A stretch of 64,000 nucleotides of DNA from Erythrobacter longus (GTDB lineage Bacteria; Pseudomonadota; Alphaproteobacteria; Sphingomonadales; Sphingomonadaceae): assembly GCF_000715015.1 (NCBI RefSeq), contig NZ_JMIW01000003.1, positions 186,001 through 250,000 on the forward strand, read 5' to 3'. This document shows positions 1 through 64,000 of the stretch, piece by piece. The first letter of the stretch is position 1, and each line of letters starts with the position of its first letter. The translations under genes were made by a program, and so were the position numbers. The notes beneath the pieces are model-generated. The model ran no database searches. It had not been told where the DNA came from and saw only the letters and a program-made list of their open reading frames with translations.

Positions 1-927
1 GACGTCGATCGAGTCGTCTGACGCGCCAATGACAGCAAGCTGGCTCATGTTGACCGAGCCACCGAAGAACTCAACGCCATCATCCGAACTGTTGAATGAC
101 ATGACGTGGTTAAATGTGGTGCCGCTGCCCACGCCGCCGGTGGTGAGGCACTGAAGCTCATTGCCCTGAGTAAGTTCAAAGCCGCAGAAGCGCATTTGAA
201 CATATTCGAAGGTACCAGACGAGTCTGCGTCATTACCGCCGCCAAAGAAGAAGGTTGCGGCCGAGCCTTCGAGGCGTTGCTGACAGGTCGGGTTGGCGTT
301 TGGAACTGCGGCGGTGTTGAACACATTGTCCTGGCAGTCGGAAACAGGTGCGCGGCCAAGCATCACGATGCCACCCCACTGCGCCTGACTGTTGTCATTG
401 TTGAGGCCAAGGACGTTGTCGCGGCTGGTGAAGACAATCGGCATTGTCGGCGTGCCACTCGCGTTGAGCGCATTGCCGCGGTTAACGATGAGCGCTGATG
501 CTGCCTGCGCGAAGAAGATTGCGCCTGGCTCAACCGAAAGAGTGACCTTGGTGCCAGTGCTGCTGAAGCCTTCATCAACGCCGACCGTTACTGTGTCTTG
601 GATTTGATAAAGGAGGCCCTCGATAAACGGCAGATTGTCGTTGGTGTCGAAGGTGCTCGGCAGGGTGCATACGCGATATTCACCAGTCGGACCGGTGATT
701 GTTCCGCCATCAGTCAGGCCGCCGGTAGACGCGATTGTCGGGCAGCCTGCTGCAGGTGTTACGGTTCCGCCTGTGGATGGGGGTGTTGGCGTTGAAGTGG
801 GCGTTGGTGAAGGATTGTTAATGATGATGTCGCCTGAAGTACCAGGCGAAACAATTTCATCAGCGCCGCAGCCTGCAAGTGCCACAATGCTGACGCCAAG
901 AACGAGAGTACGTTGGATGTTTTTCAC
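1..927 (-). CDS. Lipoprotein with probable right-handed beta-helix, partial (3' end outside window)
   Basis: This reading frame is open from a GTG at 925-927 to the left edge (309 codons, no stop), so the C-terminus is missing. The N-terminus is basic and hydrophobic and ends in a lipobox (L-A-G-C, Cys20), predicting a lipid-anchored envelope protein. A Pro/Thr-rich linker follows (about residues 38-53). The rest is rich in Gly, Asn, Asp, Ser and Thr with several Cys, and has strand-turn phrases such as QWGGIVMLGR and SSDDGVEFFGG, typical of parallel beta-helix surface proteins. An AGGGGA Shine-Dalgarno lies about 9 bases before the GTG. Similar lipoproteins in this order often sit beside TonB-dependent receptors, but that neighbour would be off the window. 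Substrate or role is not known. Confidence 0.75.
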   Translation of the reverse strand, partial: MKNIQRTLVLGVSIVALAGCGADEIVSPGTSGDIIINNPSPTPTSTPTPPSTGGTVTPAAGCPTIASTGGLTDGGTITGPTGEYRVCTLPSTFDTNDNLPFIEGLLYQIQDTVTVGVDEGFSSTGTKVTLSVEPGAIFFAQAASALIVNRGNALNASGTPTMPIVFTSRDNVLGLNNDNSQAQWGGIVMLGRAPVSDCQDNVFNTAAVPNANPTCQQRLEGSAATFFFGGGNDADSSGTFEYVQMRFCGFELTQGNELQCLTTGGVGSGTTFNHVMSFNSSDDGVEFFGGSVNMSQLAVIGASDDSIDV

Positions 928-1244
928 AGCAAGCTGTCCCCTAAAAAACCGAGAATCAAATCGCGAGAATTGGCTCGCGTGATGTCCGGCTAGGGTGTCG
1001 ATGTGACAGAATTTATGCGGCGATCACGTTTGTGCGACAATTTTGTAATGCGACAAAAACATGACGAATGTGACATTCGTTCTGACGCTGTTTGTAACAA
1101 GAATGCAATATAAGGGATTGTCTAAGTCTCTGTAATTCAACAATTCAGCCGAATTACAATTGCGAAATTATGACAATGTTACAGATTTATTGCATTCTCG
1201 CCCGACGTCAGTCATTCTCTGACAAAGATTGAAGGAGACGAGAG
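928..1244. promoter_or_regulatory. Divergent intergenic region with palindrome and repeated TGCGACAA
   Basis: This 317-bp AT-rich stretch separates two divergent genes and holds no ORF I would support. It contains a perfect 7-3-7 inverted repeat at 1064-1080 (ACGAATG, TGA, CATTCGT) and two TGCGACAA copies at 1033-1040 and 1049-1056, 16 bases apart. These look like regulator binding sites for the lipoprotein gene, the TPR gene or both, but I cannot assign a factor. Confidence 0.4.
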
Positions 1245-1676
1245 ATGACCTTGCTGCAACCGACCAAACTGCGTCTGGCTCTAATTGCCGCAATCGGCCT
1301 TGGTAGTGTGGTGCCTGTGGCCCCGGCTTTTGCGCAAAGCGATAACGTAGGTGGTGAGGGGCTTGCTTCGGCAGCTTTGGTCGATGGCAACGCCTCGACC
1401 GCGATTGAGCTTTTGCAGTCCGAGCTAAAAGAAGCCCCGCAGGATCCAGCGATTTTGATCAATCTTGGGATTGCCTATGCGCAAACCGGAAACGAAGCCG
1501 AAGCGCGCTCCCATTTCGAAGCCGCTTTGACATCGCGCCAAGTTATCGAGCTTGATACTGCCAATGGCCGCACGACCGATTCGCGCCGTCTTGCTCGTCA
1601 GGCAATATCCATGCTTGATCGCGGTGAGTTTCGTCCCTTGGCACGCCAAACAGACCAACTCACTCTGCGCCAATAG
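1245..1676 (+). CDS. Small secreted tetratricopeptide-repeat protein
   Basis: The 143-residue product begins with a clear Sec signal peptide (basic start, hydrophobic core, A-F-A cleavage site after residue 30). About residues 40-105 form two TPR-like helical pairs, including an ILINLGIAYAQTGNEAEARSHFEAAL unit (residues 70-95 approximately), which suggests a protein-protein interaction role in the periplasm. A GAAGGAGA Shine-Dalgarno sits just before the ATG. The 3' end runs into a 15-bp tandem repeat containing the stop codon. The gene precedes the type IV secretion operon but is separated from it by a terminator, so a link is only positional. No specific function is recognised. Confidence 0.7.
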   Translation: MTLLQPTKLRLALIAAIGLGSVVPVAPAFAQSDNVGGEGLASAALVDGNASTAIELLQSELKEAPQDPAILINLGIAYAQTGNEAEARSHFEAALTSRQVIELDTANGRTTDSRRLARQAISMLDRGEFRPLARQTDQLTLRQ

Positions 1677-1728
1677 TTGGGGCGCCAATAGTTGGGGCGC
1701 CGGTAATCGGGGCGCCAGTAATCGGGCC
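1669..1728. repeat. Four tandem imperfect 15-bp repeats over the TPR gene stop codon
   Basis: Units start at 1669, 1684, 1699 and 1714. The first two are identical (GCCAATAGTTGGGGC) and the last two differ by a few bases (CAA to CGG or CAG, AGT to AAT). The stop codon TAG of the TPR gene lies inside unit 1, so the array begins in the coding region and continues into the 3' flank. Confidence 0.85.
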
Positions 1729-1848
1729 TCCATTGGTAGGCTTTCCCGAAAGTCCGCGCGCATGCGTTGAGGCCCACAAATGACTGAGCTGGACACAGCT
1801 GGCCCGATGCGGTCCGCACGGCATGAAGAAAAAACCGGACCTTGGATC

Positions 1849-1873
1849 AAGGGGGCTTTGCGCCCCCTTTTTC
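1849..1873 (+). terminator. Rho-independent terminator
   Basis: A GGGGGC stem, a short TTTGC-type loop and GCCCCC are followed by a run of T. It ends transcription of the TPR gene and insulates the secretion operon downstream. Confidence 0.8.
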
Positions 1874-1991
1874 GTGTGTAGCCGGTATCTGACGTAAAGG
1901 TGGCACCGCTTGCCGGGTGGCCCTTTATGGCTATGCTGTCACCTGCTTGTCATTTAGGTTAGACAAGAGAGCTGTATCGGGAGGAACCGGA

Positions 1992-2672
1992 ATGATTTTC
2001 ATTCGTGCGAGGGGAACAGTGACCGCTGCCATTTTGGCAATGTTTGCAAGCACTTCGCTTGTGAGCCCAGCGAAGGCTGACGTTTTGGAGATCACTCCTG
2101 ACGGCGCGCGCTGGGTTGCTGGTGGTCCTTTGCAGACCGTGGTTCAACCGGCAGGCGTCGTGACTGCTGATGCAAGCGGAGTGGTCGTCCCAGACCGTAT
2201 TATCGCCAATCCGCAAGCCCATGCCGCCGGTATCCCGATGCAATATGCAGCCAAGATTGCTGAACTTTCAGAGCGGTTTGACCTTAGTCCTGCGCTTCTC
2301 GAAGCGGTGGTATGGCAAGAAAGCCGTTGGCGTGAAGGGGCCGTGTCGCCTGCAGGCGCGCGCGGTCTTGCGCAATTGATGCCGGGAACGGCGCGGGACC
2401 TCGGCGTGGACCCCGATGATCCGATGCAAAACCTTGAAGGCGGCGCGCGATATCTGCGTGAGCAGCTCGACCGCTTCGATGGTGATCTGGAAAAGGCGCT
2501 TGCTGCCTATAATGCGGGCCCTGGGCGGGTGGAGCGTGCAGGCGGTGTTCCCAATATTCGCGAGACAAAGCATTATGTTGCGGCCATTTTGGGCCGTCTT
2601 GCCAATCATTCGCGGCCTGCAATGCAGGGCGCTCCCATGCAGCTTCGGGCAATGGTGCCTGCGCAAAGGTAG
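1992..2672 (+). CDS. virB1: VirB1-like lytic transglycosylase
   Basis: The 226-residue product has a signal peptide (about residues 1-29) and a C-terminal SLT/goose-lysozyme-like domain. The catalytic Glu is in WQESRW (Glu110), followed by the family motifs GLAQLMPGTA and AAYNAGPGRV. It cleaves peptidoglycan in the periplasm, opening the wall for a secretion channel. I chose the ATG at 1992 rather than one 25 codons upstream because a GGGAGGAA Shine-Dalgarno precedes it and the signal peptide then begins correctly. It lies first in the virB operon, so VirB1 is the natural assignment; the domain alone would also fit a general housekeeping transglycosylase. Confidence 0.85.
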   Translation: MIFIRARGTVTAAILAMFASTSLVSPAKADVLEITPDGARWVAGGPLQTVVQPAGVVTADASGVVVPDRIIANPQAHAAGIPMQYAAKIAELSERFDLSPALLEAVVWQESRWREGAVSPAGARGLAQLMPGTARDLGVDPDDPMQNLEGGARYLREQLDRFDGDLEKALAAYNAGPGRVERAGGVPNIRETKHYVAAILGRLANHSRPAMQGAPMQLRAMVPAQR

Positions 2673-2720
2673 ATGGATTTCGGTGTTTGGCGGCATTCGC
2701 GCCTTCAAGACTAAAGGGAT

Positions 2721-3059
2721 ATGAGAACTGTAATGACTTCGCTTCTTCAACTGCCTGTCCGTTTGAAGGCCCGCTTGATGGCTTTTCTGGCGCTTTTCCT
2801 GACGCCAAGCGCGGCAATGGCCCAGCAGGCGACCAACCAAGGCGGCGACCCGATCACCTCTGCGCTTTTGTGGATGCAGAGCATTCTTCTCGGTCCCATC
2901 GCAACTGCGCTTGCTGTGATGGCTGTGGCAGGTGTTGGTTTCATGATGCTGACCGGCCGCATGAACTGGCGGTATGGTATGACTGTGATCATCGGCGTAT
3001 TCATCATCTTTGGAGCGCCGCGTTTGGTGGCAACCATTGCTGGCGGAGCGGGGGTTTAA
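2721..3059 (+). CDS. virB2: VirB2/TrbC-type pilin
   Basis: The 112-residue product has a long signal sequence ending near S-A-A-M-A-Q (about residue 34), then two hydrophobic segments (about residues 51-75 and 85-108) joined by a short basic loop (GRMNWR). That is the layout of VirB2/TrbC pilins, which are processed and assembled into the secretion pilus. A second ATG four codons in is an alternative start. It lies directly between virB1 and virB3. Assignment rests on topology and context rather than a signature motif. Confidence 0.8.
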   Translation: MRTVMTSLLQLPVRLKARLMAFLALFLTPSAAMAQQATNQGGDPITSALLWMQSILLGPIATALAVMAVAGVGFMMLTGRMNWRYGMTVIIGVFIIFGAPRLVATIAGGAGV

Positions 3060-3063
3060 AGCG

Positions 3064-3372
3064 GTGAGCGATCTCATCCGTCACCCCGTGCACCGGACCC
3101 TTACCCGGCCGCAGATGTTTGCGGGCGTCACCATGGTGTTCTTCATCATCAACATGATGGTCTCGATGATTACCTATCTCGTACTGTCCCACTTGATGAC
3201 CAATATTTTCATGGTGTTGCTGTTCTTGCTCGTGCCGCTCACGATCCATGTGATCGGCTATTTTGCGTCGCTTCGCGAGCCACGTATCTTTGACCTTTGG
3301 ATCACCAAGGTGTCGAAATGCCCGCGTGTCCCCAATTTCCGGCGGTGGAGCTGTAACAGCTACGCGCCTTGA
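3064..3372 (+). CDS. virB3: VirB3 inner-membrane component of type IV secretion system
   Basis: About 102 residues from the GTG at 3064, four bases after the virB2 stop. The N-terminus IRHPVHRTLTRPQMFAGV matches the VirB3 pattern (basic start then hydrophobic pair), with membrane segments at about residues 20-40 and 45-67. VirB3 is a small inner-membrane protein that works with VirB4. The frame is open further upstream into virB2, but the GTG gives the normal VirB3 length. Confidence is high for the family and moderate for the exact start. Confidence 0.82.
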   Translation: MSDLIRHPVHRTLTRPQMFAGVTMVFFIINMMVSMITYLVLSHLMTNIFMVLLFLLVPLTIHVIGYFASLREPRIFDLWITKVSKCPRVPNFRRWSCNSYAP

Positions 3373-3413
3373 TGAATTTTGAGTTTGAGGCCTTTTAAGG
3401 AGGGCCTGTAAGT

Positions 3414-5855
3414 ATGGTGAAATGGATCGGACCCGCGAGCTGGAGCGCTAAAGAAGCGCTTGCTGGTGATCGCCTGCCGTATGAACGGCTGGTCGATGAA
3501 AGCACCGTTCTATTGCGCGATGGATCTGTGATGAGCGTGATCCAAGTGCCGGGGCTCTTGTTTGAGACAGAGGATTCAGACGCGCTGAACTCTCATGCGG
3601 CGACCCGCGAAGTGGTGCTGCGCTCAACCCTTGATGCGCGCTTTGTCCTTTATCACCATGTGATCCGCAGACGGGTTGAGGTGGAGCTTGATGCAGAGTT
3701 TCCTGATCCGCTCTCGCGCCATATTGATGCGCGTTGGAAAGAGCGGCTCGCGGGTGGATCGCTGTTTATCAATGACCAATTCGTGACCCTTATCCGTCGC
3801 CCTGCGCGGGGAAAAACTGGCCTGCCCGAGAGGATTTCCAAATTCTTCTCCCGCACCACACAAGAACAGCTTGAGGCCGATCCTAAAGACATTCGCAGCC
3901 TTAAAGCAGCCGTGACGGGGCTAACCGCAGCGCTCTCGGCCTATGGGGCCAGCGTTCTGGGCGAATACAATTCCCCCGCTGGCGGTACGAATTCGGAGAT
4001 GCTGGAGCTGCTTTCTGCGCTTTACAATGGCGAGATGCGTCCTGTGCGCCGGCCTTCGGGCGATACGGACATTGGCCACATGATCCCCTATCGCCGGGCC
4101 AGCTTTGGGCTTGATGCGATGGAGTTGAGGGGAGCGGGTCAGCCTGATTTTGCTGCGATCCTCGGCCTCAAGGAATATCCTGAGGCGACCTCGCCGGGAC
4201 TGCTCGATCCTCTTTTGCGGCTGCCGTTCGAGATGATCGTGACCGAGAGTTATGCGCCCAATGAACGCACCACTGCGCGCGAGCGAATTGATCTGGCTCT
4301 TCGCCGGTCGCGTTCGGTTGACGAAGAGGCTGCGGCTGAACGGGCCGACATGATGGCTGCGCGCGATGCTCTGGGCAATGGCGCGGTGGGCTTTGGCGAT
4401 CACCATCTCACGGTGCTTGTGCGCGAACGCTCGCTTGACCGGCTCGATGATGCTTGCGCCTCTGCAGCGGCGGCATTGGCAGATACGGGCGCGATTGCGG
4501 TGCGCGAAGACACCAATCTGGAGCCCAGTTTCTGGGCGCAATTCCCCGGCAATGAAGATTATGTGGTGCGCCGTGCGCTTATCTCAAGCGCCAATATGGC
4601 GAGCTTCGGAAGCTTCCATGGCTTTGCCTTGGGACAGGCCAGCGGTAACCATTGGGGCGATGCGGTAACGCTGTTGGAGACGACGAGCGCGACCCCGTTC
4701 TTCTTCAACTTCCACAATGGCGATTTGGGAAATTTCAGCGTCATCGGTCCATCCGGCTCGGGTAAAACAGTGGTGATGAATTTCTTGGCGGCCCAAGCGC
4801 AAAAGTTCAAACCGCGCACCATCCTGTTCGATAAGGACCGGGGCGCAGAGCTGTTTATTCGCGGGATCGGCGGGCGGTATGACCGGATCAATCCGGGTGA
4901 GCCAACAGGGTTTAACCCGCTCTCGTTGCCCGATACCCCTGCGAACAAAGCGTTCCTTCGCGATTGGCTTGGCGTGCTTCTGAATGCCGATGGGCCAGAG
5001 GAATTTGCGACGATCAGCGCGGCGGTCGATGCGACCTATGCCAATGATCCATCATTGCGCCGTCTGCGGCATTTCAAGGAATTGCTGGCGGGGGCCCGAC
5101 GTCCTCAGCCGGGTGATCTGGCCGACCGGTTGAGCGCGTGGATTGGCTCCACCAGCGGAGATGGCGGCGAACACGCCTGGTTGTTCGATAATCAGGTTGA
5201 TGCGCTTGACCTTGACCAACGTGTCCTTGGCTTTGACATGACGCAGCTGCTCGACAATCCGCGCCTGCGCACGCCGACGATGATGTATCTCTTCCACCGC
5301 ATTGATGAGCGGTTGGACGGTGAGCCCACCATGATCCTGATCGACGAGGGCTGGAAGGCGCTCGATGATGAGGTGTTCGCAGCGCGCATTCGCGATTGGC
5401 TGAAGACACTGCGGAAACGCAACGCTCTGGTCGGGTTTGCAACGCAAAGCGCCAAGGACGCCTTGGAAAGCCGTATTTCAACCGCTCTGGTTGAACAGAC
5501 CGCGACCATGGTCTTCATGCCCAACAGCCGCGCGCGGCCCGAGGATTATTGCGACGGCTTTGGCCTGACTGAGCATGAGTTGGCCCTGATCCGCTCGCTT
5601 CCGGCTCATTCGCGCTGTTTCCTTGTACGCCAGCCCGATGCGTCGGTCGTGGTGCGGTTGGACCTGTCGGGGGCTCCGGAAGTCCTCACAATCCTGTCCG
5701 GGCGCGAGGCTTCTGTGCGCAGGCTCGATCTTTTGCGAGAGGCTGTGGGTGATGCCCCAAGCGCATGGTATCCAGCGCTCACCAATCGCGATTGGCCAGA
5801 TGGCAGCGCGCAAGTGAACGAAGACGGCTCGCCCGTCTGGCAGGCGGCCGAATGA
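3414..5855 (+). CDS. virB4: VirB4 ATPase of type IV secretion system
   Basis: The 813-residue product has the VirB4/TrbE architecture: an N-terminal CagE/TrbE domain and a C-terminal ATPase. Walker A is GPSGSGKT (about residues 444-451) and Walker B is MILIDEGW (about 640-647), followed by a conserved RKRNALVGFATQS segment. It is the cytoplasmic motor that energises pilus assembly and substrate transfer. The length is normal for the family. Its stop overlaps the virB6 start (ATGA at 5852-5855), which indicates translational coupling. Confidence 0.95.
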   Translation: MVKWIGPASWSAKEALAGDRLPYERLVDESTVLLRDGSVMSVIQVPGLLFETEDSDALNSHAATREVVLRSTLDARFVLYHHVIRRRVEVELDAEFPDPLSRHIDARWKERLAGGSLFINDQFVTLIRRPARGKTGLPERISKFFSRTTQEQLEADPKDIRSLKAAVTGLTAALSAYGASVLGEYNSPAGGTNSEMLELLSALYNGEMRPVRRPSGDTDIGHMIPYRRASFGLDAMELRGAGQPDFAAILGLKEYPEATSPGLLDPLLRLPFEMIVTESYAPNERTTARERIDLALRRSRSVDEEAAAERADMMAARDALGNGAVGFGDHHLTVLVRERSLDRLDDACASAAAALADTGAIAVREDTNLEPSFWAQFPGNEDYVVRRALISSANMASFGSFHGFALGQASGNHWGDAVTLLETTSATPFFFNFHNGDLGNFSVIGPSGSGKTVVMNFLAAQAQKFKPRTILFDKDRGAELFIRGIGGRYDRINPGEPTGFNPLSLPDTPANKAFLRDWLGVLLNADGPEEFATISAAVDATYANDPSLRRLRHFKELLAGARRPQPGDLADRLSAWIGSTSGDGGEHAWLFDNQVDALDLDQRVLGFDMTQLLDNPRLRTPTMMYLFHRIDERLDGEPTMILIDEGWKALDDEVFAARIRDWLKTLRKRNALVGFATQSAKDALESRISTALVEQTATMVFMPNSRARPEDYCDGFGLTEHELALIRSLPAHSRCFLVRQPDASVVVRLDLSGAPEVLTILSGREASVRRLDLLREAVGDAPSAWYPALTNRDWPDGSAQVNEDGSPVWQAAE

Positions 5856-7042
5856 CAACCGCTTGCGATCTTGTCGCTGGGGAAATGGGCTCGGGCGTTG
5901 CCGGGGCTTTGACCGCGGTTGATTGCATCGCAAGCGAGGTAAGCAAGCAGGCATTTGAGCGCCTGTTTGGCGCCGATGGTCAATTTGGCACTGCGCTTAT
6001 GGTGCTGCTGACGTTTTATATCGCCTTTTTCGGCATTTCTTTGCTGCTGGGCCGGTCGAACCTGTCAGTGCGCGCGCTGATCCCAAAGATGGTGACGGTC
6101 GGGCTTGTGCTGACTTTTGCGACCAGCTTTGCCGCTTTCTCGACGATCTTTTACACATTCTTTGTCGCGTCGCCTGACCTTTTGGCGGGCGTGCTCACCG
6201 ATAGTGAAGGCTCTGCCACCGCCACTTTCGCGATGAAGCTCGATATTGTGTTCCTTGCGATCCAGGAGGCGAGCACGGGGATCGAGGATATCAGCGCATT
6301 CTCACCCCCCGGCATGATGTGGATCGGGGCGATGTTGCTTTTGATCGGGACCGTTGGCCTTCTGGTGACGGCGCGCATTGGCTTGGCGCTGTTGCTCGCG
6401 GTTGGTCCGATTTTCGTGGTGCTTGCGCTGTTCAATGGCACACGCGGGCTGTTTGTGGGCTGGCTCAAAGGCATGGTCATGCTCGCGCTTGCGCCGCTGT
6501 TTGCGGTTGTTGGGGGGTCAATCATGCTTGAGATGGCGGTGCCTATCCTCTCCGCTCTTGTCTCCACTCCTGGCCAGATCGATCAACAAGCCGCAATGGC
6601 GTTTTTCCTCGTGGGCTTCGTCCACTGCGTGCTGATGCTGATGGTGCTTTATGTCGGGTCCAAGATGGTAAGCGGGTGGGAAGTCTTTGGCTTTGCAAAG
6701 CCGGATGTGGCAACTGAACCCAATGCCGACGCCTATCGCACGACACCGGTCGCGCCGCTTGCAAGCTCGCTAGGCCGCGCGGTTCAAGTGACACCGGCGG
6801 CAACCATGACCAATCCTCAGCGGCGCATCAACGTGGCGATGGCAAACGCTGTTGCCGCCAATGATGGTGGCGGCCAAGCCGGCTCTACCACGGTGCGCGA
6901 GACCAAGGTTTACGCCACCAGCTCTGGAAATGCACAGAGCGGGCCGACAACCGCTGCTGCTTCGCGTACAAGGGGCATTGGCAACCGTTTCCGCTCGGCA
7001 CCTTCTGCGCCCGCGCTAAAAAATACGGAGACTTCGCAATGA
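5852..7042 (+). CDS. virB6: VirB6/TrbL polytopic inner-membrane protein
   Basis: The 396-residue product has about six hydrophobic segments between residues 45 and 285 and a hydrophilic, Ala/Thr/Ser-rich cytoplasmic tail after about residue 300. This fits the VirB6/TrbL channel component. The ATG at 5852 overlaps the virB4 stop by four bases and is preferred over in-frame starts inside virB4. Its own stop overlaps virB9 in the same way. No virB5 gene lies between virB4 and virB6, where it usually sits in VirB operons. Confidence 0.88.
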   Translation: MTTACDLVAGEMGSGVAGALTAVDCIASEVSKQAFERLFGADGQFGTALMVLLTFYIAFFGISLLLGRSNLSVRALIPKMVTVGLVLTFATSFAAFSTIFYTFFVASPDLLAGVLTDSEGSATATFAMKLDIVFLAIQEASTGIEDISAFSPPGMMWIGAMLLLIGTVGLLVTARIGLALLLAVGPIFVVLALFNGTRGLFVGWLKGMVMLALAPLFAVVGGSIMLEMAVPILSALVSTPGQIDQQAAMAFFLVGFVHCVLMLMVLYVGSKMVSGWEVFGFAKPDVATEPNADAYRTTPVAPLASSLGRAVQVTPAATMTNPQRRINVAMANAVAANDGGGQAGSTTVRETKVYATSSGNAQSGPTTAAASRTRGIGNRFRSAPSAPALKNTETSQ

Positions 7043-7875
7043 ACCCGTCAGGGACCCGGGCAAAGCCATTTGGGCTTTTTCTTTTAGCTGGATCGCTGGC
7101 GCTTGCTGCGCCTGCATACGCGCAAGACCCCGCTCCCGGCGCGCCTGCCGATCCGCGCCTTGTGACGCAGGTTTTTGACGAGGCGCAGGTTTACACCATC
7201 AATGGCCGCGTAAAGGTTCAAACGACGATCAAATTTGCGCCCGACGAAGCGATCCAGAACGTTGCAATTGGCGACAGCAGCGCGTGGCAGGTCCAGCCCA
7301 ATCAGGCGCAGACTTTGCTTTTCGTGAAACCATTGGCGACATCGGCGCGCACAAATATGACCGTGGTGACAAGCCGCCGGACCTATCTGTTCGACCTTGT
7401 AGCATCCCCTCGCAATGCGCCGCTTTATGTGATGCAATTCCGCTATCCCGAGCTTGAACGCGCGGCTGAAGAAGCGGCAATCGCCGCCGCGGCCCAAGCA
7501 GAGCGAGAGGCGGCAAATGAGGTGGAACTGGCCGCAGCCCGTGATCCTTATGCGGTGGTGGACCCCGCGCGACTGAATTTCGATTGGGCGCCAGCCGGGG
7601 AGCGCAATCTGTTCCCGGCGCGCGCTTATGATGATGGGGAGGCATTGTTCCTCACATGGCCCGCAGGCACCGCGATTCCAGCCATCCTCACAACTAATGA
7701 GGAGGGCGATGAAGGCCCTGTCAATTTCACCGTTCGCGGGGAGACTGTGGTGGTCGATACCGTGCCGACTCAGATCATCCTGCGGTCAGGCAAAGAAACG
7801 GCAACACTCACCAACCTTGGGCCCAATCTATCGCGAAGTGCGAGCGCTGACGACAGCCGTTCGCGCGGTTCATAA
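7039..7875 (+). CDS. virB9: VirB9/TrbG outer-membrane core complex protein
   Basis: The 278-residue product has a signal peptide (cleavage after A-Y-A, about residue 28), an N-terminal VirB9 domain with the typical phrase RTYLFDLV, an Ala/Glu-rich linker (about residues 140-165) and a C-terminal TrbG/CagX domain (FDWAPAGERNLFPARAYDDG). With VirB10 it forms the periplasm-spanning core; VirB7 lipoprotein normally completes it, but none is found here. The start overlaps the virB6 stop (ATGA at 7039-7042), leaving no room for virB7 or virB8. Confidence 0.9.
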   Translation: MNPSGTRAKPFGLFLLAGSLALAAPAYAQDPAPGAPADPRLVTQVFDEAQVYTINGRVKVQTTIKFAPDEAIQNVAIGDSSAWQVQPNQAQTLLFVKPLATSARTNMTVVTSRRTYLFDLVASPRNAPLYVMQFRYPELERAAEEAAIAAAAQAEREAANEVELAAARDPYAVVDPARLNFDWAPAGERNLFPARAYDDGEALFLTWPAGTAIPAILTTNEEGDEGPVNFTVRGETVVVDTVPTQIILRSGKETATLTNLGPNLSRSASADDSRSRGS

Positions 7876-7892
7876 GAGAGAGAGAAGACGAT

Positions 7893-9020
7893 ATGCGACT
7901 TGCGATGCGACTTCCATCCAAATCCGGCGGCAATGGCGCAGCGAATACCGACCCGCGTGAAGAGACGAGCGCAGAGGTTATCGACCTTGCCAGCCGCACT
8001 GGCTTTTCCCCCGTGGCACAGCGCAAGACCAAGACCGAAGGGTTGGGGCTGGCAGCCGGTGTTGCCATCGTCGCGCTATTGGGGGTGACCACATTTTGGG
8101 CGATGAATGCGGCGCAATTGCCGGAACCCGAGACGGTAGGAGCCGCTGCTCCCGCGCCGGTGCCGGCCGCTGTCCCGCCTGCTGGACCAGTGGAAGTGGC
8201 AGCGCCAGTCTCTCCGGTTGTGGCCCCGGTTGATCCCGCTCCATCGCCCGTCCTTGCGAACAGGCCGGCAGTTGGGCCAGCGGTCAATCCTTACGCCTCG
8301 CCTTCGCTCGTCTTCGATGCCAGCGCCGCTGCGCGTCAGGCCGCCAATGCCACCGATGCAATCGCTGCGCCCGCCACAGGCGCTGCTGTGAACGAAAGCA
8401 ATGGCGCGGGCGGTGCGGCCGCAGCCTTTGCCAGCCGTATAGGCGGGGTAGGGGGCGCGCCTGCTCAAGCACGGGCCATGACCAATCCGTCCACGACGGT
8501 CACCGAAGGCACCATGATCCCTGCGATCCTTGAAACGGCGATCAACACCGATGTGCCAGGATATGTCCGCGCCGTTGTTAGCCAGGACGTGCGCAGTTTT
8601 GACGGGACAAAGGTGCTCGTCCCGCGTTCATCGCGTCTCATCGGACAATATCAATCCGGCGTGCAGCAGGGGCAAAAGCGCGCCTATGTCATCTGGACAA
8701 GGCTGATCCGCCCCGATGGCGCTTCGGTAAACATCGCCTCGCCTGCGGTCGCGTTCAACGGGACCACCGGGCTTGAAGGGGACGTGGATAACCACTTCTT
8801 CCGCCGCTTTGGTTCAGCCATGTTATTATCAGTGGTCGGGGGGCTTGGTGCGTTCGCATCGGGCGGAGGATCGGTGATATTGGGCGGAGCAGGGCAGAGC
8901 GCAGCCTCTGTCGCAGCGCAGCAGGATGGGGCGATCAGCCCAACGATCCGCGTGCGCATGGGTGAACCGATCCGCGTCTTTACCGCGCGTGACCTGGACT
9001 TTTCGACGGTCAGTGGATGA
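7893..9020 (+). CDS. virB10: VirB10/TrbI core complex protein
   Basis: The 375-residue product has a short cytoplasmic N-terminus, one membrane segment (about residues 50-70), a long Pro/Ala-rich periplasmic stretch (about 75-120) and a C-terminal TrbI domain containing GTMIPAILETAINTDVPG and the antenna region (FGSAMLLSVVGGLGAFASGG). VirB10 spans both membranes and senses ATPase activity. A GAGAGAGAAG purine-rich Shine-Dalgarno precedes the start; an ATG five codons in is possible. The stop overlaps the virB11 start by four bases. Confidence 0.92.
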   Translation: MRLAMRLPSKSGGNGAANTDPREETSAEVIDLASRTGFSPVAQRKTKTEGLGLAAGVAIVALLGVTTFWAMNAAQLPEPETVGAAAPAPVPAAVPPAGPVEVAAPVSPVVAPVDPAPSPVLANRPAVGPAVNPYASPSLVFDASAAARQAANATDAIAAPATGAAVNESNGAGGAAAAFASRIGGVGGAPAQARAMTNPSTTVTEGTMIPAILETAINTDVPGYVRAVVSQDVRSFDGTKVLVPRSSRLIGQYQSGVQQGQKRAYVIWTRLIRPDGASVNIASPAVAFNGTTGLEGDVDNHFFRRFGSAMLLSVVGGLGAFASGGGSVILGGAGQSAASVAAQQDGAISPTIRVRMGEPIRVFTARDLDFSTVSG

Positions 9021-10045
9021 GCGCGGATATCCACCCATTGAATGCCGCACCCGAAGCTGAGCCGGTCGCGACCACGGACGCACCTATTTCCGGTGAGCGC
9101 AGCGTCTATCTTGAGGCGTATCTTGCCCCGTTTCAACGCTGGCTTGAACAAGACACTGTGACCGAAATCATGGTCAATCAGCCCGGCGAGGTTTGGGTTG
9201 AGGATGCGCGCGATCCTGGCATGAAGAAGGTCGTCATCCCTGAAATCGATGACCGTCTCATTCAGCGGCTTGCGGAGCAAGTCGCGCGGGTCAGCCACCA
9301 GGGTATTAACCGCGAACACCCGCTTTTGGGTGCGACGTTGCCCGATGGCGCGCGCATTCAGTTTTGTGGGCCGCCTGCAAGCCGCAAGCATTGGGTGATG
9401 GCTATTCGCCGCCACCGCAGGCTTGATTTGCCATTGGATGCGTATGACGCGGGGCCTCTCGCGGGCGAGCAAGCGGTCACCATGCCCGATCCCAGCCGGG
9501 AGCCGATCGCTTACCTGCGCACGGCCATTCAAAACCGCCGAACGATCCTGATTTCGGGCGGGACAAGCACGGGCAAGACCACATTCCTTAACGCGATGAT
9601 GGGAGAAATCCCCCGCGAAGAGCGCGTAGTCATGGTCGAGGATACGCCTGAACTCAAATTCCCGGGCGAAAACTCGGTCGGTCTTGTCGCGGTCAAAGGT
9701 GAACTTGGCGAGGCCAAGGTGACGCCTAATGAGCTGTTGCAGGCTGCGCTTCGCCTTCGCCCGGACCGCATCGTATTGGGCGAACTTCGCGGCGCAGAAA
9801 GCGTCTCGTTTCTTCGGGCGATCAACACTGGCCACCCAGGCAGTTTTTCCACGATCCACGCCAACTCCCTGCGGGGCGCGCTTGAGCAATTGTCGCTTAT
9901 GGTGATGCAAACCGGCATTGGGCTGACCCGTCAGGACACGATTGAATATGCCGCAAGCGTCATTGACGTGATCGTTCAACTTGGGCGTGATGGAGCAGGC
10001 AAACGCGGGATTACGGCGATTGCGGACAGCAAATCGCTCCTTTGA
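9017..10045 (+). CDS. virB11: VirB11 hexameric traffic ATPase
   Basis: The 342-residue product is a complete VirB11/PilT-type ATPase. Walker A is SGGTSTGKTT (about residues 179-188), the Asp box is VMVEDTPEL, and the His box is GHPGSFSTIHANS. VirB11 powers pilus assembly and substrate gating together with VirB4. It is the last gene of the operon, overlapping virB10 by four bases. No VirD4 coupling protein follows; the next gene is ppk. Length and motifs are all normal. Confidence 0.95.
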   Translation: MSADIHPLNAAPEAEPVATTDAPISGERSVYLEAYLAPFQRWLEQDTVTEIMVNQPGEVWVEDARDPGMKKVVIPEIDDRLIQRLAEQVARVSHQGINREHPLLGATLPDGARIQFCGPPASRKHWVMAIRRHRRLDLPLDAYDAGPLAGEQAVTMPDPSREPIAYLRTAIQNRRTILISGGTSTGKTTFLNAMMGEIPREERVVMVEDTPELKFPGENSVGLVAVKGELGEAKVTPNELLQAALRLRPDRIVLGELRGAESVSFLRAINTGHPGSFSTIHANSLRGALEQLSLMVMQTGIGLTRQDTIEYAASVIDVIVQLGRDGAGKRGITAIADSKSLL

Positions 10046-10119
10046 AATGCGCCCGGCAATCTCCATTTGGAAAGCCGTTGGCAGGTAGACAGGTACGCAC
10101 ATAGGCAGGCAGGTTCCAG

Positions 10120-12357
10120 ATGAGCAGCCCGAACATCGTTGAGACAGCAAATGGCGAACAAAGCGCGCAGCCCGCTGTCTCGGCCGCGTCCCCGCCATCT
10201 GTGCCCCAGCCTTTCTCCGTCCCGGAAAGCGATCGTTACTTCAATCGCGAGCTTTCATGGTTGGCCTTTAACGAACGCGTACTCGCCGAAGCGTTCAATC
10301 AACGTTATCCGCTGCTTGAGCGTTTGCGCTTTCTCTCCATATCGGGGAGCAATCTGGACGAGTTTATGATGATCCGTGTGGCGGGCCTTGTGGGGCAAGC
10401 CCAACGCGGAATTGACAAGCCCGCGATCGATGGCCGCTCGCCCACTCAGCAATTGACCGCGATCAGGGAGAAGCTCGCCTCTATTTCTTCGCGGCAGCAA
10501 GACATTTGGCTCGATCTCAATACCGCTCTTGCAGAGGCCGGTATCCATATCGCAGATGAGAAACGGGTGGAACCGGCGGCTCATGCGTGGCTTGAGGCGT
10601 TCTTTCGGGATGAAATTCTGCCGATCATAACGCCGCAAGCGCTCGATCCTGCGCATCCGTTCCCTTTCGTTCACAACGAAGGGATGGGGCTGCTGTTTAC
10701 GCTCACGCGCGAGGCAGATCGCGAACAGATTATCGAGATGATCCTCATCCCCTCAGCGCTCCCTCGCTTCGTGCGTGTGCCCGGCGATATCGCTGGGGCA
10801 GGGGAGGCCGTTTACATCTCTATCGCCAGCCTCATCCAGCGCTATGCAAGGAAGCTCTTCCCCGGATTTACTATCGAGGGCGATGGCCTGTTCCGGGTCC
10901 TGCGCGACAGCGATATTGAAATCGAGGAAGAGGCAGAGGACCTTGTACGCACCTTCCGCAGCGCCATCCAGCGCCGTCGGCGAGGCCAGGTGATCCAGCT
11001 CGAGATTGAAGAGGACTTTGACCCCAAGGCCGAAGAAATCCTGCTTGAACAATTGGGCGTGCACGAAGCCGCGGTCATCAAGACCGATGGCATGATTGGT
11101 ATCGATGGCCTTGCGGAAATCGTTGAAGAAGACCGTCCGGATTTGAAATTCGATGCCTATTCGCCGCGCTATCCAGAGCGCGTGAGAGAGCACGACGGAG
11201 ACGTCTTTTCCGCCATTCGCGAGAAAGATATGATCGTCCACCACCCGTATGAAAGCTTTGAGGTGGTAGTCGATTTTATCCGTCAGGCTGCGGTCGATCC
11301 CGATGTTGTGGCGATCAAACAGACGCTTTATCGCGCAGGCTCCCAGTCGGCAGTGATCAATGCTCTGATCGAAGCGGCTGAAAACGGTAAATCTGTGACA
11401 GCTGTGGTTGAGCTTAAGGCTCGCTTTGATGAGGAGCAGAACCTCAAGTGGGCGACCAAGCTGGAACGCGCCGGTGTGCAGGTGATCTATGGTTTTACCG
11501 ATTGGAAAACCCACGCGAAGATATCCATGGTGGTGCGGCGCGAGGACAAGGGATTTCGCACCTATTGCCACTTTGGCACTGGCAATTATCACCCTGTCAC
11601 CGCCAAGATTTACACTGATATGAGCTTCTTTACCGCGGATCCCAAATTGGGCCGGGATGCTGCGAAGATGATGAATTTCGTAACCGGCTATGTTGAACCA
11701 GCAGGCCTTGAGCGCATCGCTCTTGCCCCGCTTAACCTGCGTGAAAGAATCCTTGAAAGGATCGATGCCGAAATCGCGAACGCGCAAGAAGGCAAGCCTG
11801 CGGCGATTTGGTTCAAGTGCAATCAGATCACCGACAAGGGCATGATCGACCGTCTCTATGCGGCGAGCGATGCCGGGGTTAGCGTGGAATTGGTGGTGCG
11901 TGGTATTTGCTGTCTCAAGCCGGGCGTGCCGGGCCTTTCTGAAAACATCCGGGTCAAATCGATCATCGGCCGCTTTTTGGAGCACAGCCGCATTTATGCC
12001 TTTGCCAACGGTAAGCCGATGCCCAGCCCCGGCGCCTTGGTCTATATCGCTTCTGCAGATCTCATGGAACGCAACCTTGATCGCCGGGTGGAAACGCTGA
12101 TCCCGATCCTTAACCGCACGGTGCATGATCAGGTTCTGCAACAGGTCTTGCTCGCCAATATGCTCGATGTGGAGCAAAGCTGGTGGCTTCATTCAGATGG
12201 CAGTTATGCACGGGTCGATCAGGCCCCTGAAGGTGACAGCAAGCCCTTTAACTGCCACAGATATTTTATGACTAACCCTTCCCTTTCAGGTCGCGGCGGC
12301 GCGTTAGAAGCGGGCGGGGTGCCCAAACTTTCGTTACGCAAAGGGCGCGCTGGGTGA
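10120..12357 (+). CDS. ppk: Polyphosphate kinase
   Basis: The 745-residue product is a full-length PPK1. The N-terminal domain begins at about residue 35 (YFNRELSWLAFNERVL), and the C-terminal domain carries the autophosphorylated His in DWKTHAKI (His465) and a second conserved His in EHSRIYAF (about 622). It reversibly transfers the gamma phosphate of ATP to polyphosphate chains. It overlaps ppx (GTGA at 12354-12357), so synthesis and breakdown enzymes are co-translated. The start is the ATG at 10120; the 74 bases upstream contain no obvious terminator after virB11. Confidence 0.96.
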   Translation: MSSPNIVETANGEQSAQPAVSAASPPSVPQPFSVPESDRYFNRELSWLAFNERVLAEAFNQRYPLLERLRFLSISGSNLDEFMMIRVAGLVGQAQRGIDKPAIDGRSPTQQLTAIREKLASISSRQQDIWLDLNTALAEAGIHIADEKRVEPAAHAWLEAFFRDEILPIITPQALDPAHPFPFVHNEGMGLLFTLTREADREQIIEMILIPSALPRFVRVPGDIAGAGEAVYISIASLIQRYARKLFPGFTIEGDGLFRVLRDSDIEIEEEAEDLVRTFRSAIQRRRRGQVIQLEIEEDFDPKAEEILLEQLGVHEAAVIKTDGMIGIDGLAEIVEEDRPDLKFDAYSPRYPERVREHDGDVFSAIREKDMIVHHPYESFEVVVDFIRQAAVDPDVVAIKQTLYRAGSQSAVINALIEAAENGKSVTAVVELKARFDEEQNLKWATKLERAGVQVIYGFTDWKTHAKISMVVRREDKGFRTYCHFGTGNYHPVTAKIYTDMSFFTADPKLGRDAAKMMNFVTGYVEPAGLERIALAPLNLRERILERIDAEIANAQEGKPAAIWFKCNQITDKGMIDRLYAASDAGVSVELVVRGICCLKPGVPGLSENIRVKSIIGRFLEHSRIYAFANGKPMPSPGALVYIASADLMERNLDRRVETLIPILNRTVHDQVLQQVLLANMLDVEQSWWLHSDGSYARVDQAPEGDSKPFNCHRYFMTNPSLSGRGGALEAGGVPKLSLRKGRAG

Positions 12358-13904
12358 GCTCGGCGAAGCGCCGGGCTGGTCGCGACGGCACGTTCTCGGG
12401 AAATACGCCGGGCCGTGCAATCATTGATATCGGCTCCAACACAGTTCGCCTGATGATCTATGGCGGCTCCATGCGTGCGCCCACCGTGCTGCTTAACGAA
12501 AAGGTGACGGCCAAGCTTGGGCGAGACATCGCAAGCGAAGGTGTGCTTGCAGACGAAGCGATCGACCTTTCGATGCGCGGGCTCAAACGGTTCGCGCTGC
12601 TTTTGGAAGACTTGAAAGTTGAGCACGTCGACACGGTCGCCACTGCTGCTGTGCGCGAGGCCAGCAATGGCAAGAAATTCATACGCCAGCTGAAAAAGCT
12701 TGGGTTTGATCCACGGATTGTCTCTGGCGAAGAAGAGGCCTGTTTGAGCGCCAATGGCATCATCGGCGCATTTCCCGGCGCGCGCGGTACAGTTGCCGAT
12801 TTGGGCGGGGGAAGCCTTGAGCTTGTTCGGATTGGCGACGAGGGCGTGCGCGATCCGGTCTCCTTGCCGCTTGGCACTTTGCGCTTGCCCGATTATCGCG
12901 GGAACTCGCGCAGTGATATGCGAAACGCGCTTGAAAAAGCTCTCAAGAAAGGCGCGCCTGATATCGTCAAGGGTGAACCTCTTTACCTTGTCGGCGGCAC
13001 GCTTCGCACCATGGCCGTTTATGTCATGCAAGAGGAAGGCCACCCGCTCTCTGACCCGCATGGCTTTGAGCTTGATCCCAAGCAGGCCAAGCGCTTTTTG
13101 GGCAAGGCGCTTGCCAATGAGACGATGGAAAGCCTCAAGATGCGCGAGCGGATTTCGACGATGCGTGCAGAAAAGCTGCCTGACGCGTCCGTCTTGGCAG
13201 AGGCGATGCTTTCGCGGTTTGAGCCTAGCCGGATCATCTTTTCCTCCTGGGGAATTCGCGAAGGCCTGCTCTACTCCTCGCTGCCCGAGCACACGCAGGC
13301 GCGCGACCCGCTGCTGGCCGGCATTTCGGTTTTCGCAGCACAGCGCGGCGCGCCTACGATTTTGGCGACGCGTATCGCCGGGTGGACGGTGGATGCTGCG
13401 CCCTCGCGTGTTCTTGGCAGCAAGAGCCATGGCAGCGAGAGGCTTCGCATGGCTGCAACCATGCTGGCGCTTGCATCGATGCAGATCGAACCCAATATCC
13501 GCGTGCCCCACGCCATCGACTGGGCTTTGCACAAACGCTGGATCGCGCTTGACAGCAAGGAGCGCGCCATGCTCGCAGCGGCCATTGCTGCCAACGGCAA
13601 TGTGCTCGAATTGCCCAGCGAAGTGACCGCTTTGGCAAGCGAGGAAGCGCTTGAAGAAGCGGTGTGTTGGGGCCTTGCTGTGCGGCTGGCACGGCGGCTT
13701 GGCGCAGGATCGCGAAGATCGCTGCAGGAAAGCCGGTTGAGCGTTCAGGACGGCACGCTCACCATGCGATTGGCGCAGAGCCAGGCGGCGCTGTTTGGCT
13801 TCTCGACCGAGAAGGACATCAAGCTGCTCGCCGGGCGGCTTGGCCTTGATTGGATCGTCGAAGTCGTCGCCGATGACGAAATTCGTAAAGCCAAGAGCCG
13901 TTAA
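12354..13904 (+). CDS. ppx: Exopolyphosphatase (Ppx/GppA family)
   Basis: The 516-residue product starts with GTG inside the ppk stop. The sugar-kinase/HSP70-like phosphatase fold shows IIDIGSNTVRLMIY (about residues 23-36), the catalytic Glu region SGEEEACLSANG, and the phosphate-binding loop ADLGGGSLELV. The C-terminal HD-like helical part is present, giving normal family length. It removes terminal phosphates from polyphosphate or hydrolyses pppGpp. Pairing with ppk favours the exopolyphosphatase role. Its 3' end overlaps the convergent transporter gene by four bases. Confidence 0.93.
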   Translation: MSSAKRRAGRDGTFSGNTPGRAIIDIGSNTVRLMIYGGSMRAPTVLLNEKVTAKLGRDIASEGVLADEAIDLSMRGLKRFALLLEDLKVEHVDTVATAAVREASNGKKFIRQLKKLGFDPRIVSGEEEACLSANGIIGAFPGARGTVADLGGGSLELVRIGDEGVRDPVSLPLGTLRLPDYRGNSRSDMRNALEKALKKGAPDIVKGEPLYLVGGTLRTMAVYVMQEEGHPLSDPHGFELDPKQAKRFLGKALANETMESLKMRERISTMRAEKLPDASVLAEAMLSRFEPSRIIFSSWGIREGLLYSSLPEHTQARDPLLAGISVFAAQRGAPTILATRIAGWTVDAAPSRVLGSKSHGSERLRMAATMLALASMQIEPNIRVPHAIDWALHKRWIALDSKERAMLAAAIAANGNVLELPSEVTALASEEALEEAVCWGLAVRLARRLGAGSRRSLQESRLSVQDGTLTMRLAQSQAALFGFSTEKDIKLLAGRLGLDWIVEVVADDEIRKAKSR

Positions 13905-14791
13905 GCCTTCTTGGTTGAGAAAGGTGAGAAATCGGTGTCTGTGTCGAACAGATCAACGCCTTCAGCCTTCTTCAGCTTGCCCACCACGAAATAGGTTACC
14001 GGCGTCAAAGCAGCTTCCCAAAAGACCTTCAACAGCCAATTGGTGATCATCACCGTGACGACCAATTCGGTGCTCCAGATCCCGTAGAACGCAAGCGGGT
14101 AAAAGATCAGGCTGTCGACACCCTGACCCACAACGGTCGACCCAATCGTGCGGGTCCAAAGCGCCTTGCCTTTGGTCCAGACCTTCATATTGGCCATCAC
14201 ATAGGAATTGACGAATTCGCCCGCCCAAAAGGCGATGATGGAGGCGGCCACAATGCGCCATGCATTGCCAAAGACCGAGACATAGGTTTCCTGACAAATC
14301 TGGCCCAAGGGCACATCACCGCCGCCGCGCGCGGTCAATGGGCCTTGCCCGTCAAAGCCGCTCGCCGCGCACCGCCAGTCATCAAACGGGGGCAGGGCCA
14401 CCACGACATAGCTCATAAACGCCAGGAACAGCATCGCGGCAAACCCGGTCCAGATGACCCGGCGCGCTCGTGCAAAGCCGTAAATTTCGGTCAGGACGTC
14501 GCCGATCACATAGCCCAGTGGGAAGAACAGGATCCCCGCGCCATAGACAAATACGCCATCGGACGCAGGCCACAACCCATCGGGCCAAAACGGCACTTCG
14601 ACAAAGGTCGTCTTCGCAGCGCCAATGATGTTCGACAGCAAGAGGATCGCCACAAAGGCCGCCATGACAAAGTCATAGTATTTGAACGTCACCGGCGCGT
14701 GGCTGGTCGCCTGTATCCCGTCATAAGGATCGGTGTCGAATGCAGCGCCCCTGTCTAGGCTTTGATCCGAAGAGGTTTGGTCTTTTTCCAT
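13901..14791 (-). CDS. Queuosine precursor transporter, YhhQ/VUT family
   Basis: The 296-residue product is a VUT (DUF165) family membrane protein with about six hydrophobic segments starting at YYDFVMAAFVAILLLSNI (about residues 37-55). Family hallmarks include FPLGYVIGDVLTEIYGF and FWAGEFVNSYVMANMK. Members import queuosine precursors (preQ0/preQ1) for tRNA modification. An extra hydrophilic insert with two Cys (about residues 138-165) lies between membrane segments. It is convergent with ppx (four-base overlap) and upstream of the divergent tRNA gene. Confidence 0.85.
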   Translation of the reverse strand: MEKDQTSSDQSLDRGAAFDTDPYDGIQATSHAPVTFKYYDFVMAAFVAILLLSNIIGAAKTTFVEVPFWPDGLWPASDGVFVYGAGILFFPLGYVIGDVLTEIYGFARARRVIWTGFAAMLFLAFMSYVVVALPPFDDWRCAASGFDGQGPLTARGGGDVPLGQICQETYVSVFGNAWRIVAASIIAFWAGEFVNSYVMANMKVWTKGKALWTRTIGSTVVGQGVDSLIFYPLAFYGIWSTELVVTVMITNWLLKVFWEAALTPVTYFVVGKLKKAEGVDLFDTDTDFSPFSTKKA

Positions 14792-14863
14792 TGCTCAGCC
14801 GTTAGCGCGATTTGAAACTGACGCAAAGCACGCTATGGGGCGCCCTATTGGCACAAACGATGC

Positions 14864-14940
14864 GCGCCCTTAGCTCAGTTGGATAGAGCACGGGATTTCT
14901 AATCCTGAGGCCGCAGGTTCGAATCCTGCAGGGCGCGCCA
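14864..14940 (+). tRNA. tRNA-Arg (anticodon TCT)
   Basis: The acceptor stem GCGCCCT pairs with AGGGCGC, followed by discriminator G and encoded CCA. The D arm (AGCTCAGTTGGATAGAGC), the anticodon loop TTTCTAA with TCT at positions 34-36, and the T arm with GGTTCGAATCC are all present. It reads AGA codons. Confidence 0.97.
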
Positions 14941-15112
14941 CCTCTTTTTTCCTTGCTGCAATTTCCTCCCCCTGAAATGCGTTCAGGGTTCGGAGCATCT
15001 GCGGGCGGGCGGTCGCCCTTGCGAACTCTTGCGAGTTCGAAACTGGGCGTTCCTTGCGTGCCAAGCCCCTTAAAGCCACAACCCTTTCTATTCCCGCGAT
15101 TAAACGCAAGTT

Positions 15113-15130
15113 TTGACACACTTGACACAC
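15113..15130 (+). repeat. Doubled TTGACACAC motif, copy 1
   Basis: Two head-to-tail TTGACACAC units are followed by TGT. The same doubled motif recurs in inverse orientation at 63902-63919, in another gene-free stretch. Confidence 0.85.
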
Positions 15131-15287
15131 TGTTCAAGGCAAGAAATCGGTTCGATTGAAAACGCGGGTTTTGATCGGGAAAAGCGATTAAACCTGGGCG
15201 AGGACAAGCAAGCATTCTCATGCGTTAGCAAGCGCTCTTGCAGTAGGAAATGGCGAGTAAGGCCCAGCACCTCTGATTTGCGGGTAA

Positions 15288-15344
15288 GGCCCACACTTCC
15301 CCCCGAAGTGTGGGCCAGGCGCCGGAAGGGTGCACCCCCTTCCG
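15288..15344. other. Two adjacent perfect hairpins
   Basis: Stem 1 pairs GGCCCACACTTC (15288-15299) with GAAGTGTGGGCC (15305-15316). Stem 2 pairs CGGAAGGG (15323-15330) with CCCTTCCG (15337-15344). They could be part of a structured RNA or a dispersed palindromic repeat. Confidence 0.7.
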
Positions 15345-15453
15345 CTCGGGTCGCCTTCTTTTGCCCCCGCGTATGCTCCCCCCGCTATGCGTGACGGCGT
15401 TTGCATGACGTCGTAAGCATGGGGGTGATTTAGGCAGGGTCGTTCTTTGGGTA

Positions 15454-15469
15454 TGTGATGAGCATCACT
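15454..15469. promoter_or_regulatory. Candidate Crp/Fnr-type operator
   Basis: TGTGAT, four bases, ATCACT closely resembles the Crp consensus TGTGA-N6-TCACA. It lies about 110 bases before the chosen start of a Crp/Fnr-family gene, so autoregulation is plausible. Confidence 0.5.
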
Positions 15470-15579
15470 ATTCAGCCTAAAATTTTTAAGCCAAGGTGCT
15501 TGATACTTTCGAAATCCGCCTCTCAGGGGTAACGCTTGAGAGTGCGGATTTGGTTGTGGTGCTTGGGGGAAACGCAAAT

Positions 15580-16278
15580 ATGGATACGGCCAAAACCATC
15601 ATTGATACGCTCGCACCCGACAGCCTCCTGCGCGCGCTTTCGCCTGAGCAGTTGGAGCGCTTGCTTGCCAAATCGACCCGCCGCTCGTTGAAGAAAGGCG
15701 ATGTCCTTATCAACCAGGGCGATGAGGATGGCGATTTTGCGGTCTATCTTTTATCGGGCGCGCTCAAGATCAGTTTTGTGAGCGCAGGCGGTCGCGAGAT
15801 TATTCTGAACTACAGCGCGCCTAACGAACTCGTCGGCGAAATTGCTCTTCTGGACAGCGGCCCGCGCACAGCATCGGTCACAGCGGTTGTCCCGTCCGAG
15901 GCGTTGTTATTGCCAACCAGCACGTTTCTGGAAACCGTCTCGACCAGCCCCGCCTCGGTTGTGGGGGTCATGCGCGAACTTGCCCGGCGGGTGCGGCAAT
16001 TGAACCTTGTGGTGGAAAGCGACCGGACGTTCTCCATGGGACCACGGCTTGCGCGCGCGCTGGTGCGCCTTGTCGATCAAAACCGCGATGATGGACAGCT
16101 TATCTACAACCCAAGTCAGAACGATCTGGGAGCTTTTGCAGGGTTGGCGCGCGAAAATGTCAGCCGCCTGCTGTCCGAATGGGAAAGCCAGGGGATCATC
16201 GCACGCGAGGGTCGCGCATTGCTGGTTCGCGATGCGGAGTATCTCGAACTGCTCGCCGAATTTGGCGACGATATTTGA
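15580..16278 (+). CDS. Crp/Fnr-family transcriptional regulator
   Basis: The 232-residue product has an N-terminal cyclic-nucleotide-binding-type beta barrel (about residues 15-130, including GELVGEIALLDSGPRTASV-like signature GEIALLDSGPRTAS) and a C-terminal winged helix with LARENVSRLLSEWESQGII (about 190-210). There is no N-terminal cysteine cluster, so it is more like Crp than Fnr. An upstream GTG at 15496 is in frame, but the ATG at 15580 has GGGGGAAA before it and gives the usual family length. The ligand is unknown; a Crp-like palindrome lies upstream. Confidence 0.85.
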   Translation: MDTAKTIIDTLAPDSLLRALSPEQLERLLAKSTRRSLKKGDVLINQGDEDGDFAVYLLSGALKISFVSAGGREIILNYSAPNELVGEIALLDSGPRTASVTAVVPSEALLLPTSTFLETVSTSPASVVGVMRELARRVRQLNLVVESDRTFSMGPRLARALVRLVDQNRDDGQLIYNPSQNDLGAFAGLARENVSRLLSEWESQGIIAREGRALLVRDAEYLELLAEFGDDI

Positions 16279-16300
16279 TCCCGTTTCGGGGGCAAGAGCC

Positions 16301-18221
<1,921 letters not shown>

Positions 18222-18328
18222 TATCGTGTGCTCCCATGGATTTGTCTTGGGAACGATCAATAGTCGCAAGAAGGCTTGCGGGGGAAGGTCTGAATTTGGC
18301 TTTGCGATAGAAGCTTAGGGTCCTGAGC

Positions 18329-20170
18329 CTAAGGCGCGCGCACTTCGTCAAGGAAGCCGTTCACCTGGCTGCGCAGAGTTGCTGCCTGCTGTTGGAGCGC
18401 GGTCGCGCTGGAGAGCACCTGACTTGCAGCATTGCCCGTGGATGCGGAAAGCTCTTGCACTTCCTTAATATGCTCAGAGACTTCTGCGGTTCCGCGCGCG
18501 GCCATATCGATGCTGCGCGCAAGGTCCTGGCCAGCATAGCTTTGCTGATTGACCGCGCCTGCCATTTCGACGGCCACGCGTTCAAGCCCTTCCACTTCTA
18601 TGGCAATCGAACGCAAAGCCGCAACGCTGGCCCCGGTGGTCTCCTGCATCTCGCGGATCTGTTTAGCCACCTTTTCCGTGGCCCGGCTGGTCTGCATCGC
18701 GAGCTCTTTCACCTCGCTTGCGACCACGGCAAAGCCGCGTCCCGCCTCGCCGCCGCGTGCCGCTTCGATAGAGGCGTTCAATGCAAGCAGATTGGTGCGC
18801 TGCGCAATGGTCTGGATAAGCTCGACAATTTGCCCGACCTGCTGCGCGCTTGCCGCCAGTTTGGCGATGGTCTCATCTGCTTCTTGGGTCGATGCGGAGG
18901 CCTTGCGTGCGAGCTGCGCGGAAGATTCAGCCTGCCGACTGACTTCGCCAATGGATACCGCAAACTCATCAGATGCCGACGCTGCCGCTGTTGCTCCGAA
19001 ATTGGCGTCCTGCATTGCGGAGGAAACCTCGCTTGTGCGGGTTGATGTTTGCTGTGCTCTTGCCGCCATTGAGGTTGCGGTTGTTTGCAGCTGGCTGGAT
19101 GCGGCGGCGACTTCACCAACGACATCGCCGATCTTGCGTTCAAAAGAATCGGCGATTTTGCGCAAGGTCTGCTCTCGCTCGGTCCTTGCTGCTTCGCGCT
19201 CTTGCTGGACGCGGGCTTGTTCTTCAAGCTGTTCGCGCGCCTTTTGCGAGCGCTCAAGGCTCAGCCGTTCGAGCCTGATGGCTGCCCGTTGGAAAACCAT
19301 CACGGCGCGGGTCATCTGGCCAATTTCATCAGCGCGGTTGCCGTGCTCGAATTTCTCGATCTGTTCGCCCGATGAAAGGCGCGTCATCACATTGGCGAGC
19401 CCGGACAATGCAGCGCTTACGTGCCGGTCAAAGAATCGCTGCGCCATCAAGGTCAGGGCAAGAAGTATGATGACAATCGCGATCCAGAAAGCGAGGACAC
19501 TCGTCATCAAGGAACTGTTGAACGATGCCGTTTGCAGGGCATCCGCTTCAAGCTGTTTGGCAAGCGCTTGGGCTGTATCCAAATCGAATGAACCCATTTC
19601 AGCAGAGCTTATGCCAAGTGTGCTCGCACCAATTGCGCGCGAACGTATGATGGTATCACCAAGGTCTTCGCGCAGCTTCGATACCGAAGTGGTGAGTTGC
19701 GCAATTTGAGCGGAGTTTGCGTCTGATTGGCGCTCAATCTTTTGGCCCTGAGCCGTTTGATTTCGCGTCGTCGATTGCAATTCACCAAGCGATACCAGCG
19801 CGCTATCAAGCCGTGACAGAGCCACTGCGCCAGTCGTTGGATCGCCTGCTTTGACAAGATTATTTATCTGATGCTCGGCCTCGGTCAGGTCGGCCACAAC
19901 ACGCTCCGCCAAAAAGGCGCTCCGATGCGAGTTGGTTGTCTGCTGCGTTTGCTTGTTGAGCTCAACAAAAGCGAAAATGAAAACGACACCGCCGAGAAGC
20001 GCAAGCGCCAAATTGACGCTGAAAAACAATGTGATTTTGCGACCAATGGAGAGACCTTTGAGCCATTCCAGGACACCTCCTTCACCTGTTTGCAGGCCGC
20101 CGTCTGCTCGCTTTGGATCGGCTGCCCGGCTGGCCTCAAGGTCAATTGCGATTTCTTGCAATGCGCTCAT
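18329..20170 (-). CDS. Methyl-accepting chemotaxis protein
   Basis: The 613-residue product has membrane segments at about residues 45-70 and 217-240 with a mostly helical periplasmic domain between them, a HAMP domain (about 240-300), and a long coiled cytoplasmic signalling domain whose tip is [19 protein letters not shown]. There is no C-terminal CheR/CheB tethering pentapeptide. It senses an unknown signal and controls CheA through CheW. It overlaps the end of the GGDEF/EAL gene by four bases and lies at the end of the che block, so it is probably co-transcribed. Confidence 0.93.
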
Positions 20171-21729
20171 TGCGTGGGCTCGCGATTTGCGCAGGGCAGC
20201 GAGTCTTCCAAACGCATCTCTGTCTCATTGTCGCTTTGTGCGGTTTGGCGATCAATCAGAGCATCGATCTGCGCTGCAGGCATAGGCTTGTAATAAAGCC
20301 ACCCCTGAATTTGATCGCACCCTGCCAAGCGCACCAGATCAGCCTGATCGTTGGTTTCAACACCTTCAGCGGTCACGTCCATCTGAAGCGCACGGGCGAC
20401 CGCAATGCTCGATAGCATCATCGCACGGCTTCCTTCGTCAAGGGAGGCCTGAACCACAAGGCTTCGATCAAGCTTCAGTTTATCGAACCGGAACCGGCGC
20501 AAAAATCCAATCGAAGCGTAGCCTGTGCCAAAATCATCGAGCGAAATCCTGACCCCGAATTTGCGGATCACATCCAAAGTGCGTTCAGCGACATGGGGGT
20601 CGAGCACAAGATAGGTTTCGGTCACCTCCAGCTCGAGCATGTGCGGAGGAAAGCTGGTTTCTTCGAGTATCTCGCCAAGATTGATTGCAAATTCGGAATT
20701 GCGCAATTGCGCAGCGGATATGTTGACCGACAAGGTGATCCCGGGCCAACCGCGCGCCATGGTCATGGCTTCTTGCAAGACCCAAAGGCCGATTGAGTTG
20801 ATGATCCCTGCTTCTTCAGCCACCGGAATAAACACATTGGGGCCGATTGGCTTCCCGTCAGACCGGTTCCAGCGCAGCAAAGCTTCAACCGCGACGATGC
20901 GGCCATCTTGAGCATCTACCAGGGGTTGGTAGGCAAGCTCAAACTCGCCCTTTTTCAAGCCTTCGCGCAAGCCATCTTCGAGATCGCGAACGATTTCGCG
21001 GCGTTTGTCGAAGCTTGAATTGAACCAGGTGCAGCGCATTTTGCCGCTGCGCTTTGACATATACATCGCCACATCCGCCCGGCGCATCAACTCTGCTGGA
21101 TCAAGGCTGAAATCAGTGGTGATTGTGGCAAGGCCGACACTTGCGCCAATCGCCAGTTCCCGCTCGCCAACGCCAATGGGCGCTTGAAGCCGATCAAGTA
21201 TTTTGCGGCACAGACCTTCGAGGATTGTGCCTGCCAGGGGGCCGCTGGCGAGGCTTGCAAATTCATCACCGCCAAGGCGATAACAGCGCGCCTCATCGCC
21301 AATCAATTCCTGCATAAGCACAGCGTATTGCTTGATCAATTCATCGCCTTCTTCGTGGCCGAAACGATCATTGATGAGCTTGAACCCGTCAAGGTCGAAT
21401 ACCGCCAGAGCAACCTCCTCACCGCTTTGGGCAAGATTGGCGATATCTCTTCGTAAAGCGCTGCGATTGGGGAGGTTTGTGAGGGTATCTCTGCGTCCCA
21501 ATCGCTCCAATTCGCGGACATTGGCAACGCCGCTGCGGCTCAGGAAAAAGACTGTTGCTGCGTAAAGGAAGGCTCCTGCGATCAGCAAAAGGCTTGTGTC
21601 AATTAATGACAGCTTCTCGCTTGCAATAACCACCAAAGCGATTGCCGAAACCACCAATGAGACGGTGGCGAGCGGAAGCAGCACCAATCCTGTTGGGGTC
21701 AAACGCAGTGGTTTGGATGGTTGAGGCAC
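20167..21729 (-). CDS. Membrane GGDEF/EAL protein (cyclic-di-GMP turnover)
   Basis: The 520-residue product has two N-terminal membrane segments (about residues 12-62), a GGDEF domain with intact RLGGDEF (about 150-157), and an EAL domain with intact VEALLRW, then [12 protein letters not shown] and [11 protein letters not shown]. Both catalytic signatures look complete, so it may make and break cyclic-di-GMP, or one domain may regulate the other. It is placed between cheR and the chemoreceptor gene, which it overlaps by four bases. A role in linking chemotactic input to the motile/sessile switch is inference. Confidence 0.9.
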
Positions 21730-21882
21730 TCAGCTTCCCTTAGAGGCGCGATCATTCCTGATCGCCAGCAGTTCACGCTAAAGATGAATGGCTAACGCCC
21801 GGTAAAATGTGGGCCTGTTTGAGCTACGCAATGCGGGCGTAAGACTTAGAATCACGGCCTATGTGCATCTACTTACTTGCAT

Positions 21883-22749
21883 CTATGCAAATTGGGCGGT
21901 GGGCTCGGCCCCCTGGATGGAGCTGCGCAGTTCGAAAATGCTGGCGCGTTTGCCCGAGGGGATGAACGCATCGGTGTGCGGCGACACGGTTTCGCCAGCG
22001 CCCAGCATAAGAAATCCGTCATTGGCAAGCGCATTGGAAAGCCGCTGGAACGCAAGCGCGCGTTTCTCGCTACCGAAATAGAGCAGAACATTGCGACATA
22101 AGATGAGATCAAATCGCCCCCGACCCGGGCTTTGCGTAAGGATATTGTGCTCTTCAAATCGGCTATGCCGGCGTGCATTCTCGCGCATCTGCCAACCACC
22201 TGCTGCCTCATCGAAATAGCTGAGCATTGCCGACACACCAAGGCCGCGCTGAATTTCGAATTGGGTGTATAGACCTTTGCGGGCGACCTGAATCGCCTTG
22301 TTGGAAATGTCAGTTCCCAGGATTTCAATGTTCCAGCCAGCCCACAGACCTTTTTGCTCTTCAAACAGCATTCCAAGGCTGTGGACCTCTTGGCCGGTTG
22401 AACATCCCGCGCACCAAATTGAAAGACGCCGCTCGCGTTGGCGGCGCTTTTTCAATTCGGGTAAAACCTCCAACGGGATCTGATCAAATGTGGGCTTGTC
22501 GCGGAAGAAATAGGTTTCGTTATTGAGAAGCGCCTCGACGATTTCATCCGCCAGATCGTTGTACTGGGATGGCTGGGAAGCGGCACCAAGCAGGCACACA
22601 AGCTGATCGATATTGGCAATGCCGTGCCGCCGAAAAACGCCTGAGAGCGCCGATTCAAGGCGCCATTTGCGGCTATCGGTCAACTGTTGCCCGGTCCGCT
22701 GGGCCAAAAGATCAGAGATGATCTTGTAGGAGGCTTGGCTAAATTCCAT
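21883..22749 (-). CDS. cheR: Chemotaxis methyltransferase CheR
   Basis: The 288-residue product has the N-terminal all-helical CheR domain and the C-terminal SAM-dependent domain with IWCAGCSTGQEVHSL (SAM loop) and LILCRNVLLYF. LNNETYFFRD is the usual signature around residue 75-85. It methylates glutamates on chemoreceptors. The frame extends 53 codons upstream into cheB, but the ATG at 22749 begins at the normal CheR N-terminus (MEFSQASY) and lies 17 bases after the cheB stop. Confidence 0.93.
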   Translation of the reverse strand: MEFSQASYKIISDLLAQRTGQQLTDSRKWRLESALSGVFRRHGIANIDQLVCLLGAASQPSQYNDLADEIVEALLNNETYFFRDKPTFDQIPLEVLPELKKRRQRERRLSIWCAGCSTGQEVHSLGMLFEEQKGLWAGWNIEILGTDISNKAIQVARKGLYTQFEIQRGLGVSAMLSYFDEAAGGWQMRENARRHSRFEEHNILTQSPGRGRFDLILCRNVLLYFGSEKRALAFQRLSNALANDGFLMLGAGETVSPHTDAFIPSGKRASIFELRSSIQGAEPTAQFA

Positions 22750-22766
22750 GAGCAAATCGCCGCGGG

Positions 22767-23996
22767 TTACGCGGCAGGAACTCCGCCGCGGGGCACCGCT
22801 TTGTCGGCAAGCCTTGCCATGATTGCCTGGCCCAAGCCTTGAGGCGTAGCGACAAAGCTTGTGAGGCCTGCTTTTGTGACTGCGCCCGGCATTCCCCAGA
22901 CCGCACACGTTTCTGCGCTTTGTGCCCAGATGGAGCCACCTGCCTCGACCAGACTTTGCGCGCCGTGGAATCCATCGCGGCCCATGCCCGACAAGATAAT
23001 GGCAAGAACGCGGCCCTCGCAGGCCTCCGCCAGGCTTTTGAGCATTGGGTCAACTGACGGCAAGCAGCCGCTCACCGCTGGCTCAGCAGAGGTGCGAGCG
23101 ACCAGGCGGTCAGAAAGGCGGGACACGCGCATATGGCCATGACCGGTCGCAATAGCGATTTCGCCCCCGCGTATCTCGGTTCCATCTTCGGCAATCTTGG
23201 TCGGTCGCCCGCTCGCAACTTCGATCTGGCGGGCGAAAACCGGAATGAAATTGCTCGGAAGATGCTGAGTGATCAAGATGGGCAAGGTGCATGAAGGAGA
23301 AAGCTCTCGCAGCATGAGGTTGATCGCGTGGATGCCCCCGGTAGAGGCTCCAATAGCGATCACGTCAGGCCGTTTGAGCCTCGGGGTCTTAAGAGCTGGC
23401 GTGATAGAGCCCGATGTGGCCTGTGCGTCCAATGCTGTCCCAGCCAGTGCGCCCATTTGTTCAGCGGATGATGCCGCATCAGTCCCGTCAGAACCAAGCG
23501 CGCGAATTTTGCTCAGGAGCTGGCTGCGATAGTCTTCAGTAAAGCCGCCGGGACGCGGTTTTTGCAAGGTGTCTGCTGCCCCGTTTGAAAGCGCTTCAAC
23601 CGTTGCCTCTGCGCCATCTTGGGTGAGCGAGGACACCACCAGAACTTGAACGCCCGGAGCTGCTGCAAGAAGGTCCGGCAACGCTTTGAGCCCGCCAATG
23701 CCCGGCATCTCCAGATCAAGCAGGACGACGTCGGCTGGCTCTTTTTTGATTTGCGCGATGGCACGCTCGGCGCTGCTTGCCGTTCCTGCGATTTCCATTG
23801 AGGGATCGCCTTCCACCATGCGGCGGAAAATTGTGCGCACCGTCAGCGAATCGTCGACGATCATCACTCGGATGAGCGAACCCGCCTTACCCTCAGCAAG
23901 ACGCTGAATGCGGCTCTGGATTCGAGGTGAGGCAGGAGCCGTTGACGAAGGCTTAGAACCTGCCTTCCCGAAAGGAGGGCTGGGCGGGATGTTCAT
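22767..23996 (-). CDS. cheB: Chemotaxis response regulator methylesterase CheB
   Basis: The 409-residue product has a receiver domain (phosphoacceptor in LLDLEMPG, about residue 95) and a C-terminal methylesterase domain with IGASTGGIHA (catalytic Ser), ITQHLPSNF (His) and LSGMGRDG (Asp). It removes methyl groups from receptors for adaptation. It has about 40 residues of Pro/Ser-rich extension before the receiver; the ATG overlapping the cheY stop by four bases is the likely start. The order cheY-cheB-cheR is typical of an alphaproteobacterial che operon. Confidence 0.94.
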   Translation of the reverse strand: MNIPPSPPFGKAGSKPSSTAPASPRIQSRIQRLAEGKAGSLIRVMIVDDSLTVRTIFRRMVEGDPSMEIAGTASSAERAIAQIKKEPADVVLLDLEMPGIGGLKALPDLLAAAPGVQVLVVSSLTQDGAEATVEALSNGAADTLQKPRPGGFTEDYRSQLLSKIRALGSDGTDAASSAEQMGALAGTALDAQATSGSITPALKTPRLKRPDVIAIGASTGGIHAINLMLRELSPSCTLPILITQHLPSNFIPVFARQIEVASGRPTKIAEDGTEIRGGEIAIATGHGHMRVSRLSDRLVARTSAEPAVSGCLPSVDPMLKSLAEACEGRVLAIILSGMGRDGFHGAQSLVEAGGSIWAQSAETCAVWGMPGAVTKAGLTSFVATPQGLGQAIMARLADKAVPRGGVPAA

Positions 23997-24358
23997 GCAA
24001 AGCCAACAAGCTGGAGTTTGATCTGAAGCGTTTCGTGGTCGAAAGGTTTCATTACATATTCGTCAGCACCAGCGCTGATCGCTTCGCGGATATGGGAAAC
24101 ATCGTTTTCCGTGGTGCAAAAGACCACCTTCGGCTTATCCCCGCCATCCCTTTTGCGAAGGTGAGTGATGAACTCGATCCCGGTCATTACCGGCATATTC
24201 CAATCCAGCAGAATGACGTCAGGCATCGCCTTGTCACACGCATCCAGACCCAATTGACCGTTTTCGGCCTCACCCACAGTAAATCCCAAGGTTTCAAGGA
24301 TGTGCCTCGAAACCTTTCGGATCACTTTAGAATCATCAACAACAAGGCAGGTTTTCAT
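23993..24358 (-). CDS. cheY: CheY-type single-domain response regulator
   Basis: The 121-residue product is a stand-alone receiver. It shows the acidic pair Asp8-Asp9, phosphoacceptor Asp52 (LLDWNMP), a conserved Thr in VVFCTT and the Lys in VMKPF. It has no output domain. In this operon it is the expected target of CheA and the messenger to the flagellar switch or another effector. The start overlaps nothing upstream; its stop overlaps the cheB start (ATGA). Confidence 0.92.
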   Translation of the reverse strand: MKTCLVVDDSKVIRKVSRHILETLGFTVGEAENGQLGLDACDKAMPDVILLDWNMPVMTGIEFITHLRKRDGGDKPKVVFCTTENDVSHIREAISAGADEYVMKPFDHETLQIKLQLVGFA

Positions 24359-24413
24359 TATTATTCCCCGAAGCCAGAACCCTTATCGGTATGCCGATAA
24401 GGTAAGCATTGAA

Positions 24414-24854
24414 TTAAGCGGCCATGTCGTTTGCTGCGTGCCCGTCGACTATTTTTTCAAGATTTAGCAAGAGTGCAGGCCCCACCCGAGTTTCGATCAA
24501 GCCTTTGGAAACACGCGACCACCGTTTGCCAAACCCACCCGGAACGGATGCGGGTTCGCTCATGGCGGTGCAAATATCCTCGATTGCATCCACTCTTAAA
24601 GCGTAAGCGTCTCCATGAAAGCTGGCCACGATAGCGCGGTGATCGGTTGCAAAGTTGTCTGCGTCAAAACCCATCGCGGTCCGGCAATCCAATACCGTCA
24701 ATGCCTGGCTTCGCAGAGCGGTAAGGCCGGTGATGTAACTGGGCGTGCGCGGGATTGGGGTGACCGCCGCGATCTCGATCACAGACTGCACCTCTGGCGC
24801 TAGAAATGCACAGCGGCGCCCTGCGATAAGCGCCATGACAAGGAGCGAATTCAT
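24414..24854 (-). CDS. cheW: CheW-type adaptor
   Basis: The 146-residue product consists of one CheW domain (CAFLAPEVQSVIEIAAVTPIP-type opening, then YITGLTALRSQALTVLDCR). It couples receptors to CheA. Its ATG overlaps the cheA stop by four bases. The opening MNSLLVMALIAGRRCAF is the first beta strand of the fold rather than a signal peptide. Sequence is divergent from E. coli CheW but context is decisive. Confidence 0.88.
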   Translation of the reverse strand: MNSLLVMALIAGRRCAFLAPEVQSVIEIAAVTPIPRTPSYITGLTALRSQALTVLDCRTAMGFDADNFATDHRAIVASFHGDAYALRVDAIEDICTAMSEPASVPGGFGKRWSRVSKGLIETRVGPALLLNLEKIVDGHAANDMAA

Positions 24855-27271
24855 GTGGCGGTCCCTCCTGCGCGTCGAACTTTACGAAGCGCCTTGATCA
24901 GGCCTTCTCGGTCATATTTGTAGACGGTGTCTGCATCCCCGCTGGCCTCTGGCGCATCGCGAAGGCGTACAACAGGAGTGGTTGATGCGGTGCCCGGATC
25001 GCCTGAGGGTTCGGCTTGATCTTCAAAGTAGATCGCAACGTCTTCCACAGCATCGCTATCGGATGCGACATCGTATCCCGCTGATACAACTAACGGCGCA
25101 AGAACGGTGCGTGCCCAATCGCCATCGGGTATGCGGCAGACCGGCTTTGCCGCGCTCTCAGGCGCTTCACCAAAGCGGGCGAACAAGTCGTGCCCGTCAA
25201 GTAGTCTGACGGTTTTTTCACCCGTGGCTTTGTCCCCTACCAGGATCACAGCCTCGACCGATTGCTCGTCTCTTACCGGCTTAAGATCGCCACTAAGGTC
25301 AATCGCCTCTTCGACCGCGCGCACAGCGTAAAGCAATTGCATCGTGCCATCGTTGAGGTGCAGCAGGCGTAGTTTTTGAAGCTCAATCGGGTCTTTGGGA
25401 AGTCCAGCCAAAGGCAGGATTTGCCCATCGAGAATAGCGCGCATTTGGGTGCCGGTGCGGTCAACCGCGTCCATCGCGATGGTCTCGATGCGTTGAACAA
25501 GCTCCAAACGGACAGCGCATCGGCGGCCTTCGAAGTCTTTGAAAAGCATAGCGCGGCCTGCTTGACCCAATTGTGCCTCAGCAAAATCACCCTCGCTTTG
25601 CAGAACACTGCTGCTGAGGTCGGAGGTGATTTTCTGCTCTGAGGCAATGTTGGTCACATCAAGCAGCAAGACGGGCTGACCGTCATCAAGCAGGGTGGAG
25701 CCAGCATAAACGCCCGCTTTCATCACTGCAGGCGCAAGAGGTTTCACCACGATATCGCCGTGGGAATGGATCCCATCGACCGCAAGGGCAAACAAATCCC
25801 CATTCGCCAGCCGAAGCATGACCATCGTGTGTTCGCTTTCAGCCACCGTGCTTGGGGGAAGGCCAAGAACTTTGTGCAGGTGGAGGCATGGCACGCGCTT
25901 GCCTCTGAACGTGACAAGCGCGGTTTCGCCCACCCGAGTGAAATCGAGCGCCTTTGATGAGGAGTGTATGATTTCGTCGATATAGCTTTGCGGTATGGCA
26001 AAACGCTGGCCGCTGGTCTCCACGGTAAGCCCGGCGATAATGCTGAGTGTCAAAGGGATTTGCAGGGTAAACTGCGAGCCAACGCCTTTGGTTGATTTGA
26101 CCGATATGGTGCCACCAACACGTCCCAGATTCTGGCGCACCACATCAAGGCCAACCCCGCGTCCTGAGATATTGCTGACTGTTTCTGCGGTTGAAAAGCC
26201 CGGCTGAAAGACGAGCTGTAAAATCGCATCGCGGTTCATTGCGGCTCGCTGAGCTTTGGTGATCAGGCCGGTTGCGACGGCTTTATCTGCGATATTGTCT
26301 TCGCAAAGGCCGCGTCCATCATCGCTGACCACAACCAGGATCATATTTCCTGATTGGCGCGCAGTGATCGACAAAAACCCGATCTCAGGTTTACCAAGGG
26401 AAAGGCGTTCAGACGGTGGTTCGATGCCGTGGTCGATGGAATTGCGGATGATGTGCGTGAGCGGATCGCGGATCGTCTCGATCATCTCGCGGTCAAGCTC
26501 AACATCGCCGCCTTCCAGATCGATCATCACCTGTTTGCCAAGATCATTGGAAAGGTCGCGGACAAGCCGGGGGAATGCGTTGAACAAGGTTTCTATGCGC
26601 TGCATCCGCATCCGCGTGATGGCATCGCGAACATCGGAAAGGATCGCTGTCAGCCGCTCAAAAGGGCCGTCGATCATGGGCTGAGTGCCGGCTTGGCGCA
26701 GGCGGTGGGCCAGATCGTTGCGGGCCAGAACCATATCGGAAACGCCGCTCATCACCCGGTCAAGCAGATCGACAGGCAGGCGAATAGAGCGCTGGCCCCC
26801 GACACCATCGGCTCTCTTCGTGTTTTGTGCAGGGCCCTTATCTTCAGCCGTGTTGCTTTGGGAAAACGTGTTTGCAGCCGCGGTTGCGTCCGCATTTTGC
26901 ACACCGTCCGCTTCAAGCGCTGCGATCAGCGCTTCATCCCCGCCATTGGGAAGGTCTTCACCTGCATCAATTGCATCGACCATGACGACAATCCGGTCGA
27001 TGATGGCCAAGACGGCGGTGACAAGTCGTTGATCGGGCTGGCGCTTACCCGAGCGGCAATCAGACAGCGCATCTTCAGCGGCGTGGCTGAGCGTGGCGAG
27101 CCGGGGAAGATCGAAAAAGCCGCAATTGCCTTTGACCGTATGGACAAAGCGGAAAATGGTGTCGAGACGCGCGCTATCTGCTGGATTGGCCTCCCAAGCG
27201 ACAATTTCGCCTGCGCTTGCCTCCAGCATTTCGCGTGTTTCTGCGACGAAATCCGCCAGCAGGTCGTCCAT
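24851..27271 (-). CDS. cheA: Chemotaxis histidine kinase CheA with degenerate C-terminal receiver-like tail
   Basis: The 806-residue product has an HPt domain with phospho-accepting His44 (FVHTVKG), the CheA dimerisation helices, and a HATPase core (HIIRNSIDHGIEPP, VVSDDGRGL, GRGVGLDVV). It then has two CheW-like regions, the second ending around residue 650. The last ~120 residues contain RTVLAPLVVSAGYDV, which resembles the start of a receiver domain, but the phosphoacceptor Asp motif is not visible and an acidic/Pro stretch replaces it. There is no evident P2 CheY-binding domain. It heads the operon cheA-W-Y-B-R. Confidence 0.93.
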   Translation of the reverse strand: MDDLLADFVAETREMLEASAGEIVAWEANPADSARLDTIFRFVHTVKGNCGFFDLPRLATLSHAAEDALSDCRSGKRQPDQRLVTAVLAIIDRIVVMVDAIDAGEDLPNGGDEALIAALEADGVQNADATAAANTFSQSNTAEDKGPAQNTKRADGVGGQRSIRLPVDLLDRVMSGVSDMVLARNDLAHRLRQAGTQPMIDGPFERLTAILSDVRDAITRMRMQRIETLFNAFPRLVRDLSNDLGKQVMIDLEGGDVELDREMIETIRDPLTHIIRNSIDHGIEPPSERLSLGKPEIGFLSITARQSGNMILVVVSDDGRGLCEDNIADKAVATGLITKAQRAAMNRDAILQLVFQPGFSTAETVSNISGRGVGLDVVRQNLGRVGGTISVKSTKGVGSQFTLQIPLTLSIIAGLTVETSGQRFAIPQSYIDEIIHSSSKALDFTRVGETALVTFRGKRVPCLHLHKVLGLPPSTVAESEHTMVMLRLANGDLFALAVDGIHSHGDIVVKPLAPAVMKAGVYAGSTLLDDGQPVLLLDVTNIASEQKITSDLSSSVLQSEGDFAEAQLGQAGRAMLFKDFEGRRCAVRLELVQRIETIAMDAVDRTGTQMRAILDGQILPLAGLPKDPIELQKLRLLHLNDGTMQLLYAVRAVEEAIDLSGDLKPVRDEQSVEAVILVGDKATGEKTVRLLDGHDLFARFGEAPESAAKPVCRIPDGDWARTVLAPLVVSAGYDVASDSDAVEDVAIYFEDQAEPSGDPGTASTTPVVRLRDAPEASGDADTVYKYDREGLIKALRKVRRAGGTAT

Positions 27272-27425
27272 ATTGCGCGTGCCCTTTGTTCGTTGCCGAA
27301 CCGCTTTTATTGGGGTGTCACCTGTAAAGAGATGTCACTTCGGAGGTCGCTTATGAACGGGGATGGTTAACGATTGCCTATCTTGCGGGACTTATCGTTA
27401 CCTGCGTGATGCAGTGGCTTTCGCA

Positions 27426-28808
27426 TCAACTGCTGTGTTTGTCGGGCGCTCTTTTCGCAAGCAACCAATAGGCAAGCGCGCCGCCGGTCAGGCCGCCGAA
27501 AATATTGGCAGCAAGTTCAGCGGAATAGACAGCAGCGCTGCCCCAACTGGCAAGGAACACCCATGCAAAGGGCAGCATGACGAGGAAAACACGGGCCGCC
27601 GATTGGCTCAGCGCAAAAGAGGCCCTGTCGATCGCATTGAGAATGCCGTTTGAAACGATCAAAACGCCAAAGCCTGCATATCCCCACGCAGCGATCTGGA
27701 TATAGAGCGCGAACTGCTCAATGATTTTTGGGTCTTGGCTAAAGAAGCCTGCAAACCATTCAGCCATCGGTACTGTGACAGCGACAAGCGCAAGGCCCCA
27801 GACAAGACAAAAGCCAAAGGCATAAAGCGCGGATTTTCGGGCGCGGCCATATTCGCGCGCGCCCCAGTTCTGGCCCACGATCGCCCCGATTGATCCCGAC
27901 AATGCGAGCAACGGGACAGTCGCAATTCCCTGCAAACGTCCCGCTGCGCCAAAGGCTGCGACCGCCGCTTCGCCCTGGGTCGCGATTACGGCAGTGAGGA
28001 CCGAAAGGCCAATCGGGTTGATCGAATTGGAGAAGGCGGCAGGGCCTGCCACGCGCAAGATCGATACCGCTGGATCAACCCAGCTTCCCTCGCGGATAAG
28101 CGATGGGTCAAACGGCAGGTCAGTCTGGCGAAGCAACACGAACGCCACCACAACGCCGATCAAGTATCCGATGATCGTCGCATAGGCGGCGCCGACAATT
28201 CCATAACCTTCGAACCCAAATGCGCCGGTGATGAGAAGGGGGTCGAGCACCCAATTGGCCGCTGCATAGCTGACCGAGACAATGCTGGTTTTCTTCGCTT
28301 CGCCCTGACCGCGAAGCACGCCGTTAAAACCCATTATTGCAAGGACCAGCGGAAAGCCAATCGCATAGGGTTGCATATATTCAAGGATGAGAGGCCGCAG
28401 ATGATCGGGGGCATTCATAAGCGCAAACAGCGGATCAAGCAGGGCAAAAAGCACCAGGCCCATGACGACACCGATCAGAACCGCAAAGATCAGCCCAAAA
28501 TTCGCCCGCCGTGCGCAGCGTTCAAAATCCCCTTCGCCAAGGGCTCTTGCAACGACCGAATTGATCCCGACCATTACCCCCACACCGATGGAAGAAAGCG
28601 CGACGGTGATAGGGAAAATGAACGAAATCGCAGCCAGCGCATCGGAACCCAACTGGCCGATGAAATAGGCATCCACCAGCCCGATTGACATGATCGCCGA
28701 GACACCGATGATCGCAGGCAGAGTTTGCCCGATCAGGTGCCCGATCACGCTGCCTGTGGCGAGCTTTGCAGATGTATCTGATGATGGGGCAGAGGCGGAT
28801 TTGCTCAT
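27426..28808 (-). CDS. MATE-family efflux transporter
   Basis: The protein is about 460 residues from the ATG at 28808 (an in-frame ATG lies 13 codons further out). It has about twelve hydrophobic segments in two six-helix halves, with the MATE patterns IMSIGLVDAYFIGQLGSDALAA-like opening (FIGQLGSDALAA) and VGQNWGAREYGRARK in the second half. It is an antiporter exporting cationic or amphipathic compounds; the substrate cannot be told from sequence. It stands alone between the che operon and the divergent aldolase gene. Confidence 0.9.
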   Translation of the reverse strand: MSKSASAPSSDTSAKLATGSVIGHLIGQTLPAIIGVSAIMSIGLVDAYFIGQLGSDALAAISFIFPITVALSSIGVGVMVGINSVVARALGEGDFERCARRANFGLIFAVLIGVVMGLVLFALLDPLFALMNAPDHLRPLILEYMQPYAIGFPLVLAIMGFNGVLRGQGEAKKTSIVSVSYAAANWVLDPLLITGAFGFEGYGIVGAAYATIIGYLIGVVVAFVLLRQTDLPFDPSLIREGSWVDPAVSILRVAGPAAFSNSINPIGLSVLTAVIATQGEAAVAAFGAAGRLQGIATVPLLALSGSIGAIVGQNWGAREYGRARKSALYAFGFCLVWGLALVAVTVPMAEWFAGFFSQDPKIIEQFALYIQIAAWGYAGFGVLIVSNGILNAIDRASFALSQSAARVFLVMLPFAWVFLASWGSAAVYSAELAANIFGGLTGGALAYWLLAKRAPDKHSS

Positions 28809-29000
28809 GGAAGGCGCGGGCTTATCCGGCCAAACACGTTGGCGCAAAGCAATTCACCTTCGCGCTTTTCAAACAAGGCCTTGTGAACTTCCAACGGCAG
28901 GCCAAAACAGCAGGTACCCGCCTATGCGCAGAGATGCTTGCCGCGATGGGCAGATTAGTGCGATAAGGGCACCAAAGATATTTGAGAAAGGGATAGTTCC

Positions 29001-29777
29001 ATGGCAACCCAACTGAAGCCTTCTGAGAGCTTAGAGGGACAAGTGAGCAAGGAAGAATGGCAGGCGCGCCTTGATCTGGCCGCATGCTACCGGATTTTCG
29101 ACCACATGGGTTGGGGCGAATCGATCTACAACCACATCTCTTTGAAAGTGCCGGGCGAAGAGGACACCTTCCTCATCAACCCGTTTGGGCTTCTTTATGA
29201 CGAAGTGACCGCATCGAACCTTGTGAAGATCGATGTCGAGGGCAACAATGTGGGCGGTTCGCCATACATGGTGAACAAAGCGGGCTTCACCCAGCACGCG
29301 CATTTTCACAAACATTTGGGCGGGCGCGCTGATGCGATTTGCCACGTGCACACGACCGCAACCATGGCGGTTTGCAGCCACAAGGAAGGCCTTCGCCCGA
29401 TCAGCTTTTACGCCTGCAATTTCCAGGACCAGATCGGCTATCACGACTTTGAAGGCGTGACGGTGCGCGCCGAAGAAGGCGACCGTTTGGTGCAAAACCT
29501 TGGCAACCACACCATTTTGATGCTGCGCAATCATGGCCCGGTTGTCATGGACGGCACCATTCAGGGCATGTTTGTGAAGATGTGGGCGCTGCAACGCGCC
29601 TGCGAAATTCAGGTTGCAACCCTTTCCCAAGGCGAGCCGCAGGTTGTGCCGCAAGAGGTGATCGACGTCCACCAGCGCGATCTTTCAGTCATGGCCAGCC
29701 AGGGCGGGGCAGGCGTCTTCGACTTTGAAGCGTGGAAGCGCCGCATCGACAAGATCGACGACAGCTGGCGCCATTAA
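29001..29777 (+). CDS. Class II aldolase/adducin-family protein
   Basis: The 258-residue product has the class II aldolase fold with metal-binding His in ICHVHTTATMAVCSH and a later LRNHGPVVM, consistent with a zinc site. Family members cleave or epimerise sugar phosphates, but this branch (adducin-like, with FDHMGWGESIYNHISLKVPG) is often uncharacterised in alphaproteobacteria. Start is the ATG at 29001 after a GAGAAAGGGA-type ribosome site. No sugar pathway genes are next to it. Confidence 0.85.
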   Translation: MATQLKPSESLEGQVSKEEWQARLDLAACYRIFDHMGWGESIYNHISLKVPGEEDTFLINPFGLLYDEVTASNLVKIDVEGNNVGGSPYMVNKAGFTQHAHFHKHLGGRADAICHVHTTATMAVCSHKEGLRPISFYACNFQDQIGYHDFEGVTVRAEEGDRLVQNLGNHTILMLRNHGPVVMDGTIQGMFVKMWALQRACEIQVATLSQGEPQVVPQEVIDVHQRDLSVMASQGGAGVFDFEAWKRRIDKIDDSWRH

Positions 29778-29845
29778 GGCGGGCTGCGCGTTCACATTTT
29801 TCTCATTCCATTCACCTCGATGGTAAATCGCCTTGATGGTCAATC

Positions 29846-30406
29846 ATGCCTAGGATGACAGTGAACGGGCGTCCGGTTGAGTTTGATCTCGACCCGGATA
29901 TGCCATTGCTCTTCGCGCTGCGCGAGGCGGCGAACCTGACTGGCACCAAGAACGGTGGCGGCGGGGCGACGTGTGAATGCGGGGCGTGTACCGTTTTGGT
30001 CGATGGGGCCGCGCTTCGCTCTTGCCGGATTACTCTGGCAGAGGCGGAAGGGCGCTTTATCACCACGATCGAAGGACTGTCGCGTGACCGGGCTCACCCG
30101 GTGCAGCAGGCCATGGTGGCAGAGCAAGCGATACAATGCGGATTTTGCACGCCGGGCATTGTGATGGCAGGTGCGGGCCTCCTCACCCGAAACCCCGCGC
30201 CCAGCCGGGCTGAAATCGAAGAGGCGATCCCCAATGATTGCCGCTGCGGCGTATATCCGCGCCTTGTCAGCGCGATTGAGCGTGCAGGGCGCGTGACACA
30301 GCGCCAGGAAAGCATCAGCGCAGCGCCCGCGCCTGCGATTGACGCAGACGACGCAGCGCAAGCTGTTCCAGCGCTCAGAGTGGCTCCGAGTTCCGAAGAA
30401 CCCTGA
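29846..30406 (+). CDS. 2Fe-2S subunit of molybdenum hydroxylase type, orphan
   Basis: The 186-residue product has a plant-type ferredoxin cluster site (Cys43, Cys45, Cys48, Cys60) followed by the second cluster domain with QCGFCTPG and DCRCGVYP. This is the layout of the small subunit of xanthine-dehydrogenase-like or isoquinoline-oxidoreductase-like enzymes. Partners carrying the Mo cofactor or FAD are absent on both sides, so it either works with a distant large subunit or does another electron-transfer job. The C-terminal ~40 residues are Ala/Pro rich. An internal ATG at 29855 is an alternative start. Confidence 0.85.
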   Translation: MPRMTVNGRPVEFDLDPDMPLLFALREAANLTGTKNGGGGATCECGACTVLVDGAALRSCRITLAEAEGRFITTIEGLSRDRAHPVQQAMVAEQAIQCGFCTPGIVMAGAGLLTRNPAPSRAEIEEAIPNDCRCGVYPRLVSAIERAGRVTQRQESISAAPAPAIDADDAAQAVPALRVAPSSEEP

Positions 30407-30422
30407 GCCTAGTCTCTGATCC

Positions 30423-32633
30423 TTAAAAACGTCCCGTAATCGCGAAGCGTGCATTGAGCGGCGCGCCGACGGTTACTTCGTGTGTCGAATGTGAATTGGG
30501 GAAATATGTTGTGTCAGTCAGGTTCTCGATATTGACCTGCACGCGCACATTGTCGCTCACATCATAAAATGCGGCGGCGTCAATTCGCGTATATGCGGGC
30601 AGAACGGCGGTGTTGCCATTGTTGACGAAGCTTTCGTCCTGATGCGTCAGGCCAAGCCCGATGCCAAAGCGCTCAGTGACTTCCACCTGGTTCCAGATTG
30701 AGAACGTGTTTTCCGGCAATTCACGCGGGCGAAGGTCGGTTGGGCCAAGGCGGTCCACCTGTTCGCCATCGAGATAGGAATATCCCGCAATCACCGTCCA
30801 GCCGGGCAGCACTTCGCCTTGCAATTGCAATTCAAACCCTTGGATTTCGCTGTCAATTATATCGAGCGTTGCCGCGTCATTGTCATTGGGCTGAGGTGAG
30901 CTTTGGCGGATCTCGAAAATCGCCGCTGTCAGGCTAAGGTCGTTCGCAAAATCCCATTTGACGCCTGCTTCAAGGTTTTCAAACCGGTCGGGATCAAGTG
31001 CATTGTTGGCGCCATTAATATCGGTAAACTGCTCGCCTGAACGCGGCAGGAAGCTTTCCGAATAGCTGGCGTAAATCGAGATGTTTTCTTGCGGTTTGAG
31101 GATGATACCACCGCGCGGCGAAAACTCTTCATCCTTGCGGGTGCGGATTTCGGCTGCGGGGACATTGTTGACGGTGATGTCAAAGCTGTCGAAGCGCCCG
31201 CCCACAATCACGTTCAGCCAGTCGGTAATCTCGATCTCATCTTGAATGTAGAGCGAGACAACGTCGATATCGACCTGTGTAAAATCATTGAGGTCGGTGG
31301 TGAAATCATTGGTCGTGGTGCGCCCGTCGGCAAGTGTGCCGGTGTTTGCGCGAAGGGCAAGCGGGCGGTTGGCAAAGAAGATCGCCAGATCGGAGCGCGC
31401 TGCGCCAAAGAAGGGGTCAACCACGCCATTGGCTGCGTCCTGGACAGATGTGTCAAAGCGCGAATTGAAGCGGTCCTGATCTGACGATGTGTTGATGTAT
31501 TCCCCGCCGATCAAAAGCGTGTGCGCAAGCGAGCCGGTTTCAAATTCGCCGATCAGATTGCCCGACAGGATCAGGTTCTCGCGAAAGGTGCTGTCGATAT
31601 ATCCATCAAGCTCGATCCGGTTGGTGGCCGGGTCATAGTCAGAGTTGAAGAAGTTCGAATACACTTTGTCAAAGTCGCCATAGAACGCGTTGAAGACGCC
31701 TTTCCAATTGTCGGAAAAATTGTGGGCGACATTGGCGCGTAAGATATGCGCTTCCAGATCGTTGAAGTTTTCTTGCTGCGTGCCAAAGGTCACACGGTCA
31801 AGCGCTTCGACCGGGCGGCCATCTGCGCCGGTGGGAATTCCGCGATCCACAAAACGGCGGTGGTTGGCATATTCATACGCCACATCGACAATGGTGTCTT
31901 CGCCCAAGGCAAAACGCGCTGTTGGGTTAATCCCGATCCGTTCGCCATCATACAAATCGCGGTGGTTGTTGAGGCTTTCATAGGCCGCGTTAAGGCGGAA
32001 GGCGGCCGTATCGGAGGATGAAAGGTTGAAGTCGGCAAAGACGCTGAATTCGCCAAAGGTGTCGACCGCGACCTGGCCACCGGCAAAGTTGGTGTTGAAT
32101 TCGCCTTTCTTGGTCACACGGTTGAGAACGCCGCCTGCACCGCCGCGACCGAACAGCAAAGCGTTGGGACCTCGCAGGATTTCGACCTGCTCGATATTAT
32201 AGAGGCTGCGATAGTATTGCACGTCATCGCGCGCGCCATCGATGAAGAAGTCGGCTGTGGAGCGAACGCCGCGAAAGACGATTGCGTCGCGGTGCCCTTC
32301 GCCCTGAGATGTGTTTACGCCGGGCGTGTAGTCGATGATCTCGCCAATGCTGACCCAGCCGCGATCCTGAATCTGCTGTTCAGTTGTGATCGACAGGCTT
32401 TGCGGCACGTCGATAATCGGGGTCGGTGTCTTGACCGAATTGACGGCAGAGGATTGGAGGATGTCGCCGGTTACAAGGATGTCATTGCCCTGCGTTTCCA
32501 TGATCGGTCCTGCGTCAGTGATCAGCGGAGCATTGCGTCCAGCATCTGATTCGGTTTTTGTCTCAGCAGCGGCAGGAAACGCGATTGCGGCACAGCCAAT
32601 AAGAAGCGCGGTGCGGGCGAGATGAGTAGTCAA
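30423..32633 (-). CDS. TonB-dependent siderophore receptor
   Basis: The 736-residue product has a signal peptide (about residues 1-23), a plug domain (TPTPIIDVPQSLSIT, IEQVEILRGPNALLFGRGGAGG) and a 22-strand-type barrel ending in aromatic Phe (RFAITGRF), as outer-membrane barrels do. The plug and barrel resemble catecholate/ferrichrome receptors (FhuA/Fiu type), giving iron-siderophore uptake powered by TonB. A 7-1-7 Fur-like palindrome lies upstream (32702-32716), supporting iron control. The exact ligand is not deducible. Confidence 0.93.
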   Translation of the reverse strand: MTTHLARTALLIGCAAIAFPAAAETKTESDAGRNAPLITDAGPIMETQGNDILVTGDILQSSAVNSVKTPTPIIDVPQSLSITTEQQIQDRGWVSIGEIIDYTPGVNTSQGEGHRDAIVFRGVRSTADFFIDGARDDVQYYRSLYNIEQVEILRGPNALLFGRGGAGGVLNRVTKKGEFNTNFAGGQVAVDTFGEFSVFADFNLSSSDTAAFRLNAAYESLNNHRDLYDGERIGINPTARFALGEDTIVDVAYEYANHRRFVDRGIPTGADGRPVEALDRVTFGTQQENFNDLEAHILRANVAHNFSDNWKGVFNAFYGDFDKVYSNFFNSDYDPATNRIELDGYIDSTFRENLILSGNLIGEFETGSLAHTLLIGGEYINTSSDQDRFNSRFDTSVQDAANGVVDPFFGAARSDLAIFFANRPLALRANTGTLADGRTTTNDFTTDLNDFTQVDIDVVSLYIQDEIEITDWLNVIVGGRFDSFDITVNNVPAAEIRTRKDEEFSPRGGIILKPQENISIYASYSESFLPRSGEQFTDINGANNALDPDRFENLEAGVKWDFANDLSLTAAIFEIRQSSPQPNDNDAATLDIIDSEIQGFELQLQGEVLPGWTVIAGYSYLDGEQVDRLGPTDLRPRELPENTFSIWNQVEVTERFGIGLGLTHQDESFVNNGNTAVLPAYTRIDAAAFYDVSDNVRVQVNIENLTDTTYFPNSHSTHEVTVGAPLNARFAITGRF

Positions 32634-32670
32634 GATATTCCCCTAGAATGATGTCCGGCCACTCTGCTAT

Positions 32671-32685
32671 TGCAAGCCATTCGCA
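32671..32685. promoter_or_regulatory. Degenerate second Fur-like site
   Basis: TGCAAGC, C, ATTCGCA matches the intact palindrome at 32702-32716 in its right half and partly in its left half. It lies between that site and the receptor gene. Confidence 0.4.
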
Positions 32686-32701
32686 ACTGCAAGACAAATA
32701 T

Positions 32702-32716
32702 TGCGAATAATTCGCA
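32702..32716. promoter_or_regulatory. Putative Fur box (perfect 7-1-7 palindrome)
   Basis: TGCGAAT, A, ATTCGCA is a perfect inverted repeat with the geometry of the Fur consensus (TGATAAT-N-ATTATCA). It lies 70 bases before the TonB-dependent receptor and about 75 bases before the divergent arsC-like gene, and may control both. Confidence 0.65.
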
Positions 32717-32790
32717 TATTCTATTCCTGTGGCAAATTTGCCCCGTCGAAGCTATGGGCGCGCTGATCAAAAACTGAGGAATACAACGGC

Positions 32791-33135
32791 ATGAAAGCGA
32801 CCATCTGGCACAATCCGAAATGCGGCACTTCGCGCAAAACGCTCGCCATATTGGAAGAACGCGATGATGTGGAATTGACCGTGGTTGAATATCTGAAACA
32901 GCCTCCCACCCGCGAAAAACTTGCGCAGCTTTACAAGGACGCCGGGATCACCCCCAATCAGGGCCTTCGTATTCGCGGAACCGATGCGACAGAACGCGGG
33001 CTGCCTGATGCGGATGCTGACGCGGTTCTGGATGCGATGGCAGCGGACCCCATCTTTATCGAGCGTCCTTTGGTGGAAACCGACAAGGGCGTTGCGATTT
33101 GCCGACCGCAAGAAGAGGTGCTGAAGCTGCTTTAG
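32791..33135 (+). CDS. arsC: ArsC-family (thioredoxin-fold) arsenate reductase-like protein
   Basis: The 114-residue product has the ArsC signature NPKCGTSRKT with Cys11, and the C-terminal FIERPLVETDKG with the conserved Arg that binds oxyanion. Members of the glutaredoxin-dependent family reduce arsenate to arsenite; the close YfgD/Spx-like branch has other roles. No arsB, arsR or acr3 is nearby, so arsenic resistance is not proved. It is divergent from the siderophore receptor and shares its Fur-like regulatory region. Confidence 0.82.
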   Translation: MKATIWHNPKCGTSRKTLAILEERDDVELTVVEYLKQPPTREKLAQLYKDAGITPNQGLRIRGTDATERGLPDADADAVLDAMAADPIFIERPLVETDKGVAICRPQEEVLKLL

Positions 33136-33157
33136 CGGCTATCCGTTGACCTCACAC

Positions 33158-34561
33158 TCAGCGGTCTGTGGTCAGCACTTCATCGCGCGCAAGGTTGAGC
33201 CAGCTCACCAGCGCAACGCCAAGGCAGACCGCGATGATCGCACCAAAGCCGAGCCAGTCGTTGATAGAATAAAGCCACACGCCAAGGCCGGGCGCATAGA
33301 TGAAGCTTGCGCCTGCAACGCTTGCGACAATGCCGGATGCCTGCCCTTGTTCAGCGCGCGTGACCGCCAGCGATGTGCCTGCGGTGGTGCCGGGGCGAAA
33401 CAATCCAAAGCCAAGCGAGGCAATGGCAAAGCCCAGAGACAGCGTCAGCACCGTATCTGCAACGCCCAGAATAGCTGTGCCAAAAGCTGCGACGACCAAT
33501 CCCCACAAGGTGGCAGCACGCGGCCCAATCTGGAAACGCGGGATAATGCCCCATTGCGCAAGCAAGGTCGCAAGCGCTCCAAACACCAGAACAAGGCTTA
33601 CCAAGCTTGTTCCTTCGGTCAGGTTATCGCGCAGGTCCAGGCGGTCGAGCACAAGAAACCCAACAATCCCCATGATCATCGCCTGCGCATGACCGCCAAA
33701 AAGGCTGGCGATGACCCAATGGCGAAGGCGCGGTTCAAACCATTTGAGGCGAGCCTGATCGCCTTGCGGAAGCGCGGGGTCGCTTTCCTCTTCATCGTCC
33801 TCCTGATCGTCTTTATCGCGTTCGTTCATCGCATCGGAATCGTTTACCCCGGCCCCTGGATCGCCAAAGGTTTTCCCGCGCGCGGCAAACTGCGGCTCAT
33901 CATTGGGCAGGCGAAGGCGCACAAGGATGAGCACAATGATGCCCACCAGAGTGAAGAACCAGAACGGACCCGTCAGCCCAATGCCAAAGAAGGGCACGAT
34001 CATCAGCGGGGCAAGGACGGGACCCACCACTGTGCCAAGGCCAAAGCTTGAAGCGACAAGCGACAGCGCTTTGGTGCGTTCAGAGCGCGGGGTGCGCGCG
34101 GCGACATAGGCTTGCACGGCTGGCGGGGCCGCGCTGCCAAATCCGCCATAGGCGCTGCGGGCGATGGCAAACAGGATAAGCGTCCAAGTGCCTGCAAGCC
34201 AGCCGGAAAGCCCTGCCCAAAGGACAGCGGCACACAGCGACATCGAGGCGATAAACCCGATCAGCCCCAGCGCCATCATCGCCTTGCGCCCGCGTTTATC
34301 GGAACGCCGCGCCCAGATGGGCGCGCACGCCACCCACAGCAAAGCCGACCATGAATAAGCAAGGCTGATCCAGACATCATCGATTTTGAGAGCCGTACCC
34401 ACCGAAGGCATGACCGAATGCATTGCCGTGTTGCCAGCCGCCGCAACCAGCATGACCATAAACAATAGCGCCATGCGCCCGTTGGAAATGGCGCTATGAC
34501 CTTGGGTGTGATCGGCAGGCGGTAAAGCGCTGCTTTGAGGTGGAGGCTGGGTTTGGGACAT
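33158..34561 (-). CDS. MFS transporter
   Basis: The 467-residue product has about twelve hydrophobic segments in two halves. The loop after the second segment carries APIWARRSDKRGRKAMM, the classic MFS motif A. Between halves (about residues 225-265) is a long hydrophilic loop very rich in Asp and Glu (NERDKDDQEDDEEESD). It belongs to the drug/metabolite exporter-like part of MFS. The ATG at 34561 is chosen over a TTG two codons upstream. It is convergent with the arsC-like gene; a functional link is not evident. Confidence 0.88.
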   Translation of the reverse strand: MSQTQPPPQSSALPPADHTQGHSAISNGRMALLFMVMLVAAAGNTAMHSVMPSVGTALKIDDVWISLAYSWSALLWVACAPIWARRSDKRGRKAMMALGLIGFIASMSLCAAVLWAGLSGWLAGTWTLILFAIARSAYGGFGSAAPPAVQAYVAARTPRSERTKALSLVASSFGLGTVVGPVLAPLMIVPFFGIGLTGPFWFFTLVGIIVLILVRLRLPNDEPQFAARGKTFGDPGAGVNDSDAMNERDKDDQEDDEEESDPALPQGDQARLKWFEPRLRHWVIASLFGGHAQAMIMGIVGFLVLDRLDLRDNLTEGTSLVSLVLVFGALATLLAQWGIIPRFQIGPRAATLWGLVVAAFGTAILGVADTVLTLSLGFAIASLGFGLFRPGTTAGTSLAVTRAEQGQASGIVASVAGASFIYAPGLGVWLYSINDWLGFGAIIAVCLGVALVSWLNLARDEVLTTDR

Positions 34562-34654
34562 TGGCAATGCCGCTAGGCCAGTGGGGCGCGGTGATCAATC
34601 AGTGATTGATCCGCCGACGTTCTAAAGCGCGCTTTTCAAGGCGCGCCTTTGCCC

Positions 34655-35485
34655 TTACCCGAACGTGTCCTCGATCGCGGCTTCGCTTGGACCTGCCAAT
34701 TGGCCGTACATTGCCACTGCGATACCGCACAAAACCATGCCGTAAACCATGCCGGTAAAACCGCTCGCAAGGCCAAGGATCATGGCAGAGACAAGCCCCG
34801 TCCCGGCAAGCGCTGCGATGACGCCAAATACACCTGTGAAAATCAGGCTGGCCACGATCATCACAATGATGATGATCGCCCAAAACCCGATGATCGGCCA
34901 TTGCTTTGGCTTGGTCAGGGCAAAACTTCTGGTGATCGCGGTGATCGGGTTAAGAGTGCCCTCCAGAACCATGACAGGCATCGCCATGCATACGCGGCCC
35001 GCAAGCCATGCGACGAAAAGCACAACCGGGATAACCCCGATAATCCCGAACACCGCAGACCCGGCAAGCCCTGCCAGAAGCGAGATTGGCACGATAATCA
35101 CCATCGCGCCCAAGAAATACATGACAAAAAACAATAGGGTAACGGCAAACAGGCTTGGCACGGTCTTGGCCCCTGTGCCCAAGGCTTGGCCAACGGTGGG
35201 GCGGTTGTCGCCCATCAATGCAACCATTGCCGAATACCCTGCCAGTTGAAACGCCAACGAGAACAACCCGCCGCCAATCAATGGCCCGATCAAACCTTCC
35301 ATTTGCGCGGCCACCACATCAGGGTCCGCCATGGGGTCAACCAACGCCTGCATGTTGGGGACCAGCATATAAATCGCGACATTGGGCAGCAGCAAAAAGA
35401 CCGCTGCGACAATAAGAAGCAATTGAAAATTCGCCTGGATCAGCTCAACAGCGCGCGACCAACAGCTATTCATGTCAAAGTTCAT
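34655..35485 (-). CDS. Polytopic membrane protein of unknown function
   Basis: The 276-residue product has about six to seven hydrophobic segments and little else. The overall pattern (soluble start [15 protein letters not shown], long Gly/Ala-rich helices, [13 protein letters not shown]) resembles the glycerophosphoryl-diester-phosphodiesterase membrane-anchor type domain that is common in Sphingomonadales, without a catalytic domain. It is divergent from lipB (72-bp gap). I do not recognise a function. Confidence 0.7.
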
Positions 35486-35557
35486 TGCTATCCCTCAGTA
35501 CGCAAAACTTGCGCATTGTTTCTTGATTTTGAGCAGCATTGGCCCCACGCCGGAGCA

Positions 35558-36271
35558 ATGGCAAGCCATGCACAGATTTTGCCCCAAGACTTTGGCGCTA
35601 CCGCTCTTGATTGGCGGCGTGAAACCGCGCTCGTGCCTTACCGCGAGGCATTGGAAGCGATGGAGGCGCGCAACGCCGCTATTGTAGCGGGCGAGGCGGT
35701 GGAGCAGGTCTGGCTGCTGGAACACCCGCCTGTCTATACAGCGGGGACATCCGCTGATCCCGCAGAGCTCACAGACCCGCGTTTTGACGTGGTCGAGACA
35801 GGGCGCGGCGGGCGCTACACCTATCACGGGCCGGGGCAGCGAGTCGGCTATCTTCTGCTCGACCTCAATAAACGCGGCAAAGACGTACGCTGTTTTGTCC
35901 ATGCGATTGAGGGCTGGGTGATCGATACGCTGTCGGATTTCGGAGTTGACGCGTGGCGAGCTGAGGGGCGCGTCGGGATCTGGTGCAAGGATATTGACGG
36001 GCGCGAGGCCAAAATCGGCGCGATTGGTGTGCGCGTTCGCCGCTGGGTTACGATGCACGGTTTTTCAGTGAACCTTGACCCGGACTTGTCGCACTTTGGC
36101 GGCATCGTCCCTTGCGGGATTGACGAATTTGGCGTCACCAGCCTTGCGCGGCTGGGCAAGAATGTCTCCGCCATGGAATGGGACGAGGCATTGATGCAGC
36201 GCGCCGACGGATTTTTGGGCACGCTTGAGGCGGCCCGCCAAAGAGCTAGCCAGAAGGCATGTCAAAAATGA
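35558..36271 (+). CDS. lipB: Octanoyl-[ACP]:protein octanoyltransferase
   Basis: The 237-residue product is LipB. The substrate-binding segment [12 protein letters not shown], the catalytic Lys in EAKIGAIGV and the catalytic Cys in GGIVPCGI are all present. It moves octanoyl groups from acyl carrier protein to lipoyl domains of 2-oxoacid dehydrogenases, the first step of lipoate synthesis. The open frame extends 124 codons upstream on the other gene's strand-complement; the ATG at 35558 with GGAG just before it gives the normal N-terminus. It overlaps a small lipoprotein gene by 13 bases. Confidence 0.95.
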
Positions 36272-36597
36272 GAATTTCTAAGCGTTTAATGTTGGTAGCC
36301 CCGCTTTTGGTTGTGGCCGCGTGCGAGGAAGAGGCGCCGGAATCGGTCGGCAGCGAAACCGGCGGGGAGGCCGCTGGCGAAGTTTTGGGCGGCACGATCA
36401 GCGACGAAATGATCCCGTTGGAAGAGCTGACCTCGACATCGCCCCCAGCCGAGCGTTCTCCGAGCGCATCATCCGGTGATGGCGCGGCTGTATCCACTGA
36501 ACAGGGGGATGGGGCGGATGTGCCTGAACCCGACGGCCCTGTGACCGCAGGACCTGCGGGTCCTGAACCCGAAACGTCAGAGGAAGATATACAATAA
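36259..36597 (+). CDS. Small acidic lipoprotein
   Basis: The 112-residue product has a basic N-terminus, hydrophobic core and lipobox V-A-A-C (Cys22), then an acidic, Gly/Pro/Ser-rich, probably disordered tail with no recognisable domain. It overlaps the end of lipB by 13 bases and is followed immediately by a strong terminator. Function unknown. Confidence 0.7.
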
Positions 36598-36628
36598 GCC
36601 GGGCCACCTTTCGATAGCCCGGCTTATT
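36593..36628. terminator. Bidirectional terminator hairpin
   Basis: A perfect 12-bp stem (AATAAGCCGGGC at 36593-36604 with GCCCGGCTTATT at 36617-36628) has a 12-nt loop. Its A- and T-rich feet allow it to serve both the lipoprotein gene and the convergent ene-reductase gene. Confidence 0.8.
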
Positions 36629-36646
36629 CAATGCGTTACGCCAGGC

Positions 36647-37759
36647 TTACGCGGCGTTTGCAGCCTGTTCTTCTTCCAATGTGGGATAGTCGATGTATCC
36701 GTCGGGAATTGGGAAGTACCAGCTTTTGGGCACGTCCTTGTTCGGGTTGAAGTCGGCCCCTGCCGCGATCCGTTTTTCGAGGTCCGGGTTAGAGATATAC
36801 GGACGGCCAAAGCTCACCGCATCACAGCGGCCACTGGTCACATCATCGTCGGCTTCTTGCGCGGTGTAGTCGGAGTTCAGAATCAACGCGCCGGAGTAAA
36901 GGCCACGGATGAGCGCATCCTGCTTGGGCACATCGGTTTGGCCAAAGGTGCCGTCGGGCCCCGGTTGGCGCAGTTCGAGATAGGCAAGACCCAGCTCTTC
37001 GATCACTTTGGTCGCCGCGCCAAAAGTCGCGGGCGGGTTGCTGTCATCGGTCCCTTGGCTGTCGCCATTGGGCGAGAGGCGGATGCCAACACGATCCGCG
37101 CCCCACACATCTACAAGCCGCTCCAGAACCTCGCGCATAAAGCGGGTGCGGTTTTCAGGGCTTCCGCCATATTCGTCTTCGCGAAGATTGGTCTTATCGC
37201 GCAAGAATTGGTCGATCAGATAGCCGTTCGCACCATGCAATTGAACGCTGTCGAAACCAGCCTTCTTCGCGTTTTCAGCGGCGCGTTGATAGTGGTCTAG
37301 GGTGCGGTTGATATCGTCCTTGGTCATAGCGCGGGCGACATCGTATTCTTGGCGTCCTACCGGCGTGTGTGCTTCGCCAGGAGCCTTGGTTTCGCTGGCC
37401 GAGAAGGGGCGTTCGCCGTCCAGGAAGTAAGACGAGACAATCCGGCCCATATGCCACAATTGCATCGCGATCAGGCCGCCTTCTTCATGCACGCCTTCGA
37501 CAATAGGCTTCCACGCCTCGGTCTGCTCATCGCTCCAGATACCGGGGGCCGATGGCCAGCCAAGCCCTTCGGTGGAAATGCCAGTCGCCTCGGTCAGGAT
37601 CATCCCTGCGCCTGCGCGCTGACGGTAATAGGTGCCCATCATTTCATTGGGCACAAACATCGGATCAGCCGCGCGGCCACGGGTGAGCGGGGCCATGAAA
37701 ATACGGTTTCTGGCCTCGAGCGCGCCCATCTTCAGTGGTTGGAACAAAGCATCATGCAT
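36647..37759 (-). CDS. nemA: Old Yellow Enzyme-type alkene reductase (NemA-like)
   Basis: The 370-residue product is a full-length OYE-family FMN barrel. It shows MAPLTRGRA near the N-terminus, substrate/FMN elements such as QLWHMGR, QLHGANGYLIDQFLRD and the C-terminal SFGRPYISNPDL. These enzymes reduce activated C=C bonds, maleimides and nitro-esters with NADPH. It stands alone between a terminator and a divergent transporter gene. The physiological substrate cannot be assigned. Confidence 0.9.
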   Translation of the reverse strand: MHDALFQPLKMGALEARNRIFMAPLTRGRAADPMFVPNEMMGTYYRQRAGAGMILTEATGISTEGLGWPSAPGIWSDEQTEAWKPIVEGVHEEGGLIAMQLWHMGRIVSSYFLDGERPFSASETKAPGEAHTPVGRQEYDVARAMTKDDINRTLDHYQRAAENAKKAGFDSVQLHGANGYLIDQFLRDKTNLREDEYGGSPENRTRFMREVLERLVDVWGADRVGIRLSPNGDSQGTDDSNPPATFGAATKVIEELGLAYLELRQPGPDGTFGQTDVPKQDALIRGLYSGALILNSDYTAQEADDDVTSGRCDAVSFGRPYISNPDLEKRIAAGADFNPNKDVPKSWYFPIPDGYIDYPTLEEEQAANAA

Positions 37760-37828
37760 CAGTGGATTTCCTTTCGGATCAGTTTCATTTGGCTATTCAC
37801 TTGGAGACTTCGGGGCTAGGGCGCAAGC

Positions 37829-38752
37829 ATGGAAACGGTTGAACGCCAAGAAGAGAAAGTTGGGGGTGAGGGTTCGGCCGTTCGCTCGGCTTTGCTCTTG
37901 GCGGCGCTTCTGGCGGGCAATTTTGCGCTTGCGCTGGGCCCGTGGTTGGTGCGGCTGGCCGATACTGGCGCGGTGAGCGCGGCGTTCTGGCGATTGTTTT
38001 TGGCGCTGCCGTTTCTGGTGCTCTTTGCGCGAATGGCGGGTCAGCCCATGCGCGGCCTTCCCAAAAAGACGCTTATCGTAGTGGCGATTGGCTCCATCGC
38101 CTTTGCGAGCGACCTTGCCAGTTGGCACATCGGGATCGAGATGACGCGGCTGGGCAATGCGACCTTGTTCGGCAATGCGGGCTCGATCATCCTCCTCTTC
38201 TGGGGTTTTATCGTTGCTCGGATGCTGCCCAAGGGTTTCGAGTGGCTTGCCATCGTCTGCGCGCTTGGCGGGGCGGGGATATTGCTGGGCCGGTCATTGG
38301 AGATTTCCGCACAGACATTCGTGGGCGACCTGTTCTGCATCACGGCGGGCCTGCTCTATGCGGTGTATTTGCTCACGCTTCAAAAAGAGCGCAGGGCATT
38401 CGGTTCGTGGAGCCTGCTCGTCTGGGTGAGCATCTTTGCCTGCCCCTATTTGCTGGGCCTCGCGCTCATCTTGGGAGAGCCGGTCTGGCCGACCGATTGG
38501 ACGCCGGTGATCGTGCTGTTCGTGACAAGCCAGCTGATCGGGCAGGGGCTGCTTGTCTATTCGCTAGGCCACTTCCCGCCGCTGATTATTGGCTTGGCGC
38601 TGTTGACCCAGCCCGCGATTGCGGCGGTGATCGGCTACTTCGTGTTTGACGAGGTGCTCAGCGCGCTGGACGTTGTGGGGATGTTGCTACTGGGCTCGGC
38701 GCTAGTTGTGGCGCGGGTTGCTCAGGGACGGGCCAATTCGTCGAAGCTATGA
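37829..38752 (+). CDS. DMT-superfamily (EamA) transporter
   Basis: The 307-residue product has about ten hydrophobic segments in two five-helix repeats, the second half starting near the KERRAFGSW loop. The first repeat includes GAVSAAFWRLFLALPF, typical of EamA permeases. Substrate unknown (family members move amino acids, nucleosides or drugs). The ATG at 37829 begins a short acidic N-tail. Its stop is 7 bases before the start of the next, compositionally different gene. Confidence 0.85.
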   Translation: METVERQEEKVGGEGSAVRSALLLAALLAGNFALALGPWLVRLADTGAVSAAFWRLFLALPFLVLFARMAGQPMRGLPKKTLIVVAIGSIAFASDLASWHIGIEMTRLGNATLFGNAGSIILLFWGFIVARMLPKGFEWLAIVCALGGAGILLGRSLEISAQTFVGDLFCITAGLLYAVYLLTLQKERRAFGSWSLLVWVSIFACPYLLGLALILGEPVWPTDWTPVIVLFVTSQLIGQGLLVYSLGHFPPLIIGLALLTQPAIAAVIGYFVFDEVLSALDVVGMLLLGSALVVARVAQGRANSSKL

Positions 38753-38759
38753 AGATAGA

Positions 38760-39713
38760 ATGTTAGAGCCACCAAAGACAGTATTCTTAGATCAGAATAA
38801 GTGGATCGACCTTGCGCATGCGTTTGAGGACCCGAGTGCAAATCGGGAGACTTATGAGATCGGATGCGCGATGATTGAAGCACTCAAGGCAGGGCAACTA
38901 CAATTCCCTCTGACTAGCGGTATTCTCATCGAAACTTATCGAATGCGCAACGATGACCACCGAAGGCTCATCGCAGAAGTGCAAGCTCGACTGAGCCAAG
39001 GTCGAGTGTTTCGGAATCGAGATTTCTTGATCCGACACGAGATTTTGAGGTTCTTCGAGCAAGATGATCCATCCTCAATCTCGCAGATTCCACCGCTTTG
39101 GTGGATGTCGCGTCACTTTCTAGAAGCTTTCGTGGACTTTCAGACCGCAATTTCTGAAATGGGACTGGAAGCTCATCAGGTCAAAGGGTTGTTGGCGGAT
39201 CCAATTTTGGCGTTGTTTGACTGGGTCGCAAGCGCGCCGAGTGACGAACGTGAAATGGCAATTGGCCACTGGGAAAGAGAGGCTGGCCGCCTGATAAGTC
39301 AGTTCGACGAGCGTCGCTCAAGACTGAAAGATGAGTCTTTCAGTATGCAGAAGAGAGTCTATGCGACGACTTTGGCAATCGAAGAGCAAGACCGGATAAT
39401 CTCGGTATGTCTAGGTTCAGGTCGTGATTGGAACCAGCTGACTGAGAACGGTCCGAAAATCCTCAAAGACATTATTCAGTATGTCTCGACCTACCAGGCT
39501 GAGATCGCGTTGGCTTGTTCTATCGAACGATTGGGCAGGCAAATTCAGTTGAACGACCTTCGCGATATGAGCTCCTATGTCGCTGTCTTACCCAATTCTG
39601 ACGTTATTATTGGTGAGAAGCTATTCGTCAACTTGGCTCGTCAGGGCGGCTTGGGGAAAAGATTTGGTTGCGAGCTCCACACCGACCTGAGTTCGCTAAA
39701 GCCATTTTTGTAG
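38760..39713 (+). CDS. PIN-like domain protein of unusual composition
   Basis: The 317-residue product begins MLEPPKTVFLDQNKWIDLA. The first strand with Asp (FLDQNKWIDL) and a late LPNSDVIIGEK segment resemble the first and third acidic sites of PIN-like nucleases, with a long all-helical middle. Catalysis is therefore possible but unproved. It has visibly lower GC content and different codon choice (more ATT, AGA, TTG, TCT) than its neighbours, suggesting acquisition by transfer. There is no antitoxin-like gene beside it. The start at 38760 is preferred over an upstream in-frame codon inside the transporter gene. Confidence 0.6.
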   Translation: MLEPPKTVFLDQNKWIDLAHAFEDPSANRETYEIGCAMIEALKAGQLQFPLTSGILIETYRMRNDDHRRLIAEVQARLSQGRVFRNRDFLIRHEILRFFEQDDPSSISQIPPLWWMSRHFLEAFVDFQTAISEMGLEAHQVKGLLADPILALFDWVASAPSDEREMAIGHWEREAGRLISQFDERRSRLKDESFSMQKRVYATTLAIEEQDRIISVCLGSGRDWNQLTENGPKILKDIIQYVSTYQAEIALACSIERLGRQIQLNDLRDMSSYVAVLPNSDVIIGEKLFVNLARQGGLGKRFGCELHTDLSSLKPFL

Positions 39714-39715
39714 GC

Positions 39716-40717
39716 TCAACTCCCCCCAAACTTCACAAAGCCCAAATCTCCCTGACCTACAGTCCCGCTCGCCATCTCCAGCATACGGTCAAGGCTCTTC
39801 TTCGCTTGCAAACGCAACTCCTCGTCCATCTCGATGCGCGGCTCCAGATCGCGTAGCGCCGTGTACATCTTCTCCATGGTGTTGAGCGCCATATAGGGGC
39901 AGATGTTGCAGTTGCAGTTGCCGTCCGCTCCCGGCGCTCCGATGAAGGTTTTTTCGGGCAGCGCCTTTTCCATCTGGTGCATAATGTGCGGCTCGGTCGC
40001 GACGATCAGAGTGTCGCCTTCAAAGCTTTGCGCGAATTTTAGGATACCGCTGGTTGAACCAACGTAATCGGCGTGGTCGACGATGGCTGGCGGGCACTCG
40101 GGGTGTGCGGCCACAGGCGCGCCGGGGTGCTGTTCCTTGAGTTTAAGAAGCTCGGTTTCAGAAAACGCCTCGTGCACCACGCAGACACCCGGCCACAGCA
40201 GCATTTCGCGGTTGAAATTGCGCGACAACCAGCCGCCCAAGTGACGGTCGGGGCCAAAGATGATCTTCTGGTCCTCGGGGATTTGCGACAGGATCGTCTC
40301 AGCGCTGGAGCTGGTCACGATAATGTCGCTCAATGCTTTCACCTCGGTCGAGCAATTGATGTAGGTGAGCGCGATGTGATCGGGGTTTGCTTCGCGGAAA
40401 GCCTTGAACTTCTCGGGTGGGCAGCTGTCTTCCAAAGAACACCCTGCGTCCATATCGGGCAGGATCACGGTCTTTTCTGGCGAGAGGATTTTGGCGGTTT
40501 CGGCCATGAATTTGACCCCGCAAAACAGGATCACATCCGCGTCTGTCTCCGCCGCCTTGCGCGATAACTCGAGGCTGTCGCCCACGAAATCGGCAATGTC
40601 CTGAATATCGGGGGTCTGGTAATAGTGGGCAAGGATCACCGCATTGCGCGTCTTTTTGAGGCGGTTGATCTCGGCGTGGAGTGCTTCCCCGCTTGGTACT
40701 TTGCTTTCGAAGCTCAT
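39716..40717 (-). CDS. nadA: Quinolinate synthase A
   Basis: The 333-residue product is NadA. It condenses iminoaspartate with dihydroxyacetone phosphate in NAD synthesis and carries a [4Fe-4S] cluster. Cys in ILFCGVKF and the C-terminal GNCNCNICPYM cluster are visible, along with AHYYQTPDIQDIADFVGDSL. The ATG at 40717 (MSFESKVPSG) is chosen; the frame extends further upstream. nadB and nadC are not adjacent. It is tail to tail with the PIN-like gene, two bases apart. Confidence 0.93.
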   Translation of the reverse strand: MSFESKVPSGEALHAEINRLKKTRNAVILAHYYQTPDIQDIADFVGDSLELSRKAAETDADVILFCGVKFMAETAKILSPEKTVILPDMDAGCSLEDSCPPEKFKAFREANPDHIALTYINCSTEVKALSDIIVTSSSAETILSQIPEDQKIIFGPDRHLGGWLSRNFNREMLLWPGVCVVHEAFSETELLKLKEQHPGAPVAAHPECPPAIVDHADYVGSTSGILKFAQSFEGDTLIVATEPHIMHQMEKALPEKTFIGAPGADGNCNCNICPYMALNTMEKMYTALRDLEPRIEMDEELRLQAKKSLDRMLEMASGTVGQGDLGFVKFGGS

Positions 40718-40859
40718 GGATGGGTCCCTAAGTCTTTGGCCTGCTATCTTACTTGCGTTTGACATAAGCATGATTGCCGAGATTTGCGAGAGTTCAGTTT
40801 GCGAATGACTCTCGCGCACAGTGTGTTAGCTTTGGCCCGAGTGAGAGAGGGGAACAGCT

Positions 40860-42473
40860 ATGTACAAGCTTGATCTCAAAGAGGCCTATTGCCCCGCGCA
40901 AACCGACACCGAGTATAAAGAGCGCACCATCGAAGGGGTCTTGCGCGAGCAGGTGGCAATACGCCCCGATGCGCTGGCCTTGCGCGAATTGCTGGCCGAT
41001 GGATCTGCGGGCCGCGACTGGACCTATGCTGAATTGCTTGCAGATAGCGAGCGGGCAGCGCGCGCGCTTGCGGCGCGGCATCCGGCTGGCACGCGCATTG
41101 CGGTGATGGGCGGCAATTGCCCGGAATGGGTGATGATACAGCTTGGCGCGGCGATGGCGGGGCTGGTCATCGTCACCGTCAACCCGAGCTTTATCGCGCG
41201 CGAGGTGCGCTATGTCCTAGAACAATCGGGCTCCGGCGCGGTCTATTATCAGCCCAATGTGCGCGGGAGTGCGCTTCGTCCCGTAGTGGATGAGGCCGCA
41301 GCAGGGCTCGCGGCGTCCGAGTATGTGCTTGACATGACTGATCATGGCGAATTGTTCGCGGGCGAGAAAGACGGCGAGCTGCGTTCAAGTAACCCGCGCG
41401 ATATCGTCATGATCCAATACACATCGGGCACCACCGGCTTTCCCAAGGGCGTGCTGCTCCATCAACATGGATTGGTGCAATCGAACAGGGACGTGTTCGA
41501 GCGCTGGAATATTGGGCCAGGCGACAAGGTGACGTGCCCGTTCCCGCTGTTCCACACGGCTGGCAGCGCGGTGTGTGTGCTTGGTACGATGGCACGAGGT
41601 GGCACTTTGATGCTTGTCTCGGTGTTTGATCCGGTCGCGGTTGCAAAGATGATCGAGCGCGAGAAACCGGAGGTTCTGGGCGGCGTTGCAACCATGCTCT
41701 TTGCTATCATGGAGGCGGCCAAGGCGACCGGCACCGATGTGTCGAGCGTGCGCACGATCCTGTCTGGCGGCGCGATGGTACCACCGGAATTGAACCGCGC
41801 GGCGCAGGCCATTTTCGGAGTGCCGATCCTGATCGTTTATGGCCAGACCGAAACATCGCCTGCGATCACCGCTGCATGGCCCACCGATACCGGCGAAGAG
41901 CTGATGGAGACCATCGGCCAACCGTGCAGCCATATGGAAGTCTCGATCCGCAACCCCAATGACAACAGCGTGTGCGCCATTGATGAACAAGGCGAGATCT
42001 GCATGCGCGGGTTCAATATGATGGCGGGTTATAACGACAATCCGCAGGCGACTGCGGAGACAATCGATCAGGACGGCTGGCTCCACACAGGCGACTTGGG
42101 CAGCATTTCTGCGACCGGATATGTGAAGATCACGGGCCGGGTAAAAGAGATGATCATCAGAGGCGGCGAGAACCTCTTTCCCGCCGAAATCGAGGCCGCG
42201 ATGATCGAGCATCCTGCCATTGCCGAGGTTGCCGTGGCAGGTGTGCCGGATGAAAAGTGGGGCGAGATTGTCGCGTGCTTTATGCGGCTTGCCGAAGGCG
42301 CGACACGGCCTTCGAACGATGACCTCAAAGCCTTTGTGCGCGAGCGTTTGTCGCCGCAAAAGACCCCTGCGCATTGGGTTTGGGTCAGGGAATTCCCGCT
42401 CACGGGCTCTGGCAAAATTCAGAAGTTTCAACTGGCGGAAGACTTCGCCAAGGGTGAATTGGCAAGCGCCTGA
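40860..42473 (+). CDS. Acyl-CoA synthetase (AMP-forming, FadD-like)
   Basis: The 537-residue product has the adenylate-forming core motifs: MIQYTSGTTGFPKG (P-loop), YGQTETSPAI, GWLHTGDLG, GRVKEMIIRGGENLFP and the C-terminal catalytic Lys in TGSGKIQKF. It activates a carboxylic acid to acyl-CoA; the closest type is medium/long-chain fatty acyl-CoA ligase, but acid length cannot be set. It is followed closely by a DUF1499 gene (23 bp). Length is normal. Confidence 0.9.
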   Translation: MYKLDLKEAYCPAQTDTEYKERTIEGVLREQVAIRPDALALRELLADGSAGRDWTYAELLADSERAARALAARHPAGTRIAVMGGNCPEWVMIQLGAAMAGLVIVTVNPSFIAREVRYVLEQSGSGAVYYQPNVRGSALRPVVDEAAAGLAASEYVLDMTDHGELFAGEKDGELRSSNPRDIVMIQYTSGTTGFPKGVLLHQHGLVQSNRDVFERWNIGPGDKVTCPFPLFHTAGSAVCVLGTMARGGTLMLVSVFDPVAVAKMIEREKPEVLGGVATMLFAIMEAAKATGTDVSSVRTILSGGAMVPPELNRAAQAIFGVPILIVYGQTETSPAITAAWPTDTGEELMETIGQPCSHMEVSIRNPNDNSVCAIDEQGEICMRGFNMMAGYNDNPQATAETIDQDGWLHTGDLGSISATGYVKITGRVKEMIIRGGENLFPAEIEAAMIEHPAIAEVAVAGVPDEKWGEIVACFMRLAEGATRPSNDDLKAFVRERLSPQKTPAHWVWVREFPLTGSGKIQKFQLAEDFAKGELASA

Positions 42474-42496
42474 ACCTGCACGAAAAAGGAACGGTA

Positions 42497-42940
42497 ATGG
42501 GTATTTTGAAAGCTTTGGTCTTCGGCATTTTGGGCCTTGCGGTTCTGGGCGCAGCGGGATTTTTCGTCCTTGGCTTGATGTCGCAAAATGGTGAGGCACC
42601 CGGCCTTGTCCAGGGTCAATTGGCCCCCTGTCCCGACAGCCCCAATTGCGTAAGCAGCGAGACGGGCACCGTTGCGGAAAAAGCGACGCAACCTTTGTCT
42701 GCGGATGCATGGGACAAACTTCCCGAAGCGATCGCTGCGCAAGGCGGCACAGTCACCAGCGCGTCGGACGATTACATCTCAGCCGAGTTCAAATCCGCCA
42801 TTTTCGGTTTTGTCGACGATGTCGAATTTCGCAAGGCCGAGGACGCGGTTCATCTGCGTTCAGCCTCGCGGGTCGGATATTCGGACGCAGGCGCAAACGC
42901 TGCGCGGGTGGCGGCGCTTCGCGGAGCGCTTGGCGAGTAG
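42497..42940 (+). CDS. DUF1499 domain protein
   Basis: The 147-residue product has one N-terminal membrane segment (about residues 5-28) and then a DUF1499 domain with the core pattern CPDSPNCVSSE and an ending around VHLRSASRVGYSDAGANAARV. DUF1499 proteins are found in many alphaproteobacteria and plants, with no firmly assigned biochemical activity. It follows the acyl-CoA synthetase gene closely, so co-transcription is likely, and is convergent with the SDR gene. Confidence 0.85.
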   Translation: MGILKALVFGILGLAVLGAAGFFVLGLMSQNGEAPGLVQGQLAPCPDSPNCVSSETGTVAEKATQPLSADAWDKLPEAIAAQGGTVTSASDDYISAEFKSAIFGFVDDVEFRKAEDAVHLRSASRVGYSDAGANAARVAALRGALGE

Positions 42941-42948
42941 GGGCGACC

Positions 42949-43641
42949 TTACCAGGGGTGCTCTGTCCCGGCCCATGTCCAGAAGCGGCCTGACATCTCA
43001 TTGTTAAGACCACTTGCGAGGAGGAATATTCCCTCAGCGCTTTCTTTGGGCGAAATGGCAGCTTGTGGTCCGCCCATATCGGTGCGCACCCAGCCGGGGT
43101 GTATCGGGACCACAGTGATGCCATCGCTCGCAAAATTGGTGGCAAGAACCTGCATCGCCTTGTTCACCGCCGCCTTGCTGGTGCGGTATGCGATGGCGCC
43201 TTCCAGATTTTGATTGAGCGATCCCATCTCGCTGGACACTGTCACAATGCGCGGATTGGGCGAGCGTTTGAGATTGTCTTTCAACGCCAGCGACATGCGA
43301 ACAGGGGCCATTGAATTGGTCGCAAATATTGCTTGCCACTCGTCATAATCGATGGATGACAAATCATTGCGGTTCGCATCCAGAATGCCAGCGTTGTTGA
43401 TAAGGACATCAAGTGGTTCATCACCCAACTGCTGTGCAAGAGCGGCGATGTCATCGGGATTGGTTACATCAAGCTTGCAGATTTGGATGTCATGGCCCTC
43501 TTGCAACGCGGTCAGAGCAGTGGCTTGGGCAGGGTTGCGGCATCCTGCGATGACCTTCCAACCGGCCTCAGCAAATTTCTGTGCCAAAGCAAGGCCAAGG
43601 CCGCGATTAGCACCTGAGATTAGAACGGTTTCGATCGACAT
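42949..43641 (-). CDS. Short-chain dehydrogenase/reductase (C-factor-like)
   Basis: The 230-residue product has the SDR nucleotide site ISGANRGLGLALA, the NNAG motif (LINNAGIL), a catalytic Ser (VTVSSEMGS) and Tyr/Lys pair YRTSK. This is the C-factor-like branch of classical SDRs. Substrate unknown. The ATG at 43641 has AAAGGAG immediately before it and is chosen over a start six codons upstream. It is convergent with the DUF1499 gene. Confidence 0.9.
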   Translation of the reverse strand: MSIETVLISGANRGLGLALAQKFAEAGWKVIAGCRNPAQATALTALQEGHDIQICKLDVTNPDDIAALAQQLGDEPLDVLINNAGILDANRNDLSSIDYDEWQAIFATNSMAPVRMSLALKDNLKRSPNPRIVTVSSEMGSLNQNLEGAIAYRTSKAAVNKAMQVLATNFASDGITVVPIHPGWVRTDMGGPQAAISPKESAEGIFLLASGLNNEMSGRFWTWAGTEHPW

Positions 43642-43676
43642 TCTCCTTTGGATTGGCAATTCGCATTAATTGCCCT

Positions 43677-44378
43677 TTAAACCGCTATCCCGAACAGCGA
43701 GCCGATGGCAGCCGTTGCCGCCATTGCAAGGATACCCCAGCCTACCACGCGGATGATCGCTGGCATGGTTGGTGCACCGCCCAGCTTTGCACCGGTTGCT
43801 CCCAGCAAGGCCAGCGCGATAATTGAAACAACAGCGATAGCCCAGATCGTCCATTCTTGGGGGGCGAGAACAGCTGCAAGAACGGGCGGGGCTGCTCCCA
43901 CGGTGAAGGTCACGCCCGATGCAATCGCTGCTTGAAGAGGCTTTGCCGCCAATTCATCCGACAGGCCAAGTTCGTCGCGCAAATGGGCGGACAGTGGGTC
44001 TTTTGCCGTCAACTCACGCGCAACCAGCGAGGCAGTTTTCTCGCTAAGTCCGCGTTCCTTGTAGATGGCGATGAGTTCGGCGAGCTCTTCGCCTGGTGTT
44101 TCTTCGATAGCCTTTCGCTCGCGTGCAATATCGGCCTGTTCGGAATCGCGCTGTGCCGAGACAGAGATATATTCGCCCGCTGCCATCGACATGGCGCCTG
44201 CGACGAGGCCTGCAACGCCCGAGATTATGATGACGGAAGGGTCCGGATTGGCGGCAGCGACGCCAATGACGAGCGATGCGACCGAGATGATCCCGTCATT
44301 GCCGCCAAGCACCGCTGCACGAAGCCAGCCGCCGCGCTCGACATAGTGCGGGTCGTCAGGATGCGCGCTGGGGGTCAT
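43677..44378 (-). CDS. VIT1/CCC1-family membrane protein
   Basis: The 233-residue product shows the VIT family pattern: WLRAAVLGGNDGIISVASLVIG in the first helix pair, MSMAAGEYISVSAQRDSE in the next, then a cytoplasmic helical metal-binding-type domain (EELAELIAIYKERGLSEKTA) and three further membrane segments. Eukaryotic relatives import Fe2+/Mn2+ into vacuoles; bacterial members probably export iron or manganese. It stands alone, 36 bases from the SDR gene and close to the hydrolase gene. Confidence 0.88.
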   Translation of the reverse strand: MTPSAHPDDPHYVERGGWLRAAVLGGNDGIISVASLVIGVAAANPDPSVIIISGVAGLVAGAMSMAAGEYISVSAQRDSEQADIARERKAIEETPGEELAELIAIYKERGLSEKTASLVARELTAKDPLSAHLRDELGLSDELAAKPLQAAIASGVTFTVGAAPPVLAAVLAPQEWTIWAIAVVSIIALALLGATGAKLGGAPTMPAIIRVVGWGILAMAATAAIGSLFGIAV

Positions 44379-44382
44379 GGGG

Positions 44383-45261
44383 TCAATTCACGCTCCAAAG
44401 CGTGCCGTCTTGCTTGGCAAGCCCGCGTTTCTCAAGGTCGAGCAAATGGGCCGTCACGCTCATTTCAGCGGCACCGATCAGGCGTTTATCAAGCCCCTTG
44501 TACATGTCGGGAATGAAATCGGCGGCAATTCTTGCCCGCTCTCCCATCAGGCGCAAGATCTGGTTCTCGCGCTGGCGGCGGTGGCCAATCATACCGCGCA
44601 CCAATTGCTGCGGCTTGGTGATCGCTGCACCATGGGCCGAGTGGTAGACTTTGTCGCCGCGCGCCTGAAGCTTCTCGAGGCTCGCCATATAATCACCCAT
44701 ATCGCCATCGGGCGGGATGACGACGCTGGTGGACCAGCCCATGACATGATCGCCGGTGAACAGCGAACCGCTTTCTTCAAGCGCAAAGCACAGATGGTTC
44801 GAGGTATGCCCCGGTGTGGCCACAGCGGTTAGCGTCCAGCCGGTTCCGCGCATTTGCTCGCCGTCTTCAAGCACGCGGTCAGGTTCATATGTGGTGTCGA
44901 ACGCCTCATCAGAACGCGGGCCATCCACTTTGAGCACCAAAGGCGCGCAGCCCACAATGGGCGCGCCCGTTTTCTCAGCCAAAGGTGCAGCGGCAGGAGA
45001 ATGGTCGCGGTGCGTGTGGGTACACATGATCGCAGTGACCGTGCGGGTGCCAACAGCGGCAAGGATTGCCTCGATATGCGGTGCCTCGTCTGGCCCCGGG
45101 TCAATCACCGCGCAGTCCGGGCCAGTGGGATCGCCCACGACATAGGTCTGCGTGCCGGTAAAGGTATAGGGCGATGGATTGGGCGCGAGCACCCGCATGA
45201 CAAGCGGCTCTACCGGATCGGCAAGGCCTGTGGGCCATGGCTTCGGGGGTATCTTCGACAT
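44383..45261 (-). CDS. Metallo-beta-lactamase-fold hydrolase
   Basis: The product is about 292 residues from the ATG at 45261 (an ATG seven codons upstream is also possible). It has the metal motif THTHRDH, GHTSNH and GDHVMGW, and a C-terminal winged-helix-like region (LIGAAEMSVTAHLLDLEKRGL). This architecture matches the LACTB2-like branch of MBL hydrolases or nucleases. Earlier in-frame starts lie inside a dispersed hairpin repeat and are rejected. It is close to the VIT-family gene (4 bp), so the two may be co-transcribed. Confidence 0.85.
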   Translation of the reverse strand: MSKIPPKPWPTGLADPVEPLVMRVLAPNPSPYTFTGTQTYVVGDPTGPDCAVIDPGPDEAPHIEAILAAVGTRTVTAIMCTHTHRDHSPAAAPLAEKTGAPIVGCAPLVLKVDGPRSDEAFDTTYEPDRVLEDGEQMRGTGWTLTAVATPGHTSNHLCFALEESGSLFTGDHVMGWSTSVVIPPDGDMGDYMASLEKLQARGDKVYHSAHGAAITKPQQLVRGMIGHRRQRENQILRLMGERARIAADFIPDMYKGLDKRLIGAAEMSVTAHLLDLEKRGLAKQDGTLWSVN

Positions 45262-45295
45262 GGGTATTGCATATGCCGTCATGGACGGTCCGTGT

Positions 45296-45402
45296 CGAGG
45301 GCAGGCCCACCCCGCTGCGACTAAGCACGACCCAACTTCGTTAGGGTCTTGCCAAGTCTCGCCCCCCTCCCGCTTGCGGGAGGGGTTGGGGGTGGGTAAG
45401 CG
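45296..45402. repeat. Dispersed hairpin repeat, copy A
   Basis: The element contains GCCAAGTCTCG-type sequence and a perfect 10-bp stem-loop (CCCCTCCCGC, TT, GCGGGAGGGG at 45364-45385). The same pieces in the same order occur near 59135-59255, separating other genes. It lies between the hydrolase gene and glpK. Confidence 0.75.
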
Positions 45403-45433
45403 GCGAAGAACCAAGACTTGATAAGGGATCACC

Positions 45434-46906
45434 ATGTCTGATTACATTCTCGTCCTTGATGAAGGCACCACCTCCACGCGTGCAATGTTGTTTGCAAGCG
45501 ATGGCGTGCTTGTCGCGAGTGCACAAGCGGAGCTGACCCAGCATTATCCGCAAGGCGGGTGGGTCGAACATGACGCGGGCGAGATCTGGTTGAAGACGCT
45601 GGCCTGCGCAAACGAGGTGATCCCCAAGGCGGGTGGTGCGGCGATGATCGCTGGCATGGGCATTACGAACCAACGCGAAACCGTCGTTGCCTGGGACAAG
45701 GTTACGGGCGAGCCGTTGACCCGCGCTATTGTGTGGCAGGACCGGCGCACAGAGCCGCTTTGCGATGCGTTGAGAGGGGCGGGTCACGAGCCGGACATTC
45801 AATCAAAAACGGGCCTTTTGCTCGATCCATATTTTTCCGGCACCAAAATGCGCTGGATGCTCGACAATGTGCCTTCGGTGCGCGCGGCCGCCAATGCGCG
45901 CACCTTGGCTTTTGGGACGGTGGAAAGCTGGCTCACCTTCAAGCTTTCAGGCGGCGCTACGCACATCACCGATGCCAGCAATGCAAGCCGGACCTTGTTG
46001 ATGGGCCTTGGCGATCCGGGCTTTGATGAAGGGCTCTGCGATCTGTTGGGTGTGCCGATGGATGCTCTTCCTCGGGTGGTCGATATGTCGGGCGAACTTG
46101 CCCATACTGCCCGGTCATTGTTCGGGTGCGAAATTCCAATCACAGGCCTTGCAGGCGATCAGCAATCGGCAACCATCGGGCAGGCGTGTTTTGCCCCCGG
46201 TGAGACAAAGGCAACCTTTGGCACTGGCGCGTTTGTTCTGACCAATCAGGGCAGCGTTATTCCAAAGTCCGATAACCGCCTGCTTGGCACAGTGTTGATG
46301 CAGATTGGAGGCAAGCGAACCTATGCCATCGAGGGCTCGGTTTTTGTTGCAGGAAGCCTTGTTCAATGGCTGCGCGATAGCCTTGGCATTGTGGGTGCAG
46401 CAAGCGAGACCGAAGCGCTGGCCCGGTCGATCCCCAACAGTGGCGGTGTGACCATTGTGCCCGCTCTATCCGGGCTCGGCGCGCCGCATTGGAAGCCGCA
46501 AGCGCGCGCAGTTCTAACCGGCCTCAGCTTCTCCAGCGGTAAAGCCGAAATCGCCAGAGCCGCGTTGGAAGCCATGGCGCATCAAACGTATGATCTGGCG
46601 CAGGCTTTTGCGGGTGACGGGGCCCGGTGGCAGACATTGCGGATCGACGGCGGAATGGCGGCCAATGACTGGATGGCGCAGGACCTGGCGGATATGCTTG
46701 GCATCACTGTCGAGCGGCCCGACTTTATCGAAACCACCGCCCTTGGAGCAGCGATGCTGGCAGCGGCCGGGGCAGGCCTTCACAGCGATCTTGGAACTGC
46801 AGGAAAGGCGATGCGCGGCGGGCAATCAGCCTTTGAACCTGCGATGGAAGAGGCGGTGCGCGAAGAGCGTTTGACCCGCTGGCGGCGCGCGCTTGAGGCG
46901 GTTTGA
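45434..46906 (+). CDS. glpK: Glycerol kinase
   Basis: The 490-residue product is a complete FGGY-family glycerol kinase: LDEGTTSTRAMLF near the N-terminus, WQDRRTEPLC, and PALSGLGAPHWKPQAR and GGMAANDWMAQDLADML in the C-terminal half. It phosphorylates glycerol to glycerol-3-phosphate. Neither glpD, glpF nor a glp regulator is adjacent, so the rest of the pathway must be elsewhere. The ATG follows a hairpin repeat. A weak convergent hairpin lies beyond the stop. Confidence 0.95.
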   Translation: MSDYILVLDEGTTSTRAMLFASDGVLVASAQAELTQHYPQGGWVEHDAGEIWLKTLACANEVIPKAGGAAMIAGMGITNQRETVVAWDKVTGEPLTRAIVWQDRRTEPLCDALRGAGHEPDIQSKTGLLLDPYFSGTKMRWMLDNVPSVRAAANARTLAFGTVESWLTFKLSGGATHITDASNASRTLLMGLGDPGFDEGLCDLLGVPMDALPRVVDMSGELAHTARSLFGCEIPITGLAGDQQSATIGQACFAPGETKATFGTGAFVLTNQGSVIPKSDNRLLGTVLMQIGGKRTYAIEGSVFVAGSLVQWLRDSLGIVGAASETEALARSIPNSGGVTIVPALSGLGAPHWKPQARAVLTGLSFSSGKAEIARAALEAMAHQTYDLAQAFAGDGARWQTLRIDGGMAANDWMAQDLADMLGITVERPDFIETTALGAAMLAAAGAGLHSDLGTAGKAMRGGQSAFEPAMEEAVREERLTRWRRALEAV

Positions 46907-46928
46907 GTGGGCGGGTAAGCACGCCCAC
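46907..46928. terminator. Possible terminator hairpin between glpK and rcdA-like gene
   Basis: GTGGGCG (46907-46913) pairs perfectly with CGCCCAC (46922-46928) around an 8-nt loop. It begins one base after the glpK stop and ends 10 bases before the stop of the convergent rcdA-like gene. There is no clear T tract, so termination is uncertain. Confidence 0.4.
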
Positions 46929-46938
46929 CACACGGAAT

Positions 46939-47415
46939 TTATATCGAAAGGTCGCTCAACCGCCGCTCTAGCCGTGAGTGAATGGCGCGCGCAGGCGAGG
47001 CCATTTCAAAGCCTGAACGCCATGCTTCATCAAGGCGCGCGATACGTTGATGCAATTGCTCGCTTTCCGAAATCAGATCGCGGGTCGCGGGTTCGAGCAC
47101 GGCAAGCGCTCTTTGATCCGATGGGCGATCTTCGGGCAAGGTGCCGTGCAAGCGCACCTGCTTTTCTGTAAGCTCACCGGAGAAAAAGGCGCGCTGATTA
47201 AGCAGCCATGCAAGGACGTGCATCATCCGCGTGGTGGTCTTCAATCCCTCAGTTGAAAGGGCGAGGCGCATGATAGTGTCATTGCCCGTTTCCAAAGCAA
47301 TTTCAGGTTCATAAGTGCCACGCGCAAACACCGCCCGCACTTCGTCGGCGAGCACCAGGGCTTCGGTGTAAAGCGCTTCCACAATAGGGCGCGAAAGGTT
47401 CGTGGCGTTTGTCAT
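46939..47415 (-). CDS. rcdA: DUF1465/RcdA-family protein
   Basis: The 158-residue product is all-helical, with LYTEALVLADEVRAVF, a central RMMHVLAWLLNQRAFFSGELT helix and a C-terminal ASPARAIHSRLERR-type helix. This matches the DUF1465 family, whose Caulobacter member RcdA is an adaptor needed for ClpXP degradation of CtrA in the cell cycle. The symbol is by family; function here is inferred. It is convergent with glpK. Upstream is a 240-bp gap with possible RNA structure. Confidence 0.8.
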   Translation of the reverse strand: MTNATNLSRPIVEALYTEALVLADEVRAVFARGTYEPEIALETGNDTIMRLALSTEGLKTTTRMMHVLAWLLNQRAFFSGELTEKQVRLHGTLPEDRPSDQRALAVLEPATRDLISESEQLHQRIARLDEAWRSGFEMASPARAIHSRLERRLSDLSI

Positions 47416-47655
47416 ATATTATCAGCTAGTCCGATGAGCGCGCATGTTCCAGTGGCCTTTGGTTACTTTCCATTTAAGATTTTCCCGTGTCTCTAAAAGG
47501 GACGATAAGGGGTATATACTTACCCATTCAGGTGAGTCCCTTAGGTAGAAACGCGCATAGGGAAGACTACGTATAAATCTGAGCGCCGCAGTGCCGCACG
47601 TGTGAGGTTCGCCCGGCTGTATGGGGTACGCCCGCTTTGACAGTTTCAGCCGCGC
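47416..47655. other. Gene-free stretch with a possible nested stem
   Basis: I see no gene here. Around 47495-47545 the bases GGGAC and GTCCC enclose GGGTA and TACCC, which could fold into a nested stem with a TATATAC loop. This may be a small RNA or a leader, but nothing identifies it. Confidence 0.35.
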
Positions 47656-47853
47656 TTACGCGATGATGTCCGGAAGCAATGCGTCCTCGATGATCGCAAT
47701 CTGATCTTTCAATCGAAGTTTGCGTTTTTTCAGCCGTGCGATTTGCAATTGATCACCTGAGCCCGCTTCGCTCAATGCAGTTATGGCTGCGTCAAGGTCG
47801 CGGTGCTCGGTCCGCAACATCTCAAGTCGCTTTTGCAGCTCTTGCTCATTCAT
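47656..47853 (-). CDS. YdcH/DUF465-family small protein
   Basis: The 65-residue product is a helical hairpin: a first helix rich in Glu, Leu and Arg (EQELQKRLEMLRTEHRDLDA), a loop with Gly-Ser-Gly, and a second basic helix ending ARLKKRKLRLKDQIAII. This is the DUF465 pattern, a small coiled-coil family of unknown biochemistry. It lies opposite a second family member on the other strand (48186-48365). Confidence 0.85.
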   Translation of the reverse strand: MNEQELQKRLEMLRTEHRDLDAAITALSEAGSGDQLQIARLKKRKLRLKDQIAIIEDALLPDIIA

Positions 47854-48185
47854 GACTGTGTTCGACCTGTTCGGCTTTGCGCAAAGATGTGGTGCCTGAC
47901 GCGGCTATCAACCGCAGTCATTTCCATGGCGGGTTCGCAGGCGGACTGCAAGGGCTCTACTTGGACCGGGGCCTTGCGCATCACCCCTAAGGGATTGCCC
48001 CGTTGATGTGAGCGGTTCGTCTTGGATAAACCCTGAACGGTCGCTTCATATCTCAGTAGCACTTTGCAAGTTACCCAAAGATATGATTGTATCGCAATTG
48101 CGGCGCGGACTTGTCGATCCGAGTCGCTTTCCGGGGGCAAACCCCCGAAAAATTTTTGGCCCGACCAACATAGGAGACCAAGCAT
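47854..48185. other. Gene-free stretch between two YdcH genes, with terminator-like hairpin
   Basis: No convincing ORF is seen. A CGGGGG/CCCCCG stem (48132-48147) with a CAAA loop is followed by AAAAATTTTT, an intrinsic-terminator arrangement about 30 bases before the second YdcH start. It may be a leader attenuator or the end of an unannotated small RNA on the + strand. Confidence 0.45.
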
Positions 48186-48365
48186 ATGGCAACAGCCCAT
48201 TCCTCTGGCGCAGCATCCTCACACGTAAATGCTCTCCAATCCAAACACGCGGGGTTAGAAGCCCGTCTTCGTGACGAGATGGCTCGCCCGGTTCCCGATG
48301 CAGCGGCGGTTCAGGCGATCAAACGACAGAAATTGAAAATAAAAGAAGAGATTGCGCGCTGTTGA
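48186..48365 (+). CDS. Second YdcH/DUF465-family small protein (59 residues)
   Basis: The 59-residue product follows a strong ATAGGAGA ribosome site. It starts with a Ser/Ala/His-rich tail and then has the DUF465 hairpin: LQSKHAGLEARLRDEMARP, a Pro-Asp turn, and a basic second helix AIKRQKLKIKEEIAR. The match in helix pattern and length with the gene at 47656 is clear. A terminator follows at 48481-48516. Confidence 0.85.
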   Translation: MATAHSSGAASSHVNALQSKHAGLEARLRDEMARPVPDAAAVQAIKRQKLKIKEEIARC

Positions 48366-48480
48366 TCCGCAAAGCGCGTTTTTTCCCTGACATCAGCTCC
48401 CCATTGGTGGGCCTTCACGCCGATCCCGTGTGGCAGTCCCGTTTGGGCTCCGTCGGGTGTCTTATTCTGACTAAAAGCAC

Positions 48481-48516
48481 GCGAGCGGTCGCAATTTGAG
48501 GCCGCTCGCCTTTTCC
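48481..48516 (+). terminator. Rho-independent terminator
   Basis: GCGAGCGG (48481-48488) pairs with CCGCTCGC (48502-48509), followed by a T-rich tract. It ends the small YdcH gene and precedes ptsP. Confidence 0.8.
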
Positions 48517-48550
48517 TTTGCCGCTCTGCGCGCTAGGGACCATAGCCATA

Positions 48551-50833
48551 ATGACAGCCGTTGACGCAGCCCGCCAGATTCTGACGAGCCTTCATGATGT
48601 GATGGCTTCGCGCGCACGCGCTCAGGAAAAGCTTGATCAGGTGGTCGATATCATCGGCGAAAGCCTCTCTTCTGAGGTCTGCTCGATCTATCTCCTGCGC
48701 GAAGGGATGCTGGAATTATACGCGACGCGCGGCCTTAACAAAAGCGCAGTGCACGTCACCCGCATGGCCATTGGCGAGGGGCTAACCGGTTCCATCGCGG
48801 ACAAGGTTGAAACGCTCAACCTTGCAGAGGCCAAGGCGCATCCTGATTTCCAATACCGCCCTGAGACGGGGGAGGACAAGTTTCACTCCTTTGCCGGTGT
48901 CCCCATTGTCTATCGTGAGCGCGCGGTTGGCGTTTTGTGTGTCCAGCATGTCGACCCCCGCAAATATGCAGATGTAGAGATCGAGGCGCTGCAAACGACG
49001 GCCATGGTCCTGTCCGAACTCATCACCAATGCCGAATTGGTGGATGAGGAAGATGCGCTTGGCCTGACGCCTGAACAATCAGGGCCACAAATCATCAGTG
49101 GCCTATCCCTTGTCAAAGGCCTTGGCGCAGGCTTTGCCGCTTATCACCAACCCCGCGTTCAAATCACGCAAGTGGTGGCCGATGATATCGAGGCAGAGCG
49201 GCACCGCGTTTACAATGCCTTTGATAAAATGCACGAGCAGATCGACGGCCTTTCTGCGCAAGCCGATTTTGGCGTCGGCGGCGAGCATGAAGAGGTGCTC
49301 CAAACCTACAAAATGTTCGCTTACGATGAAGGCTGGTCGCGCCGCATCAACGAAGCGATCAGCTCTGGTCTGACCGCAGAGGCCGCGATTGAGCGCGTAC
49401 AACAGCATACCCGCATGCGGATGCGCGAGATTGACGATCCGCTTCTGGCTGATCGGATGCACGATCTTGAGGATCTGGCGAACCGGCTTTTGCGGATTGT
49501 GTCGGGGCAACTCGGCACTGCGGCGCAGCAGGGGCTTCGCCAGGACACGATCCTTATCGCGCGCAATCTGGGCCCTGCGGAATTGCTCGAATATGACCGG
49601 CGGCGTTTGAAAGGTGTGATCCTCGAAGAAGGCTCGCTCACCGCTCACGTCGTTATTGTCGCGCGCGCGATGGGTGTGCCTGTTCTGGGCCGTGCGAACC
49701 ATGGCAATGGCGGGCTGCGCGGGACCGTGCGTGATGGCGATGAAATCCTGCTTGATGCAACGGCGGCGACTGCAACCGTCAGACCAACCGCGCCTGTCGC
49801 CGATGCCTTTTTGCAGCGTTTTGCCAAGACCAAAGAGCGGCAGGCCGTTTACGCTTCCTTGCGCGATGTGGAACCCTTCACCAAATGCGGCACGCGCATT
49901 CAGGTGATGATGAACGCAGGGCTTCGCGATGATATCAGCGCGCTTGCAATGACAGGCGCAGACGGCGTTGGCCTGTTCCGAACCGAGTTCCAGTTCCTCG
50001 TGTCTGCAACTTTGCCCGCGCGCGAACGCCAGCAAAAACTCTACCGCGATGTGCTTGATGCAGCGGGTGAAAAGCCGGTGATTTTCCGCACAGTCGATAT
50101 CGGCGGTGACAAATCGGTGCCCTACCTTGCATCGGAAATGGCGCGTCAGGATGAAAATCCGGCGATGGGCTGGCGCGCCTTGCGCCTCGCATTGGAACGC
50201 GATGGCTTGATGAAGGCACAAGCCCGCTCGCTGCTTGAGGCAGCCGCTGGCCGGTCGCTTTACGTCATGTTCCCCATGGTGTCCGAAGTGTGGGAATTTG
50301 ACGCCGCCAAAAAGGTGTTCGACGAACAACTCGCTTTCCTGCGCTCCAAAAAGAAGATGGTGCCAGAAGCGATCCATTTCGGCGCTATGCTCGAAGTGCC
50401 CGCATTGGCAGAGGTGCTGGACCTTCTTTTGCCGCGTTTGTCGTTCCTGTCGATTGGCACCAATGACCTGACGCAATTCCTTTATGCCGCAGACCGGGGC
50501 AATCCGGCCTTGGCAGAGCGGTACGACTGGCTTTCTGTTGCTATCCTGCGCTTCCTGCGCCGGGTTTCCCAACAGACGGTGGGAAGCGGTGTCGATGTGG
50601 GTGTTTGCGGCGAGATGGGGGGACGCCGTTTGGAGGCGCTCGCGCTTCTTGGGATTGGTTATCGTCGTTTGTCGATCACGCCTGCTGCAGTTGGTCCGAT
50701 CAAGGAACTCGTGCGAAAAGTGGATTTGGCAGAGCTGACCGAGGCGATGTCGCAATGGCTTTTGAAGCCGGAGACAAACTTGCGTCAGGAGCTCAGCGCT
50801 TGGGCACAGGAGCGCGAAATCGAATTTGATTAA
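48551..50833 (+). CDS. ptsP: Phosphoenolpyruvate-protein phosphotransferase PtsP (EI-Ntr)
   Basis: The 760-residue product has an N-terminal GAF domain (about residues 10-160) and then a full Enzyme I: the swivelling phospho-His domain (LEEGSLTAHVVIVARAMGVP, His about 370) and the PEP-binding barrel (ADGVGLFRTEFQFL, DIGGDKSVPY, GTNDLTQFLYAADRGNP, GVCGEMGG). EI-Ntr passes phosphate from PEP to NPr and EIIA-Ntr in regulatory signalling linked to nitrogen and carbon status. The ATG at 48551 is preferred to one 11 codons upstream. NPr and EIIA genes are not in view. Confidence 0.94.
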   Translation: MTAVDAARQILTSLHDVMASRARAQEKLDQVVDIIGESLSSEVCSIYLLREGMLELYATRGLNKSAVHVTRMAIGEGLTGSIADKVETLNLAEAKAHPDFQYRPETGEDKFHSFAGVPIVYRERAVGVLCVQHVDPRKYADVEIEALQTTAMVLSELITNAELVDEEDALGLTPEQSGPQIISGLSLVKGLGAGFAAYHQPRVQITQVVADDIEAERHRVYNAFDKMHEQIDGLSAQADFGVGGEHEEVLQTYKMFAYDEGWSRRINEAISSGLTAEAAIERVQQHTRMRMREIDDPLLADRMHDLEDLANRLLRIVSGQLGTAAQQGLRQDTILIARNLGPAELLEYDRRRLKGVILEEGSLTAHVVIVARAMGVPVLGRANHGNGGLRGTVRDGDEILLDATAATATVRPTAPVADAFLQRFAKTKERQAVYASLRDVEPFTKCGTRIQVMMNAGLRDDISALAMTGADGVGLFRTEFQFLVSATLPARERQQKLYRDVLDAAGEKPVIFRTVDIGGDKSVPYLASEMARQDENPAMGWRALRLALERDGLMKAQARSLLEAAAGRSLYVMFPMVSEVWEFDAAKKVFDEQLAFLRSKKKMVPEAIHFGAMLEVPALAEVLDLLLPRLSFLSIGTNDLTQFLYAADRGNPALAERYDWLSVAILRFLRRVSQQTVGSGVDVGVCGEMGGRRLEALALLGIGYRRLSITPAAVGPIKELVRKVDLAELTEAMSQWLLKPETNLRQELSAWAQEREIEFD

Positions 50834-51006
50834 CCATCCAACCGCCCAGAGCGCACGGCTTAAAGCTCAGGTGAGCGATTTTTGGGGTCGCTCTGTCTTG
50901 GCAGCGCAAGTTTTTTACGAAGCCTCCCTTGACTTAAGTCTCATCGCAAAGCTTCTATACGCCAATAACAAAAATATGATTTTGGGCGCACATGCGAAAC
51001 GGTTTG

Positions 51007-51864
51007 ATGGATAGCGAACACAACAGCACCGATGAAACCGGCACTGATGAAACCGGCGACGATCTGCTGGGCACTGCCAGTGCGGGCGCAGGGGATCGCT
51101 TAAGGGCTGCGCGAGAGACGCGGCGGATGGACCTCGCTCACATCGCCGCTGAAACTCGCATCCCTATACGGCATCTTGAAGCTATCGAGGCAGGTGCCTA
51201 CGACACGCTGCCCTCACGCACTTATGCCATTGGATTTGCACGCACTTATGCGCGCATCGTTGGTCTTGATGAAAAATCCATCGCTGACGCTGTGCGCGCG
51301 GACCTTGCTGAAGGCGGGCTTCATCCATCGGTTATGGCAGGCGGGATGGAGCCGGGTGATGCAAACAAACTGCCATCGCGTGGTCTTGCCTGGTTTGGCG
51401 CTTTTGCAGCTTTATTGCTGATTGTTGGCGTGATCGCCTTTGCCAGCACATATTTTGGGGCTGGCGCCCCGCTTCCTTCGCTCATCGCTGAGGGCGATGA
51501 GGCGCAAGGGACGAGCACTGACGTGCAAGAGCCGGTTGCAGTTGCAAGCGAAGAGGGCGCGCCTGCTGGCCTTTCACCTGACGGTCAAGTGGTCCTGACG
51601 ATGACAGGTGACGAGGCATGGGTGCGCTTTTACGAAGACGGAGGAGAGCGTCTTTTCGAGGGCGTGATGCGCAATGGCGACACATACGAAGTGCCTCTTG
51701 ATGCTGATGATCCGCGCATCAATACCGGGCGTCCCAACCTGTTTGAGGTGACTATCAACGGACAGGCGGTTCCCCCGCTTGCAACCGAAATGGTCCCTGT
51801 GAGCGATGCCCCCATTTCGGCAAGCGCTCTGCTTGCGCGGGGCACTGAAGACGCCGCGAATTGA
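51007..51864 (+). CDS. RodZ-like helix-turn-helix membrane protein (DUF4115)
   Basis: The product is about 285 residues from the ATG at 51007 (an in-frame ATG is five codons upstream). It has a cytoplasmic HTH domain (GDRLRAARETRRMDLAHIAAETRIP), one membrane segment (about residues 120-145) and a periplasmic DUF4115 domain ending near TINGQAVPPLATEMVPVS. This is the RodZ layout, which anchors the MreB cytoskeleton for cell shape. The HTH likely contacts MreB rather than DNA. It follows ptsP and precedes cpoB. Confidence 0.82.
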   Translation: MDSEHNSTDETGTDETGDDLLGTASAGAGDRLRAARETRRMDLAHIAAETRIPIRHLEAIEAGAYDTLPSRTYAIGFARTYARIVGLDEKSIADAVRADLAEGGLHPSVMAGGMEPGDANKLPSRGLAWFGAFAALLLIVGVIAFASTYFGAGAPLPSLIAEGDEAQGTSTDVQEPVAVASEEGAPAGLSPDGQVVLTMTGDEAWVRFYEDGGERLFEGVMRNGDTYEVPLDADDPRINTGRPNLFEVTINGQAVPPLATEMVPVSDAPISASALLARGTEDAAN

Positions 51865-52042
51865 TCGCGCGGCTGGACCGGAGCGAAGCACATTCCCCCG
51901 ATTAGTGATGTTCCGGGCTCGACTTGGCCGCTTGGCTTGGGCAAGATTCGGACACTATTCATGTGGCCCGTGCCAGACCCCTGGAAGGCGCATATTTTGC
52001 CACAAAAACACTATGATGGACCATGAGGGAGCCTGACAAGTC

Positions 52043-53083
52043 ATGCATCTGACCCGTGCAATCACCCTTTTGCGCAAACACGCGCCTGCCCGTAAGGTGG
52101 GGGCCGCGCTTGGCGCGTTTACCGCTGCAGCGGTTGTTGCAACCACGCCCATTCCTGCAATGGCCCAGGATGATACAGAAGCGCGCTTGCGCCGGGCAGA
52201 GGCGGAAATTCGCGCCTTGCAACGCACCGTCTTTCCGGGCGGCGATGGCCGTTTCTTTGAACCATCCATCCCGGCTAACGGGGGTGAGCAGCCTACGCGC
52301 ACCACTGCACAAACAAATGCGCGACCTTCGACCACTGCGGTGACAGATATCCTCGCAAGGCTTGATGCGATGGAGCTTCAGCTTCAGCGTCTGACCGCGA
52401 AGACTGAAGAGAACAGCAACGCTTTGAGCGCGCTTGATACAAGGCTTGCGGCCTTAGAGGGCGGAGGGGCTGCTCGCACTCTTCCATCAGGAACACCATC
52501 GGGAACCGAAATCGCACCCGAAGTCACTGGCGAGGCGACCAATCGGAATCTCGGTGTTATGACGGGAACAGGCTCAGGTGCTGGCGGCAGCAGTCAGGAG
52601 CAAGCATCGGGCACTACGACAAGCGCGGCTGCGGGACCAAGCGCTGAGCGTGTGGCGGGCGTCCAGGCCATCACAAAGCCGCAGACCGATGATGCGGGCG
52701 ATGACGAATATTCCTACGGCTTCCGGCTGTGGGAGGCGGGATATTATCCCGAAGCGCGCCAGCAATTGGCCTCTTTCGTTGAAGCATACCCCAACCATTC
52801 GCGCATCACTTATGGCCGCAACCTTTTGGGCCGCGCCTTCCTTGACGATGGTATGCCCGAAGAAGCCGCGCGCTGGTTCCTGCGCAATTATCAGGCTGAT
52901 CGCACAGCGCTTCGCGCGCCGGATAGCCTGTTGTACCTCGCACAATCCATGATTGCGATGGATGATACGCGCCGCGCCTGTATCGCTTTGGCAGAGTTTG
53001 GTGAGACTTATCCAGCGGTCGCAACCGGGCGTTTGGCGGGCCAATATCAGAGCAATCTGCAAAAGGTCGCTTGCGACAACTAA
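52043..53083 (+). CDS. cpoB: CpoB/YbgF-like periplasmic TPR protein
   Basis: The 346-residue product has a signal peptide (to about residue 41, A-M-A-Q), a coiled-coil region (about residues 45-60 and 110-145), a Gly/Ser/Thr-rich linker and C-terminal TPR-like repeats (YSYGFRLWEAGYYPEARQ and GRNLLGRAFLDDGMPEEAARWF). CpoB coordinates cell-wall synthesis with Tol-Pal during constriction. No tol or pal genes are next to it, but cpoB immediately before tilS is a common arrangement in alphaproteobacteria. A short RBS-like GAGGGAG precedes the start. Confidence 0.85.
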   Translation: MHLTRAITLLRKHAPARKVGAALGAFTAAAVVATTPIPAMAQDDTEARLRRAEAEIRALQRTVFPGGDGRFFEPSIPANGGEQPTRTTAQTNARPSTTAVTDILARLDAMELQLQRLTAKTEENSNALSALDTRLAALEGGGAARTLPSGTPSGTEIAPEVTGEATNRNLGVMTGTGSGAGGSSQEQASGTTTSAAAGPSAERVAGVQAITKPQTDDAGDDEYSYGFRLWEAGYYPEARQQLASFVEAYPNHSRITYGRNLLGRAFLDDGMPEEAARWFLRNYQADRTALRAPDSLLYLAQSMIAMDDTRRACIALAEFGETYPAVATGRLAGQYQSNLQKVACDN

Positions 53084-53103
53084 TCCCTCGAAGAGAGGAG
53101 GGG

Positions 53104-54135
53104 GTGCTGATTGCTAGGCCGCTTGATCTGACCGCGATTGACCCGGAACGCCTTGTGCGTTTCGCGGGCGCTCTCGAACGCCTGTGGCCCCAGGAACACC
53201 GCGAGGGACCTTTGGGGCTGGCGGTTTCAGGCGGGCCGGACAGCCTTGCTCTGTTGTTCTTGGCAGCCAGCGCCATGCCCGGTGAAATCGCAGTTATGAG
53301 CGTGGATCACAGCCTTCGCACAAGTGCTGAAGGCGAAGTCGCGCTGGTCGAAAACCTGTGCGGCGCGCTTGGCGTCCCGTTTACCAGGGCCAAGGTGAAA
53401 CTTGCATCGGGCAACCTTCAGGCCAAAGCGCGCGAGGCCCGCTATGCAGCGCTTGGGCATTGGGCGCATCAAGAGGGGCTGGGCGCGGTTGCAACGGCCC
53501 ATCACACCGATGATGCGGCTGAAACGCTGCTTATGCGGCTTGCGCGCGGGAGCGGTATCGCCGGGCTTGCCGGGGTGCGTGAATGGACCCACGTGCCGGG
53601 TTATGAAGACTTGCCGCTGATCCGCCCGCTTCTCGGCTTTAGAAAGGCCGAGCTTGAGGAGGTGGTGCACGCCGCCGGGGTTGCGCCTGTGCGCGACCCG
53701 TCCAATGCGAACCCAGCCTTTGACCGGGTGCGGGTCCGCCAACATCTGGCGCAGCACGAATGGCTCGATGCGCAAAACCTCGCGGCCAGCGCGCAGCATT
53801 TGGCGGAAGGGTGGCGGGCGCTTGAATGGTACGCGCAAGCCGATTGGGAAGAGATGGTCACGCGCGAGGAGACGGCGCAGGGCCTCCCCCAATATCGGTA
53901 TTACTGCAATGTGCCGCGCGTTATTCAGATCGAGACTGTGGTGCGCATCGTGTCCGAACTTGGCGGCCGGGTGAGCCGGAGCGAAGCGGGCACAGCGGTA
54001 GACCGGCTATGGCGCGGCGAAAATGCCTCGCTTGGCGGGGTGCTGGGCCGCTGCGATATTGAGAAGGTCGCCAAAGTGGGCGTGGAAATGCGCGTGTGGC
54101 GCTTTGTCCCCGAACCGCCGAGGCGGATGCACTAG
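53104..54135 (+). CDS. tilS: tRNA(Ile)-lysidine synthetase TilS
   Basis: The 343-residue product has the PP-loop ATP pyrophosphatase signature SGGPDS, then ATAHHTDDAAETLLMRLARGSGIAGLAG. It converts cytidine-34 of a tRNA-Ile to lysidine so that AUA is read. A GTG at 53104 preceded by GAGAGGAGG is the likely start. The stop codon TAG is made from host TA plus the first G of a MITE-like element, so the original C-terminus may have been longer. ftsH, often next in alphaproteobacteria, is missing here. Confidence 0.93.
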   Translation: MLIARPLDLTAIDPERLVRFAGALERLWPQEHREGPLGLAVSGGPDSLALLFLAASAMPGEIAVMSVDHSLRTSAEGEVALVENLCGALGVPFTRAKVKLASGNLQAKAREARYAALGHWAHQEGLGAVATAHHTDDAAETLLMRLARGSGIAGLAGVREWTHVPGYEDLPLIRPLLGFRKAELEEVVHAAGVAPVRDPSNANPAFDRVRVRQHLAQHEWLDAQNLAASAQHLAEGWRALEWYAQADWEEMVTREETAQGLPQYRYYCNVPRVIQIETVVRIVSELGGRVSRSEAGTAVDRLWRGENASLGGVLGRCDIEKVAKVGVEMRVWRFVPEPPRRMH

Positions 54136-54316
54136 GCTCAGGACCTATGAATCCCACCTTCGAGGTTTGAAGCAAAATGGCCTTGGGCAAGGAGTAAAGG
54201 TGCAGGAATACTGGCGGTCTTTCAAACCTTTATGACGCAGCACAGGGCCATTTTGGTCAAATCCGTGCTGGAAGTCATTCCGGCGCCTCGATGGAGGGAT
54301 TCATAGGTCCTGAGCC
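54135..54316. mobile_element. MITE-like element, 182 bp, with terminal inverted repeats and TA duplication
   Basis: Both ends carry GGCTCAGGACCTATGAATCCC as inverted repeats (perfect over about 20 bases, then interrupted similarity to TCGAGG). Each end is flanked by TA, as in IS630/Tc1-mariner insertions. A further inner pair matches imperfectly (CAAAATGGCC and GGCCATTTTGG). There is no coding capacity, so mobility would need a transposase elsewhere. It separates tilS from the L,D-transpeptidase gene. Confidence 0.75.
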
Positions 54317-54320
54317 TAAG

Positions 54321-55190
54321 TCACCCGCTGATGAGCTTGTCGCCCACGTTGACCATCCTGCCGCGCGTGACGATCACCTTGTCCCCGCGCTTGGCGATGG
54401 CGAAAAGCTTTTCCGCAAATGGGTCAGGCACACCCACACAGCCGTGCGAGGCGTAGCCGTTCATTACCGGTGAGCCGTGGATTGCAATACCATCCCACGT
54501 CATGCGCAGCGTCCAAGGCATTGGCGCATTGTCATATTTCTCCGACACATTGTCCTTTTCCTTGGTCAGGATTGGGAAGGTGCCGACGGGCGTCGGGTGG
54601 CTTTTTGTGCCGAGCAGCGCGACCGCTGTGCCAATTTCGTGGCCGTCGCGAAAAACGCTGATGACGCGCGCATCGAGGTCAACAGTGATAACCAGCTTGC
54701 CCTTGGCAGGGGCGCGGCTTTCATCCCAGAACCACTCGCCATATTTGATCGTGCCTTCAATCGGCAGGATTGAGTTGATCACAAAGGGATCTTCGGGCGC
54801 TTCTTTTTTGGGAGCAAGAGCAGGGGCGGGCGCTGGTGCCCGTTCCAAAGCGCGCGCCGTGATGTCGGCAGGCGCTGCTGGAAGCTCTGGCAGGGCGCCA
54901 TCTTGCGCAGGGATCATGCGAGCCGCGGGCCCGCGTGGTGCATCCTGCAGGGCTGCGCTGGTTAGTTCTTCTGGTGCCGACGGAAGTTCAGGCAGGGAGG
55001 CGTCATTGGCCGCGTATGGATCAGGCAAGGACGGGTCGAACACCAGCGAGTCGCCACCCGTCGTGGGGTCGATCGCCCGGATTTCGTCAACCGCCATATC
55101 GCCAGCGTTTTGTCCAACCACAAGCGTTGCACCGCCCGTCAACGCAGCCAACCCTACGACGGTTGCCAAGCGAAGTTTGCCAAAAGCCAT
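54321..55190 (-). CDS. L,D-transpeptidase (YkuD-type) with signal sequence
   Basis: The protein is about 289 residues from the ATG at 55190, which has AAGGGA just upstream and starts at a signal peptide or anchor (KLRLATVVGLAALTGG). Earlier in-frame ATGs exist. After an acidic Pro/Ala-rich linker, the YkuD domain has the catalytic AIHGSPVM ... ASHGCVGVPD motif. These enzymes form 3-3 cross-links in peptidoglycan or attach lipoproteins to it. The 3' end lies two bases from a MITE-like element. Confidence 0.88.
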   Translation of the reverse strand: MAFGKLRLATVVGLAALTGGATLVVGQNAGDMAVDEIRAIDPTTGGDSLVFDPSLPDPYAANDASLPELPSAPEELTSAALQDAPRGPAARMIPAQDGALPELPAAPADITARALERAPAPAPALAPKKEAPEDPFVINSILPIEGTIKYGEWFWDESRAPAKGKLVITVDLDARVISVFRDGHEIGTAVALLGTKSHPTPVGTFPILTKEKDNVSEKYDNAPMPWTLRMTWDGIAIHGSPVMNGYASHGCVGVPDPFAEKLFAIAKRGDKVIVTRGRMVNVGDKLISG

Positions 55191-55337
55191 AACCAAAAAT
55201 CCCTTCATTACGCAGCGCATTATGCCGTTTTTTGGAGCTCGCCGCTAGGGGTAAGCGCGCAGGCGTCCCTCGTGGGGACGTAAAAGGGTGCAAATTCTTA
55301 ACGCGGGACCTGTGAAATGCGAGCGCCGAGGCGGCAA

Positions 55338-58118
55338 TTAGCCATGCGCTCCAAACTGGTTGGCGATAGCGACCGAGAGGCGCAGCATCAGACCGTAGGC
55401 GCGTTCAATCGGGTCGATGTAATCGCGCGATATTGCACCGTAACCCTCGCTTGACGCATCAGGATAATCGGACGGCGCATCCATCGCAAAGTCGGATGGC
55501 GATGGAAACTCAACCGGGAACGCGCGGCGCAATTGCGCAAGCGCATCATCAATCCGCAGGCTGAACACCATTTCCAGCACATCTTCGCGGGCGATGTCGT
55601 TGGCGCGGCTGAAGACCGGCACAGAGACGGCGCGAAGGAATATGTGCTGCATCAATGCGAGGCGCAGAGCCTGTGCGGCCCCAATCATCCGGCGCGTGTC
55701 CTGGTCAAAACCAAGGCGTTCTTCGGCCGGAAGCTGATCGAGCAGACGGTGGAATTTCAATGCGTCCACGCGGACACGCGAAGCCAGGCGGCGGAAAACT
55801 CCTGTGCGATCGTCCTTGGTCAGATATTCCGCTAACACTTCGCACGCTGCCGACAAATGCGGCTCGGTCCCGCGATAGGGGCGGCTTGCCCAATAGGCGG
55901 AATTGAACAGCTCGCCATAGGCTGCAACGGTCTTGATACTGGCAAGCGCGTTTGAGGTTTGCGCAAGGCGCATCAATTGCCGCCCGCGTTCGCTTTCCGC
56001 CAAAAGCGCGGCCAATTCTTCGTAATTGCCGTCCGCCGCGCTGCCGATACCGGCGATGACATTCACCGGATAGCCCAGCTGTTGCAGGATTGAATTGTGC
56101 GGAATTGCGCGGATTTGCCGCAGGTTCATGTCGCGGTCAGCCGAAAGGTCGCTTTGCCGGCGCGACACGCGGCTGCCGGTGGAATTAAGGAGGCCAAGCC
56201 CAAATGCAGTGACTGCGCGGCTGTAAGTCTGGCTGTGCAGATGCCGGCGTTGATGGGTGCGAATGGCGCGATAGAAATCGAGGCTCAGATCCGTGCGGGC
56301 ATAAAACGGGTCATCGCACACTTCGCTTTGTTCAGGTGTATCTGCGATGATCCGCATAAGCGTCGCGCGCGCCAATGTGTCATTGGCAAACGGCAGATAT
56401 CCATCGCCGCCCTGAAAACTGACCTCTGGTTCAAGTGCGATTGCGTTGCGGTGAAACCGGCTGCGCGCCCAAGGGCTGAGCGGCCATGTCAGGCGGTCGG
56501 CAAAAGACGATGGATGCGCGCCGCGCCCCATACTTTCACCATGGGTGTTAAAGATAAGCGCGGCCACATCGTTCAGCCCGTTCTTGCCCATCGCCTGTGC
56601 CAAGCGTCCCTGAAGCCGTTCAATCGCAAGGCTAGCCGGGATTTGCCCGACGAACCGGCCCGCATCGGAAAAGCCCGTTTGAATACAGACCCTTCCCCGC
56701 CCGCGTGCATATTCCTGATAGGATTTTTCCGCGCATAATGCGTCAAGGAAACGGCCCCCGTGCTCCAATGCCTCTTCGGTTTCAAACAAGGGCGAGACAT
56801 CGACCTTGCCCTCGATCCCGAACAATTTGGCAAGGTAGAGCGCGGCCAGAACGGTTGAGGGCTGTTCGCATTCGGCAACCAGCATGCGGATCGGCGTATC
56901 GGCATCGATATGCTCAAGGATTTGCGCCATAGCGAGAAATTGCCGGGTCGCGGTCGAGCTTTCGATGGCGAGCGAGGCGAAATTGGTGCGTTTGGGCGTC
57001 ACCTTGGCCAGCATACCGCGAAGGGTTGCGACTGCCCCCTTGCTCGACAGGTCGAGTTGCGGGCTTTCGTGAAGGTGGACGCGGATAGCGTTGTGCAATT
57101 GCTTGGCGTTCACCCGGAAATGGATATGCGCCATGCCAAGCCCATCGGCGCGCATTGCCGCTGCCAATGTCAAAAGGTCGGCAGCTTTGGCGTCCTTGCC
57201 TTGCGCCTCGGCTTCTTCCTCAAGCTGCGCGATCAGAGGTTCCAGGCTGGTCAGTTTTGCCGGGTCATCAGCCGTCAGGCGATTGGCAGCATCGGACAGC
57301 GCTTTGGGCTGCGACAAATCGCCCGCAAAATCCTGCGCGCTTGCCGAGGCATGGGCGCTGGCCCCTTTCAATGTTTTGATAAGGGCGTGGCCTGCATCAA
57401 TCGCGGACAGTTCATCGGCATAGCGGGCAAGGCGCTGCGCCTTTTCGCTCAATCGGAAACGGATCGATGTGTACCACGCAATATCGGTGCGCCCGTCCAT
57501 GTCATAACCAACCCATGTGGCAAAACGGAACGGCAGCGGGCGCAGGGTCTTCCACTGTTTGGGCCAGCACCCATAGGCGTGTTCGTACACCTCGCGCACA
57601 ATGGCGCTGCGGGCGGTTTGTGCATGGGCAATCGCGGCCATCGCTTCTGCGTGTTCGTACTCAAGCGTGATTTGCGGGCGGTTGGCCCCGCTTAAGTCAG
57701 GGGCTCTGACTAGAGTGCCGCCATCGCTTGCTGCATTGGCCACCGCGCGGGTTTGTTCGGGTGTCAGCAGGAATGTGGGGTGAGCGGTGAAAACGGCGTG
57801 GAGGCTCGGGCGCTCCCAGCGTTTTTGAAAGCTTTCAAATTCTACGCCGTCTTCGCACGATGCGGCCACCGGGCTTTGCGTTTCGTTTGGCTGTATCAAT
57901 GCGCGAAGCCGTTTGGTGCGCGCATTAAGGCTGGCACATTCAAGCTCTTCGACCAGCACCTCTAACCCATCAAGGTCGAGCCCATCCCCTTCGAGCCCAC
58001 GCGACAGGTCCAGACCCAGTTGAAACACCGGATTGAACAGCGGCGTCTCCCTCGTGCGCGCGTGCAGTTCCTGCAGACGCTGAGACAGATGATCGACGGT
58101 GTTCAGGGGAAGGTTCAT
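55338..58118 (-). CDS. PEP carboxylase-like protein with unusual active-site motifs
   Basis: The 926-residue product is similar in length and overall layout to bacterial PEP carboxylase and keeps a TAHPT segment (with Phe in place of the usual Glu), plus long helical blocks ending NQFGAHG. However, the expected GYSDSxKD loop reads TGFSDAGRF, the FHGRGGTVGRGG loop reads NTHGESMGRGAHP, and the QGE segment reads FQGGDGY. Key Lys and Arg residues of the known enzyme are therefore not seen at those places. It may be a divergent, non-canonical or inactive form. The ATG overlaps the glk stop by four bases, so it is coupled with glk. Confidence 0.75.
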   Translation of the reverse strand: MNLPLNTVDHLSQRLQELHARTRETPLFNPVFQLGLDLSRGLEGDGLDLDGLEVLVEELECASLNARTKRLRALIQPNETQSPVAASCEDGVEFESFQKRWERPSLHAVFTAHPTFLLTPEQTRAVANAASDGGTLVRAPDLSGANRPQITLEYEHAEAMAAIAHAQTARSAIVREVYEHAYGCWPKQWKTLRPLPFRFATWVGYDMDGRTDIAWYTSIRFRLSEKAQRLARYADELSAIDAGHALIKTLKGASAHASASAQDFAGDLSQPKALSDAANRLTADDPAKLTSLEPLIAQLEEEAEAQGKDAKAADLLTLAAAMRADGLGMAHIHFRVNAKQLHNAIRVHLHESPQLDLSSKGAVATLRGMLAKVTPKRTNFASLAIESSTATRQFLAMAQILEHIDADTPIRMLVAECEQPSTVLAALYLAKLFGIEGKVDVSPLFETEEALEHGGRFLDALCAEKSYQEYARGRGRVCIQTGFSDAGRFVGQIPASLAIERLQGRLAQAMGKNGLNDVAALIFNTHGESMGRGAHPSSFADRLTWPLSPWARSRFHRNAIALEPEVSFQGGDGYLPFANDTLARATLMRIIADTPEQSEVCDDPFYARTDLSLDFYRAIRTHQRRHLHSQTYSRAVTAFGLGLLNSTGSRVSRRQSDLSADRDMNLRQIRAIPHNSILQQLGYPVNVIAGIGSAADGNYEELAALLAESERGRQLMRLAQTSNALASIKTVAAYGELFNSAYWASRPYRGTEPHLSAACEVLAEYLTKDDRTGVFRRLASRVRVDALKFHRLLDQLPAEERLGFDQDTRRMIGAAQALRLALMQHIFLRAVSVPVFSRANDIAREDVLEMVFSLRIDDALAQLRRAFPVEFPSPSDFAMDAPSDYPDASSEGYGAISRDYIDPIERAYGLMLRLSVAIANQFGAHG

Positions 58119-59131
58119 TGAGGTTCCATATCCGATTGAGCCCCGTCCAGATAGGTTTGCGCAAAGGCAGCTGCGGCGCCCAAAAGGCCGGGTTGGGGAT
58201 GAGTGATAAGCTTAACGGGAAGCGATGCCATAAGCGAGGTAAAGCGTCCTTTCGCGCAAAAACGGTCGGCAAAACCGGATGCGAGGAGTGTTTCGCGAAT
58301 ACGATAGCCAAGCCCGCCTGCGATCACGACGCCTGATGCGCCTTGAACAAGAGCGATATCGCCAGCGACCGATCCAAGCGCGAGGCAGAAACGGTCGACC
58401 GCCGCTGCCGCTAGAGAATCGTTTCCACTGGTGCCAGCGGTCCATATCTCGACATCGGTCCGCTCAACCACGGCGCGCCCTTCCATCGCGGCAAGCGCTT
58501 GATAGATATCGACAATCGCCGGGCCAGAGACAACGCGCTCGTTAGAGACACGGGTGTGCCGCTGGCGCAGGCGCGCAAGGATAGTGTCTTCGATCTGGTC
58601 AAGCGGTGCGAAATCGCCGTGCCCGCCTTCGGTGGCTTGCACGTGATAGCGAGTGGGCGCGGTGCGGTGGAAATGCGCAACGCCAAGCCCGGTGCCAGGG
58701 CCAAGCACGCTGATTGTGCCGGTTGCGGGAAGAGGGGTGTCTGGCCCAGCCAGATGCAGGAATTGGTCCGCAGGCGCGCGCGCGGCGGCATGGGCAACGG
58801 CGGCAAAGTCATTGATGACAACGTGCGCGGACGCACCGAGTTTCTCTTTTATAAGAGGCGGGCGGATGATCCACGGATTGTTGGTGAAGCGGATGAGATC
58901 AGGCTTGATCTGAGCCGCGACAGCCATGGCGAGTTTGTCAGGAAGCGTGCCGCCTTCGCGTTCGTGCCTTTCGCGAAAATCCTCCCATGCGGTCTGAAAA
59001 CTCGCGTGGTCGGATGTGTGGAGCGTGGTTGGCTCATCCAAGGAGATAGTGCCATCGCTGGCAACGCTCGCAATCGCAAAGCGCGCATGGGTGCCGCCAA
59101 CGTCCACGGCGACGATTTGGGTGTCCGTCAT
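58115..59131 (-). CDS. glk: Glucokinase
   Basis: The 338-residue product is a Glk-family hexokinase-fold enzyme with VDVGGTHARFAIA (phosphate 1), NDFAAVAHA, GPGTGLGVAHF and TEGGHGDFAPL. It phosphorylates glucose to glucose-6-phosphate, the substrate of Zwf in this operon. The ATG at 59131 is close to the second hairpin repeat copy, which separates it from edd. Its stop overlaps the ppc-like start. Confidence 0.93.
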   Translation of the reverse strand: MTDTQIVAVDVGGTHARFAIASVASDGTISLDEPTTLHTSDHASFQTAWEDFRERHEREGGTLPDKLAMAVAAQIKPDLIRFTNNPWIIRPPLIKEKLGASAHVVINDFAAVAHAAARAPADQFLHLAGPDTPLPATGTISVLGPGTGLGVAHFHRTAPTRYHVQATEGGHGDFAPLDQIEDTILARLRQRHTRVSNERVVSGPAIVDIYQALAAMEGRAVVERTDVEIWTAGTSGNDSLAAAAVDRFCLALGSVAGDIALVQGASGVVIAGGLGYRIRETLLASGFADRFCAKGRFTSLMASLPVKLITHPQPGLLGAAAAFAQTYLDGAQSDMEPQ

Positions 59132-59134
59132 TGG

Positions 59135-59255
59135 GCTCCCCTCCCGCTTGCAGGAGGGGGTGAGGGTGGGCCAGCGAGGTCGAGTAGGCCCAGCCCGCTG
59201 CGGCTAGGCAGCAGGCTGCCAAGTCTCGCTGCCCCTCCCGCAAGCGGGAGGGGCG
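59135..59255. repeat. Dispersed hairpin repeat, copy B
   Basis: Two CCCCTCCCGC/GCGGGAGGGG-type hairpins (about 59138-59159, one mismatch, and 59232-59253, perfect) flank a stretch with AGGCCCAGCCCGCTGCGGCTA and GCCAAGTCTCG. The same middle and one hairpin occur at 45296-45402. It occupies nearly all of the 154-bp gap between edd and glk. Confidence 0.8.
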
Positions 59256-59285
59256 AATTATTTGCCACCTTCATAGCCTCAACAC

Positions 59286-61091
59286 TCACAACCCCGCCGC
59301 AACCAGCATCGCTGATGCGCCTTTTTCCGCCTCGTCCGCGTGGACTTGCATCATGCGGAAAAGCTCGCGGCCTACGCCCCATTCCTGAACCGGATCGGGC
59401 GCAGGTGTGCGGGCCGAAAGGTCGGCGCTAGTGCTAAGAGTGCCGGTCGCGGCGCAAACGGTGATCTCGTCACCGTCTTCAAGAAGGCTCAACGGTCCGC
59501 CGCCATACGCTTCGGGTGAGCAATGGATTGCGGCAGGCACCTTGCCCGATGCGCCAGACATACGCCCATCTGTGACCAGCGCAACGCGGAAACCCTTGTC
59601 TTGCAGCACGCCCAGAGATGGGGTGAGGCCGTGAAGCTCTGGCATCCCATTGGCGCGCGGCCCTTGGAAACGCACGACAACCACAACGTCGCGGTCAAGC
59701 TCGCCGTTCTGGAAGGCTTCTTTCACCGCCTCTTGTGTTTGGAACACGCGGGCACGGGCGGTGATGGTGTAGCGTTCCTTGGCAACCGCGCTGGATTTAA
59801 AGCACGCGCGGCCAAGGTTGCCAGTGAGCAGCTTCATCCCGCCATCGTCCTGAAACGGGGCAGAGGCAGGGCGCAGCATGGTATCGTCCTTGCTTGCCTC
59901 CACGCGGTTCCATTGAAGGGTGTCTTCTTCCCACACAGGTTCAGCGCGGTAAGCGTCAAGGCCGTCCTCCCACACGGTCAGGATATCCCCATGCGCAAGG
60001 CCTGCATCGAGCAGTTCGCTGATGACATAACCCATACCGCCCGCCGCATGGAATTGGTTCACATCACCAGAGCCATTGGGATAGACGCGCGCCAGAAGCG
60101 GCACGGCGCTCGACAGCTCAGCCATATCGCTCCAGTCGATAATAATGCCAGCTGCGCGCGCCATCGCCGGGATATGGATCGCATGGTTGGTTGATCCGCC
60201 CGTGGCGAGCAGACCGATAACCGCGTTCACAATCGCCTTTTCGTCAATCACTTGGGCGAGAGTGCGTTCCGTAGTACCCGAAAGCTCAGCCAAGCGGTGT
60301 ACAGCGGCGCGGTCGAGCGCTTGCCGCAATTTCGTACCCGGCTGGACAAAGGCGCTGCCCGGTACGTGCAGGCCCATCATCTCCATCATCATCTGATTGG
60401 AGTTGGCGGTGCCGAAAAAGGTGCAGGTGCCCGGCGAATGGTAGGAGGCAAGCTCGCTTTCCAGAAGAGCATCGCGGCCCACTTCGCCGCTTGCGTATTT
60501 TTGGCGGGTTTCCTGTTTTTGCTTGTTGGAAATGCCGCTTGGCATCGGGCCAGAGGGCACGAAGATAGCGGGCAGGTGCCCGAACCGCAGCGCGCCCATC
60601 AAAAGGCCCGGTACAATCTTGTCGCAAATGCCAAGGAAGGCGGCGCCATCATACATCTGGTGGGAGAGCGCAACGCCCGTTGCCATGGCGATATTGTCGC
60701 GGGAAAAGAGCGAAAGCTCCATCCCGTCTTCGCCCTGCGTCACCCCGTCGCACATCGCAGGGGTCCCGCCAGCCACTTGAGCGGTCGCGCCCACTTCCCG
60801 GGCATAAATCTTCATCCTGTCAGGATACCGCCCATAGGGTTGGTGGGCGCTAAGCATGTCATTGTACGCGGTGACAATGCCGATGTTCGGCCCGCGATTG
60901 TCCTTTAGCGCATCCTGATCTTCCAAAGCGCCCGCAAAAGCATGGGCAAGGACCGAACACGAGACGGCTGAGCGTTCAGGCCGGCGGTCCGCCTCGCGCT
61001 GCATTAAATCGAGATAGCCCTTACGCGATGGCTTTGAGCGCTCAATGATGCGCTGTGTAACGCGCTCAATAGTGGGATTGAGATTACTCAT
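59286..61091 (-). CDS. edd: 6-Phosphogluconate dehydratase
   Basis: The 601-residue product is a full-length IlvD/Edd-family iron-sulfur dehydratase. GIVTAYNDMLSAHQPY, MCDGVTQGEDGMELSLFSRD and the C-terminal DGRMSGASGKVPAAIHCSPEA are all family signatures. It makes KDPG from 6-phosphogluconate, the key step of the Entner-Doudoroff route. The start ATG at 61091 overlaps the zwf stop region by eight bases. No eda or pgl lies in the block. Confidence 0.95.
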   Translation of the reverse strand: MSNLNPTIERVTQRIIERSKPSRKGYLDLMQREADRRPERSAVSCSVLAHAFAGALEDQDALKDNRGPNIGIVTAYNDMLSAHQPYGRYPDRMKIYAREVGATAQVAGGTPAMCDGVTQGEDGMELSLFSRDNIAMATGVALSHQMYDGAAFLGICDKIVPGLLMGALRFGHLPAIFVPSGPMPSGISNKQKQETRQKYASGEVGRDALLESELASYHSPGTCTFFGTANSNQMMMEMMGLHVPGSAFVQPGTKLRQALDRAAVHRLAELSGTTERTLAQVIDEKAIVNAVIGLLATGGSTNHAIHIPAMARAAGIIIDWSDMAELSSAVPLLARVYPNGSGDVNQFHAAGGMGYVISELLDAGLAHGDILTVWEDGLDAYRAEPVWEEDTLQWNRVEASKDDTMLRPASAPFQDDGGMKLLTGNLGRACFKSSAVAKERYTITARARVFQTQEAVKEAFQNGELDRDVVVVVRFQGPRANGMPELHGLTPSLGVLQDKGFRVALVTDGRMSGASGKVPAAIHCSPEAYGGGPLSLLEDGDEITVCAATGTLSTSADLSARTPAPDPVQEWGVGRELFRMMQVHADEAEKGASAMLVAAGL

Positions 61092-62565
61092 GCCAGCTCA
61101 CTCCGTCGCGTTCGGTAAGGGCAATTGCGCCCGATGGTCCCCATGATCCAGCCGTGTAGGTCTGGGGTTTGACGCGGTGCAATTCCCATTCGGCGCGAAT
61201 ACCGTCGATCCAGTTCCACTGCGCCTCGACCTCATCGCGGCGCACGAACAAGGTCTGATCGCCTTTGATAAGGTCCAAAAGGAGCCGTTCATAAGCAATG
61301 CGCCGCTGCGCTTCGGCAAAGGCATCGGGCATAGTGATCGCCAAAGGCACTTCGCGAAGGCGCACGCCGTCTTCGTCAAGACCCGGAACCTTCGCCATCA
61401 ATGAAAGGGTGATGTTCTCTTCCGGCTGGATTTCGATCAACAGGTGATTGGGCTGGAGCCCTGCGCCGGTCTTAAGTTTCTGGCCTTCAAAGATTGAGTG
61501 GGGGACGCTGCGAAACTGCACAAGGATTTCTGTCACACGCTGAGGCATGCGCTTGCCCGTGCGAAGGTAGAAGGGAACGCCCTTCCAGCGCCAATTGTCG
61601 ACATGCGCTTTGATTGCGGTGAATGTCTCGGTCTGGCTTTCGCCAAGGCCATGTTCCGCCAGTTCCTCGTCATAGCCCGGGACCGCTTTGCCATTGCTTG
61701 CGCCTGCGCGGTATTGCCCGGTCACCGTCTCGCTTGCTGTAACCTGACGAAGCGCGCGCAGCACTTTCACCTTTTCATCGCGAACGGCGGTCGCATCGAA
61801 CGAGGTCGGCGGCTCCATCGCCACCAGCGCGAGCAATTGCAGCATATGGTTCTGAACCATGTCGCGCAGCGCGCCCGCATCGTCATAAAAGCCCACGCGC
61901 CCCTCAAGCCCCACGGTCTCCGCCACGGTGATCTGCACATGCTCGATCACATTGGAGTTCCAGATGGGTTCAAACAAGATGTTGGCAAAGCGAAGCGCAA
62001 GAAGGTTCTGAACCGTTTCCTTGCCCAGATAATGGTCGATGCGGAAAATGCGTTCCTCGGGGAATGCCGCAGCGACGGCGTCATTAATTTGGGCAGAGGA
62101 AGCAAGATCAGTGCCCAATGGCTTTTCAAGGCACATGCGCACCTTTTCGCCCGTCAGCCCAGCTTTTTCGAGACCCGCAATCGTTGGCCCAAACAGGCTT
62201 GGTGCAGTCGATAAGAAGATCGCCAGACCGCCCTCGGTGGTACCAGCATCTTCAATCTTGGCCGCAAGCTCGTCAAAGCCATCCAAAGTGCTGGCATCGA
62301 GCGCCTGATAGCTCAAGCGGTTGAGAAAGCCCGCCATTCCGCCCCGGCGATCGGCTGGCAAGAACTCTTCTAATGCGGCGCGCGCCATGTCGCGAAAGCC
62401 GGCATCATCAAGCTCGCTGCGCGCTGTACCGATAATCTTGAGCTTTTCGGGAAGCAGTCCTTCGGCATCAAGCGCGCACAATGACGGCAAGAGCTTGCGC
62501 CGTGACAGATCGCCTGTCGCGCCAAATAAGAGCAATCGCTCAGCAGCAAATTGGGCTGCGGCCAT
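61084..62565 (-). CDS. zwf: Glucose-6-phosphate 1-dehydrogenase
   Basis: The 493-residue product has the nucleotide site LLLFGATGDLSRRKL, the catalytic-region RIDHYLGKETVQNLLALRFAN and a complete C-terminal domain. It oxidises glucose-6-phosphate to the lactone. The frame stays open 94 codons further upstream, but the ATG at 62565 has GAGGAGA just before it and begins at the normal N-terminus. It is the first gene of the zwf-edd-glk-ppc-like block and divergent from the LacI-type gene. Confidence 0.95.
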   Translation of the reverse strand: MAAAQFAAERLLLFGATGDLSRRKLLPSLCALDAEGLLPEKLKIIGTARSELDDAGFRDMARAALEEFLPADRRGGMAGFLNRLSYQALDASTLDGFDELAAKIEDAGTTEGGLAIFLSTAPSLFGPTIAGLEKAGLTGEKVRMCLEKPLGTDLASSAQINDAVAAAFPEERIFRIDHYLGKETVQNLLALRFANILFEPIWNSNVIEHVQITVAETVGLEGRVGFYDDAGALRDMVQNHMLQLLALVAMEPPTSFDATAVRDEKVKVLRALRQVTASETVTGQYRAGASNGKAVPGYDEELAEHGLGESQTETFTAIKAHVDNWRWKGVPFYLRTGKRMPQRVTEILVQFRSVPHSIFEGQKLKTGAGLQPNHLLIEIQPEENITLSLMAKVPGLDEDGVRLREVPLAITMPDAFAEAQRRIAYERLLLDLIKGDQTLFVRRDEVEAQWNWIDGIRAEWELHRVKPQTYTAGSWGPSGAIALTERDGVSWHE

Positions 62566-62610
62566 AAATCTTCTCCTCAAGCGCGCATGGATGTGCGCAC
62601 ATATTACCCC

Positions 62611-62629
62611 TCTAGCAGGCCGAGCTAGA
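62611..62629. promoter_or_regulatory. Inverted repeat upstream of zwf
   Basis: TCTAGC, seven bases, GCTAGA is a perfect 6-bp inverted repeat, 46 bases before the zwf start. It might be a second regulator site or part of the promoter region. Confidence 0.35.
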
Positions 62630-62642
62630 TGTGGACCATACA

Positions 62643-62658
62643 TTGCATAGCTATTCAA
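62643..62658. promoter_or_regulatory. Candidate LacI-family operator
   Basis: TTGCATAGCTATTCAA is a 16-bp palindrome with one mismatched pair and an ATAGCTAT centre. It lies in the gap between divergent zwf and the LacI-type regulator, and its size and symmetry fit LacI/GalR operators. Confidence 0.55.
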
Positions 62659-62713
62659 ATGCGCACCATGGTCATTTACGACGGTATTGCGACAGCAAAA
62701 AGGATGCGCGTTG

Positions 62714-63757
62714 ATGGAAGACCTGCGCAAGAATGCACGGATCACAAGCTTTGATGTGGCTGAACGCGCAGGCGTGAGCCAGTCTACGGTGAGCCGCGCG
62801 CTTTCCGGTTCTGCTGTGATCAGTGAGGCGACCCGGCAAAAGGTCATGAGCGCAGCCCAGGAAATGGGATATTACGTCGACGAACGCGCCGCCCGGTTAC
62901 GGCGCGGGCATACCGGCACGCTGGCGGTTGTCGTGATCTGTAAACCGGGCGCACGCGCGCGCGATGTGAACCCGTTTTCCTATGCTCTACTGGGCGGGAT
63001 TTGCGCAGCGGCTGCGGAGCAAGGTTTAGAGGTCCTCGTCTCGCTCCAAGCGGATGAAGACAAGCTGTTTGGCCATTATGTTGAACGTGGACAGGCAGAG
63101 GGGCTGATCGTAATCGGCACCACCGCCAACCGCCCCGCGTGGGATTATTTCAGCGATATTGGAAAGGCAGCGGCACAAACGGGCGCGCCTGTGGCCTTTT
63201 GGGGGTCGCCATTGGGTGACCTTGACCGGGTCCTTTCCGACAATGAAACGGGCGCAAAGGCGGCGGCCGATCACCTGATCGATCAGGGAGCGAAGAACCT
63301 TGTTTGCATCGGTTCTTTGGGAAGCCCTCAACGCCAATTTGCGGAGCGGGCGCAAGTTTTCCTGAACCGGGCAAAGATGCGCGGTGTCACCGCCAGCCTT
63401 ATCGAAATCGAACCGGCAGATGCACGGCGCGATCAAGGGCGGCTGGCGGCGAAAAAATTGCTTGAAGAGCATGGCGAATGCGACGGCGTGTTTGCGGTGT
63501 GCGATGCGCTTGCCTTTGGTGTGATCGAGGAATTGCAAACGGCGGGTAAGGCCATCCCCGATGACCTTCGCCTGGTGGGTTTTGACGGCATTCCGGCAAG
63601 CGAGATGACATCGCCTCCGCTTACCACGGTTGAGCCTGATCTGGATTTGGCAGGCCGTATGCTGGTCGAAGCGGTCGCAGGTGCAATAGGCGAGGGGGGC
63701 GCCCATCCCAAGGTGCAGCGCGTACCGGTAAAGCTGGTCAAACGGGCGAGTTCGTAG
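62714..63757 (+). CDS. LacI/GalR-family transcriptional regulator
   Basis: The 347-residue product has an N-terminal HTH (TSFDVAERAGVSQSTVSRALSG, then the hinge ARLRRGHTGTL) and a periplasmic-binding-protein-like sensor domain (NPFSYALLGG, FWGSPLG, VCDALAFGVIEELQTAGK, GFDGIPASEMTSPPLTTV). It probably represses the divergent zwf-edd-glk block in response to a sugar or sugar phosphate. The ATG at 62714 is preferred to an upstream frame start, with AAGGA nine bases before. Confidence 0.9.
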   Translation: MEDLRKNARITSFDVAERAGVSQSTVSRALSGSAVISEATRQKVMSAAQEMGYYVDERAARLRRGHTGTLAVVVICKPGARARDVNPFSYALLGGICAAAAEQGLEVLVSLQADEDKLFGHYVERGQAEGLIVIGTTANRPAWDYFSDIGKAAAQTGAPVAFWGSPLGDLDRVLSDNETGAKAAADHLIDQGAKNLVCIGSLGSPQRQFAERAQVFLNRAKMRGVTASLIEIEPADARRDQGRLAAKKLLEEHGECDGVFAVCDALAFGVIEELQTAGKAIPDDLRLVGFDGIPASEMTSPPLTTVEPDLDLAGRMLVEAVAGAIGEGGAHPKVQRVPVKLVKRASS

Positions 63758-64000
63758 CGGGCCCATAAACGGCCCTCATAATTTCGGATTTTCCTACAGC
63801 ATCGGCAAGGCGCTAGGCGTTAACGAATGGGCCCTTTTGCACTTTCATTACCCCTGCAACAGCCATGGATTCTGACCCACAAACTTTTTGGCCCTTGGAC
63901 AGTGTGTCAAGTGTGTCAAACTTTTCGCCATAAATTGGCTATTGATCTGAAATCACGCCAAAAAGATCGTGCGCATCGGCATCTTCGATTCCAACATTCA
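63758..64000. other. Gene-free right edge with repeat motif
   Basis: No ORF is supported in these 243 bases. GGGCC, CATAAAC, GGCCC just after the regulator gene could be a weak terminator. The doubled GTGTGTCAA (63902-63919) is the reverse complement of the motif at 15113-15130. Confidence 0.5.
63902..63919 (-). repeat. Doubled TTGACACAC motif, copy 2 (inverted)
   Basis: Two tandem GTGTGTCAA units give TTGACACAC twice on the minus strand, preceded there by AAGT and followed by TGT. Flanking bases are also similar to copy 1 (at least TTTGACACACTTGACACACT plus GT). Confidence 0.85.

Follow-up and report, generated by a model that had tools for sequence, protein, structure and literature searches.

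The 3' end of tilS in the alphaproteobacterium Erythrobacter longus raises the question of how a gene can come to draw the last base of its stop codon from what looks like a mobile element, and what such an element is doing there. The window analysed here, the 64,000-nucleotide stretch at positions 186,001 to 250,000 of contig NZ_JMIW01000003.1, contains a tilS open frame with a PP-loop family domain on the plus strand at 53071–54135 (the true start may be near 53104), directly followed by an insert. A sequence-only reading had proposed a 182-bp insert with inverted ends and flanking TA, and its boundaries, 54135–54316 on the plus strand, proved exact, as did its view that the tilS stop, TAG at 54133–54135, consists of a host TA and the first G of the element. 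Its estimate of about 20 bp for the inverted ends was too low, the terminal arms being 28 nt long.

Counted with both TA dinucleotides, the insert spans 186 bp. The left TA of the target duplication (54133–54134) forms the first two bases of the tilS stop, and the right TA (54317–54318) is followed by A, the empty site reading C-TA-A. The terminal inverted repeats, 28 nt each with the TA included, lie at 54133–54160 (plus strand) and 54291–54318 (minus strand) and agree at 26 of 28 positions; the outer 19 nt or so of the left repeat are common to IS5-family elements, and a longer pair of 43-nt arms, 86% complementary, extends slightly past the element edges. Between the repeats lie an intact hairpin lobe, lobe A, at 54166–54261 on the plus strand, which includes a GA/GA internal loop and has a predicted folding energy of −39.5 kcal/mol on the plus and −26.1 kcal/mol on the minus strand, and a 9-bp hairpin at 54265–54286 (hand-counted from the dot-bracket structure), which comparison with full copies identifies as the remnant of a second lobe, lobe B. 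The window copy, which encloses no transposase frame, is an internally deleted derivative of a 268-nt family that has retained lobe A and lost most of lobe B. The insertion point is one base from the stop of a convergent L,D-transpeptidase (YkuD) gene on the minus strand (54321–55208, open frame to 55220), whose own TGA at 54321–54323 lies outside the element.

The very stable fold predicted for the whole window copy (−110.9 kcal/mol) would fit a resident, single-copy RNA or terminator of the tilS locus, and a single-copy sequence conserved behind tilS was the outcome that the sequence-only reading had named as speaking against a mobile element. The genomes hold something else. Within E. longus, an 18-base piece of the element end matched 12 sites in forward and 11 in reverse orientation with up to three mismatches, and the reversed control pattern matched none; the insert with a few flanking bases gave 41 genome matches, the best other copy being 89% identical over query bases 3–189. 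Since matches in such number lie far beyond chance, the window insert is a repeated mobile element. Ten own-genome copies have both ends and a TA on each side, and the remaining ones are incomplete, degenerate or truncated at a contig end; in all, the search for additional terminal repeats that had been called for yielded about a dozen relatives of the element. Among the 40 relatives searched, 37 had a tilS match, and in none of these 37 does the element stand behind tilS. Only two of the 40 carry copies at all, G007 on contigs other than that of its tilS match and G013 without a tilS match. We regard a resident tilS RNA as so improbable as to be practically negligible.

Some of the own-genome copies are worth recording in their own right. 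The end of contig C6 (C6:383309-383375) and the start of C7 (C7:1-67) lie inside the element: C6 closes with the first 67 bases of a copy and C7 opens with the last 67, and the two contigs may therefore join there. The copy at C1:719021-719250 (L047) shows a partial internal duplication, in tandem, of some 60 bases close to the left end, and that at C7:132469-132680 (L172/L050), located at the uppP stop codon, combines a full-length core with different terminal repeats (AAGACCTCAAACCC..).

What did the insertion do to tilS? It had been suggested that the native 3' end was replaced. TilS can be aligned to its last residue (354/354) in four relatives (G021, G024, G020 and G004), and in the nearest of these, G021, the stop falls in the same codon and reads CAC-TAA, a comparison drawn from plus-strand loci. 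Joined without the element, the window flanks read CAC-TAA as well, which implies that the element entered the TA of a TAA stop, now TAG, and left the protein unchanged. The relatives' C-termini and this reading of the empty site rule out a replacement of the tilS 3' end. Nor do the neighbourhoods support an interruption of the gene order by the element, as had also been supposed: the L,D-transpeptidase gene adjoins tilS in 14 of 21 same-genus tilS loci. Because it does so in relatives that lack the element there, the arrangement is, to judge from these neighbourhoods, older than the insertion.

The full-length form, with 268 nt between the same ends, is present in other genomes. A covariance model of the 212-nt core, built from 15 sequences, recovered that core in 75 of the 396 Sphingomonadales genomes sampled, spread over 23 of 84 genera; in a sample drawn across the class, 7 of 385 genomes had it, E. 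longus among them. The length of the core is nearly constant: among the 150 matches listed, it measures 211–213 nt in 125 and exactly 212 nt in 92, with 14 below 205 nt and 7 above 215 nt. Of the copies fetched for closer study, 114 out of 120 have a core of 211–213 nt, a set drawn non-randomly, with 110 copies from the top of the match list and ten from earlier searches, and shorter or weaker matches mostly left out. The terminal repeats, by contrast, vary from copy to copy (TAGGGTCAGGACC.., TAGG(T/C)CGTAAACTC.., TAGGGTCCGTACTC.. and others), while usually remaining near-perfectly inverted, with at least 24 of 28 positions in agreement in 108 of the 120. A TAGG start on the lobe A side is present in 80/120 and TA at both ends in 71/120; a pyrimidine precedes the TA in 105/119 and a purine follows it in 107/120, a target that we abbreviate YTAR. 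Plasmids of Novosphingobium, Sphingopyxis and Sphingobium also carry matches, and phages gave none.

Three loci, L140 (genome G101), L141 (G156) and L144 (G038), have the same ends around other cores that form long hairpins by eye, and are possibly sister families of structured MITEs. In G774, a genome from another order, five loci (L265, L270, L273, L275 and L276) match the core model at 72–88 bits over 207 nt, and in L275 and L276 both ends read approximately TAGG(G/T)TC(T/C)GG(A/C/G)CCCA.TAAT; these matches appear to be a diverged branch of the element family.

We then asked which transposase might move such an element. The flanking TA had pointed the sequence-only reading to IS630/Tc1-mariner-type transposases, for which a TA duplication is typical. 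When 396 Sphingomonadales genomes were scanned for the end sequence with two mismatches allowed, 53 matched, and the control pattern was absent among the matches listed. Where two ends lie some 850 bp apart, two overlapping frames occupy the space between them, and the 35 pairs at a spacing of 834–869 bp in the loci scanned represent 30 distinct insertions. In eight loci with these ends (L114, L115, L130, L116, L117, L119, L120 and L128; five with both ends and three with one end in the stretch covered), the best match of the frames is the IS5-family model NF033580, at 97.6–104.5 bits for the first frames and 148.6–157.3 bits for the second, against a cut-off of 110 for the whole protein; PF13340 and PF01609 were matched by the IS frames in those loci tried. 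A single-ended locus, L129, has an IS256-family frame instead. No IS630 frame was present among the frames examined at loci with these ends, and a length of 834–869 bp fits IS427 better than IS630 elements, which measure about 1.1 kb. An IS630/Tc1-mariner origin of the element is thus very improbable. The target of the IS copies likewise has C or T before the TA (28/30) and G or A after it (27/30), and these copies resemble the IS427 group in length, in their two overlapping IS5-family frames and in a 2-bp duplication.

Bacterial MITEs are often viewed as remnants of insertion sequences. Here, the element and the IS copies have only their outer 19–23 bp in common: in a comparison of the element with the IS interior, all 481 short blastn hits at E ≤ 0.01 touch the outer 45 bases of the query and none lies inside. 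This confinement of the similarity to the ends rules out a core derived from the IS interior. Within the 14-contig E. longus assembly, no transposase with matching ends was found. The genome has a single IS5 frame, which is distant (36% identity) and lacks the element ends, and its element copies thus seem to have no mobiliser of their own today, as far as an assembly in 14 contigs can tell. For the TAGG.CGTAAAC type of end, no second end of an IS partner was found in the four regions opened.

Among the matches listed for this end sequence, many come from Rhodobacterales and Rhizobiales, often with the sequence at a contig end, from which it follows that the IS group extends much more widely than Sphingomonadales. 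In plasmid pMC4 of Sphingopyxis indica (L430, 260942-264209), an element end, an IS5-family IS with ends TAGGTA.CGTTTACATTCAG and another element are stacked at CTAG sites, the last stacked copy being 99.3% identical to a copy in G257; this stack suggests that a regenerated target was used repeatedly.

By the features tested, namely small size without a transposase frame, terminal inverted repeats with a target duplication, multiple copies, and ends common to autonomous IS5-family elements in other genomes, the element is a MITE. We consider it highly probable that it is non-autonomous, is moved in trans by an IS427-like IS5 transposase, and is silent where it sits at stop codons. According to this model, the transposase would recognise ends of the form TAGG(G/C)TCAGGACC and duplicate the TA within a YTAR target; mobilised in trans in this way, the element would here have landed in the TAA of tilS, beside the stop of the convergent L,D-transpeptidase gene.

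The position at tilS proved to be typical. Of 60 copies analysed outside E. longus, the gene caller puts 37 exactly in a stop codon and 9 of these in two convergent stops at once, a count that leaves out 49 of the 120 fetched copies without TA at both ends and a further 11 with flanks shorter than 250 bases. In E. longus itself, 6 of 10 copies do so by gene caller and codon-usage calls. IS copies with the same ends are in stop codons by the gene caller in only 2/23 cases (Fisher test, 37/60 versus 2/23, p = 1.4e-5), and of 174 YTAR sites in the window, a null taken from one genome, 12 are stops and 107 lie inside genes. Calls based on codon usage place 39 of the 60 copies at a stop and 12 in two convergent stops, compared with control YTAR sites at 5/58 for other-genome loci and 2/15 for own-genome loci. 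With a training set made up of the window and 30 tilS loci, the codon table is less sensitive for IS copies, many of which come from other orders; 36 of 46 IS-copy flanks were called non-coding. Under a cruder rule (an open frame of at least 100 codons, the longest of three), the contrast is weaker, at 45/71 for copies versus 21/58 for control sites.

Four other own-genome genes that have the element in their stop end at the same position in relatives: the difference is no more than 4 residues in 22 of the 23 resolved rows, and one further row was unresolved; a fifth gene was matched by no relative. Copies in seven plasmid regions were inspected as well, two of these regions lacking annotation. 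Of the five annotated regions, three have no CDS touching the element match, in Sphingopyxis indica pMC4 the final three bases of an element copy are also the end of an L,D-transpeptidase CDS, and in Sphingobium yanoikuyae pF1 (L436, locus 1137-1661) a DUF779 CDS ends 38 bases inside the matched element, which may supply its last codons. The stop-codon pattern is therefore strong in gene calls on chromosomal copies and is not universal.

The ends themselves offer an explanation. As the element begins with G after the TA, a copy that enters the TA of TAA or TAG rebuilds the stop, on both sides if convergent genes share the site, and leaves the proteins unchanged. Since IS copies with the same ends lack the pattern, survival rather than targeting is the likelier cause, and stop codons would be a safe place for copies in a dense genome. 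This accords with a reading of the element as a selfish passenger whose old insertions survive at stop codons and whose structure is kept for reasons that act on DNA, either correction of the palindrome by template switching or a hairpin or cruciform formed in transposition. The 2/23 of the same-end IS copies is what this reading expects, provided that the MITE pattern results from time and purging. Against it stands the excess of exact stops when the comparison is confined to YTAR sites no more than 100 nt downstream of a stop: 36/43 for copies versus 11/30 (p = 5.4e-5). To us, the selfish reading has about an even chance of being right. Whatever keeps the copies in place, the stop-codon rule offers a simple account of transposon persistence in a genome with a coding share of about 90%, since a hit in TAA or TAG is made silent by the first base of the element. 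Gene prediction and comparative work should allow for stop codons that a mobile element provides.

We next considered the structure of the core. In 14 full copies, the predicted fold comprises a closing stem formed by the terminal repeats, lobe A, usually a 4-bp hairpin, and lobe B, with energies of −153 to −177 kcal/mol. RNAalifold applied to the alignment of these copies gave 104 pairs, 47 of them with compensatory changes. For a broader assessment we used the 89 of 120 copies whose core is exactly 212 nt, which a 90% identity filter reduced to 51 non-redundant, ungapped sequences with a mean pairwise identity of 63.5%. Paired cells make up 92.1% in these, compared with a mean of 72.3% and a maximum of 73.4% over 300 column shuffles, and double changes occur in two or more sequences at 80 of the 104 pairs. 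Controls with slid partners were 34–45% paired, with 32–50 pairs showing double changes, and flatter the fold, its pairs coming from a 15-sequence consensus partly inside the tested set; the column shuffles are the fairer yardstick, and both controls ignore the kinship of the copies. That the length and fold of the core are held constant while the terminal repeats vary suggests selection on structure. A known RNA family can be set aside for the loci scanned: against Rfam at E ≤ 1, six loci returned only MIR918, on L151, at 33.1 bits against a gathering score of 268, and no credible match.

The internal loops of the two lobes are conserved as well. Lobe A has GA opposite GA (columns 60-61 and 101-102), each letter kept in 44–48 of the 51 copies, and lobe B has TTC opposite TTC (columns 152-154 and 221-223; GAA opposite GAA on the other strand), kept in 44–47. 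Such fixed loops sit poorly with the selfish reading, as palindrome correction should, by our reasoning, erase them.

The lobes also differ in polarity. With RNA parameters, lobe A is stabler on the plus strand in 51/51 copies, by a mean of 13.1 kcal/mol, and lobe B on the minus strand in 49/51, by 11.5 kcal/mol, and the whole element has no strand preference in folding energy. As all copies are related, 51/51 describes one ancestral state that has been conserved and not 51 independent events. The sequences behave in the same way: GU outnumbers CA in the paired cells of lobe A (41:18 without three wobble-rich sites, 123:19 with them), and CA outnumbers GU in lobe B (30:79), a bias that runs against the selfish reading and that, at 80% redundancy, holds, counted by sequence, for lobe A (9 to 0) and is not significant for lobe B (6 to 12, p = 0.24). 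The terminal stem, with GU and CA nearly equal (33:30) and hence no GU excess, counts in favour of the selfish reading. DNA energy parameters return the same lobe polarity, which also suits a selfish passenger. Polarity under both sets of parameters indicates strand-specific folding of a single strand and does not tell RNA from DNA; together with the lack of a GU excess in the terminal stem, it leaves action in RNA short of proof.

If the lobes do act in RNA, they would do so in transcripts running past the stop from either side, a more weakly grounded step of the model in which the element becomes a two-way mRNA 3'-end structure. Transcription of each gene would first reach the lobe with the better fold on that gene's strand, and this lobe would stabilise or define the 3' end of the message and insulate convergent neighbours. 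The opposite polarity of lobes A and B speaks for such a device, as do two conserved wobble pairs of lobe A (in 35/51 and 34/51 copies) and the copies lying in stop codons and in paired convergent stops. It has to contend with a consensus scan that found no intrinsic terminator or promoter in the window copy, with the shortened lobes of the own-genome copies listed, and with the absence of a clear rule as to which lobe faces a gene: among the 45 copies listed, a gene adjoins lobe A alone in 20, lobe B alone in 9 and both lobes in 16. We hold this reading to be possible and somewhat unlikely. An RNA role of the lobes would explain the kept structure, the fit of lobe to strand and the staying of copies at gene ends; we give at least equal weight to a selfish element whose ability to fold is maintained at the DNA level. 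The fuller proposition, that a 268-nt RNA structure spreads ready-made 3' UTRs among the genes of alphaproteobacteria as a mobile two-way mRNA 3'-end element whose core outlives changes of its ends, we regard as doubtful. Were the lobes to act in RNA, the family would amount to a natural set of portable 3' ends, and genes with and without the element would test the control of bacterial mRNAs by 3' structure.

How does this element compare with known systems? A search of the open-licence literature, judged by title and the start of the abstract, found no paper on this element family; the main text of a review of prokaryotic MITEs (PMC10969869) contains neither "stop codon" nor "sphing", and the latter string is also absent from the main text of a second review (PMC2229807). 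The closest relatives of its ends are in the IS427 group, which in Paracoccus is described as having members of 832–865 bp with inverted repeats of 13–21 bp, a 2-bp duplication (4 in one element) and two overlapping frames with a frameshift motif (PMC3281130). The IS copies identified here are alike in their length of 834–869 bp, two overlapping frames and pyrimidine-TA-purine site, and have about 19 bp of their ends in common with the element; the element differs in being non-coding, in a core unrelated to the IS interior, and in its frequent placement at stop codons, unlike the IS copies.

Among other small elements, REPINs and the ERIC, NEMIS and CIR families come nearest. REPINs are likewise described as short mobile palindromes in which compensatory hairpin changes are common, with spacer length and folding as critical features, but they consist of two inverted REPs tied to RAYT transposases (PMC3116915), whereas the present element combines IS5-type ends and a TA duplication with a multi-lobed body of 268 nt. 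ERIC/RU-1, Correia/NEMIS and other bacterial MITEs are similar in their small size, TA at the ends and long stem-loop transcripts, and for NEMIS stem-loops the reviews report a proposed cleavage by RNase III (PMC2229807, PMC10969869); the element differs from ERIC and NEMIS in its closing stem and two lobes with internal loops, in covariation over 51 divergent copies, and in its stop-codon placement. By their descriptions, two further families are set apart. CIR, from Caulobacter and other alphaproteobacteria, has two long arms and a linker, but is about 110 bp long, with GANTC at the loop and no 5'-3' closing stem (PMC2229807), and QMITE2 of Coxiella has terminal repeats of 23–29 bp around a core and a stable transcript fold, but makes duplications of 7–9 bp in another host (PMC10969869). 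Set beside these systems, the element is in our reading a new MITE family whose copies are either tolerated or retained where genes end, and which may serve as an RNA 3'-end structure in both directions.
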